A DNA stretch of 45,828 nt from Deltaproteobacteria bacterium (GTDB lineage Bacteria; Myxococcota_A; Polyangia; Polyangiales; JADJMO01): positions 1-45,828 of the forward strand of contig JANYDK010000136.1 in assembly GCA_025363655.1 (NCBI GenBank), read 5' to 3'. The notes below the pieces were generated by a model that saw nothing but the letters and a program-made list of their open reading frames with translations, made no database searches and was not told the origin of the DNA. Made by a program: the position numbers and the translations under genes. Below, one piece after another: positions 1 to 45,828 of the stretch (position 1 is the stretch's first letter; each line of letters starts with the position of its first letter).

Positions 1-395
1 ACGTGGAGGCCGCGCGCGTGCGCTTGATCGATGGCGCGACCGACCGCGTCGCGGTTCTCGACGAACGGCGCCTCGAACACCAGATCGACGGCGGCCGAAC
101 GGTTCGACCACATGCGACCGAACGGCGTCAGCGCGACCCAGGTGCCTCCGAGCTCCTTGACGAGATCCATCGCCCGACCACACGCCGGCGTGCCGTAGCC
201 GACGCCAGGATGGAGCGCGTTCTCGATCGGCCCGAGCGTGACGCCGCGGATCGGCGCGTTGCCGGCGTCGACCCAACCGGTGGCGCGCGGCAATGGCATC
301 GTGAGCTTGGCGACGTCGGCGTGGGCGCTTTTCGTTGCGGAGATCGCGACCAGCGTCAGCAACGTCAGCAGGGGGACCTGCGCGAGCCGCTTCAC
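1..395 (-). CDS. Secreted glycoside-hydrolase-like protein (partial, N-terminal part)
   Basis: The gene runs off the left edge of the window, and only its first 131 residues are visible. A GTG start at 395 has a GGGGAG ribosome site a few bases upstream and overlaps the stop of the HAD gene (GTGA), so the two are probably translated together. Residues 1-27 form a signal peptide (MKRLAQ, a Leu-rich core, then AHA before the mature chain). The mature part shows the opening of a TIM barrel: GVTLGPIENA, a later strand GGTWVALTPFG, and then IDQAHARGLHV. This order is typical of GH113-like and related (beta/alpha)8 glycoside hydrolases, in which the helix ending in AHxxGL precedes the next barrel strand. 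The catalytic acids are outside the window. The reading as a secreted protein is firm. The family is an inference from a short stretch. Confidence 0.6.
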   Translation of the reverse strand, partial: MKRLAQVPLLTLLTLVAISATKSAHADVAKLTMPLPRATGWVDAGNAPIRGVTLGPIENALHPGVGYGTPACGRAMDLVKELGGTWVALTPFGRMWSNRSAAVDLVFEAPFVENRDAVGRAIDQAHARGLH

Positions 396-1093
396 GAAGA
401 GCTCCCCGAGGCTCTCCTCGAGCTCGTCACGAGACGTGCGACCTCGAGCTCGGCGATGCGCGCGACGATGATGACGGCCGGCGCGCTGCGCAGCGTCTCT
501 ACGGGGTAGGAGTGTGCGACGGCGATGACCGCGCAGCCGGCGGCGTGCCCCGACTCGATTCCGGCGATCGAGTCTTCGATCACGATCGCGTCTTCGGCGG
601 AGGCGCCGAGTCGTCGCAAGGCTTCGAGGTATCCGGCAGGATCGGGCTTGCACGCGGTGACGTCGTCGGCTGCGACGATGGTGCGCGGAACGTCGGTGGC
701 GCCGACCGCCGCGAGGATGAAGTCGATCTCGGCGCGCAGGGCTCCGGAGACGATGGCGACGTCACCGACCGCGGCGCACGCGCGCATGAGCTCGAATCCG
801 CCAGGAAAGAGCGTCAGATCGCGAGCGACCGCGGCGAGGTAGAGCGGCAGCTTGGCGCGGACGAGCTCTTCGACGATCGTCTCGTCGTGGGCGTGCCCAG
901 CGTCGCGCAGCATCGCGCGAAACGCGGTGGCGTCGTCGAACGCGAGATACTCGGCGAAGTACCGTGACTCGGCGAGCGAGATCCCGCGCGCCGCGAGCAC
1001 GTCGCGGAAGGCCGCGAAGTGGACACGCTCGTCGTCGACGAGAACCCCGTTGAAGTCGAAGAGAAACGCCGTCACTGGCCCGGGCCATACCAC
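392..1093 (-). CDS. HAD-superfamily phosphatase, beta-phosphoglucomutase-like
   Basis: This is a 233-residue HAD hydrolase of the cap-containing, beta-phosphoglucomutase/phosphatase-like group, expected to be cytosolic and to act on a small phosphorylated metabolite. Motif I is FDFNGVLVDDE near residues 12-22, motif II is the Ser in AIVSGA, motif III is the Lys in TACKPDP, and motif IV is VIEDSIAGIESG. The first Asp of motif I (the nucleophile) is present. The second, the usual acid/base Asp, is Asn (DFN instead of DFD), a variant I believe occurs in some members. The frame opens at a GTG (1093), and a second GTG seven codons in is equally possible because neither has a clear ribosome site. 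It overlaps the following glycoside-hydrolase-like gene by 3 nt. Substrate unknown. Confidence 0.85.
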   Translation of the reverse strand: MVWPGPVTAFLFDFNGVLVDDERVHFAAFRDVLAARGISLAESRYFAEYLAFDDATAFRAMLRDAGHAHDETIVEELVRAKLPLYLAAVARDLTLFPGGFELMRACAAVGDVAIVSGALRAEIDFILAAVGATDVPRTIVAADDVTACKPDPAGYLEALRRLGASAEDAIVIEDSIAGIESGHAAGCAVIAVAHSYPVETLRSAPAVIIVARIAELEVARLVTSSRRASGSSS

Positions 1094-1341
1094 GCGTGGG
1101 GCGAGGGAGGACCACGTGCGTGGTGACCGCCTGTGGAGAAGCCGTGCGGGGCGCGGTCTCTAGAGCGGACGAGGAGGTTTGATCGGAGGCACCGTCATCG
1201 TGACTCGTAAGCACAGCAACGCATGTGCCGCGCGCCGAGATGCGCACATTTCCCAATGAATCTCGTTCAGCCGGTCGTCGCGTCAGGCACCTGACGTCGC
1301 CTCGGTCGTCTTTGGTGCAAGGCGTGACGGAACGAGCCGAG

Positions 1342-2469
1342 TCAGTGCAATGTGTGCATCTTGCCGTCGTGCTCGACCTTGGGCACACGCGGGCGCTCGA
1401 CCATGTAGACGACGTGGCCGACGCCCTCGTCGACGACAAGGAGCTTGCCGACGGCATGCTCTTCGTCGGCGCGCTCGGCAGCTTCGCGCAAGAGGAGGGC
1501 GCGCGCTTCGTCATCGAGCGTGCGCGCGTTGGCCAGTGCTTTGCGACGACGTCGCCGTGCGCCGAGGACGAGGGCGGTGACGGCGAGGAGCCATCCGACG
1601 ATGCCCGCGACCACGAGCGGCTGCGTCACCCAGCGCCGCGTCACCTCGCTGCGCCATCGAGCCTCGAGCGTGTGCACGTCGGCGCCGTAGGCCTCGGCGA
1701 GCGCCACCTCGAAGAGGGCGCCCGCGCGCAACCTCGCGACGAGCCCGGAGAACGCGGTCGGATCGTTGGCGAGGAACGCGACGAAGTCGGCCGATTCAGC
1801 GAACGCGAGTCGCACGTTCGCGGCGTCGTCGAAGGCCGTGTCGAGCTGCGAGATCGGGAGGAGCGAGCTGCCGAGCGAGGCCGAGACGAGCGAGCGCGTG
1901 CGACGAAACGAGCCCTCTCCGCTCATGTGCACGGCGAAGCCTTCTTGGAACCAACGCGGCATCGGTCGTCCGCCGACGGCGTCGAAGAGCGCGAGGTGCG
2001 CGAGCTGATGACGGAGCGAGTCGTCGAACGTCGCACCGCTGCCGTCGCTCGGTTTTCCGAGCACGACAAGGTGGAGCGGCCCCCACTGCGCACCGTTCAC
2101 CGACGCCGGTGGCGGGGCTTCCCGGGGCGAGAGCAGCTCCAACTCCTCGGGCGTGCGCGCGAGCCGTACCTCGACCTCGCCGAGGACGTCACGACCGAGG
2201 ATCGCGACCAAGGTCGCCCGCACCTCGACCGCGTCACGCGTCACGCTCTGCGCCAGCTCGAAGAGGGCGGGGTGATACACCACGCGCAGCCATTCGTGGC
2301 GTTCGACGAGGAGCTCGGGCGGCGGCGGCGGGGCGACCACCGTGGACTTCGGCAGCGAAGGGAGATCGAGCGTCGGCTTCGGCTCGGTCGACTGCGCGAA
2401 CGTCGCGGTCGCCGAGAGCGACACGACGCAAATCCCCACCGCCGCGAGCAGCGCTTGCGAAAACCGCAT
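1342..2469 (-). CDS. Secreted/membrane-anchored MA-like peptidase homologue, catalytic Glu missing
   Basis: A 375-residue exported protein. The start is placed at ATG 2469 because the signal peptide (MRFSQALLAAVG then ATATFAQ) begins there; an upstream in-frame GTG at 2493 would only add a non-hydrophobic tail. The mature part resembles peptidase MA-like zincin-fold proteins: a segment around RHQLAHLALF is followed by PRWFQEGFAVHMSGE, matching the HExxH ... PxWxxEGxA pattern. The catalytic Glu of HExxH is Gln here (HQLAH, codon CAG), while both His and the later Glu remain. A single membrane helix near residue 290 (VVAGIVGWLLAVTALVLG) is followed by an RRRRRK stop-transfer and a cytoplasmic tail of about 75 residues. 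It may bind metal and substrate without cleaving. It lies 67 bp downstream of another secreted gene on the same strand. Confidence 0.7.
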   Translation of the reverse strand: MRFSQALLAAVGICVVSLSATATFAQSTEPKPTLDLPSLPKSTVVAPPPPPELLVERHEWLRVVYHPALFELAQSVTRDAVEVRATLVAILGRDVLGEVEVRLARTPEELELLSPREAPPPASVNGAQWGPLHLVVLGKPSDGSGATFDDSLRHQLAHLALFDAVGGRPMPRWFQEGFAVHMSGEGSFRRTRSLVSASLGSSLLPISQLDTAFDDAANVRLAFAESADFVAFLANDPTAFSGLVARLRAGALFEVALAEAYGADVHTLEARWRSEVTRRWVTQPLVVAGIVGWLLAVTALVLGARRRRRKALANARTLDDEARALLLREAAERADEEHAVGKLLVVDEGVGHVVYMVERPRVPKVEHDGKMHTLH

Positions 2470-2536
2470 CGACTCGACTGAGCATACGCCCACGTCGTGA
2501 CGTCGGCACGTCGCCGAGAAATGTCGGCAATTCCCG

Positions 2537-3361
2537 CTATTTTCCCCACTGCACGCGTAGCGGCGTGGGGTTCGTGCCGCTGTCGCGCGTCGTCAGGTAA
2601 ACGACTCCACCGGCGACCACCGCGGCGCCGAGCGCAACCCAGAACCACACCGAGCTGGTGATGAGCTTGCCGCTCTCTCCCTTGGCGGCCTCTCCCTTGC
2701 CGCTTCCGTCGGTTTTTTCTGGCTTCGTGCTCTTGCCCGCGCCGTCGACGTCCGCGGTGAGAGACCAGCGCGCGCGCATCGTCGAAACGAGGAGTGGCCA
2801 ACCTTCGTCGACCTTGGCGTCACCCTTGGCATCGCTCGGGCGAAAGATCGTCGGCTCGATGGCGTCGTCGGCCGCGTCGTAGAGCTGGACGTGCGGAGTG
2901 GTCTCGGGAGCCACCGGCGCGAAGACGAGGGCGACGGCGCGGGACCTGGTGCGACGCGCGATTTCGGCCATGAGGAGCCGCGAGGCGACGTCGTCACCAT
3001 GGATTTTCGTGCGCAACTCGGCGAGCTCGACGGCGTCTTTGGGAGCATTCGGCTCCAGCGCGCCGCCGGCGAGTATCTGCGCGTCGCGATCGACGATGCC
3101 AGGACGGACCTCGGCGTGGGCGTAGACGGCCTTGGCGACGACGAACGCAGCGTCGGCGCTCCCCTCGCCGACCGCGACGACCACCACGCCCTTGCGCACT
3201 GCGGGTACGGGCGCGGCAGCGGCCTCGTCGGCGAGCGTGAGCTTCGGGGCCGGCGCGGCGGACGCGGTCGAGGTCGTGATCGAGGTCGTGATTGCGGACG
3301 ACAAGACGAGCAGCGCGCACCCGAGGGCGGTGCTCCGTGCGGGTGCGCGCAGGCGTTTCAT
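2537..3361 (-). CDS. Exported hypothetical protein with C-terminal membrane helix
   Basis: I do not recognise this 274-residue protein. It begins with an arginine-rich n-region and a hydrophobic stretch ending ASAAPAP, which is a signal peptide or a single anchor. A central alpha/beta-looking domain (residues about 55-190) has no motif I can name. A Lys/Gly/Glu-rich linker (about 205-232) then leads to a C-terminal membrane helix near 238-257 (VWFWVALGAAVVAGGVVYL) and a short tail. This layout of periplasmic domain, flexible charged linker and C-terminal helix is common for myxobacterial envelope proteins. It shares strand and close spacing with the MA-like protein downstream, so the two may be co-transcribed. 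It is certainly coding: the frame is consistent, uses an ATG start and has a clear membrane topology. Confidence 0.65.
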   Translation of the reverse strand: MKRLRAPARSTALGCALLVLSSAITTSITTSTASAAPAPKLTLADEAAAAPVPAVRKGVVVVAVGEGSADAAFVVAKAVYAHAEVRPGIVDRDAQILAGGALEPNAPKDAVELAELRTKIHGDDVASRLLMAEIARRTRSRAVALVFAPVAPETTPHVQLYDAADDAIEPTIFRPSDAKGDAKVDEGWPLLVSTMRARWSLTADVDGAGKSTKPEKTDGSGKGEAAKGESGKLITSSVWFWVALGAAVVAGGVVYLTTRDSGTNPTPLRVQWGK

Positions 3362-3373
3362 GCGGCGAGCATC

Positions 3374-4150
3374 TTAGTCACGCCGTCCGCCGCCCGACAT
3401 CAGGATGCGCAGTACGAAGAGGAAGATGTTGAGAAAGTCGAGGTAGAGAGAGACGGCGGCGCCGACCGGATCGCTGCGATCGCCGCTGCGGAGGATGCGC
3501 GAGGTGTCATAGAGGACGTAGGCGCCGAAGAGGAGCACCCCGATGCTGGCGATGGCGAGCTGGAAGACCTGGCCACCGATGAAGAAGCCGAGGACCATCG
3601 CGCCGAGCAGCACAAGGATGCCCATGGAAAGAAAGCCGCCGAGGAACGAGAAGTCCTTGCGGGTGGTGAGCACGTATCCGGTGAGCCCGCCGAAGCCGGC
3701 GATGGTGAGCAGGAAGGCATCACGCACCGGGTGCATGGTCATCGCTTGCCCGGCGCCGCCGAGGACGCTGGCGATGAAGAGCATCGGCGCGATGTAGAGG
3801 CCGGAGAGGAACGTGAAGCCGATGAGCGCGGCGACGTTCACGCGAGGAACGCGTCGCACCGCGGAGAGGCCAAAAAATGCGCCGAAATAGAGGAGCATCG
3901 CCACGATCCAATGTTCGCCGAACCAGGCGACGAGGGGAGGCACGCGCAGGTTCTTCAGGGGACCGACGCGGTCGATGACGAGCTGCGAGCTGGCGGTGCC
4001 CGCATAGAGCGCGGTCATCGCGCCCGCCGTCGCCGAGAGGATGCCGGCGAAGAAAAGGACGTAGACCTTGCGGAGGAAGGCGACGGCTTGGGCGCCGAGC
4101 GGGGCGAGCCCACCCTGCGCGCGCGACGATTCGGCGGGGTACGGGTACAT
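3374..4150 (-). CDS. Bax inhibitor-1 (BI-1/YccA) family membrane protein
   Basis: A 258-residue integral inner-membrane protein with about seven helices and a short hydrophilic N-terminus. The family (BI-1, YbhL, YccA, TMBIM) comprises pH-sensitive Ca2+ leak channels or modulators of membrane proteases. Family marks visible here are the second helix region VNVAALIGFTFLSGLYIAPML, the central TIAGFGGLTGYVL followed by TTRKDFSFLGGFL, and the C-terminal SLYLDFLNIFLFVLRIL with a nearby YDTSRIL. The Asp in YLDFLN corresponds to the conserved pore-lining acid of the family. The start is ATG 4150. The frame stays open far upstream, but those codons cross the trmH-like gene on the other strand and do not look like protein. 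It ends 13 bp before the secreted hypothetical gene on the same strand. Confidence 0.9.
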   Translation of the reverse strand: MYPYPAESSRAQGGLAPLGAQAVAFLRKVYVLFFAGILSATAGAMTALYAGTASSQLVIDRVGPLKNLRVPPLVAWFGEHWIVAMLLYFGAFFGLSAVRRVPRVNVAALIGFTFLSGLYIAPMLFIASVLGGAGQAMTMHPVRDAFLLTIAGFGGLTGYVLTTRKDFSFLGGFLSMGILVLLGAMVLGFFIGGQVFQLAIASIGVLLFGAYVLYDTSRILRSGDRSDPVGAAVSLYLDFLNIFLFVLRILMSGGGRRD

Positions 4151-4279
4151 GGCGGAGAAGTTAATCAGCAGAGAACTACCGCCAAGGCCTTGCGCACAGA
4201 TGCCCCAGTGATTGGAGCGGCTCGGGCGTTTCGTCTCGTGCTTGCGGCGACGCGCGCGCAGGTCTGGTAGTGACGTTGA

Positions 4280-4957
4280 ATGCGTCGGCGGAGCGAAGGG
4301 GTTCTCACGGGTGACGACGCTCTCGCGCCGGCGTTGCCCCATCCGCCCGAGCTGATCATCTCGACGCTCGAGAGGTTCGTCACCGACGCGCGGGCAGCTC
4401 GTCTGCGCGAGGTGCTCTCGCATCGCCTCGGTTCGGTCGCGCTGGTCGTCGATGCACTGCATGATCCGCACAACGGCGCGGCGCTGGTACGCACCTGCGA
4501 CGCTTTCTCGGTGCAGACGGTGCACGCGATCGAGCGCACCGAGCCGATCACGGTCGCACGCACGGTCTCGCGCGGTTCGCAGAAGTGGATCGACGTCATT
4601 CGGCACACGAGCGCCGAGTCGTGCCTCGAGGTGATGGTCTCGACGGGTCACGAGCTGGTGGCGACCCATCCCGACGGCGAGCTGCTCCCGGAAGATCTCG
4701 CGGCCATCCCGCGCGTCGCCTTGGTGCTCGGCAACGAGCAGATGGGCATCGGCGCCGAAATTCGCAACGCTTGCAAACGAGCGGTGCGCGTGCCGATGCG
4801 CGGCTTCGTCGAGTCGCTCAACGTCTCGGTGACGGCGGGCATCCTTCTTCACGCGGCGACGAAAGGGCGTCGCGGTGATCTCGGGGAAGCGCGATTGCGA
4901 GCCCTCTATGCGCGAGCGCTTTGGCTCACCGTGCCCCATCCCGAAGCACACATGTGA
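4280..4957 (+). CDS. trmH: TrmH-family (SpoU) RNA 2'-O-ribose methyltransferase
   Basis: A 225-residue SPOUT-fold methyltransferase, most like TrmH, which methylates the 2'-OH of G18 in tRNA with S-adenosylmethionine. The three SpoU motifs are in order: motif 1 DPHNGAALVRTCDAF (residues about 62-76, with the catalytic Arg in VRT), motif 2 VALVLGNEQMGIG (about 150-162), and motif 3 RVPMRGFVESLNVSVTAGILL (about 173-193), whose deep-knot SLNVSVTAG binds the cofactor. The N-terminal helix segment before motif 1 matches TrmH rather than the larger TrmB/RlmB L30-like domain, which is absent. Substrate choice between tRNA and rRNA cannot be settled by reading. It heads a plus-strand run with the cytochrome-like lipoprotein 20 bp downstream. 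Confidence 0.85.
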   Translation: MRRRSEGVLTGDDALAPALPHPPELIISTLERFVTDARAARLREVLSHRLGSVALVVDALHDPHNGAALVRTCDAFSVQTVHAIERTEPITVARTVSRGSQKWIDVIRHTSAESCLEVMVSTGHELVATHPDGELLPEDLAAIPRVALVLGNEQMGIGAEIRNACKRAVRVPMRGFVESLNVSVTAGILLHAATKGRRGDLGEARLRALYARALWLTVPHPEAHM

Positions 4958-4977
4958 CGGCGTGCTATGGAGAGCCG

Positions 4978-5565
4978 ATGCTTCGGCGACCGGGCCTTTG
5001 GGTCGTGCTCGCATCGCTCTCGGCCACTTCCCTCGTCGGTTGCCCGCGCGATCCCGGCCCCGAACGCGACGTCGGCGTCTGCCAACTGATCGACGTCGGT
5101 CCGTCGTTCGAGCCCGACGACTCCGCGCTCGACGCCGCGGACGCGCCCGACGTGAGTGACGTGAGTGACGTGAGTGACCCGCCGAAGTCGCTCGATGCAG
5201 GAGCTCTCGTCACGCGTGCGCAAATCGACGCGATTTTCGAGGTCTCCTGCTCCTTCAGCACGTGCCACGGGCAAACGGGGAACCCGACGGCCGGCCTCTA
5301 TTTGCCGAAAGCCGTCGATGGTGACTGGTACCCGCAGCTCGTCGACGTTCGCTCCAAGGAAAACCCGGACATGCTCCGCGTGAAGCCGTACGATCCGGCC
5401 AAGAGCTGGATGGCCCACAAGATCCTCGGCGACAACTGCACCTTCACCCGCGCCTGCGCCAAGAACGACTGTGGCGACCGTATGCCGCAGGCCAACGACT
5501 CGCTTCCTGACGACGAAATCGACACCATTCTCCGCTGGATTCGCCAAGGAGCCCCCGCGAAATGA
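4978..5565 (+). CDS. Cytochrome-like lipoprotein with CX4CH motif
   Basis: A 195-residue exported lipoprotein. The signal sequence starts at ATG 4978 and ends in a lipobox (TSLVGC, Cys near residue 22). A low-complexity acidic linker (DAADAPDVSDVSDVSD) contains three in-frame copies of the 9-bp unit GTGAGTGAC. The globular part shows VTRAQIDAIFEVSCSFSTCHG, then GLYLPKAVDG, and ends DDEIDTILRWIRQGAP. This is the architecture of the planctomycete-cytochrome-C-like (PSCyt) and DUF-type lipoproteins common in Myxococcota. The putative haem site is C-S-F-S-T-C-H, with four residues between the cysteines instead of two, plus a further Cys pair around NCTFTRAC. Haem attachment is therefore doubtful, and a disulphide-bonded fold is the alternative. 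Its stop overlaps the ruvA start (ATGA), so the two are translationally coupled. Confidence 0.75.
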   Translation: MLRRPGLWVVLASLSATSLVGCPRDPGPERDVGVCQLIDVGPSFEPDDSALDAADAPDVSDVSDVSDPPKSLDAGALVTRAQIDAIFEVSCSFSTCHGQTGNPTAGLYLPKAVDGDWYPQLVDVRSKENPDMLRVKPYDPAKSWMAHKILGDNCTFTRACAKNDCGDRMPQANDSLPDDEIDTILRWIRQGAPAK

Positions 5566-6179
5566 TCGGCCGATTGGTCGGCGTCATCGCCGAGCAGGGA
5601 GACGACGGGACGGTGCTCATCGACGTCGGTGGCGTCGGGTACGAGGTGCTGGTGCCGCTCGGTTGCCTCGGTCGGGCACGTCGCGACGATGCCGGACGGA
5701 CGGTGCTTCACGTGCACACGCACACACCGCGCGACGAAGGGGTCATCCTCTTCGGCTTTGCTTCGGTCGAAGATCGGCTCGTCTTTCGCACCGTCATCGG
5801 GGTGCCCAACGTCGGACCGAAGACGGCGCTCTCCATTCTCGGAGCGCTCGGCGGCGATGGTCTCGCGCGCGCCATCGCCGACAAAGACCTGACCCGGCTG
5901 ACCGCGATCAGCGGCGTCGGCAAGAAGACCGCCGAACGCCTGGTGCTCGAGCTCAAGGACAAGCTCGGGGCCTTCGGGTCGACACATCCTGCCGCGGCCC
6001 CGAAGAGCGCCGGCGCCGTCGCGGCCTCGGGCAAGGTCGAGCAACTGCGCGGCGCGCTCGCCAACCTGGGCTTCCGGCCGATCGAGGTCGATCGCGCCCT
6101 CGAGGGCGTTCGCGACCGCGTCGCCGCCGCCGAGCTGCCCGAGTTGGTCCGCGAGGCCCTCGCGCTTCTGCGTCGCTGA
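5562..6179 (+). CDS. ruvA: Holliday junction DNA helicase subunit RuvA
   Basis: A 205-residue RuvA, the tetrameric protein that grips four-way DNA junctions and loads the RuvB motor during recombinational repair. All three domains are present: the N-terminal OB fold starting MIGRLVGVI with DVGGVGYEVLVP, the double helix-hairpin-helix region (VIGVPNVGPKTALSIL around residues 85-100 and LTAISGVGKKTAERLVLELKDKL around 115-137), and the C-terminal RuvB-contact helices (QLRGALANLGF to the end ELVREALALLRR). Length is normal for the family. ATG 5562 overlaps the upstream stop by 4 nt (ATGA). No ruvB or ruvC lies nearby, so the usual ruvAB operon is broken up here. The upstream partner is unexpectedly a lipoprotein. 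Confidence 0.95.
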   Translation: MIGRLVGVIAEQGDDGTVLIDVGGVGYEVLVPLGCLGRARRDDAGRTVLHVHTHTPRDEGVILFGFASVEDRLVFRTVIGVPNVGPKTALSILGALGGDGLARAIADKDLTRLTAISGVGKKTAERLVLELKDKLGAFGSTHPAAAPKSAGAVAASGKVEQLRGALANLGFRPIEVDRALEGVRDRVAAAELPELVREALALLRR

Positions 6180-6259
6180 GCTTCCCAGAAAGCCCAAACT
6201 CGACGAGGCCTCTCGGCGACCCCTTTGCCGCGGCGCGCGCGCGGAACTAGAGAGGCGTC

Positions 6260-7639
<1,380 letters not shown>

Positions 7640-7652
7640 GCTCTTCGGCGAG

Positions 7653-8108
7653 TCAGGGCTTCTTCGGTCGCATCGTCGAGTGCGTCGGGGCAGCTGCCTC
7701 GTCGGGCACGTCGGCGATGCGCCTGCGCAGTCCGGCGATGAGCGCCTCGCGCTCCGGCGGCTTGCTGAAGACGGTGCCTGGATCGAGCTTCACGATCCAC
7801 GCCGCGAGGCTCGGATCGGTGCTTCCAGCCGTGAGCACGACCGCGCGTGCACCGAGCGTCGGCGCGACCTTGCGGAGCAGATCGAGGCCTTGGCGCCCGT
7901 TGATCTCGGGCATCATCAAATCGATGATCGCGACGTCGAAGGTCATCCCTTGCGCGAGGCACGACAGCGCCGCACGCACCCCGTCGACCGCCGTGACCTG
8001 ACACTCGGGAGCGAGCAAACGCGGCAACGCCCGACGCAGCGCCGCGTCGTCGTCGATGAGGAGGACGCGAACGATCTCCAGCAGCGCGGGCTTGGGGGAG
8101 GTGACCAA
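7653..8108 (-). CDS. Stand-alone response-regulator receiver (CheY-like)
   Basis: A small receiver protein with little beyond one REC domain. It shows the acidic pocket VLLIDDD, the phosphorylation site in VAIIDLMMPEINGRQGLDLL (Asp after AII), the switch Thr in AVVLTAG, and the conserved Lys in VFSKPPE. The C-terminal tail after the domain (DVPDEAAAPTHSTMRPKKP) has no output domain, so it probably acts by protein contact. The start is uncertain. The domain has no in-frame ATG or GTG just before it, and I chose TTG at 8108. The frame extends open to an ATG at 8297, but that part is Arg/Ser-rich and overlaps the divergent acyltransferase start. No histidine kinase is adjacent, so it is an orphan regulator. 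Confidence 0.8.
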   Translation of the reverse strand: MVTSPKPALLEIVRVLLIDDDAALRRALPRLLAPECQVTAVDGVRAALSCLAQGMTFDVAIIDLMMPEINGRQGLDLLRKVAPTLGARAVVLTAGSTDPSLAAWIVKLDPGTVFSKPPEREALIAGLRRRIADVPDEAAAPTHSTMRPKKP

Positions 8109-8283
8109 TGGGGGCTCGTCGAAGGAAACGGACGGACGTCCAGAATCGCCAGTAGGCCTAAACCCACTGAGCCCCCCACTCGAGAGTCTATCCGACGCTG
8201 CCTGGCAACGCCCGCGGAAAATTCCAGTCGACGTCGGACCGTGAGGCTGCAGTCGAGACCGCAGACCTGCGACACTGCGGCGA

Positions 8284-9897
8284 GTGAAGGCGCCCATCTT
8301 TCAATTCAACGAGCAGCGTGAGGAGCTCGTGCAGTCGGTCGTCGATCGCGTCGTCGCCGAAGCGCGCGATCCGATGCTCCTGCTCAACGACGCGGCCTAT
8401 CACGAGATCCGTCGCCTCGAGTCGAGTCACGATCGCGATGAGCTCGGCCGCTGGAGACGCATCGCGCGGAGCATCGGCGGGCTCGACGCCAGCGGCGCGG
8501 TCGAGCTCCTGCGCGAGACCGTCAGCTATCACGCGCGCGACGTCGCCGGCAATTTCGATCGACGCGTCTACACGCTCGCGTCGCGGGTCGCGCCGGCCGG
8601 TCTCTCGGTGCTCCTCAGCCCGCACGTCGTGCTCGAGCGATCGATCCTCGAGGTGCTGCAAGGCGAAGGGCTGGCCGATCGCATCTGGACCTCGGGACCG
8701 ATCGAGCGCATCCGGCGCCTCGCCGAGATCGGCACGCTCGTCTACGTGCCTACGCACCTCTCGAACCTCGACAGCCCCGTCTTCGCCTACGCGCTGCTGT
8801 CCTCGCGCCTGCCACCGGTCACCTACGGGGCCGGCAAGAACCTCTTCACCAACCCGGTGCTGTCGTTCTTCATGCGAAACCTCGGCGCGTACCGCGTCGA
8901 TCGTCGCCTCAAGCACGAGCTCTACAAGCAGGTCCTCAAGACCTACTCCTGCATGCTCATCGAGCGGGGCTTCCATAGCCTATTTTTCCCGGGTGGAACG
9001 CGTTCACGCAGTGGCGGCGTCGAGCGCAAGCTCAAGCTCGGACTCGCGGGCACCGGGCTCGAAGCGTTCGTCCGCACGCGCCTCCCGAAGCGCCCTGTGG
9101 GTGCTGGCGCCGTCTCGCGGCAGGTGTTCTTCGTCCCCGCGACCATCAACTACATGCTGACGCTCGAGGCCGAGACGCTGATCGACGATCACCTCAAGGA
9201 GGCGGGCAAGGCGCGCTACATCATCGAAGACGACGAGTCGACGCGCATCGGCCGCATCACCTCCCTCGCGCGCAAGCTGATGCAGATGGAGGGGAGCTGC
9301 GCGGTGCGCTTCAGCGATCCGGTCGACTGCTTCGGCAACGTCGTCGACGACGAAGGGCGCTCGTACGACCGGCGAGGGCGTCGCGTCGATGCCTCCACCT
9401 TCGTCGAGTCCATCGCCGACGGCGAGGTCGTGATGGACGCAGCACGCGACGTCCAATACACGCGCGAGCTCGGCGACGTCGTCATCGACGCTTACCTTCG
9501 CGACACCATCGCGATGCCGACCCACGTGGTGGCGACCGCCGCGTTCGCTCGTCTCCGCGCACACGCTCGAAGCAGCGACGATCTCTTCGCGCTGGTGCGT
9601 CGTCGGGACGAGGTCGTAGTCCCTTATCGCGAGCTCATCGCCGAGATCCAGTCGACCCAAGCGCGGCTCCTCGAGCTCGAAAAGGCGGAAAAAATAGTGC
9701 TCGCGCCCGCCGTGCGAGGAGCGACTGCGGAGGAGCTGCTTCGCGACGCCGAACGCGCGCTCAACGGCTACCACACGTCACCGGTGCTCAGGTCGCGCGA
9801 CTCGGGCGTCGCCCTCCTCGATCCGAAGGTGCTCCTCTACTACCAGAATCGACTCGCCGCGCACGGTCTGGCGTGGGCCGGAGGAACGTCGCGATGA
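8284..9897 (+). CDS. Glycerol-3-phosphate/lysophosphatidate acyltransferase-like protein (PlsB/PlsC superfamily)
   Basis: A 537-residue LPLAT-superfamily protein, larger than PlsC and nearer to PlsB-type enzymes, which transfer an acyl group to glycerol-3-phosphate or a lysophospholipid at the inner membrane. Motif I is the H-x4-D of VPTHLSNLDSP (about residues 157-167), motif II is LGAYRVDRRL, and motif III is LFFPGGTRSRSGGVERKLK, where the usual acidic residue of the F-x-E-G-T/G-R motif is Gly. A later VFFVPATINYM fits motif IV. The start is GTG 8284, giving MKAPIFQF; there is no ATG alternative. The C-terminal 200 residues look helical and are not recognised. The stop overlaps the start of the GpsA-like gene (ATGA), making a coupled lipid-metabolism pair. 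Confidence 0.82.
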   Translation: MKAPIFQFNEQREELVQSVVDRVVAEARDPMLLLNDAAYHEIRRLESSHDRDELGRWRRIARSIGGLDASGAVELLRETVSYHARDVAGNFDRRVYTLASRVAPAGLSVLLSPHVVLERSILEVLQGEGLADRIWTSGPIERIRRLAEIGTLVYVPTHLSNLDSPVFAYALLSSRLPPVTYGAGKNLFTNPVLSFFMRNLGAYRVDRRLKHELYKQVLKTYSCMLIERGFHSLFFPGGTRSRSGGVERKLKLGLAGTGLEAFVRTRLPKRPVGAGAVSRQVFFVPATINYMLTLEAETLIDDHLKEAGKARYIIEDDESTRIGRITSLARKLMQMEGSCAVRFSDPVDCFGNVVDDEGRSYDRRGRRVDASTFVESIADGEVVMDAARDVQYTRELGDVVIDAYLRDTIAMPTHVVATAAFARLRAHARSSDDLFALVRRRDEVVVPYRELIAEIQSTQARLLELEKAEKIVLAPAVRGATAEELLRDAERALNGYHTSPVLRSRDSGVALLDPKVLLYYQNRLAAHGLAWAGGTSR

Positions 9898-10868
9898 GCC
9901 AGGAGCACACCAAGTCCAAGGTCGCCGTGATCGGCGGCGGCGCGTGGGGCATCGCGCTCGGAACTGCGGCGCAGAACACGGGGAGCGACGTCCTCGTCTA
10001 CTCGCGTCGTCCCGGGCACGTCGACGCTCATGGTCTGCGCGTGACCTCGTCGATCGCCGATGCCACCGCGCATGCGCGCCTGCTCGTGCTCGCGGTGCCG
10101 AGCGAGCACGTCCGCGGCATCGCCCGTGAGATCGGCGGGCTCATCGACGGACGCCACGCCATCGTCCACGGCGTGCGTGGCCTCGTCGGCGACGGTTCCG
10201 AAAGCGACGAATTGGTGCCCATTTCTGCGGTGTTGCGTGAAGAGACGCCGACGCGGCGCATCGGTGCCCTCGGCGGACCGGTGCTCACGCACGAGCTCGC
10301 CGCCGGTGCGCCGAGCATCATCGTCGTCGCCTCGCGCTATCCCGATGTCATCCACGTCGTCCGCGACGCCTTCGGTGCGCCGTCGCTCCGCATCTACGCC
10401 ACCGACGATCTCACCGGTCTCGAGTGGGCGTCGGCGCTCACGGGCATCCTCGCGGTCGCCGTCGGCTTCGCGCGTGGTGTCGGGCTCGGCGCCGGCCTCG
10501 TCTCCGCCTTCGTCACCCGCGCGGTGCACGAGGCCGCACGCATCGGTCACGCCGCCGGCGCCGAAGAGCGCACGTTCTTCGGTCTCAGCGGCTTCGGCGA
10601 CCTCCTCGCCGCCATCGCCGAGGAGTCACGACCAGAGGTGCGCCTCGGGGAGAGCGTCGCGCGCGGGGGCAGCGTCGACGACGCCATCGCCGGGGCCGGT
10701 CAACGCATCGAGGCCATCGAGCTCGCCCCACGGGTCGCCGCCTTCGCGAAAAAGCACCATGTTTCCGCGCCTATTTTCACCACCATCGCCCACGGCATCT
10801 TCGCCCGCAGGCCGGCCGCCGAGTTGGTGCAAGATCTCATGCTCGGACCGATCACCGGTCCGGCGTGA
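9894..10868 (+). CDS. GpsA-like NAD(P)-dependent glycerol-3-phosphate dehydrogenase homologue, catalytic lysines absent
   Basis: A 324-residue protein with the GpsA fold: Rossmann GxGxWG (VAVIGGGAWGIALG), LVLAVPSEHV, LGGPVLTHELAAGAP, and the C-terminal GLSGFGDLLAAI. The start is ATG 9894, supported by GGAGGA 8 nt upstream and an ATGA overlap with the acyltransferase. Compared with true GpsA, the lysine of the KGLE segment is Arg (GVRGLV), the catalytic lysine of the ALKNV motif is Thr (ALTGILAVAVG), the Asn of GANA is Gly, and the SRNRR motif reads SRPEV. The segment carrying RNxxYLP near the N-terminus is also missing. It probably binds NAD(P) but either uses another substrate or is inactive. 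A canonical gpsA should exist elsewhere in the genome. Confidence 0.8.
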   Translation: MSQEHTKSKVAVIGGGAWGIALGTAAQNTGSDVLVYSRRPGHVDAHGLRVTSSIADATAHARLLVLAVPSEHVRGIAREIGGLIDGRHAIVHGVRGLVGDGSESDELVPISAVLREETPTRRIGALGGPVLTHELAAGAPSIIVVASRYPDVIHVVRDAFGAPSLRIYATDDLTGLEWASALTGILAVAVGFARGVGLGAGLVSAFVTRAVHEAARIGHAAGAEERTFFGLSGFGDLLAAIAEESRPEVRLGESVARGGSVDDAIAGAGQRIEAIELAPRVAAFAKKHHVSAPIFTTIAHGIFARRPAAELVQDLMLGPITGPA

Positions 10869-10916
10869 ACGCATCGTCGGCCTTCCTTTCACGACGCGAC
10901 CGATCTATCTGAGAGC

Positions 10917-11696
10917 ATGACCGAGCTGGCCGCGCGCGCCGCCGTGGGCTTCCTCCGGCAGATCATCGCCGGCCGGCTCGACGTCGTCCGCGGGTGGCTC
11001 GCCCCCGACGTCACCATCGAAGATCCGCGCATCGGTCGCGTCTTCGCCAGCGGCATCGCCAAGCACCTCGACACGCAGCACTATTGGCTCGCCAGCGTCG
11101 GCGCCACCGTCGAGCCCATCGGCTGCACCGGCGAGAGCGGCCGGGCGGTCGCCGAGCAAATCCTCCACCTCGGCTTCGTCACCATCCACCTCGCGATCGC
11201 CACCGACGAAGGTCCGCAAGGCGTGCGTTCGATTCGCCTTTATCAGAGCAACCTCCCTCTCGCCGGGCAGCACGCCGGCGCACGGCCGCCGATGCTCCCC
11301 GCGCGCTCGTTCGCGTTGCATGGCGCCGTCGGCGATCACCTCGGAGCCCTCGCGCAAGGCGATCTCGAGCGTGCGCTCGGCGCCTTCGAAGACGACGCGA
11401 TCGTCGTCGAACCGAGCGGCGGCGCGGCGATGTACAGCGGTCTCGACGAGATTCGCTACTACTACTCGGCGATCCTCGCCCAAGGCGGCGTGCCGCTCGA
11501 GCCTTGCACGGTCACCGACGACGGCGTCGGCTGCGCCATCGAATACAACGTCCACCGATGGGGCCCCCACTCCATCCCCGCGCAGGCTGGGGTGATGGTC
11601 TATCAGCGCGGGCTCACCGGCCGCATCGCCAACTTGCGCATGTACGACGACATCGACGCGCCACTCGGTCGCAGCGCTCCGCCGCCTGCCCGCTGA
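10917..11696 (+). CDS. Tandem NTF2-like / SnoaL-like domain protein
   Basis: A 259-residue soluble protein made of two related alpha+beta barrel halves. The first half (residues about 1-115) has FLRQIIAGRLDVVRGWLAPDVTIEDPRIG, and the second (about 135-250) has GDLERALGAFEDDAIVVEPSGG followed by YYSAIL and a strand RIANLRMYDDI. The motif of a helix, then 'D-l-e-r-al-a-F-a-dDAvv-ep', is characteristic of the NTF2/SnoaL/ketosteroid-isomerase-like superfamily. These proteins bind small hydrophobic ligands or act as isomerases or hydratases, and the fold alone does not tell which. There is no signal peptide. The start is ATG 10917, 48 bp after the GpsA-like gene, so it may belong to the same transcript. 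It converges on yhbY. Confidence 0.75.
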   Translation: MTELAARAAVGFLRQIIAGRLDVVRGWLAPDVTIEDPRIGRVFASGIAKHLDTQHYWLASVGATVEPIGCTGESGRAVAEQILHLGFVTIHLAIATDEGPQGVRSIRLYQSNLPLAGQHAGARPPMLPARSFALHGAVGDHLGALAQGDLERALGAFEDDAIVVEPSGGAAMYSGLDEIRYYYSAILAQGGVPLEPCTVTDDGVGCAIEYNVHRWGPHSIPAQAGVMVYQRGLTGRIANLRMYDDIDAPLGRSAPPPAR

Positions 11697-11715
11697 ACAG
11701 GAAAGCTCCGGCCGG

Positions 11716-12066
11716 CTACTCTTCTTCGTCTTCGTCGAACGCGTTCGAGGCTGGCTTGGGCGGCGTGTAACCCTTCGGGACCTTGATGGTCGGCTTCTTC
11801 GGGCGAGGCCGATAGAGCACGACGATGCGCCCGATGACCTGCGCGACCTCGCTGGCGGTGTGCGAGGCGAGCTTGGCGGCGATGATTTTTCGTTCGACCG
11901 AACCGTCGGCGAGGAGCTTCACCTTGATGAGCTCGTGATCGTTCAGCGCGCGATCGACCGCGCCGAGGAGATCTTTCGTCACGCCGTCTTTGCCGACCTG
12001 GACGACCGGGTCGAGAGGGTGCGCGAGCGAGCGGAGGTAGCGGGCGGCAGCGCCGGTGAGCGGCAT
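11716..12066 (-). CDS. yhbY: YhbY/CRM-domain RNA-binding protein
   Basis: A 116-residue CRM-domain protein of the YhbY (Las-like) family, which associates with precursors of the large ribosomal subunit. The fold marks are LTGAAARYLRSLAHPLDPVVQVGKDGVT (residues about 3-30), ALNDHELIKVKLL (about 40-52), and the following AKLASHTASEVAQVIGRIVVLYRP. The GxxG-like loop is VGKDG. The C-terminus adds a Lys/Pro linker and an acidic EDEEE tail. The start is ATG 12066: codons further upstream in this frame cross into uvrA and do not resemble the family. It follows uvrA by 44 bp at the end of the ribA-sctQ-uvrA run and converges with the NTF2-like gene. Confidence 0.9.
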   Translation of the reverse strand: MPLTGAAARYLRSLAHPLDPVVQVGKDGVTKDLLGAVDRALNDHELIKVKLLADGSVERKIIAAKLASHTASEVAQVIGRIVVLYRPRPKKPTIKVPKGYTPPKPASNAFDEDEEE

Positions 12067-12110
12067 CGCGAGAGACGTAGCACTGGTCGGCGAAGGCGCC
12101 CACCGTGAAA

Positions 12111-14969
12111 CTAGAGCTCGGCCGCGAGGTACGGTGCAGTGGGGCTCGCGCTCTTCGCCACCTCTTCCGGCGTGCCGGACGCGACGATCGTGCCGCCATC
12201 GCTGCCGGAGCCTGGTCCGAGGTCGATCACCCAGTCGCAGCACGCGGCCAGCGCCATGTCGTGCTCGACGACGAGGACGCTGCTTCCCTGATCACGCAGC
12301 GCGGTGAGTGAGCCGAGGAGCACCGCGACGTCGCTCGGATGAAGACCGATGGTCGGCTCGTCGAGCGTGACGATCGTCTGTGGTCCGCCGCGTCGCGCGA
12401 GCTCGCGACCGAGCTTCACGCGTTGTGCCTCGCCGCCGGAGAGCGTCGTCGCCCGCTGGCCGAGCGGCAAATACCCGAGGCCGACCGCACGGAGCGCAGC
12501 GAGCCGTTCGCGGATCGGCGTCACCACTTCGAAGAGCACGTGCGCATCGTCGACGCTCATGGCGAGGACGTCGGCGATGGAGTGACCGCGATAACGGACC
12601 TCGAGCGTCGCGCGATCGAAGCGGGCACCTTGGCAGGCATCACAGGTGACGAAGACGTCGGGGAGGAAGGTCATGAGGATGCGGCGCACCCCTTGGCCAC
12701 GACACTCTTCGCAGCGTCCGCCCTTCACGTTGGTGGAGAAGCGCGATGCCTTGTAGCCACGCGTCGCCGCGAGCGGCATCGTCGCGAACCAATCACGGAG
12801 CCGTGGCATCAGCTCGACGTAGCTGGCCGGCGTCGAGCGCAACGTGCGTCCGAGCGGCGTCGCGTCGACGCTGACGAACTCCTCGAGGCTCGCTGCTCCT
12901 TCGATCGAACGAAGGCTCGGCAAGACGGCGCCGCGCGATCGCAGCGCAGGGAGCAGCGTGCCCTCGACGAGCGACGATTTGCCGCTGCCGCTCGGCCCGG
13001 TGATGGCGACGAGGAGCCCGAGCGGGATGTCGACGTCGACGCCGCGGAGGTTGTGCAACGAGGCCCCGCGCAACTGGAGCATTCGGCTTGGATCGGGCCG
13101 TTTCCGCTCGGGCTTCGGCATTCGCGCGGCACGCGAGAGCCACGGCCCGGTGACGCTCGCGGGGTTCGACGACACGTCGGCGACGCTGCCTTGCGCGACG
13201 AGGCGTCCGCCCTTCTTGCCGGCGCCGACGCCGACGTCGACGACGTGATCGACGGCGCGCAGCAACTGCAAATCGTGATCGACGACGATGACGCAGCTGC
13301 CGTGCGCGCGGAGCTTTTTCACGGCCTCGCCGAGGCGCGCGACGTCGATCGGGTGCAGTCCCGCCGTCGGTTCGTCGAGAATGTAGAGGACTCCTTCGAG
13401 CGTCGAGGCGAGCTGCGTCGAGAGCCTCGCCCGCGCCGCTTCGCCGCCGCTGAGCGAGTCGAAGCGCCGATCGATGGTCAGGTACCGAAGGCCGATTTCT
13501 TCGAGAAAACGCAGGCGATCGTCGATGCCGACGAGGAGTGGCTGAAAGATGGCAGTGTGCTCGTCGCTGGCGCGTACATGTGCGTCGCCGAGCATCCGGA
13601 CGAAATCGCGCGCGCTCGGAACGTTCATCGCCGTGACGTCGGCGATCGACTTGCCGTGCAAGGTGACCGCGAGCGCTTCGACGCGAAGACGAGCGCCCTT
13701 GCACGTCGCGCACGGCCTTGGCTCGCACAGCGCACCGAGGTGCTCGGCGTCGAGCGCGCCTTCGTCTTCGGCCTCTTCCGCGGCCGCGCGGAGCTGCCTC
13801 GCAATCCACGGGAAGACGCCTTCGTAGGCGACCGAGCCGCCACGTCCGGCGCGGAGCGAGGAGCCTTCGAGTAGATCGCGGCGCGTACCCTCGTCGAGCT
13901 CGGCGAATGCGACGTCGGGCTTCACCTTGAGCGAAGTCACCGCCCGCTTGAGCTCGACGGCATGAGCGACCGACGTCGGCGCACCCCAGGCGACGATCGC
14001 CCCTTCCCGCAAGGTCTTTCGCGGATCGGGGACCACGCGCGCGATCGTCGGGGTCAGCTTCTCGCCGAGGCCGTCGCACGTCGGACAGGCGCCGTGCGGG
14101 CTGTTGAAGGAGAAGAGCGCCGGCGTCACCTCGGGGAAAGTGACGTCGTCTTTCTCGCAGGCGAAGCGCTCCGAGTGCCACGAACGGTCGATGCCAGCGC
14201 TCGTCTCGGCGAGCACGATCATCCGACCTTTGCCGGTACGGAGCGCGAGCTCGATCGAATCGGTCGCGCGAGCCCGCGTCGCCTCCCCGTCGGCTTTGAT
14301 CACCAGACGATCGATGACGACGTCGAGATCATGCTCGGGCTTGGGGAACGATTTCTCGTCGAGCGCCGTCGTCTCGTCGAGGCCGACGAGCTGCCCGTCG
14401 ACGAACGCGCGCGCGAAGCCGTCCTTGCGCAACGCCTCCAGCTCCGACGACAAATCGCCCTGTTTTTTGCGAATGATTGGCGCAAGCAGCTGCACGCGCG
14501 CACCTTCACCGAGCGCGAGGACGAAGTCGACGATGCGCGTCGGCGTCTCGGCGCGGATGCGCTCACCACACACCGGACAGTGCGGCTCGCCGACGCGTGC
14601 ATAGAGGAGGCGCAGGTGATCGGCGATCTCGGTCACGGTGCCGAGCGTCGAACGAGGCGAGCGCGCGGTGCGCTCCTGGGCGACGGCGATGGCCGCGGAG
14701 AGCCCCTCGACGAGATCGACGTCGGGCCTCGGCAATCGCGAGAGACCGCGCCGCTCGGCGGTGGAGAGCGCTTCGACGTAGCGACGCTGCGCTTCGGCGT
14801 AGATGGTGTCGAACGCCAGCGACGACTTGCCGGCGCCGCTCGGGCCGGTGATCGCGACCAAGGCATCGACCGGGATGTCGACGTCGATCGCCTGCAAATT
14901 ATGGGTGCGCGCGCCACGGACGCGAATCACGCGGAGCCGCGGCGCATTCGCTTCGCTCATCAGGCTCAT
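12111..14969 (-). CDS. uvrA: Excinuclease ABC subunit A (UvrA family)
   Basis: A 952-residue UvrA, the dimeric ATPase that finds bulky DNA damage and loads UvrB in nucleotide excision repair. It has two complete ABC ATPase halves: Walker [10 protein letters not shown] at residues 42-50 and GPSGSGKSS in the second half, with signatures [12 protein letters not shown] and [12 protein letters not shown] and Walker [12 protein letters not shown] and [10 protein letters not shown]. The zinc-module cysteines are present ([24 protein letters not shown] with CDACQGARF), and the UvrB-binding insert is present ([13 protein letters not shown]). Some usually invariant stretches differ: the typical YARQFL after Walker A is replaced by TAERRGLS, and IDQSPIGRTPRS by [12 protein letters not shown], so this may be a paralogue. 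ATG 14969 overlaps the aminotransferase stop (ATGA). Confidence 0.9.
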
Positions 14970-16054
14970 CGATCGAGGGCCCGACCGAGCCGCACGAGAC
15001 CTTCGGTCAGGACCTCTTCGGAGAGTGCGCCGTACCGCAGGCGGAACCCCGACGGCTCGCGGAAGAAGCTTCCCGGTGCGACGATGACCTGCTCGTCGAC
15101 GACCGCACGTTCGATGATCGGGCGGAGGTCGACGCCTCGATCGTCTCGGACGAAGCCGAAGATCGAGCCAGTCACGGCAGTGAACGAGAGACGCGGACGT
15201 CGCTTCACGAACTCGACGACCTGGGCGATGCGCGCCGTATCGTTCGCGCGTCGCTCGCGGCTCATCGCGTGGAGCTTGCCGATGCGTTCGATCGCGAGCG
15301 CGCCGATGTGCGAGAGGGCCGCCGAAGTGTCGCCGACTGTGTGCAAAACACCCTGAAAAACCTGACGTGCGACGTCTTCTTGCGCGAGCACCCATCCAGC
15401 ACGCGCCCAACCGAGGCCGTAGACCTTGGTGAGCGACGACGTGACGATGACGTTGTCCGCCAGGTGAAATGCAGTGCGTCCGCGCGCGTCTTCGTAGTCG
15501 ACGAGGTCACGATAGACCTCGTCGACGAGCAGCCGTGCGCCGGCGTCTCGTGCGAGCTCGGCCACCGCGCGGATCGTCGCGTCGTCGGCATAGGCTCCGG
15601 TCGGATTGTGGAGGTTGCTGACGACGACCAGCTTGGTCTTCGGCGTCATCGCGCGCGCGACGCTCACCGGATCGAGCGGCGCACCGGCGGCGAGGTCACG
15701 CGTGAAGTACACGACCCGCGCGCCCAGACCTTCGGCGACGCGGACGAGCGGCTCGTAGCAAGGAGACTCGACGAGCACGTCGTCGCCCGGAGAGAGCAGC
15801 GCCGCATAGACGCAGAAATTCCCGTGCGTCGTACCGAGCGTGGGGACCACCTGCCCGACGTCGACGCCGAAGCGTCGAGCGATCGCTCCCGTCAGCCCTG
15901 CCGATGGACGCGTATGCGTGACCTCCGCGAGCAGCTCGTCGCTCGTCCCGATGGCGTCGGCGCGTAGCGTGGGCATGCCGCTGGTGGCGAGATCGAAGCG
16001 GGCCTGGGGGTATTGTGCGATGGCCCAATCGAGGTAGGCGAGGGGAGGGAGCAT
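14966..16054 (-). CDS. PLP-dependent aminotransferase, class I/II
   Basis: A 362-residue fold-type-I pyridoxal-phosphate enzyme. It shows the phosphate/cofactor region GTTHGNFCVYAALLSPGDDVLVESPCYEP, the substrate and ring contacts SNLHNPTGAY, the Asp/Tyr pair LLVDEVYRDL, the Schiff-base lysine in SSLTKVYGLGWARAGWVL, and the C-terminal Arg in FRLRYG that would bind a substrate carboxylate. The amino-acid substrate cannot be read from sequence; it resembles bacterial aspartate/aromatic or MalY-type aminotransferases. The start is ATG 16054, which shares one base with the stop of the upstream lipoprotein (TGATG), while its own stop overlaps the uvrA start. Coupling to both neighbours is therefore likely. 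Confidence 0.88.
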   Translation of the reverse strand: MLPPLAYLDWAIAQYPQARFDLATSGMPTLRADAIGTSDELLAEVTHTRPSAGLTGAIARRFGVDVGQVVPTLGTTHGNFCVYAALLSPGDDVLVESPCYEPLVRVAEGLGARVVYFTRDLAAGAPLDPVSVARAMTPKTKLVVVSNLHNPTGAYADDATIRAVAELARDAGARLLVDEVYRDLVDYEDARGRTAFHLADNVIVTSSLTKVYGLGWARAGWVLAQEDVARQVFQGVLHTVGDTSAALSHIGALAIERIGKLHAMSRERRANDTARIAQVVEFVKRRPRLSFTAVTGSIFGFVRDDRGVDLRPIIERAVVDEQVIVAPGSFFREPSGFRLRYGALSEEVLTEGLVRLGRALDR

Positions 16055-16650
16055 CACTTCTTCCTCAGCGTGAAGGTCGCCTCGCGGACGACGTGTCCGT
16101 TGTCGCTGCTCGCGCGCAACGCTCCGGTCACCGTGCGCGCATCTCCACTTCCCTGCACGTCGGCGAGGAGCGTGCCCCACATTGCTGGGCTCGCCGTCGG
16201 ATCGGGCGTCGCTTGCGCGGTGAGACGCGTGCCCTCGAGCATGCCGTGCAACTTGAGCGTGCCGAGCGCTCCCGTCGATTCACCGGTGACCTCGCCATCG
16301 CCCGCCGGCAAGACGAAGCTGAGCGTGCCAGGGCCGAGCAAGCCAGACTCTTCGTTCTCGAAGGGCGGCGCGCTGTCGGGCGTCTGCACAGCGGCAGCTT
16401 TCGAGTCGTAGCTTCCGGTGAAGGTCGCCGTCGCTGTCGCCGTCTCTGCGCCCTTCGCGCTCGCCGACCCGCTCGCTGGCGCAGGCACGTTGCTCGAGCC
16501 GTTCGCGTTCGATGCGCTGCTCGATGTGCCGCTCGAGTTCCCGCCCGACGGACCTCCGCCCTTCTCGCCCTTGCACGCGAGGTCGCCCGTGATCCACGCG
16601 AAGGCCATGAAAACGAGACCGTTCGCGATCCGACGTTTCGCTCCGCTCAC
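16054..16650 (-). CDS. Lipoprotein of unknown function with Ser/Gly/Ala linker
   Basis: A 198-residue exported protein, not recognised. A basic N-terminus and hydrophobic segment end in a lipobox (TGDLAC, Cys near residue 26). Next is a long Ser/Gly/Asn/Ala linker (residues about 30-70), then a compact beta-rich domain containing TATATFTGSYDSK, GTLSFVLPAGDGEVTGES, GMLEGTRLTAQATPDP and ending REATFTLRKK. This alternating-strand pattern suggests a small beta-sandwich or barrel exposed in the periplasm. The GTG start (16650) overlaps the sctQ stop (GTGA), and the stop overlaps the aminotransferase start. Its place right after a type III secretion gene suggests an envelope role, but I find no secretin or pilotin motif. 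Confidence 0.65.
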   Translation of the reverse strand: MSGAKRRIANGLVFMAFAWITGDLACKGEKGGGPSGGNSSGTSSSASNANGSSNVPAPASGSASAKGAETATATATFTGSYDSKAAAVQTPDSAPPFENEESGLLGPGTLSFVLPAGDGEVTGESTGALGTLKLHGMLEGTRLTAQATPDPTASPAMWGTLLADVQGSGDARTVTGALRASSDNGHVVREATFTLRKK

Positions 16651-17825
16651 GGCAGACGCTCGACGATGCGAACGCCGAGGACGCCGTCGACGTCGACGAG
16701 CTCTCCGCGCCCGACCTCGCGGCCCCCGACACGCAGCACCACCGACTCGCCGATGCGTCGATCGAGGACGACGACGTCACCCGGTCCCATCGCCGCCCAT
16801 GCGCGCGCGGGCATCGTCACGGTGCCCGCCTCGGCGCGAATCTGCACCGGCATGTCGGCGAGCGCTTCGGCGAGGGGCGTCTCGCCGATGGCTGGAACTT
16901 CTACCGTTTCGCCCGAGGAGCTCGGAGGAGCGTCAGTCATGGGAGTCTCCTTGTCGGCCGTCGGCGGCTCCGGCGCAAGCTCGACGATGCGCACGCCCAC
17001 GCGAGCTCGCCCGTCGGGGAGCGTGATGGCCGAGAGGCCGTGGGTCGTGCCGGGGACGACGAGAAGGCACTTGCCACGCTCGAGCCCGTCGATGACGACG
17101 ACATCCCCCTCGCGCAGGGCCATTTCGCGCCGCGGCGCCCATCCCGCGGCGAGGACCACGTCGACCGTCAGCGGCATTTCGCCGAGAATCTCCAGGGCTC
17201 GCGTCGCAGGAAGGGGCAGCGGCGGCGTCGACCAGGACACGCTCACGAGGAGCCGCGCAGCCGACTTGAGCGCACCGAGTCGCACCGAGAGGTCGAGCTG
17301 CATCACCTCGGTCGTCGCGTCACTCGTCACGTGACCTACGTGACCTACGTGACCTACGTGACCTACGTGACGTGCGCGCACCGCCGCCGTGGTCGCGCCG
17401 ACGCCGCTGATCGAAGCCTGCTCGAGCCCGACTCGGCGCGCGAGCCAGAGAAGCACGCCCGCGAGCGCGCCTTCGACCTCGGGATCGACGCTGCGGGCAC
17501 GGGCGACGCGCGGGAGGGTCTTTCCGCCTGCGAGCGAGGTCACCAGCGCGAGCGCGAGCTCGGCTTCGACCTCGATCGCGATGCTCCCCCCAGGATGATC
17601 GAGCAAGGTCGTCGGACCGCGCGCGCCCAAATCGGAGACTGTGCCGTCGACGAGCTCACGCCGGCGAACGTCGAGCGTGATCGCATGTCCGACGAGCTCG
17701 GAGAGGCTCATCGCAACCGCGCGCGTCGAGAGCTGTGCAAAGCCCGAACGCAGCGCGGCCACCGCCGCGGGCTCCCGTGGCCGCACGCGAGGTAGCGATG
17801 GCCACGGGAACGGCGAAATCGGCAC
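16647..17825 (-). CDS. sctQ: Type III secretion cytoplasmic-ring protein SctQ/FliN-like, two SpoA domains
   Basis: A 392-residue protein of the SctQ (YscQ/HrcQ/SpaO) family, relatives of flagellar FliM/FliN that build the cytosolic sorting ring. The N-terminal region (1-230) is family-like but loosely conserved. Two SpoA domains follow: the first near residues 215-285 (EMPLTVDVVLAAG ... GDVVVIDG ... RVGVRIVEL), and the second near 320-392 (DMPVQIRAEAGTV ... PGDVVVLDRRIGESVVL ... GRGELVDVDGVLGVRI). A four-fold HVG repeat at about 151-162 comes from a 9-bp tandem repeat. The GTG start 17825 has no clear ribosome site, whereas an internal ATG at 16940 has AAGGAG 6 nt upstream and would make the second SpoA domain alone. 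No other type III gene is in the window. Confidence 0.82.
   Translation of the reverse strand: MPISPFPWPSLPRVRPREPAAVAALRSGFAQLSTRAVAMSLSELVGHAITLDVRRRELVDGTVSDLGARGPTTLLDHPGGSIAIEVEAELALALVTSLAGGKTLPRVARARSVDPEVEGALAGVLLWLARRVGLEQASISGVGATTAAVRARHVGHVGHVGHVGHVTSDATTEVMQLDLSVRLGALKSAARLLVSVSWSTPPLPLPATRALEILGEMPLTVDVVLAAGWAPRREMALREGDVVVIDGLERGKCLLVVPGTTHGLSAITLPDGRARVGVRIVELAPEPPTADKETPMTDAPPSSSGETVEVPAIGETPLAEALADMPVQIRAEAGTVTMPARAWAAMGPGDVVVLDRRIGESVVLRVGGREVGRGELVDVDGVLGVRIVERLP
16938..16952 (-). promoter_or_regulatory. Internal ribosome binding site and start for a C-terminal SctQ product
   Basis: On the minus strand, AAGGAG (16952-16947) is followed by six bases and ATG (16940-16938) in the sctQ frame. 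Initiation here would give a 97-residue protein beginning MTDAPPSSSGE that contains only the second SpoA domain. In Yersinia YscQ, Salmonella SpaO and Shigella Spa33, such internal starts make the short form needed for ring assembly. The site is stronger than that of the full-length start. Confidence 0.7.
17331..17371 (+). repeat. 9-bp tandem minisatellite inside sctQ
   Basis: Four head-to-tail copies of GTGACCTAC (17331-17366) followed by a partial copy GTGAC. On the coding (minus) strand it reads GTAGGTCAC, giving four Val-Gly-His / His-Val-Gly units in SctQ. The period is a multiple of three, so gain or loss of units would lengthen or shorten the protein without a frameshift. Confidence 0.9.
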
Positions 17826-17858
17826 GGCGCGACGATATCACCGTCGCCCGCGCAGGGC

Positions 17859-18578
17859 TCACTCGGCGTCGAAGCGTTCGGATTCGACGGGCTCTTCGAC
17901 GGCCACGGCCACCGGCCCGAACGGACGCGAGGGGAGCTGATGCTTCATGCGCAATCGCTTCGCCTCGAGATAACCCGCCGAATAGGGGTTCGGGGTGATG
18001 ACATGAGGCAGACGATCGAGCACTTCGACGCCGAGGAGGCGCAGCGCATCGACCTTCTCTGGGTTGTTCGTCATCAGACGAACGCTGCGCACGCCGAGCT
18101 GCGTGAGCATTCCCGCGGCCATGTCGTAGCGACGCGCGTCGTCGGGCAGACCGAGCATGCGGTTGGCATCGACGGTGTCGGCGCCGTGGGCCTGCAGCGC
18201 GTATGCGCGGATCTTGTTGGCGAGGCCGATGCCCCGACCTTCTTGGCGCAGGTAGATGAGCACGCCGTGCTCTCGGCGCGCGATTTCGGCCATCGCCGTG
18301 TGGAGTTGCTCGCGGCAATCGCACTTGAGTGAGTGGAAGACCTCGCTCGTCATGCACTCGCTGTGCACGCGGACCGCGACGCCTTCGCTCCCCTCGACGT
18401 TGCCGCGCACCAGGGCGACATGTTCGTGGGGCTCTCCCGCCCAGCGGAAGACGTACATCAAGAACGTGCCGTGTTCGGTCGGGACCGGGGAGACCGCTTC
18501 GACGACGACTTCCTTCGCCGCCGCCGTGCTCGATTCGTTCGCCGGGACCTGAGGCCGGATCCTCTGAGGGACGTGCAT
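17859..18578 (-). CDS. ribA: GTP cyclohydrolase II
   Basis: A 239-residue RibA, which opens GTP to 2,5-diamino-6-ribosylamino-4-pyrimidinone phosphate, the first committed step of riboflavin synthesis. The zinc site is formed by the cysteines in SECMTSEVFHSLKCDCREQL (residues about 75-95), with YLRQEGRGIGL and the GTP-binding TNNPEKVDALRLLGVEV further on. There is no DHBP synthase (RibB) domain: the N-terminal 35 residues are a short linker. The start is ATG 18578 because AAGGAG lies 9 nt upstream; a TTG 11 codons earlier is possible but lacks support. It heads a minus-strand run, with sctQ 33 bp downstream. An inverted repeat upstream (18673-18763) is a candidate control site. Confidence 0.94.
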   Translation of the reverse strand: MHVPQRIRPQVPANESSTAAAKEVVVEAVSPVPTEHGTFLMYVFRWAGEPHEHVALVRGNVEGSEGVAVRVHSECMTSEVFHSLKCDCREQLHTAMAEIARREHGVLIYLRQEGRGIGLANKIRAYALQAHGADTVDANRMLGLPDDARRYDMAAGMLTQLGVRSVRLMTNNPEKVDALRLLGVEVLDRLPHVITPNPYSAGYLEAKRLRMKHQLPSRPFGPVAVAVEEPVESERFDAE

Positions 18579-18672
18579 CTCGGTCGACTCCTTATTGTTC
18601 TGCAGACTCAAGTTCGATCGCGGGGCTCGCGCGGATTCAAGGAGCCTCCGTGACCTCCACGTCTCCTATCCG

Positions 18673-18763
18673 ATGAGCGGCCGAGGCGGAAGGTTCCCTG
18701 TCATTCTGCCCCAGCGTAGCGTTTCGGCCTCGGGCTGTCGAAGGGCCGTCTCGGGCCGCTCAT
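18673..18763. repeat. Long-spaced inverted repeat in the ribA/MFS divergent region
   Basis: ATGAGCGGCCGAG (18673-18685) recurs as its reverse complement CTCGGGCCGCTCAT (18750-18763, one extra G). The arms are 13-14 nt with about 64 nt between them. The interval also holds a nested GC-rich CCGAGGC/GCCTCGG pair. It sits about 95 bp upstream of the ribA start and just before the MFS gene, so it could be an RNA structure in the ribA leader or an operator. It does not match the FMN riboswitch consensus as far as I can read. Confidence 0.55.
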
Positions 18764-18785
18764 GTGGCCGTGCTAGCCGAAAGCC

Positions 18786-20033
18786 GTGCGGGAACGCGAG
18801 CGGACCGAGACGGAGGCGAGAGCGCAAGGAGCAAGACCAAGAGTGCCGCGCGAGGTTTGGGCGCTCGGCGCCGTCTCGCTCCTCACCGACACGGCGGCGG
18901 ACATGGTCTATCCGCTTCTGCCGAAGCTGCTCGCCTCGCTCGGCGGAGGAGCGGTCGCGCTCGGTCTGATGGAAGGGACGGCCGAGCTCCTCGCCAGTTT
19001 TCTCAAGGTGTGGGCCGGTCGCGCCTCGGATCGTCGCGGTGAGCGGGGCCCCTTCGTCGTCTTCGGCTATCTGCTCGCCGCATTGTCGCGACCGCTCTTC
19101 GCCTGGGTGACGGCGCCATGGCAGGTGATCGCCGTTCGTTCGATGGATCGAATCGGCAAGGGCGTGCGTTCGGCGCCGCGCGACGCCGTCATCGACTCCG
19201 TCACCGACGAGACGAATCGCGGCATCGCCTTCGGGGTCCACCGCGCGATGGACAACCTCGGCGCGGTCGCCGGTCCTGGCGTCGCTTGGAGCCTCCTCGC
19301 GCTCGGCGTCAGCGTCCGTGGCGTCTTTCTTTTCGCCGTGATTCCTGGGCTGATTTCGACGTTCGTCGCCTACTTGGCGGTGCGTGGCGAGCGCGTGAAG
19401 AAGAAGCTCGCGGGCGGCATCGAGTCGATCGCGAAGGCCGTTTCATCGACGCTTGCGCCGGCGCGCCCGCTCGGCAAGCACGCGCGACGCCTGCTCGTGG
19501 TCACCGCGGTCTTCGCCCTCGCTTGTTCGGCCGATTCGTTCTTGATGGCGCGCCTGATCGATCTCTCGATGCCGCTCGCGCTCGTTCCGATCGCTTGGAT
19601 CACGCTCCAGGCTGCGAAAGCAGTGCTCAACGTCCCCGGTGGCGCGCTCGCCGATCGACTCGGCCCAAGACGCGTGCTCGCCGCCAGTTGGTTCTTCTAC
19701 GGCCTCGCCTACGTGCTCTTCGCCTACGCGCCGACGTGGTCGACGTTCTGGGCGCTGCTGCCGCTCTATGCGCTGCACTACGGGCTCGGAGAAGGCGCCG
19801 AAAAATCGTGGATGGCACGGCTTTGCCCGAGCGAATCGCGTGGCCGCGCGTTCGGTGCACAGGCGGCGGTTCATGGCGTCGCGCTCTTGCCCGCGAACGT
19901 CGGCTTCGGCTTTCTCTATGCGCACCAACCCAAGTGGGCCTTCGGTGCGTCGGCGGCGGTCGCGCTCTTCGCCACGCTCCTCCTCGTCTTCGTCGCCGAT
20001 CGCGACGAGGCTCTCGCGCCAGCGGCCACGTGA
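18786..20033 (+). CDS. Major facilitator superfamily transporter
   Basis: A 415-residue inner-membrane permease with about twelve helices. The family loop between helices 2 and 3 reads GRASDRRGERGP (residues about 78-89), and the equivalent in the second half is GGALADRLGPRRVL. A conserved segment RSMDRIGKGVRSAPRDAVIDSV and the later HYGLGEGAEKSWMARLCPSESRGRAFG resemble MFS proteins of the YfmO/bicyclomycin or general drug-export type. The substrate is unknown. The start is GTG 18786, giving a charged N-terminal leader of about 25 residues before the first helix. It is divergent from ribA across 207 bp containing an inverted repeat, which raises but does not prove a flavin link. It converges on the metzincin gene. 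Confidence 0.88.
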   Translation: MRERERTETEARAQGARPRVPREVWALGAVSLLTDTAADMVYPLLPKLLASLGGGAVALGLMEGTAELLASFLKVWAGRASDRRGERGPFVVFGYLLAALSRPLFAWVTAPWQVIAVRSMDRIGKGVRSAPRDAVIDSVTDETNRGIAFGVHRAMDNLGAVAGPGVAWSLLALGVSVRGVFLFAVIPGLISTFVAYLAVRGERVKKKLAGGIESIAKAVSSTLAPARPLGKHARRLLVVTAVFALACSADSFLMARLIDLSMPLALVPIAWITLQAAKAVLNVPGGALADRLGPRRVLAASWFFYGLAYVLFAYAPTWSTFWALLPLYALHYGLGEGAEKSWMARLCPSESRGRAFGAQAAVHGVALLPANVGFGFLYAHQPKWAFGASAAVALFATLLLVFVADRDEALAPAAT

Positions 20034-20046
20034 GCGGAGACGTGAC

Positions 20047-21261
20047 TCACGGCTTGGTGAGCTGGAGCAGCTCGGCGCACTCGAGCTTCGCCTCGTTCCA
20101 AGGGAGCTTCTTCGCCATCGCCAATTGGCAGCGGAGATCTTGCACGCCGTAGACCTTCGGATACTTGGCGAAGAGAGGCTTGCCGGTGGTCCAGGCGTCG
20201 TCGAGCTTGCCCTTGCGCGCGAGCTCGGCGGACGCGGCATAGATCGGTCTATCGGCCTCGGCGAGCTCGGGGCCGACCTCTTCGATCGGCCTCGGACCGC
20301 TGTCCTTGACGACGACTCCAGGGGTCGGCTGTGCGTTCGTCGGCGCTCCCGTCTTCGGGACGGCCACTTGCGGCGGCTCGGCGATCGCGCGGAGTCGCGC
20401 GACGATCCATGCGCGTTCCTTCGCGTCCCACGCCGCGGCGTTCGCGCCCTCGTAGACGGCGAGAAGCTCGGCAGCGATCGCCTGCGAGAATTTCTCCGCC
20501 CGATGTGCGAAGGCGTGCGTCAGCAGCTCGGTCGTCGCCGGGCCGAAGCCGGTCATCGCTGGGTCGTAGGCGGCGAGCATCAAGCCCTTGGGCGTCGACT
20601 CGTGCACTCCACCGAGCGTGTGCGCGAGCTCGTGGAGCAGCACCGCGATGGCGCGATGACGACGGCGATCGTGGAGGAGCTTGATGCGCTCGTCCTCGGG
20701 CAGCGCCTCGAGATTCTTCTCCATCACGTCGTGCTCGTGCAGGTCGGTGCCGGCCCGGAGGACGATGTGCTTTCCGAGGATGGTACCGACGCCGAGCTGA
20801 TGGAACGAAGTCGTCAGCTTGGGGAGCCCACCGACCAAACCGACCACGAAATCGACGTCTTTTCCTGCGTCTTCGTCGCGCAACGCATTCGAGAGCTCGT
20901 CGAGATCGTCGGACGTGGTGGTCGGCGTCCATGACTCGAGAGCGGCGACGTCGAGGCGCGAGGAGAAGCCGGAGACGAGCAGCTCGTCGGCGCCGTCGAC
21001 GAGGTCGCGTGTGTCGTGCTTCCAGTCGACCGTTTGCGCGGCATACTTGGCGGTCGCGTGGAAACGGACCTTGAAGACGTGCGCGGCGGTCTTCGGCGCG
21101 GCCGAACCCGAAGGAGCACCGAGCTTGGCAGGCGACCACGCGGCCGCGTTGTTGCGCGCGCTCTTCTCCGCTTGGCCCCAGCGAGAATCGTAGCAACCTT
21201 CGAGCGTCCCGAGCCAAGCGATGGCGACGAGACCGATGGCGGCGAGCGCACGGGAGGTCAT
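20047..21261 (-). CDS. Metzincin-type zinc metalloprotease, lipoprotein
   Basis: A 404-residue exported protein. The signal sequence ends in a lipobox-like TLEGC (Cys23). The zinc-binding consensus HExxHxxGxxH is complete at residues 210-220 (HELAHTLGGVH), followed by ESTPKGLMLAAYD, in which the Met could be the metzincin Met-turn. This makes an active reprolysin/archaemetzincin-like peptidase likely, anchored to the membrane on the periplasmic side or the cell surface. The C-terminal 110 residues contain a Pro/Thr linker and a helical ending (YAASAELARKGKLDDAWTTG and on), perhaps one or two TPR-like helices. The start is ATG 21261. holA lies 53 bp upstream on the same strand. The substrate is unknown. 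Unlike the MA-like protein at 1342-2469, its catalytic Glu is intact. Confidence 0.8.
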   Translation of the reverse strand: MTSRALAAIGLVAIAWLGTLEGCYDSRWGQAEKSARNNAAAWSPAKLGAPSGSAAPKTAAHVFKVRFHATAKYAAQTVDWKHDTRDLVDGADELLVSGFSSRLDVAALESWTPTTTSDDLDELSNALRDEDAGKDVDFVVGLVGGLPKLTTSFHQLGVGTILGKHIVLRAGTDLHEHDVMEKNLEALPEDERIKLLHDRRRHRAIAVLLHELAHTLGGVHESTPKGLMLAAYDPAMTGFGPATTELLTHAFAHRAEKFSQAIAAELLAVYEGANAAAWDAKERAWIVARLRAIAEPPQVAVPKTGAPTNAQPTPGVVVKDSGPRPIEEVGPELAEADRPIYAASAELARKGKLDDAWTTGKPLFAKYPKVYGVQDLRCQLAMAKKLPWNEAKLECAELLQLTKP

Positions 21262-21314
21262 GCGCCACCCTCGACGCGAGGCCGACGACGGTTGCGAGCC
21301 TTCATCGAGGCACT

Positions 21315-22337
21315 CTACATCAGCCGTAAAATCGCATCTTCGAGGACCAGCTGCGGCGCGCGCTTCGAACCCTTGAGCGCCATGTCGGCCTCCGCGAAGA
21401 CGGCGATGACGCGTTCGAGCTCGCCCTCGCCGAAGCGTCGGGCCTGGTTCGCCGTGTCACGCGCGCGAAAGGGAGGGACGCCGGCGTACTTGGCCGCGTC
21501 CTCGGGGGAGGCTCCGGTGGCGAGGAGCGCGCGCATCTTCAACATCTTGCGCATCGACGACGCGAGGAGCCCGAGCAAAGGAAGCCCTCGATCGCGTGGA
21601 TCGAAGTTCTCGTCGAGGAGACGAATCGCCGTCGCTCGATCGCGCGCGGCCACCGCATCGGCGAGGCCCCACACCGATCCGACCCGCACGCGCGCGACGC
21701 AGGCGTGGACCGCGTCTTCACCGATGGGGCTGCCTTTGCCGACGTAGAGCGAGAGCCGCTCGATGACGTCGAGGAGCCCGCTCAGCTCGCCGCCCACCAG
21801 ATCGACCACCGCGTCGGCGACGTCCGGAGCCATCGCGTGCCCACGCCTCTTCGCTTCTTCGCGGAGAAAACCCGGCAATTGGTGAGGTCGCAGCAGATCA
21901 CAGGTCACGACGACTCCCGCCTTCTTCGCGGTGTTGGCGAGACGTCTTCGACCATCGACCTTGCTGCCGACGAGGAGCACGCAGCTCGCCGGTGACGGAG
22001 ACGCGAGGTAATCGGCGAGGGCGTCGCTCGGAGACGTCTTGATCCGCTTGGTGTCGTCGTCGTCGCCCGCCTTCTCCAGGCGCTCGATGCCGCGGACGAT
22101 GACGAGACGCTTCTTCGACATCATCGGCATCGTGTTCGCCGACTCGAGGATGCGACCGATCGGCGACTCGCCGGCTTCGAAGGCGTCGATGTTGAAGCCT
22201 GCCGTCGCGGCATCGACCACGTGCCTACGCGCGGCGGCGACGACCCGATCGGCGAAGATGCGCTCCTCGCCGAGGACGACGTAGACCGGGCGCGCTTTGC
22301 CAGTCTCGATCTCGGCGATCGCTTCCTCGGGCGTCAT
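21315..22337 (-). CDS. holA: DNA polymerase III subunit delta
   Basis: A 340-residue HolA, the wrench subunit of the clamp loader, which opens the sliding clamp. The N-terminal domain begins with KARPVYVVLGEERIFADRVV; the middle shows RLVIVRGIERLEKAG, ADYLASPSPASCVLLVGSKVDGRRRL and the DLLRPHQLPGFLREEAKRRG segment; and the C-terminal collar domain contains VWGLADAVAARDRATAIRLLDEN and LGLLASSMRKMLKMRALLATG, ending in LVLEDAILRLM. The order and length fit the family. As usual for delta, the AAA-like domain has no functional Walker A. The start is ATG 22337. It is divergent from the outer-membrane protein across 251 bp. Confidence 0.92.
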   Translation of the reverse strand: MTPEEAIAEIETGKARPVYVVLGEERIFADRVVAAARRHVVDAATAGFNIDAFEAGESPIGRILESANTMPMMSKKRLVIVRGIERLEKAGDDDDTKRIKTSPSDALADYLASPSPASCVLLVGSKVDGRRRLANTAKKAGVVVTCDLLRPHQLPGFLREEAKRRGHAMAPDVADAVVDLVGGELSGLLDVIERLSLYVGKGSPIGEDAVHACVARVRVGSVWGLADAVAARDRATAIRLLDENFDPRDRGLPLLGLLASSMRKMLKMRALLATGASPEDAAKYAGVPPFRARDTANQARRFGEGELERVIAVFAEADMALKGSKRAPQLVLEDAILRLM

Positions 22338-22588
22338 GTCGCGCGAGCGTCCGTGCGAAGGTCGCGAGGGTCAAGCGTGCCACCGCGGCCCATCGATTCA
22401 GGCGTGTTTTTCGACGAATTTGCCCGACGCTCATCCCGACACATTCAGCCGATGACGCGTGGCACACCGGTGAGGTAGGCTGACCGCGCTCGCTCACGGC
22501 GCTGCGTGCCCCGGTCGAGCCGCAGCTTTCTCGCTCTTCCCTTCACCCCGCCGCGCCTACCCCGCGGTGTCGCCTTGCGAGGTCCACG

Positions 22589-23542
22589 ATGCGCTCGTTG
22601 TCGCCGTTCGTCGCCGTCGTGCTTTCCAGCTCTCTGATGGCGCTTCCCGTGCTCGCCGCTGGCGACAAAGCACCGGCCGCGGCAGATGCCAAGCCTGCCG
22701 ACGCTGCAGGCGCCAAAGACGCGAAGGACCCGAAGGACGCGACGCCGACGCCTGCTGCAGGCGAGAAGCCCCCGGCGGCAGTCGACAAGCTCGGCGAAGA
22801 TTCACCGACGACGACCAACTCGACCAACACCACCGTCAGCGCCGATGGACCGACGTCGTCCAGCGATCCGAAAGAGGTCGAGGGCAAGACGTACTACTTC
22901 GTCGGCGCGCGCTATCGGCACACGTTCCTGCCGAAGTGGATCCTCAACCTCTTCGTCGACGGCGGGCCGAGCGTCGTCTCGATCCCGAGCGCCGGCATCG
23001 AAGCTGGCTTTCGCAAAGACGGCTTCGACATCATCGGCGCCATCTCCTACGCCGACTATTCGATGAAAGAATTCCCCTTCAAGGGAAAGAGCGAGGCCGA
23101 CACCGCGTACGAGGCGGTGAAGTCGAACCTCAAGCTCATCAACATCACCGCCGACTTCCTCTGGGGCACCGATTTCAGCCCCAAATTCGCCTTCCAATAC
23201 GGCGTCACCGCCGGCCTCGGCATCGTCCTCGGCGACCTCCATCGCAATCAGCTGAAGCCGGCGAGCGGCTCGGCCCCCGGCGATCCCAACAGCTACGTCC
23301 ACTGCAACGGTCCGAAGGACGGCGGCTCGGGCGGCTACTGCGACGACAGCAACGATCACTACGGCGAGTACAGCGACTCGTCGTGGTTCAACGGCGGCAA
23401 GAAGCCGAACCTCTACCCCGTGTTCGGACCGATGATCGCCTTCCGCTACAAGCCAGCCAAGCAGTTCGTCGCTCGCCTCGATGGCGGCTTCAACCTGTTC
23501 ACCGGCTTCTTCTTCGGAATCGGCCTCAACTACGGCATCTGA
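22589..23542 (+). CDS. Outer-membrane beta-barrel candidate with low-complexity N-terminus
   Basis: A 317-residue exported protein. The start is ATG 22589 with GAGGT a few bases upstream. Residues 1-24 are a signal peptide ending VLAAG, followed by an Ala/Lys/Asp/Pro linker of about 70 residues (repeated AADAK, AKDAKD, DPKDA). The rest shows amphipathic strands rich in aromatic and Gly residues (YYFVGARYRHTFL, GFDIIGAISYADYS, FAFQYGVTAGLGIVLGD) and a C-terminal strand GFFFGIGLNYGI, as expected for an outer-membrane barrel, although the last residue is Ile rather than Phe. A Cys-containing, Gly/Asp/Asn-rich loop near 230-262 would face outward. Function unknown. It lies 6 bp before the giant regulator gene, so both may share a transcript. 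Confidence 0.75.
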   Translation: MRSLSPFVAVVLSSSLMALPVLAAGDKAPAAADAKPADAAGAKDAKDPKDATPTPAAGEKPPAAVDKLGEDSPTTTNSTNTTVSADGPTSSSDPKEVEGKTYYFVGARYRHTFLPKWILNLFVDGGPSVVSIPSAGIEAGFRKDGFDIIGAISYADYSMKEFPFKGKSEADTAYEAVKSNLKLINITADFLWGTDFSPKFAFQYGVTAGLGIVLGDLHRNQLKPASGSAPGDPNSYVHCNGPKDGGSGGYCDDSNDHYGEYSDSSWFNGGKKPNLYPVFGPMIAFRYKPAKQFVARLDGGFNLFTGFFFGIGLNYGI

Positions 23543-23548
23543 TCGCGC

Positions 23549-28144
<4,596 letters not shown>

Positions 28145-28174
28145 GGCCGAGCCGCCCGCGACGCTCAGTGAATC

Positions 28175-29359
28175 TCAGTGAATCGAGAGATCGGTCGTCG
28201 AGTACACGGTGTAGAGGAACACCGAGTCCGCGAAGACGAGCGGCGCCATCAACGTCGTGCGCGTGTCCTGCCGATGCTCGCCTGCATGCGTCCACGTGTC
28301 GGCCGTGAAGTCGTACTTCCAGACGTGACCCGACGAGAGGTTCTGCTTTCCCGCATCGCCATCGCTGCCGATGTCTTGCTGGAAGTTGACGAGTCGGTAA
28401 TACGCGCCCTTGAAGGACCACGAGACGTACTGGTTCATCACGAAATGATCGACCGGCGCCGTCGATTTCTTGAACGTCTTGGCGACGGTGTCGAACAGCA
28501 GCACGTCGTTGTTGCCGTCGGCCATCTCGACGACGATGGTCTTGTTCACCACCGCGACCTGCCCATATCCGGGGTAGGGCGTCGGCAGCTTGTCAGCCAT
28601 CGTCGTCCACGAATTCGCCGCCAGACTGTATCGATAAAGCAGCGTGCGATCACCTTTCGCCGGGTCGCCCCCTTCGCCAATGGGACAGCCAATCATGTAG
28701 GCGCTGTCGTCGACCGATGCGAGCGCAGGGCCCGTGCACACGTTCGGCACGTTGGTGATCGGTGACCAAGTGTCCGCTGCAGGGTCGTAGACGAAACCCT
28801 CTGCGTGCGCCGTACGCTCGGTGATTTTCCCCGACTCACTCCCGAGGACGAAGATTTTCCCGTTGCTCAAGACTGCATTCAGCGCCGCGGCGCCCGTCGG
28901 ATAGGGCTTGCGCTTCGACCACTTGTCGGCGGCCGTGTCGTAACACTCGACGTCGCTCACCTCGGTCACGTCGCGATATCCAGCGACCGCGCAGATGAGC
29001 CCATTGATGTCGAAGAACTGCGTCACGCGCGGGTTCGGCCAGGCCGCGCCGTTCTTCCAAGTGTTGCTCGCCGGGTCGTAAATCTCGACGTTGTCGACGT
29101 ATTGGGTCGAGCCCTTGATCCCACCGATGACGTAGATTTTCCCGCCCGATGCGACCGGCATCCCGATGCGAGCTGCCGTCGGCGCAGCGCGCTCGGTCAG
29201 CGTCTTGCCATCGGCGTCGTACTTCTCGACGTGCGATTCGAAATCGAACGCGTTGAGGTGATCGAGGATCTTGTCCTTGGCGCTGCAGCCGAAGAGGACG
29301 AGCCCGAGACCGAGGGCCGGAAGACGAAGCGAAGAACGCTGCATTCGGAAAGAAGACAT
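28175..29359 (-). CDS. Kelch-repeat beta-propeller lipoprotein
   Basis: A 394-residue exported lipoprotein. GAGGAG lies 9-10 nt before ATG 29359. The signal sequence ends in a lipobox (LVLFGC, Cys near residue 25). The body carries Kelch-type blades, each with a strand such as GKIYVIGG or GKIFVLGS followed by a Tyr-Asp and a Trp about 6-8 residues later (VEIYDPASNTWKNG, VECYDTAADKWSKR, FVYDPAADTWSPI, VWKYDFTADTWTHAG). About five to six blades are visible, giving a propeller that probably binds a protein or glycan at the surface. No enzyme motif is seen. It is divergent from proS over 227 bp and converges with the sigma-54 regulator, from which it is separated by 30 bp holding a CTCAGTGAAT doublet (28166-28185). 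Confidence 0.85.
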   Translation of the reverse strand: MSSFRMQRSSLRLPALGLGLVLFGCSAKDKILDHLNAFDFESHVEKYDADGKTLTERAAPTAARIGMPVASGGKIYVIGGIKGSTQYVDNVEIYDPASNTWKNGAAWPNPRVTQFFDINGLICAVAGYRDVTEVSDVECYDTAADKWSKRKPYPTGAAALNAVLSNGKIFVLGSESGKITERTAHAEGFVYDPAADTWSPITNVPNVCTGPALASVDDSAYMIGCPIGEGGDPAKGDRTLLYRYSLAANSWTTMADKLPTPYPGYGQVAVVNKTIVVEMADGNNDVLLFDTVAKTFKKSTAPVDHFVMNQYVSWSFKGAYYRLVNFQQDIGSDGDAGKQNLSSGHVWKYDFTADTWTHAGEHRQDTRTTLMAPLVFADSVFLYTVYSTTDLSIH

Positions 29360-29586
29360 CGAGTGTCACTCCTCTGTCGAGAGAGAGAGGTGCCGTTACG
29401 CGCATCGCTGGGACGGCCCGGCGACCGAGCGAAGCGAGATCGACCGGACGGCCAAAGTTGCGGAGCAGTCTTTGGCGAATGAGACGGTCGAGCAAAGCTG
29501 CGAATTCACTCCGCGCGGCGAGCTCCGCGGAGCGCCGACCCGACAAGATTTCGCGGCGCCCGGTCCGGTGGTACACGGCGCCCGTC

Positions 29587-31326
29587 ATGGTCCAGCGCAT
29601 CACCCGAGCCCTCGTTCCCACCATCAAAGAGACGCCCGCCGAGGCGACCAACGCGTCGCACATCATGCTCCTGCGCGCGGGTTTCATCCGCCAGCTCGGG
29701 GCCGGCATCTACAACTTCCTCCCGCTCGGCTTGCGCGTTCTTCGTAAAATCGAGGCGATCGTCCGCGAAGAGATGAACCGCTCGGGCGCGCTCGAGGTCC
29801 TCATGCCGGCGCTGCTCCCCGCCGACTACTTCAAGGAGACGGGCCGCTGGGACCTCTACGGCGACACTCTCTTTCGTCTGAAAGATCGCAAAGGCGGCGA
29901 CTACCACCTCGGACCGACGCACGAAGAGATCATCACCGACATGGTGCGACGCGAGGTCCGCAGCTATCGCCAGCTGCCGCTCAACCACTATCAAGTCCAG
30001 ACCAAGTTCCGCGACGAGGCGCGTCCGCGCTCGGGCATCCTTCGCTGTCGCGAGTTCACGATGAAGGACGCCTACTCCTTCGACGTCGACGAAGCCGCCG
30101 CGGTGAAGAGCTACGAAACGATGCGCGAGGCCTACCGCCGCATCTTCACGCGCGCCGGTCTCACCTTCCGCATCGTCCAGGCCGACAGCGGCGCCATCGG
30201 CGGCAAGACCTCGGCCGAGTTCCAAATCCTCGCCGATTCGGGCGAAGACGCGATCGTCGCCTGCGACAACTGCGACTACGCGGCGAACGTCGAGGCCGCC
30301 GAGGTCGGTGACGGACCCGAGAGCATCGATCCACGCGGCACCCTCTTCTCCATCGAAGAGGTGCACACGCCGGGCAAAGGCGGCATCACCGCCGTCGCCG
30401 AATTCCTCGGCGTCGGCGCGTCGCAATTCATCAAGTCGCTCCTCTACACCACCCCGAAAAAAGAGCTCGTCATGGTCTGCCTCCGTGGCAACCACGAGGT
30501 CAACGAGGTGAAGCTCGCCGCGGCGCTCGGCGTCGCCGAAGTGCACCTCGCCGCCGAAGCCGACGTGGTCAAGGCCACCGGCGCCAAGGTCGGCTACGCC
30601 GGCCCTATCGGTTTCAAGGGTCGCGTGGTCATCGATTCGTCGGCCACGCGGGTCAGCAATGGCGTCACCGGCGCCAACAAGACCGACTACCACCTCAAGG
30701 GCGTCAACTTCGGCCGTGATTTCCAGGCCGAAAAGGTCGACGTTCGCGCGGCGTCGGCGGGCGATCGTTGTCCGCGCTGCGCGACTGGCCACTTCAAGGC
30801 CTACAAGGGCATCGAGGGCGGACACATCTTCATTCTCGGCACCCACTACTCGTCGAAGATGCGCGCCGTCTTCCTCGACGAGAAGGGCGAAGAGAAGCCG
30901 ATGGTGATGGGCTGCTACGGCATCGGCGTCTCGCGCCTCGTCGCCTCCGCCGTCGAGCAGCACAGCGACGCCGACGGCATTCGCTGGCCGCTGGCGATCG
31001 CCCCCTACCACGTCCACCTCTGCACCCTCGGCAACGACGCTGCCATCAACACGGCCGCCGAGACGCTTTGTCAGTCCCTCGAAGCGCGCGGCATCGAGGT
31101 CCTCTGGGACGATCGCGACGAGCGACCGGGCGTGAAATTCAAGGACGCCGACCTCATCGGCATCCCCTACCGCGTCACCATCGGCGCCAAGACCATCGCG
31201 CAGAACGCCTGCGAGCTGAAGGCGCGCACCCAGCGCGATTCGAAAGCGTTCGAGCTCATCAGCCTCGCCGACGCTCCCGAGCGAATCGCGCAAGCCGTTC
31301 ACGCTGCGGTGCGCGTCGAGGTCTGA
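29587..31326 (+). CDS. proS: Prolyl-tRNA synthetase (bacterial type with editing domain)
   Basis: A 579-residue class II synthetase charging tRNA-Pro. Motif 1 lies in LRAGFIRQLGAGIYNFLPLGLRVLRKIE, motif 2 in QTKFRDEARPRSGILRCREFTMKDAYSFD (residues about 139-167), and motif 3 in GCYGIGVSRLVAS (about 446-458). The editing (INS) insertion, which hydrolyses mischarged Ala-tRNA, is present between motifs 2 and 3 (DCNC-like CDNCDYAANVEAAE then FLGVGASQFIKSLLY and VCLRGNHEVNEVKL), so this is the bacterial form. The C-terminal anticodon-binding domain ends in the FELISLADAPERIAQ region. The start is ATG 29587. The upstream codons in this frame are Arg/Ser-rich and unlike the family. The apbE-like gene begins one base after the stop. 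Confidence 0.96.
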   Translation: MVQRITRALVPTIKETPAEATNASHIMLLRAGFIRQLGAGIYNFLPLGLRVLRKIEAIVREEMNRSGALEVLMPALLPADYFKETGRWDLYGDTLFRLKDRKGGDYHLGPTHEEIITDMVRREVRSYRQLPLNHYQVQTKFRDEARPRSGILRCREFTMKDAYSFDVDEAAAVKSYETMREAYRRIFTRAGLTFRIVQADSGAIGGKTSAEFQILADSGEDAIVACDNCDYAANVEAAEVGDGPESIDPRGTLFSIEEVHTPGKGGITAVAEFLGVGASQFIKSLLYTTPKKELVMVCLRGNHEVNEVKLAAALGVAEVHLAAEADVVKATGAKVGYAGPIGFKGRVVIDSSATRVSNGVTGANKTDYHLKGVNFGRDFQAEKVDVRAASAGDRCPRCATGHFKAYKGIEGGHIFILGTHYSSKMRAVFLDEKGEEKPMVMGCYGIGVSRLVASAVEQHSDADGIRWPLAIAPYHVHLCTLGNDAAINTAAETLCQSLEARGIEVLWDDRDERPGVKFKDADLIGIPYRVTIGAKTIAQNACELKARTQRDSKAFELISLADAPERIAQAVHAAVRVEV

Positions 31327-31327
31327 C

Positions 31328-32425
31328 GTGCTCCGCCGTCGGTTCGCCGCTCTGGTGTTCGTCCTCCTGGCTTCGTGCCGCGAGCGCACCGCCGAGCCGG
31401 AAACCAAGGCATCTCCAGAGCCTCCGTCGACGTCGAGCAGCGCCTCGCCGCTGCCGAATTTGCCGCCGTCCGCGGTCATCGACGGCTCGTTCTCGGCGAT
31501 GGGTACGTCGATCACGTTCAAGATCTGGACGAACCGCGAGATGGCCGCACGGGCGGCGATGCAGGACGCGCTAGCCGAGATCCAGCGCATCGAAGCGCTG
31601 ATGACGACCTGGAAGGACACCTCCGAGGTCTCGCAAATCAACGCCGCTGCGGGCGGTGCTCCCATCGTCGTCTCGCAAGAGCTGATCGACGTCTTGCAGG
31701 GCGCGCGCTCGATCCACGACGCCTCCAAGGGCGTCTTCGACATCACGTTTTATGGCCTGAAAGGGCTCTGGCGCTTCGATCAGGACATGGTCGAGCAGCT
31801 GCCCGATCCGGCCGCCATCAAGGCTCGTCTTCCCCTCGTCGACGGCACCAAGGTCGAAATCGATCCGAGCAAACGCTCCGTGCGCCTCGCCACCAAAGGC
31901 ATGCTCATCAACCTCGGCGGCATCGCCAAGGGCTACGCCGTCGATCGCGCGGCCGCGGTGCTCGCCAAGAGCGGCTTCACCGACGTCGTCGTCCAAGCCG
32001 GCGGCGATCTCCTCGTCAAAGGCCGCAAAGGACAGGCCGATTGGGTCGTCGGCATTCGCGATCCTCGCGGCGGCGGCGACGATTTCTTCGCCCTCGCGCC
32101 GATCAGAGACGCATCGTTCTCGACCGCCGGCGACTACGAGCGCGCCTTCATCAAAGACGGCAAGCGCTACCACCACATCCTCGATCCGCGCACCGGCTAT
32201 CCAGCGACCGCGTGCCGCAGCGTGACGGTCCTCGCGCCCGACGCGCTCACCGCCGACGAGCTCGACGACGCCGTCTTCATCCTCGGTCCCGAGGAAGGCC
32301 TCCCGCTGATCGAAGCGCGCGAAGGCGTCGGCGCCGTCATCGTCGACAAGGACAACAAGGTCCACATCTCGAAGCGGCTCGAGGGCGTCATCAAGGTCGT
32401 TCACCCGCCCACGCCTGGCATCTGA
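31328..32425 (+). CDS. apbE: FAD:protein FMN transferase (ApbE family), lipoprotein
   Basis: A 365-residue ApbE, a Mg2+-dependent periplasmic enzyme that transfers FMN from FAD to a Ser/Thr of target proteins such as RnfG, NqrC or NosR-like flavoproteins. The N-terminus is a signal with lipobox (LLASC, Cys near 17), followed by a Ser/Pro linker. Family motifs are AMGTSITFKIW, the ALMTTWKDTSEVSQIN segment, the FDITFYGLKGLW region, the INLGGIAKGYAVDRAA motif that binds FAD, QAGGDLLVKG, and YHHILDPRTGYPA with TADELDDAVFILG. The GTG start is one base after the proS stop, so it is translated as part of the same message. No flavinylated target protein was recognised in the window. Confidence 0.92.
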   Translation: MLRRRFAALVFVLLASCRERTAEPETKASPEPPSTSSSASPLPNLPPSAVIDGSFSAMGTSITFKIWTNREMAARAAMQDALAEIQRIEALMTTWKDTSEVSQINAAAGGAPIVVSQELIDVLQGARSIHDASKGVFDITFYGLKGLWRFDQDMVEQLPDPAAIKARLPLVDGTKVEIDPSKRSVRLATKGMLINLGGIAKGYAVDRAAAVLAKSGFTDVVVQAGGDLLVKGRKGQADWVVGIRDPRGGGDDFFALAPIRDASFSTAGDYERAFIKDGKRYHHILDPRTGYPATACRSVTVLAPDALTADELDDAVFILGPEEGLPLIEAREGVGAVIVDKDNKVHISKRLEGVIKVVHPPTPGI

Positions 32426-32534
32426 GTGCGAGTGCGCGCATCGCGTACGAGGTGCGCGCGGATAGGGACGGATTTGCCTGCTCACGGGAGCCGTGTGGTA
32501 CCGATGGGTGCACTTCACCTGTCGGAGGATCCAG

Positions 32535-33401
32535 ATGCTCCAACGCTTCTCTTTGCGACACGTCTTCGCACTCGGATTCGTCGCCGTCGCCCTCGGCGGC
32601 TACGCCTGTAGCTCGAGCAACTCGTCGTCGTTCACCAGCGATCCTGGCGGCGGCGGCGTCTGTCGCAATGGCTGTGCGAACGGCATGACGTGCTCGCCTT
32701 CGACTGGAGGCTGCGTCGAGTGCACCACCGATGCGCAATGTCCGGCCTCGCGTCCTCGCTGCAGCGGCGGCGCGTGCGTGGCGTGCGCGAGCAATGGCGA
32801 CTGTGCGGCCGCTACCCCCGCGTGCTCACCGGCGACCCACACGTGTCAGGTCGCCTGCACCGCGACGAGCTGCCGCGGAGTGCTGCCGATCTGCGACCCA
32901 TCGAGCACCGCGTGCGTCGGATGTCTCGCCGACAAGGACTGCCCGGCAGCCGTGGGAAGGCCGTTCTGCGATCCGACCACCAAGCTCTGCGTGGCGTGCT
33001 CCACCAACGCGCAGTGCGGCGCCGCTGCGCCCGTCTGCTACACGAAGATCGGCATCTGCGTCGGCTGCTTGAGCAACGGCGACTGCAACGCCACGACGCC
33101 GATCTGCACCGGCGATCTCCGCTGCAAAGTCGGCTGTACCTCCAACACGGGCTGCAGCGGCGACAAGCCGCTGTGCGAGACCACGAGCGGTGAATGCGTC
33201 GGGTGTCTCGCCAACGGCGATTGCCCCTCGACCGCTCCCATCTGTCACGGCGGTCGCTGCGCGCAGTGTCAGAACAACTCCGATTGCCCCGCCGCGCATC
33301 CCTTCTGCGGGGACACCGCGTGCGTCGACTGCCGCAACGACAAGGACTGCCCTGCCACGGCACCGACGTGCCGCGCAGGGCTTTGCACCGTCAAAGGCTG
33401 A
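32535..33401 (+). CDS. Cysteine-rich repeat lipoprotein
   Basis: A 288-residue exported lipoprotein. GGAGG precedes ATG 32535, and the signal sequence ends in a lipobox (LGGYAC, Cys near residue 25). After a Ser/Gly linker the protein consists of about seven to eight tandem modules of roughly 30 residues, each with the pattern C-x2-C-x4-D/Q-C-P-x5-P-x-C (for example CVECTTDAQCPASRPRC, CVGCLADKDCPAA, CVGCLSNGDCNATTPIC, CAQCQNNSDCPAAHPFC, CVDCRNDKDCPATAPTC). These disulphide-rich modules are typical of secreted or surface proteins of Myxococcota. It may act in adhesion or simply be a rigid surface stalk. The cysteine spacing argues for disulphides rather than metal or haem binding. It converges with the acyl-CoA ligase gene. 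Confidence 0.85.
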   Translation: MLQRFSLRHVFALGFVAVALGGYACSSSNSSSFTSDPGGGGVCRNGCANGMTCSPSTGGCVECTTDAQCPASRPRCSGGACVACASNGDCAAATPACSPATHTCQVACTATSCRGVLPICDPSSTACVGCLADKDCPAAVGRPFCDPTTKLCVACSTNAQCGAAAPVCYTKIGICVGCLSNGDCNATTPICTGDLRCKVGCTSNTGCSGDKPLCETTSGECVGCLANGDCPSTAPICHGGRCAQCQNNSDCPAAHPFCGDTACVDCRNDKDCPATAPTCRAGLCTVKG

Positions 33402-33419
33402 TCGCGGACCGGCGCGACG

Positions 33420-35222
33420 TCACGCCGTCGCGCGTACTTCTGTCTTCCCGCCGCCGTACAGCTTCTCGACTTTGTCGCCGTAGACCTGCCAGACGTTGCG
33501 GCGCTTGAGCTTCATCGACGGCGTCAGCATGCCGTTTCCGACGGTGAAATCTTCCTTCACCAACTCGAACTTCAGCACCTTCTCGAACTGCTTGAAGTCG
33601 CCGCTGTAGGCCTCGAGCTCGGCGCGGATGAGGTTCTTCACCTTCGGATCGGCGAGGAGCGAGTCGTCGCTGAGCGACTCGATGCCGTTCTCCGGCTTCT
33701 TCGCCCACTCGCGCAGCTCGGTCATGTCGGGGACGATGAGCGCGACGTTGTACGGCTTGTTCGAGCCGTGCACCATCACGTTGGCGATGTACTGCGAGAG
33801 CTTGAGCTTCTCTTCGAGCGGCGAAGGCACCACGTACTTGCCGTTCTCCAGCTTGTACTGCTCCTTGATGCGGCCCGTGATGTAGAGGTACCCATTGCGA
33901 TCGAGGCGCCCCATGTCGCCGGTCCGAAACCCACCATCCTCAGTGAAAACGGCCTTATTTTCCTCGGGCCGGTTGTGGTAGCCCTTCATGATGTTGGGCC
34001 CGTAGAGGATGACCTCGCCGTTCTCCGGGTCGTTCGTGATCTTGTGATCGAGCACCACGCGCACGAGCGGAATCGCGCGACCGACCGACCCGATGCGACG
34101 ACGTCCGGGCGCGTTGGCGGTGGCGATCGGCGAGGTCTCGGTGAGACCGTAGCCTTCGTAGACCATGACGCCGATGCCATCGATGAACTCCGCGACCTCG
34201 CGTGAGATCGCCGCGCCGCCGCTGAACGCATACTTGAGGCGACCGCCGAAGCGCGCGCGCACCTTTTCGAAAACGAGCCGATCGGCCGCTTCGAAGGCGG
34301 CGACCTCGAGCAGCGTCAGGCGCCCGCCCTCACGTCGCTTCTTCGCCGCTGCGAGCCCGGCTGCCACCAGCTTCTGCACCGGCTTCGGCTTCTCGCGAAT
34401 CTGCTTCTGCACGCGATCGTAGATGCGGTTGAAGATGCGCGGCACGCTCATGATGAGGGTCGGACGCACCTCCGCGAGGTTGTCGATGATCTTGTCGACC
34501 GACTCGGCGAGCGCCATCGCCGCGCCCATCGAGAGCAGACAGTGCAGCTCGACGGTCTGCCCGAACGAGTGCGCCCAGGGAAGGAACGAGAGGCTCCGAT
34601 CCTCCTGCTCCATGTCCATGATTTCATGGACGGCGCTGACGTTGCTGGCGATGTTGCCGTGCGAGAGCATGACGCCCTTCGGCTCGCCGGTGGTGCCGCT
34701 GGTGTAGATGAAGCCGCAGATCGACTCGGCGTCCGGATGCACCGCCGCGACAGGCTTGAGGCGCCCTTCGGCGAGCACCGACTCGTACGTGTGCGTGTCC
34801 GTCGTCGAGCCCTCGAAGGCGATGACGTGCTTCAGCGAAGGAATCGACGAGACGTAGTCCTTCGTCTTCGCGTAAATCGACTGGTTGGCGACGAGGAGGA
34901 CCTTCGCCTCGCAGTCCTTGAGGATGAACTGCCACTCCTTCTCGGCCTGCGCCTCGTACATCGGCACGTAGCAAGCCTCGAGGCCGTACACCGCATAGGC
35001 AGCGACCGCCCACTCGACGCGGTTGTTGGCGATGACCGCGACCTTGTCGCCCTTGCCGACACCACGCGCGGCGAGCCCGGCGCGAAACGCGTCGACGAGC
35101 CGTCCGAACTCACCGTAGGTGATCCACCGCCACGAGCTTCCGACCTTCGTACCGAAGAGCTCGCGCCCTGCGTAGTGTTCCACCGACTGTTCGACCAGTT
35201 CGACGAGATTGGCGTACTTCAT
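33420..35222 (-). CDS. Long-chain fatty-acid--CoA ligase (AMP-forming)
   Basis: A 600-residue adenylate-forming enzyme that activates long-chain fatty acids to acyl-CoA, feeding beta-oxidation or lipid synthesis. The ATP/AMP signature is YTSGTTGEPKGVMLSHGN (residues about 174-191). The L motif and fatty-acid gate lie in LPWAHSFGQTVELHCLL, the adenylate motif in YEGYGLTETSPIATAN, and the hinge and Asp in GFRTGDMGRLDRNGYLYITGRIKEQYKLENGKYV. The end of the chain shows FTVGNGMLTPSMKLKRRNV, typical of long-chain ligases like FadD15 or FACS. The start is ATG 35222 with AGGAGG about 11 nt upstream; a longer reading adds a 17-residue unlikely tail. The gene is not in an obvious operon: its upstream neighbour ends 84 bp away. 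Confidence 0.93.
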   Translation of the reverse strand: MKYANLVELVEQSVEHYAGRELFGTKVGSSWRWITYGEFGRLVDAFRAGLAARGVGKGDKVAVIANNRVEWAVAAYAVYGLEACYVPMYEAQAEKEWQFILKDCEAKVLLVANQSIYAKTKDYVSSIPSLKHVIAFEGSTTDTHTYESVLAEGRLKPVAAVHPDAESICGFIYTSGTTGEPKGVMLSHGNIASNVSAVHEIMDMEQEDRSLSFLPWAHSFGQTVELHCLLSMGAAMALAESVDKIIDNLAEVRPTLIMSVPRIFNRIYDRVQKQIREKPKPVQKLVAAGLAAAKKRREGGRLTLLEVAAFEAADRLVFEKVRARFGGRLKYAFSGGAAISREVAEFIDGIGVMVYEGYGLTETSPIATANAPGRRRIGSVGRAIPLVRVVLDHKITNDPENGEVILYGPNIMKGYHNRPEENKAVFTEDGGFRTGDMGRLDRNGYLYITGRIKEQYKLENGKYVVPSPLEEKLKLSQYIANVMVHGSNKPYNVALIVPDMTELREWAKKPENGIESLSDDSLLADPKVKNLIRAELEAYSGDFKQFEKVLKFELVKEDFTVGNGMLTPSMKLKRRNVWQVYGDKVEKLYGGGKTEVRATA

Positions 35223-35306
35223 GGTGCAGGAGTCCTCCTCGGGAGAGCACGAAGCTACGGCCGGATGAGGCACGCGTAAACCACCGTCCGCGAAACGAGA
35301 CTCGAA

Positions 35307-36356
35307 TCAGCCGAGCTGCCGCGCGTGCCAGAGCAGCATTTCCACGCTCCCCGGACCACGGAGAAACGGCTGATCGTGCGGCCCGATCGCCAGGCGGAAG
35401 TCGTGCGGGACTTTTCGCGCCGAGAGCGCGGCATCGAGCGCCTCGACCGGCTTGCGAAAGACGTCCAGCGTGCTCGTCATCAGGTGCAAAGGGCGCGCGC
35501 CGGCAGCGAAGGCCTTTTCGATCCGCGCAGCCCACGAAGGCGCCTCGGCCACGGAGATCGCCGCCTGAACGCATCCGATCGAGCCGAGCTCCTGCGCGCG
35601 CCGCACCCCGACGCCGAGCGATGCATAACCACCCAATGAAACCCCGTCGACCCCGAGGTGCTCGGGTCCGGCGAGCGCCGGCGTCTCCGAGTAGAGCCGC
35701 GGGAGGAGCACGTCGAAGATCCATTGCGTGTGCGCGTCGATCGCCCACTCGACGTTCGGCCCTGTTTTCCAGATGTTCGGCGTGTACGGGCAAGCGACGA
35801 CCATTCCGCGAAATGGGCTCTTCGAGAGCTCGTCACGCACCTCGACGCACCGCTCGTCGCTCGCCATCTTGCCGAGCCCTTCGCGGGTGATCGTCGCCGG
35901 CGCGCGCAGGTGTGCATACCCCTCGGCGACGCCGTAGCGCTTCACCCAGGCATACGCGCCCATCTCCTCGTCGACGGTCTCGGCGAGCCCATGCAAGAGC
36001 ACGAGCAGCGGCACACGCTCCTTCTTCGTCAAGTGTCGCGGTACCAGCACGACCGCGCGCCGCGCGATTTTCGGATCACCCGGCAGCTTCCAGTCGTGGA
36101 GCGCGAGCTCGTCGCCGGCCACGCGCTCCTTCGGCTCCGCCACCGGGTAGGGCGCATCGGGCAGCTCGGGCACCGTCGGCGCGCTCGATGCGGTCGAGCT
36201 CGAGCTCGAAATGGAAGGCGCAGTCGAAGGCTCGGTCGTGGGCGCGTCCATCCTCGAGCTCGCCGGCGGCGTCGATTCGTGCGCGCCCGGCTCTCGACGA
36301 CACGCTGGAATCGCCAGCATCGCCAAGGCTTCGAGCGCGCGTCGCCTTCCAATCAC
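35307..36356 (-). CDS. Alpha/beta-hydrolase (esterase-like) lipoprotein
   Basis: A 349-residue exported hydrolase. The N-terminal signal has a lipobox-like IPAC near residue 19, followed by a Ser/Thr/Pro/Ala linker to about residue 65. The catalytic domain shows strand plus oxyanion motif VPLLVLLHGLAET, the nucleophile elbow GVDGVSLGGYASLG (Gly-x-Ser-x-Gly), and a late His in GPHDQPFLRGPGS that would complete the triad. An acid could be the Asp in STLDVFRKP. The fold resembles esterase/PHB-depolymerase-like alpha/beta hydrolases, and the substrate cannot be read. The start is ATG 36356. It is divergent from the ATP synthase genes across about 230 bp. It sits upstream of the acyl-CoA ligase on the same strand, so a shared role in fatty-acid release and activation is possible but unproven. 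Confidence 0.75.
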   Translation of the reverse strand: MIGRRRALEALAMLAIPACRREPGAHESTPPASSRMDAPTTEPSTAPSISSSSSTASSAPTVPELPDAPYPVAEPKERVAGDELALHDWKLPGDPKIARRAVVLVPRHLTKKERVPLLVLLHGLAETVDEEMGAYAWVKRYGVAEGYAHLRAPATITREGLGKMASDERCVEVRDELSKSPFRGMVVACPYTPNIWKTGPNVEWAIDAHTQWIFDVLLPRLYSETPALAGPEHLGVDGVSLGGYASLGVGVRRAQELGSIGCVQAAISVAEAPSWAARIEKAFAAGARPLHLMTSTLDVFRKPVEALDAALSARKVPHDFRLAIGPHDQPFLRGPGSVEMLLWHARQLG

Positions 36357-36589
36357 GCCTCACTCTAGCGTGTCGTCCAACGGAGGGCGCCACGCCGCGC
36401 ACCCTTCCGACAGCCGAGATTCCCCATCGCCGAAATGCCCGCGAGCCCCATGGTCGGGAGGAGCGGGCGAAATAGGCGCTTCACGGCCCAAGAACGCTCG
36501 GCGAGGGGCAACGCCGTCCTCGCCTTTGACCTTCCGGAGCGCCCTTGCTACGAACCGGCCGACCAACGCGAGAGAGCAGTTTTTCTCGC

Positions 36590-36937
36590 GTGTTCCGTGT
36601 TCGAGCCGCAGGTGAAGAGCCGTTGTCGAAGTGGCGAGATCTCGGAGACGTCGGCACCGTCGGCATCGAGTTCATCGTCTCGATCGGCGTCTGTTACTTC
36701 GCGGGTCACTGGCTCGATGTCCGCTACTTCGGCGGCCACGGGTACGGCGACCTCGCCGGCTTCGCCTTCGGTCTCGTCGTCGCCTTCCGGGCGATCGTCA
36801 TGGCCGGTCGGCGCGCCACCCTGAGCGTCGAGCGCGTGGAACGAGAAGAGCGCGAAAAGCGCGAACAACGCGCGGCCGAGCGCGAGTTGTACGAGCAACG
36901 AGAGAAGCATGAGCGCAGCCGTGAGCGAAACTCCTGA
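36590..36937 (+). CDS. AtpZ/AtpI-like small membrane protein of the ATP synthase operon
   Basis: A small protein with two membrane helices (VGIEFIVSIGVCYFAGHWLDV and YGDLAGFAFGLVVAFRAIVMAG), followed by a long charged coiled-coil tail rich in Glu/Arg/Lys. The GxEF...GxWLD pattern and position match the AtpZ/AtpI-like (F0F1-associated) family, which helps assemble the c-ring or supply Mg2+ to the synthase. The start is uncertain. I give GTG 36590, but TTG 36623 (after AGGTGAAG, giving LSKWRDLGDVG) and TTG 36545 are also in frame, and the first conserved residues come only after 36623. It overlaps atpI by 29 nt. Confidence 0.7.
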   Translation: MFRVRAAGEEPLSKWRDLGDVGTVGIEFIVSIGVCYFAGHWLDVRYFGGHGYGDLAGFAFGLVVAFRAIVMAGRRATLSVERVEREEREKREQRAAERELYEQREKHERSRERNS

Positions 36938-37358
36938 CGCATCGACGAGCGAGGCGAGCGCACGCGCGCTTCATGCCCGCACGATGCGTTCGGTCGCGAT
37001 CGCCATCGCCGCCTCGGTCGTCGTGCTCGCCGTCGCCTGCACGGTGACCAAAGGCGGTCGCTTCGGCTTCGGCGTCGTCGTCGGCGGCGTCATCGGCTTC
37101 ACCAACTTCCTCGTGCTCGCGAAGATCCTCGAATCGATGACCGGCAAGGGCAACGGCGCGGCCTTCTGGGGCCTCGTCTATGTCATGAAAATCGTGCTGC
37201 TTTTCGGCGGCATCGCTCTGCTCTTGCACTCCGGTCTCCTCAGCGGCGTCGGCATGCTCGTCGGCTTTGCCGCACTCGCCCCCGGAATCGTGTTAGGGGG
37301 GCTCCTCGCTTCGCCGTCCGGCCCTACCCATGGGAACGACGACACCGGCACCCGGTAA
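36909..37358 (+). CDS. atpI: ATP synthase I chain-like protein
   Basis: A 149-residue protein with four membrane helices: IAIAASVVVLAVACTVT, FGFGVVVGGVIGFTNFLVL, WGLVYVMKIVLLFGGIALLL and MLVGFAALAPGIVLGGLLA. These match the ATP synthase subunit I family (pfam ATP-synt_I), a small assembly factor encoded upstream of the F0 genes. The N-terminus (residues 1-25) is a Ser/Ala-rich cytosolic stretch. It starts inside the previous gene (ATG 36909) and ends 8 bp before atpB, so the genes are tightly coupled. Sequence conservation in this family is low, so the call rests on topology plus position. Confidence 0.75.
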   Translation: MSAAVSETPDASTSEASARALHARTMRSVAIAIAASVVVLAVACTVTKGGRFGFGVVVGGVIGFTNFLVLAKILESMTGKGNGAAFWGLVYVMKIVLLFGGIALLLHSGLLSGVGMLVGFAALAPGIVLGGLLASPSGPTHGNDDTGTR

Positions 37359-37366
37359 GGTTCGCA

Positions 37367-38218
37367 ATGCCCGAGCACACAAGCTTTCTGAGCTATCTCG
37401 CCGCAAAAATCGGCGCCAATTGGGACCACAACGTGGCGGCGTGGGAAGCGCTGAACACCCACGTCGACCCGAAGACCGGTCAGGTCATCCCGGCGTGCGT
37501 GAACCACTTCGACCCGAAGTACTGCTCGGGCATGAATCTGCTCGGCAAGGGCGACGTCGTCACCAGCCACCACTTCGAGCCGCTCATCGCCTCGGTAGTC
37601 GTCATGCTGGTCGTGCTGATGCTCGCCGTGATGACGCGCTCGCGCATCCAGAACCTCGACAAGGCCGTCGTCCCGGACGCCAAGCTCAACGTCCGCACCA
37701 TCGTCGAGATCCTCATCGAGACCTTCTTCGGAATGATGAAGGACATGATGGGTCTGAAGCGGGCCAAGCGCTATCTGCCGCTCATCGGCACGTGCGCGAT
37801 GTTCATCTTCTTCTCGAACATGGGCTCGCTCATCCCCGGCTTCTCGCCGCCGACGTCGAACCTCAGCATCACCTTCGGCTGCGCGCTGATCGTCTTCGTC
37901 GCGTACCACTACTACGGCCTCAAAGAGAACGGCGTCAGCTACCTCAAGCACTTCCTCGGGCCGATGCTGGTGATCGCCCCGCTGATGCTGGTCATCGAGC
38001 TCATCTCGCACTGCATCCGCCCGGTGACGCTCGCCGTTCGTCTCTTCCTCAACATGGCGGTCGACCACCTCGTGGTCAGCATCGTCGTCGCGCTTCTTCC
38101 GCTGATCGTGCCGCTCCCGCTGATGGTCCTCGGCACCCTCGTCGCGGTCGTCCAGACCCTCGTCTTCTGTCTCCTGGCCTCGATCTACGTGTCGATGGCC
38201 ACGGAGCACGAACACTGA
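37367..38218 (+). CDS. atpB: F0F1 ATP synthase subunit a
   Basis: A 283-residue subunit a, the stator part of F0 that carries the two ion half-channels beside the c-ring. The essential Arg is in LAVRLFLNMAVDH (residues about 222-234), within a helix preceded by VIELISHCIRPVTLA. Upstream are MFIFFSNMGSLIPGFSPPTSNLSITFG, also a family signature, and the C-terminal VQTLVFCLLASIYVSMAT. An unusually long polar segment (about residues 35-68, with CVNHFDPKYCSG) precedes the first helix and may be periplasmic, with a possible disulphide. The start is ATG 37367. The c-subunit gene follows after 106 bp. The F1 and subunit b genes are not downstream. Confidence 0.94.
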   Translation: MPEHTSFLSYLAAKIGANWDHNVAAWEALNTHVDPKTGQVIPACVNHFDPKYCSGMNLLGKGDVVTSHHFEPLIASVVVMLVVLMLAVMTRSRIQNLDKAVVPDAKLNVRTIVEILIETFFGMMKDMMGLKRAKRYLPLIGTCAMFIFFSNMGSLIPGFSPPTSNLSITFGCALIVFVAYHYYGLKENGVSYLKHFLGPMLVIAPLMLVIELISHCIRPVTLAVRLFLNMAVDHLVVSIVVALLPLIVPLPLMVLGTLVAVVQTLVFCLLASIYVSMATEHEH

Positions 38219-38324
38219 TACAGGGGCCCGGCCCTTCTACTACCCCGATTGATTTCCCCCCGCCCGCAGCGGGGTCCACGAGAAAGACGCTCTCCTCCCC
38301 GGAGACTCGAAAAGGAGACTGAAG

Positions 38325-38669
38325 ATGTCGCTGAAGAAGACGTTCGTGATGTCGGGCGCCGCCCTTGCCACCCTCGCCACGACGTCACTCGCCGCTGCGC
38401 AGGAGATGGCGGAGAAGACGGCGTCGAACGCGTTCGACGTGAAGTCCGCTGCTGCTCTCGCGGCCGGCATCGCCATCGGTGCGGCTGCTCTCGGCGGCAC
38501 GCTCGCCCAGGGTCGCGCCACGGCGGCGGCGCTCGACGGCATCGCCCGCAACCCGGGCGCGGCTCCGCGCATTCAGACGCCGATGATTCTCGGCCTCGCG
38601 CTCATCGAGTCGCTCGTCCTCCTCGGCTTCGTCATCGCGTTCTTCCTCCAGGGATTCGCGCGCGGCTGA
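38325..38669 (+). CDS. atpE: F0F1 ATP synthase subunit c with signal-peptide-like N-terminal extension
   Basis: A 114-residue subunit c. A strong ribosome site (AAGGAG, 38311-38316) precedes ATG 38325, fitting the many copies needed per complex. Residues 1-25 look like a cleavable signal peptide (MSLKKTF, hydrophobic core, AAA before Gln26), which many bacterial c subunits lack. Helix 1 runs about 41-66 with Gln62, the polar loop is R75-N76-P77, and helix 2 (about 87-110) has the essential carboxylate Glu95 in [11 protein letters not shown], followed by Ser96. Gln62 aligns with Gln32 of the Na+-binding Ilyobacter c subunit when counted from the loop, and Glu-Ser also matches, but Thr67 there is Leu here. 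The coupling ion is therefore uncertain. An intrinsic terminator follows the stop. Confidence 0.93.
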
Positions 38670-38697
38670 TCCGAGCTTCGGCTCGGCTCGAATCGCG

Positions 38698-38738
38698 AAA
38701 CCGTAGGTGCGGTCATGCCGTGCCTACGGTTTCTTTTT
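38698..38738 (+). terminator. Intrinsic terminator after the F0 genes
   Basis: AAACCGTAGG (38698-38707) pairs with CCTACGGTTT (38723-38732) as a 10-bp perfect stem that closes a short GC loop, followed by a T-rich run TTTCTTTTT. A small extra hairpin (CCGAGC TTCG GCTCGG) lies just upstream. It ends the atpZ-like/I/B/E transcript and shields the converging UbiB-like gene. Confidence 0.9.
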
Positions 38739-38751
38739 GTCTCGTGGCCGC

Positions 38752-40479
38752 TCAGCGCTTTCGCCCCTTGGCCCACCACGCCTTGAACCAGTCCTTCCCC
38801 ACGTGCATCGTCCACATCGAGCACGCGAGGAAGAACAACAGCCCGGCGATCCACGCGAACGTCTTCCACCGATCGCTGGCGAACGCCGCCGCAATCAACG
38901 CGAGCCCGGCCGTCAGATTGAGCGAGCCGACGATCATCGCCGAGAAGACCCGCCGACCGAAGCGATCGAGCACCGGCGCCGCTTGGGTCTCGACGGTCTG
39001 AATCTGCAGCCGCCCCATCCGAATGTCGTCGAGCACTTCCTGTAGATGCAGCGGCAAATCGTGCGCCACGCCGGCGAAGCGCTCGAGCCCGCGAAGCAAA
39101 TCCTTCCCGATTTCCTCGGGTGAATAGCGCTTCTGCAAGAGGTCGATGAAGTACGGCCGCGCCTCGGTCATGACGTCGAGATCGGGATCGAGCTCCTTGC
39201 CGATGCCCTCGATCGTCATCAGCGCCTTGCCGACCATGAGAAAATCAGTCGGCACTTCGAGCCCGTACTTGATCGCGCCATTCACCAGATCGCTGATCAG
39301 CGCCGAGACCTCGATCTCCTTCAGCGGCCTCCCGAGATACTTCTCCGAGAGCACCGCCACCTCGGCGCGATACGCCGGCATGTCGATCTTCTTCGTCGGC
39401 CGTCCGATGCTGTAGAGCGCATCGGCAAGCGCGCGTGGATCGTTGCGCACGGCGGCGACCATCAGTCGAATGGTCTTGTCGCGCATCTCCGGCGAGAGCC
39501 GACCCACCATCCCGAGGTCGATCATCCCGATGACGGGCACCTTGGTGGTCCCGAGGATGATGATGTTCCCCGGGTGCGGATCGGCATGAAAAAAGCCGTC
39601 CTCGAAGATCATCTTCACGACGATGCCCACCGCCTGCTTCGCGATCTGCGGCCCCGAGCATCCCCCTTCGACCGCGGCATAGACCTTCTTCCCATCGAAG
39701 AACTCGATGGTGAGGACCCGCTTGCCCGACGCCAGCCGATAGACCTTGGGAAACGCGATCCCCGGATAGCCGACGAAATTCCGCGCGAAACGCTCGCCGT
39801 TCTGGGCCTCGGTATTGAAGTCGAGCTCGGCGGTGATCGACCGATCGAACTGCTCGACGAGCCCGACGGGATCGTAAATTTGCGCTTCTTCGATCGAGCG
39901 CTCGATGATGCCGGCGAGAATGTGAAGGAGCTCGAGATCACGCTCGATCGTCGCCTTCACCCCCGGCCGCTGCACCTTGACGACGACTTCGCGCTCTTCC
40001 TTCGGCAGCGGCTCGCCGCTCTCCGACGTCTCCGGATCGTCGAACTGCGCGCGCAGCCTGGCGCGATGCACCTGCCCGATCGACGCGGTGGCGAGGGGCT
40101 TCTCGTCGAAGTGCACGTAGAGCTCGTCGAGCGTCGTCGCCAGCGAGGACTCGATCTCCTTCTTGATCGACTCGAACGAGACCGGAGGCACGTCGTCCTG
40201 CAGCTTCTTCAGCTCGAAGACGAGCTCGGTCGGCATCAGATCGGCGCGCGTCGACGCGATTTGTCCGAGCTTGATGAACGACGGTCCGAGCTCTTGAATC
40301 ACCAGCCGGACGCGCACCTGCCAAGGCAGCTCGGCGCCGTCCTTTCCCGTGGTCCCGGAAGGTGCGAGCGACGCCAGACCGGTGCGCCCGAGCAGCTCAC
40401 CGAAGCCATGTCGCGCGAGGACGGCGACGATTTCACGCAAACGACCGAGGTCACGGACGGCGGAGAGGAGCGAGGCCAA
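38752..40479 (-). CDS. ABC1/AarF/UbiB-family atypical kinase, membrane-anchored
   Basis: A 575-residue UbiB/COQ8-like atypical protein-kinase fold. Family members are ATPases that support quinone (ubiquinone or menaquinone) biosynthesis. The diagnostic KxGQ motif appears as GPSFIKLGQIASTRADLMP, with the A-rich nucleotide loop ASIGQVHRA, catalytic EVVVKVQRPGV (VVVKVQRP), HADPHPGNIII and metal-binding MIDLGMVGRL. Two C-terminal membrane helices (MIVGSLNLTAGLALIAAAF and FAWIAGLLFFLACSMWTM) anchor it. The only start before the family region is TTG 40479, and a stop lies immediately upstream, so the TTG is likely used. The precise lipid pathway is not clear: no ubi or men genes are nearby. Confidence 0.9.
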   Translation of the reverse strand: MASLLSAVRDLGRLREIVAVLARHGFGELLGRTGLASLAPSGTTGKDGAELPWQVRVRLVIQELGPSFIKLGQIASTRADLMPTELVFELKKLQDDVPPVSFESIKKEIESSLATTLDELYVHFDEKPLATASIGQVHRARLRAQFDDPETSESGEPLPKEEREVVVKVQRPGVKATIERDLELLHILAGIIERSIEEAQIYDPVGLVEQFDRSITAELDFNTEAQNGERFARNFVGYPGIAFPKVYRLASGKRVLTIEFFDGKKVYAAVEGGCSGPQIAKQAVGIVVKMIFEDGFFHADPHPGNIIILGTTKVPVIGMIDLGMVGRLSPEMRDKTIRLMVAAVRNDPRALADALYSIGRPTKKIDMPAYRAEVAVLSEKYLGRPLKEIEVSALISDLVNGAIKYGLEVPTDFLMVGKALMTIEGIGKELDPDLDVMTEARPYFIDLLQKRYSPEEIGKDLLRGLERFAGVAHDLPLHLQEVLDDIRMGRLQIQTVETQAAPVLDRFGRRVFSAMIVGSLNLTAGLALIAAAFASDRWKTFAWIAGLLFFLACSMWTMHVGKDWFKAWWAKGRKR

Positions 40480-40527
40480 AGCTCGCCCAGCCTACACAAA
40501 GGCACCCGCCACACCCAGATCTCGACG

Positions 40528-42195
40528 TCAGTCGAACTTGCCGTATCCAGTTGGCTTCTTCACCGAGGCTGAAGGCACCGGCGCGGGCGGCGGCTTCGGC
40601 GGATCGTCGACCGTGACCGCCGGCGCCGCTGTCGTCGAAGCCTTCGGTTCCGCCGTCTTCTTCGCGGTCGCGGTCACCACGCCCGCCGGCTTTGGCGCCA
40701 CCGTCGTCGCTGACGGCTGCACAATCGGCTTGATGACTTCGCTCGCCGTCGGCGCAGCATTGTTCACGGTCGCCGAAGCCTTCTTCGTCGTCGTCGCAGT
40801 CTCGGTCGGCGCCGTCTTGATCTGGACCGTCGGCTCCGTCACGACGCCGTTCGAATTGCTTCGAGCGAGCCGCATTCCGAGCGCGATCGCTCCCACGAGG
40901 ACGAACGCGAAGCCGCCGATGTAGGCCACGGCCTGCGCCCGGCTGCGCCTCCGCCGCAGCGATTGCGGGCTGATTTCCAGCGAAGCGTCGGCGACAGGCC
41001 CAAACGACGGCGAGTTGGTGATGTCGGGGCTGACGCGCACGACCGCGCTCTCGGCCACCGGAATCGGCTCGCTGTCGAGCGACTTGATCGCCTCACCGAG
41101 CTCTTCGTGCAGCTCGAGCGCCGACTGCGGCCGCCGCCTCGGATCCTTCGCCAGCGCCTTGAGGATCACCGCCTCGAGCTTGCGCGAGATACCCGCATCG
41201 GGCGCGACGTCGCGCGGCCTCGGCGGCAACGACTGGATGTGCCGCGCCATCACGACGACGGCATCTTCGTCCGGGAAACAGTGCCTTCCCGTGACCATCT
41301 GGAAGAGAATCAGACCTATCGTATAGAGGTCGCTCCGCCCATCGAGCGGCTTCGACTGCGCCTGCTCCGGGCTCATGTAGCGCGGCGTCCCGAACACCGT
41401 CCCCGCCTGCGTCTCCAGCGAGTCGACCTTCAAGTCCGGCTGCAGGATCTTGGCGATGCCGAAGTCGAGGACCTTCACCACTTCTTCGGTGCCATGCGGC
41501 GTCGGCACGCGATGAAGGAAGATGTTGTCAGGCTTGAGGTCGCGGTGAACGACGCCTTTGTCGTGCGCTTCGGCGAGCGATCGCAGCGCCTGCTGCGCGA
41601 TTTTCACGGCATCCGCAGGCGCGATTCGTCCCGCGCGCTTGATGCGCGAACCGAGCGGCTCGCCCTCGAGCCGTTCCATCGCCAGGTAGAGGAGAGGCCC
41701 TTGCGCCGTTGTCTCGTCCTCGCCGAAGTCGTAGACGGTGACCGTGTGCGGGGATGTCAGCGCACTCGTCGCTCGCGCCTCACGTTCGAAACGCGCCTTC
41801 GCGCTGGCATCGAACGCACGCTCCGGCTTCAGCACCTTGAGCGCGACCTCGCGGTGCATGCCGTCCTGCCGCGCGCGATAGACGGCGCCCATCGAGCCAG
41901 CCCCGAGCCGAGCCACGACCGTGAATCGACCGCCTATTTTCTGGCCGATCAGCGCATCGAAGTCGGCCTGCTCGATGATGTGCCGCGCCACGACGACGCC
42001 GCCACAAGCCGGGCACCTGTCGGTGGCCTCGACCTGATGCGCATCGCAATCGACGCATACGAACGAGCGATCGTCCTCGAGCGCGTCATGCGTGATGTCG
42101 GGTGATTCGACCGTCGCCACGTGACCGGACACCGCCCCCGCCCGTCCAGGCGGAGGACGGACAGAGTCCTGTTTCCCCCGGACCACTCCCGCCAT
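40528..42195 (-). CDS. Membrane Ser/Thr protein kinase with N-terminal zinc ribbon
   Basis: A 555-residue eukaryotic-like kinase. N-terminal cysteines 47, 50, 61 and 64 (CVDC ... CPAC) form a zinc-ribbon module. The kinase domain follows (about 90-365): Gly loop LGAGSMGAVY, Lys120 in VALKVLKP, HRDLKPDN (217-224), DFG from Asp244, GTPRYMSPEQA, and DGRSDLYTIGLILFQMVTGRHCF. Arg precedes the catalytic Asp, so it is an RD kinase that is probably controlled by activation-loop phosphorylation. A membrane helix near 425-445 (AYIGGFAFVLVGAIALG) leads to a long Ala/Thr/Pro/Lys-rich periplasmic tail with no sensory domain that I recognise. Topology puts the kinase in the cytosol. The start is ATG 42195; gatB is divergent. 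Confidence 0.93.
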   Translation of the reverse strand: MAGVVRGKQDSVRPPPGRAGAVSGHVATVESPDITHDALEDDRSFVCVDCDAHQVEATDRCPACGGVVVARHIIEQADFDALIGQKIGGRFTVVARLGAGSMGAVYRARQDGMHREVALKVLKPERAFDASAKARFEREARATSALTSPHTVTVYDFGEDETTAQGPLLYLAMERLEGEPLGSRIKRAGRIAPADAVKIAQQALRSLAEAHDKGVVHRDLKPDNIFLHRVPTPHGTEEVVKVLDFGIAKILQPDLKVDSLETQAGTVFGTPRYMSPEQAQSKPLDGRSDLYTIGLILFQMVTGRHCFPDEDAVVVMARHIQSLPPRPRDVAPDAGISRKLEAVILKALAKDPRRRPQSALELHEELGEAIKSLDSEPIPVAESAVVRVSPDITNSPSFGPVADASLEISPQSLRRRRSRAQAVAYIGGFAFVLVGAIALGMRLARSNSNGVVTEPTVQIKTAPTETATTTKKASATVNNAAPTASEVIKPIVQPSATTVAPKPAGVVTATAKKTAEPKASTTAAPAVTVDDPPKPPPAPVPSASVKKPTGYGKFD

Positions 42196-42311
42196 CGTCA
42201 GAGGAGGCTAGCCAAACCTTGGCCGTGCGCAAATCCGCGGTGAGACTTCCGTGCCCGACGCGTGACCGGCCGTCAGTCTCCGCACCTCGATTCCCGTGAT
42301 AATAGAGCCAT

Positions 42312-43772
<1,461 letters not shown>

Positions 43773-43786
43773 CAGCCGCGACTTCG

Positions 43787-44233
43787 CTACGGCTTCGGCG
43801 CAGGCGGGGGAAGCGGAAGCTTCCGGTACTTCTTCTTGTACTCGTCGCGGTACTTGTCGTGGCAGCTCTTGCAGGACGCGTTGATGCCGTCCTTGTCCCC
43901 GGCTTCGACCGCCTTCACGGCAGCGTCAGCGATCTTCCTCCACTCTTCGGCCCACTTCGGCTCGGCCTTCGGCGCGAGGGTCGGGATGAGCGCCAGATTC
44001 TTCGCCAACTGTTCCTTCGTGCCGGTGGCCTTCACGTTCTTGATGTTCTTGTTCATCCATCCCTGGAGCGGACAGTCGGGTTGCCCCTTCTCACCGCACG
44101 CCACGTCGCCTGCATCTGCTCCCGCGTCGGAATCCAGCGGCACGGCCTGGGCTGGCGCAGCCGAAGCCTGCGCAATCGCCGACAAGCCCCCGATCAGCGC
44201 TCCCATCCACCACATCGCCATCTTCTTGCTCAT
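43787..44233 (-). CDS. Exported c-type cytochrome, cytochrome c'/c556-like
   Basis: A 148-residue exported protein. A signal peptide covers the first 25-30 residues (MSKKMAMWWMGALIGG to ASA), and the start is ATG 44233 because GGAG lies 9 nt upstream; ATG 44242 and GTG 44248 in the same frame are alternatives. A Cys pair precedes the helical domain (ACGEKGQPDCPLQGWM). The haem site is near the C-terminus: INASCKSCHDKYRDEYKKKYR (CxxCH). A haem motif close to the C-terminus of a helical bundle is the layout of cytochrome c' and c556. It ends with a basic Pro/Lys tail. It lies divergent from the rRNA promoter region and converges with gatB. Confidence 0.85.
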   Translation of the reverse strand: MSKKMAMWWMGALIGGLSAIAQASAAPAQAVPLDSDAGADAGDVACGEKGQPDCPLQGWMNKNIKNVKATGTKEQLAKNLALIPTLAPKAEPKWAEEWRKIADAAVKAVEAGDKDGINASCKSCHDKYRDEYKKKYRKLPLPPPAPKP

Positions 44234-44480
44234 CGTCTTCATCTCCACGGCGAAGGTCGGTTGTTGGCTCCACGGCAGCGCGCCGATCGTGCCAGTCCCG
44301 CGATTGGATCCTCAGTCTAACCGACGATCGGCCCGAAGAATTCATGCATGCGAGTCCACCAGAAACGACGATCGTACGAGAAAGGCAGTACAATCGGCCC
44401 GCTCCCCGGCGAGGTGCGCTCGCCGCAAGACAACTCCAAACGACAAAACAAGGCCCTCGCGAAGAATCGACAACACATGC
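44234..44480. other. Intergenic region between cytochrome gene and first rRNA promoter
   Basis: About 250 bp with no coding frame, repeat or RNA gene that I can support. It contains the presumed promoter region of the cytochrome gene on the minus strand. Confidence 0.5.
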
Positions 44481-44508
44481 TTGACTTGTCGGCGCCGATC
44501 CGTAAAGT
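44481..44508 (+). promoter_or_regulatory. rRNA promoter 1 (sigma-70 type)
   Basis: TTGACT (44481-44486), a 16-bp spacer and TAAAGT (44503-44508), followed by a GC-rich discriminator beginning GCGCCTCCC. It is the most upstream of four similar promoters reading into the 16S gene. Confidence 0.7.
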
Positions 44509-44547
44509 GCGCCTCCCTTCGACGCGGTGGCGTTCCCCCGCAACGTG

Positions 44548-44579
44548 GTGAAAGCGCTGAGTTTCCTCAGCTTTTTCAC
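44548..44579 (+). promoter_or_regulatory. Leader hairpin between rRNA promoters 1 and 2
   Basis: GTGAAAGCGCTGAG (44548-44561) and CTCAGCTTTTTCAC (44566-44579) form a 14-bp stem with two mismatches and a 4-nt loop. No T-run follows it, so it is a possible attenuator or processing site rather than a plain terminator. Confidence 0.6.
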
Positions 44580-44778
44580 AGCCCTCCGACCCCCGTGTGA
44601 CGAAGCTCTTCGGAGCGTTCGGCCGCGACCGGACAGGGTGGTCCCACGGAAGAAGACGTCCCCAACTGGGGACACCGTCCTCGACACGATGCGGAGCCCG
44701 CAAAGTCGAGCCGGCGCCGGCCTCCCGACGCCACCCCATCCCGCTTGTCGGCGGATGGGCCCTCAGAGCGAAAAGCTC

Positions 44779-44806
44779 TTGACGGAATCTCGAATCTGAC
44801 TAAGAT
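44779..44806 (+). promoter_or_regulatory. rRNA promoter 2 (sigma-70 type)
   Basis: TTGACG (44779-44784), a 16-bp spacer and TAAGAT (44801-44806), followed by a GC-rich GCCTCTCCCCG discriminator. It starts the first of two related downstream modules. Confidence 0.75.
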
Positions 44807-44941
44807 GCCTCTCCCCGCTGCCGAAAGGTGGCGAGCCTCGCAGCAGCCGCGCGAGGCTCATCAGCGATGTTGCGCCCGAATTCGTGGCGTTTCGCGTGGT
44901 GAGGCTCTCGAGTCGAACGACCGAGAGCGAGCAAAATAAAG

Positions 44942-44971
44942 TTGACAAGCAGACGGGTTCGCGACTAAGAT
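44942..44971 (+). promoter_or_regulatory. rRNA promoter 3 (sigma-70 type)
   Basis: TTGACA (44942-44947), an 18-bp spacer and TAAGAT (44966-44971), with A-rich GCAAAATAAAG just upstream (UP-element-like) and a TCGCCCCCC discriminator after it. Confidence 0.85.
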
Positions 44972-45108
44972 TCGCCCCCCGCCGCCGAAACCGAAAGGTT
45001 CGGCGCACTCGCCGCAGCCGCGCGAGGTCCTCAGGGTAGAGGCGCCAAACCAGGCGTCGCGCCTGCGGTTTCGCCTTCGAGCCTCGGTTCGACGGTGAAT
45101 AAAAAGAG

Positions 45109-45138
45109 TTGACACGGTGACGGGTTCGCGACTAAAGT
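45109..45138 (+). promoter_or_regulatory. rRNA promoter 4 (sigma-70 type, proximal)
   Basis: TTGACA (45109-45114), an 18-bp spacer and TAAAGT (45133-45138), with upstream AATAAAAAGAG. The GC-rich discriminator TTCGCCCCCCG is of the kind that makes rRNA promoters sensitive to ppGpp and initiating nucleotide levels. Confidence 0.85.
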
Positions 45139-45245
45139 TCGCCCCCCGCCGACCCGAAAGGGAAAGCGGAGCGGACAGCGGAAAGCGGTCCCAACCAAGG
45201 AGTGAAGCGACATCGGCCACAGCGCCGGCGAAACTTCAAGCCGCT

Positions 45246-45260
45246 TGGTCTTTGAAAACT
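45246..45260 (+). promoter_or_regulatory. boxA-like antitermination element in rRNA leader
   Basis: TGGTCTTTGAAAACT resembles the boxA of rRNA leaders (TGCTCTTTAACA; Gram-positive forms read TTCTTTGAAAACT). It lies about 150 bp before the mature 16S start, where the Nus-factor antitermination complex loads. A small hairpin follows at 45283-45301 (GAGTTG/CAACTC). Confidence 0.8.
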
Positions 45261-45410
45261 GGTTCGTACAGTAATCGACTTTGAGTTGGCATTTGCAACT
45301 CAGGCCGACGACGAGCACGCAAGTGCGACGAGTCGACCTGGTTATCCAATTCGAGCCTCGGAGTACGGGTTCATTAGCCGTGAACGCGTCTCCGGTCGGA
45401 CTCACCAGTT

Positions 45411-45828
<418 letters not shown>

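Follow-up and report, generated by a model that had tools for sequence, protein, structure and literature searches.

The closest described relatives of the gene studied here are the NAD(P)-dependent G3P dehydrogenases GpsA of Escherichia coli and GPD1 of humans, members of an enzyme class that supplies glycerol-3-phosphate (G3P) for membrane lipids. Human GPDH relies on residues K120, K204, D260, N205, T264, R269, N270, and Q295, and single substitutions raise its barrier by 5.3 (K120A), 3.1 (K204A), 9.1 (R269A), and 5.6 (N270A) kcal/mol (PMC12874384). Our search of the open-access literature found no paper on a myxobacterial GpsA paralogue of the kind described below, nor one on a G3P dehydrogenase pseudoenzyme.

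In the 45,828-nucleotide stretch of DNA that we analyzed (the window), a forward-strand gene of 324 aa encodes a protein with the GpsA fold; it begins with an ATG at 9894 and its stop codon ends at 10868, as a preliminary description of the region had placed it. Like E. coli GpsA and human GPD1, the protein has the two-domain fold over its whole length, the dinucleotide-binding fingerprint, an equivalent of Asp260, and both Pfam domains (PF07479, 95 bits against a cutoff of 25; PF01210, 76.5 bits against a cutoff of 23.1). With each of the 14 NCBIfam GpsA models, it scored below that model's own cutoff (best score, 208.1 bits versus 257). The AlphaFold2 model, for which 43 orthologues served as input, is confident (pLDDT 94.3; pTM 0.92). 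A structure search with this model returned GpsA or GPD1 proteins as all of its top sixteen matches, and the closest solved structure was Coxiella GpsA (3k96; Z 38.5, rmsd 1.9 Å, 308 residues). The fingerprint VAVIGGGAWG (residues 9 to 19; 9918 to 9950, forward strand) is retained, and its glycines G14, G16, and G19 (GxGxxG) are invariant in 47 of 47 rows of the family to which the window gene belongs (type B) and in 35 of 35 rows of lysine-bearing GpsA. The view that fold and nucleotide site are kept is thus well founded.

The active site is another matter: unlike GpsA and GPD1, the window protein lacks equivalents of K120, K204, N205, T264, R269, and N270. Of the eight human residues, seven (all except Q295) were mapped by alignment, and D260 is the only side chain to survive, as D236. 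K120 is replaced by R95 (codon at 10176 to 10178, forward strand), K204 by T183 (10440 to 10442, forward strand), N205 by G184, and T264 by A240; the two lysines are catalytic in GPDH. The alignment bears out the Lys-to-Arg (95), Lys-to-Thr (183), and GAN-to-GAG (N201 to G) changes that were first read from the window protein. That reading also had SRN becoming SRP, which holds only with a one-residue shift; when the proteins are aligned without gaps, with GDL and the downstream Gly252 as anchors, SRN instead pairs with R246-P247-E248 (10629 to 10637, forward strand), so that the phosphate-binding Arg (R269) is replaced by Pro (P247) and N270 by Glu (E248). An arginine, R246, stands one position upstream of the lost R269 equivalent; judging from this alignment, the phosphate-binding arginine of GPDH is either moved or gone. 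In addition, the YLP-containing stretch, which has 31 residues in lysine-bearing GpsA, is about 17 residues shorter in the window protein.

Orthologues of the window gene occur in 121 of the 183 genomes of the order, and also in another family within the class. The replacements recur in orthologues that match the window copy at only 35 to 63% identity, so the change goes far beyond chance. Inspection of 79 type B sequences showed R95, D236, R246, and P247 in every one and E248 in 78, and the loop after strand 2 had 12 to 18 residues in nearly all, compared to 31 in lysine-bearing GpsA; the RNxxYLP segment had rightly been called missing. The comparison set of lysine-bearing GpsA was as uniform in the opposite state: all 38 sequences have K95, K183, N184, D236, T240, and S246-R247-N248. 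Across the 79 type B rows, residue 183 varies among mainly hydrophobic amino acids (V, T, M, A, N, or I, and Lys in none), so no substitute proton donor has become fixed there. Close type B pairs gave dN/dS values of 0.06 to 0.25; the changed protein is therefore under purifying selection. The loss of catalytic residues might be taken as the mark of a decaying, functionless gene copy, but that explanation, to which we give almost no weight, is refuted by these dN/dS values, by the invariant new motif, and by reading frames that remain open in almost every one of the roughly 120 orthologues. Two otherwise good orthologues (G182:C785 and G016:C108) each contain one internal TAG stop, reflecting either sequencing error or recent loss. 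The preliminary description had argued for more than drift at one site, as the fixed replacement set (79 of 79) and the selection values confirm. On this comparative evidence, the window gene is a member of an old, closely conserved side branch that has shed nearly all of the working parts of GpsA.

Immediately upstream lies the gene for its partner, P0002 (8284 to 9897, forward strand; 537 aa), an acyltransferase of the PlsB/GPAT class (PF01553, 57.9 bits) with the HxxxxD motif as THLSNLD and the sequence FFPGGTRSRSG. Its core aligns with PlsB-type 9vuq and human GPAT1 8e4y, the latter ranking first in a fold search; as in PlsB, GPAT1, and DHAP acyltransferases, the HxxxxD, AG.NL, GA..[IV].R, and GG/GTRSR blocks are in register. 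Residues H158, D163, GGTR (237 to 240), and R242 of P0002 are invariant across 42 sequences. P0002 differs from PlsB and GPAT1 in its length (537 aa versus about 800 to 970), and where the HRSHMD block of PlsB has Arg, P0002 and its relatives have Leu, Ser, or Ala. Against the NCBIfam PlsB equivalog it scored 58.7 bits (cutoff, 618.5). PlsY is absent from the genome, which raised the idea that P0002 is the sole G3P acyltransferase; this was ruled out by a separate, longer PlsB-like G3P acyltransferase with a GPAT_C domain on contig C130 (L159; about 33893 to 36811, forward strand). With that second protein present, P0002 is not necessarily the principal G3P acyltransferase of the cell. Nor is the distribution of PlsY complementary to that of the pair, since 45 type B genomes also carry PlsY.

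The stop codon of the acyltransferase gene and the start codon of the GpsA-like gene overlap by 4 bp (ATGA, 9894 to 9897), and this −4 spacing is the commonest in every type of pair that we distinguish below, accounting for most pairs. Both genes occur in 119 of the 183 genomes of the order and neither in 56, while only 2 have the GpsA-like gene alone and 6 the acyltransferase gene alone; because these genomes are related, the significance of the association is descriptive only. The coupling to an acyltransferase that had been noted from the overlap is thus both real and ancient (119 of 183 genomes with both genes versus 8 of 183 with one). A large clade of the order has lost this adjacency: the distances between the two genes are 0.74, 1.17, and 1.18 Mb in the single-contig genomes G144, G145, and G146, all three of which still carry both. 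Such unlinking would suit a GpsA-like protein whose function has nothing to do with the acyltransferase, with adjacency as the relic of an old operon. We consider this unlikely: co-occurrence is near perfect even where the genes are unlinked, the ATGA overlap is found in all types, and the trees of the two partners match. Downstream of the pair, on the same strand, is a gene encoding a SnoaL-like domain (10917 to 11696).

The same arrangement is found with intact enzymes. In what we call type A pairs, both within the order and across the phylum, a lysine-bearing GpsA stands beside a homologous acyltransferase (for example, L114 to L125, L140, L143 to L147, L149, L151, L153, L008, and L009). 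Gene order, strand, and, in most cases, the 4-bp overlap are those of the window pair; unlike the window protein, type A GpsA has both lysines, the Asn, the Thr, and SRN. Type C (L024, L025, L137 to L139, L141, and L142) has gone further than type B, having also lost the equivalents of Arg95 and Asp236: these proteins have HAIG[SA] where KG is expected and neither SRN nor RPE. All type C proteins have a GxGxxG or GxGxxA fingerprint, and all but L139 are adjacent to the acyltransferase. Loss of the Rossmann motif from L024, L025, and L139 was considered and ruled out by the full-length proteins: L024 and L025 start with MSGLTVAVIGGGRWARAL, and L139 contains VSIAVIGNGRWARAL, i.e., GxGxxA. Type X (L148 and L150) has Arg95 and lacks RPE.

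In quick tree searches with the trait columns removed from the GpsA alignment, the type B proteins grouped together (SH-aLRT 97), and a single branch (SH-aLRT 99) set every lysine-less protein apart from the rest; the tree of the acyltransferases shows the same division (SH-aLRT 99). We therefore rejected the idea that each lineage lost its lysines separately, although the long type C branches leave some doubt. From type to type, the acyltransferase has the same catalytic blocks, except for a switch in YGAG[L/K]NLF and the divergent blocks of L008 and L009. The switch residue, 185 of P0002 (YGAGKNLF; codon at 8836 to 8838 of the window), is Lys nearly throughout types B, C, and X (Val in the type B pair L005), and beside lysine-bearing GpsA it is Leu in nearly all acyltransferases (Arg in L008 and L009); this is possibly a change that co-varies with GpsA type. 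Since lysine-bearing GpsA holds the same place beside homologous acyltransferases, the chemistry was apparently lost while the partner was kept: in the simplest history suggested by the sequences, catalysis was lost a single time from an active GpsA that was cotranslated with an acyltransferase, and the protein was retained as a partner.

The shared fold, and a position identical to that of lysine-bearing GpsA beside a homologous acyltransferase, could also mean that the window protein is still a G3P dehydrogenase, working by a modified mechanism and supplying G3P to the acyltransferase. We regard this as very unlikely, because the K120, K204, R269, and N270 positions are all changed in every type B orthologue, when changing even one is costly (PMC12874384), and because motif-intact gpsA genes exist elsewhere in the genome. 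The genome (9.0 Mb, 96% complete) contains three GpsA C-terminal domains; a search for a canonical gpsA, as suggested in the preliminary description, found two further gpsA-like genes (L012 and L014) with KG, KN, GDL..T, and SRN intact and every tested residue present.

A new substrate and a regulatory role were the two possibilities originally raised for the protein, and they are still the right pair of alternatives; because sister lineages with a more eroded site (type C) keep the partner, the choice now tilts toward a noncatalytic role. The reading we favor, at a probability of about 0.5, is that the window protein is an NAD(P)-binding pseudo-dehydrogenase that acts as a cotranslated scaffold, or as an NAD(P)H- or ligand-responsive regulatory subunit, of the PlsB/GPAT-class acyltransferase. 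On this model the retained NAD(P) site would still bind NAD(P), reduction of DHAP would be lost and probably all redox catalysis with it, and the protein would form a physical complex with the upstream acyltransferase and alter its activity. In favor of such a subunit, the partners are kept even when unlinked, and type C proteins without Arg95 and Asp236 are still paired. Against it, one clade has the two genes far apart, and Arg95, Asp236, Arg246-Pro247-Glu248, and His92 are conserved as strictly as a catalytic site. A more specific version, which we offer tentatively and think rather less likely than not to hold in full, is that the dehydrogenase of an ancient Myxococcota pair became a pseudoenzyme that senses NAD(P)H or a lipid precursor and governs how fast the acyltransferase works; a reductase that derives from GpsA and acts on acylated DHAP is an equally open alternative to such a redox-sensing subunit. 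We found no bacterial precedent in the open-access literature for a redox-sensing subunit of membrane-lipid synthesis.

The strict conservation of a new polar set in the former substrate site, together with the retained cofactor fingerprint and a partner of the GPAT class, is what would be expected if the protein were an active NAD(P)H reductase of another substrate, most naturally of its partner's product: acyl-DHAP (or alkyl-DHAP) would be reduced to acyl-G3P. The residues at hand could serve such a reaction, in that an Arg95-Asp236 ion pair could replace the lysines and polarize the carbonyl and Arg246 could hold the phosphate. This is possible, but we doubt it: position 183 is not fixed and usually carries a hydrophobic side chain, and type C proteins remain paired in spite of having neither Arg95 nor Asp236. 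The genome does encode a homologue of alkyl-DHAP synthase (contig C130, 38636 to 40765, reverse strand; best matches, 2uuu and 4bby), a point for the reductase, yet this gene adjoins the other PlsB-like gene, about 2 kb away, instead of the window pair; the C130 region is possibly an ether-lipid gene neighborhood apart from the window. Across the order, alkyl-DHAP synthase is present in 79 of 121 type B genomes and absent from 42, and it is present in 29 of the 62 others, i.e., in 29 genomes that have the synthase and no type B gene. With a distribution that tracks the pair so loosely, an ether-lipid-specific role of the pair is not supported, and neither is the unusual head-group or ether-lipid step proposed at the outset. 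A pseudo-dehydrogenase subunit thus remains the reading that we favor over a reductase.

If the protein does control the acyltransferase, it would represent a new control point in bacterial phospholipid synthesis. The three main pair types, all in one operon position, form a natural series (an active-looking type A, a lysine-less type B with a new fixed motif, and an eroded type C) that would let the change from enzyme to partner protein be tested directly. The good Pfam G3P dehydrogenase scores also mean that automatic annotation likely calls such genes gpsA in spite of the missing reaction residues, and metabolic models resting on those names would be wrong.

Several other features of the window deserve mention. 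A 1,531-aa frame (23549 to 28144, forward strand) combines a Ser/Thr kinase domain, TPRs, a GAF domain, a sigma-54 activator domain, and a Fis-type HTH. A 16S rRNA gene (Rfam RF00177) occupies 45411 to 45828 on the forward strand and is cut at its 3′ end by the end of the window. Short perfect repeats occur in two places: at 5149 to 5178, 3.3 copies of the 9-bp unit GACGTGAGT lie in a small reading frame and encode DVS repeats, and at 17329 to 17371, 4.8 copies of a 9-bp unit encode GHV repeats within a gene for a FliM/FliN C-terminal domain protein (16647 to 17825, reverse strand).
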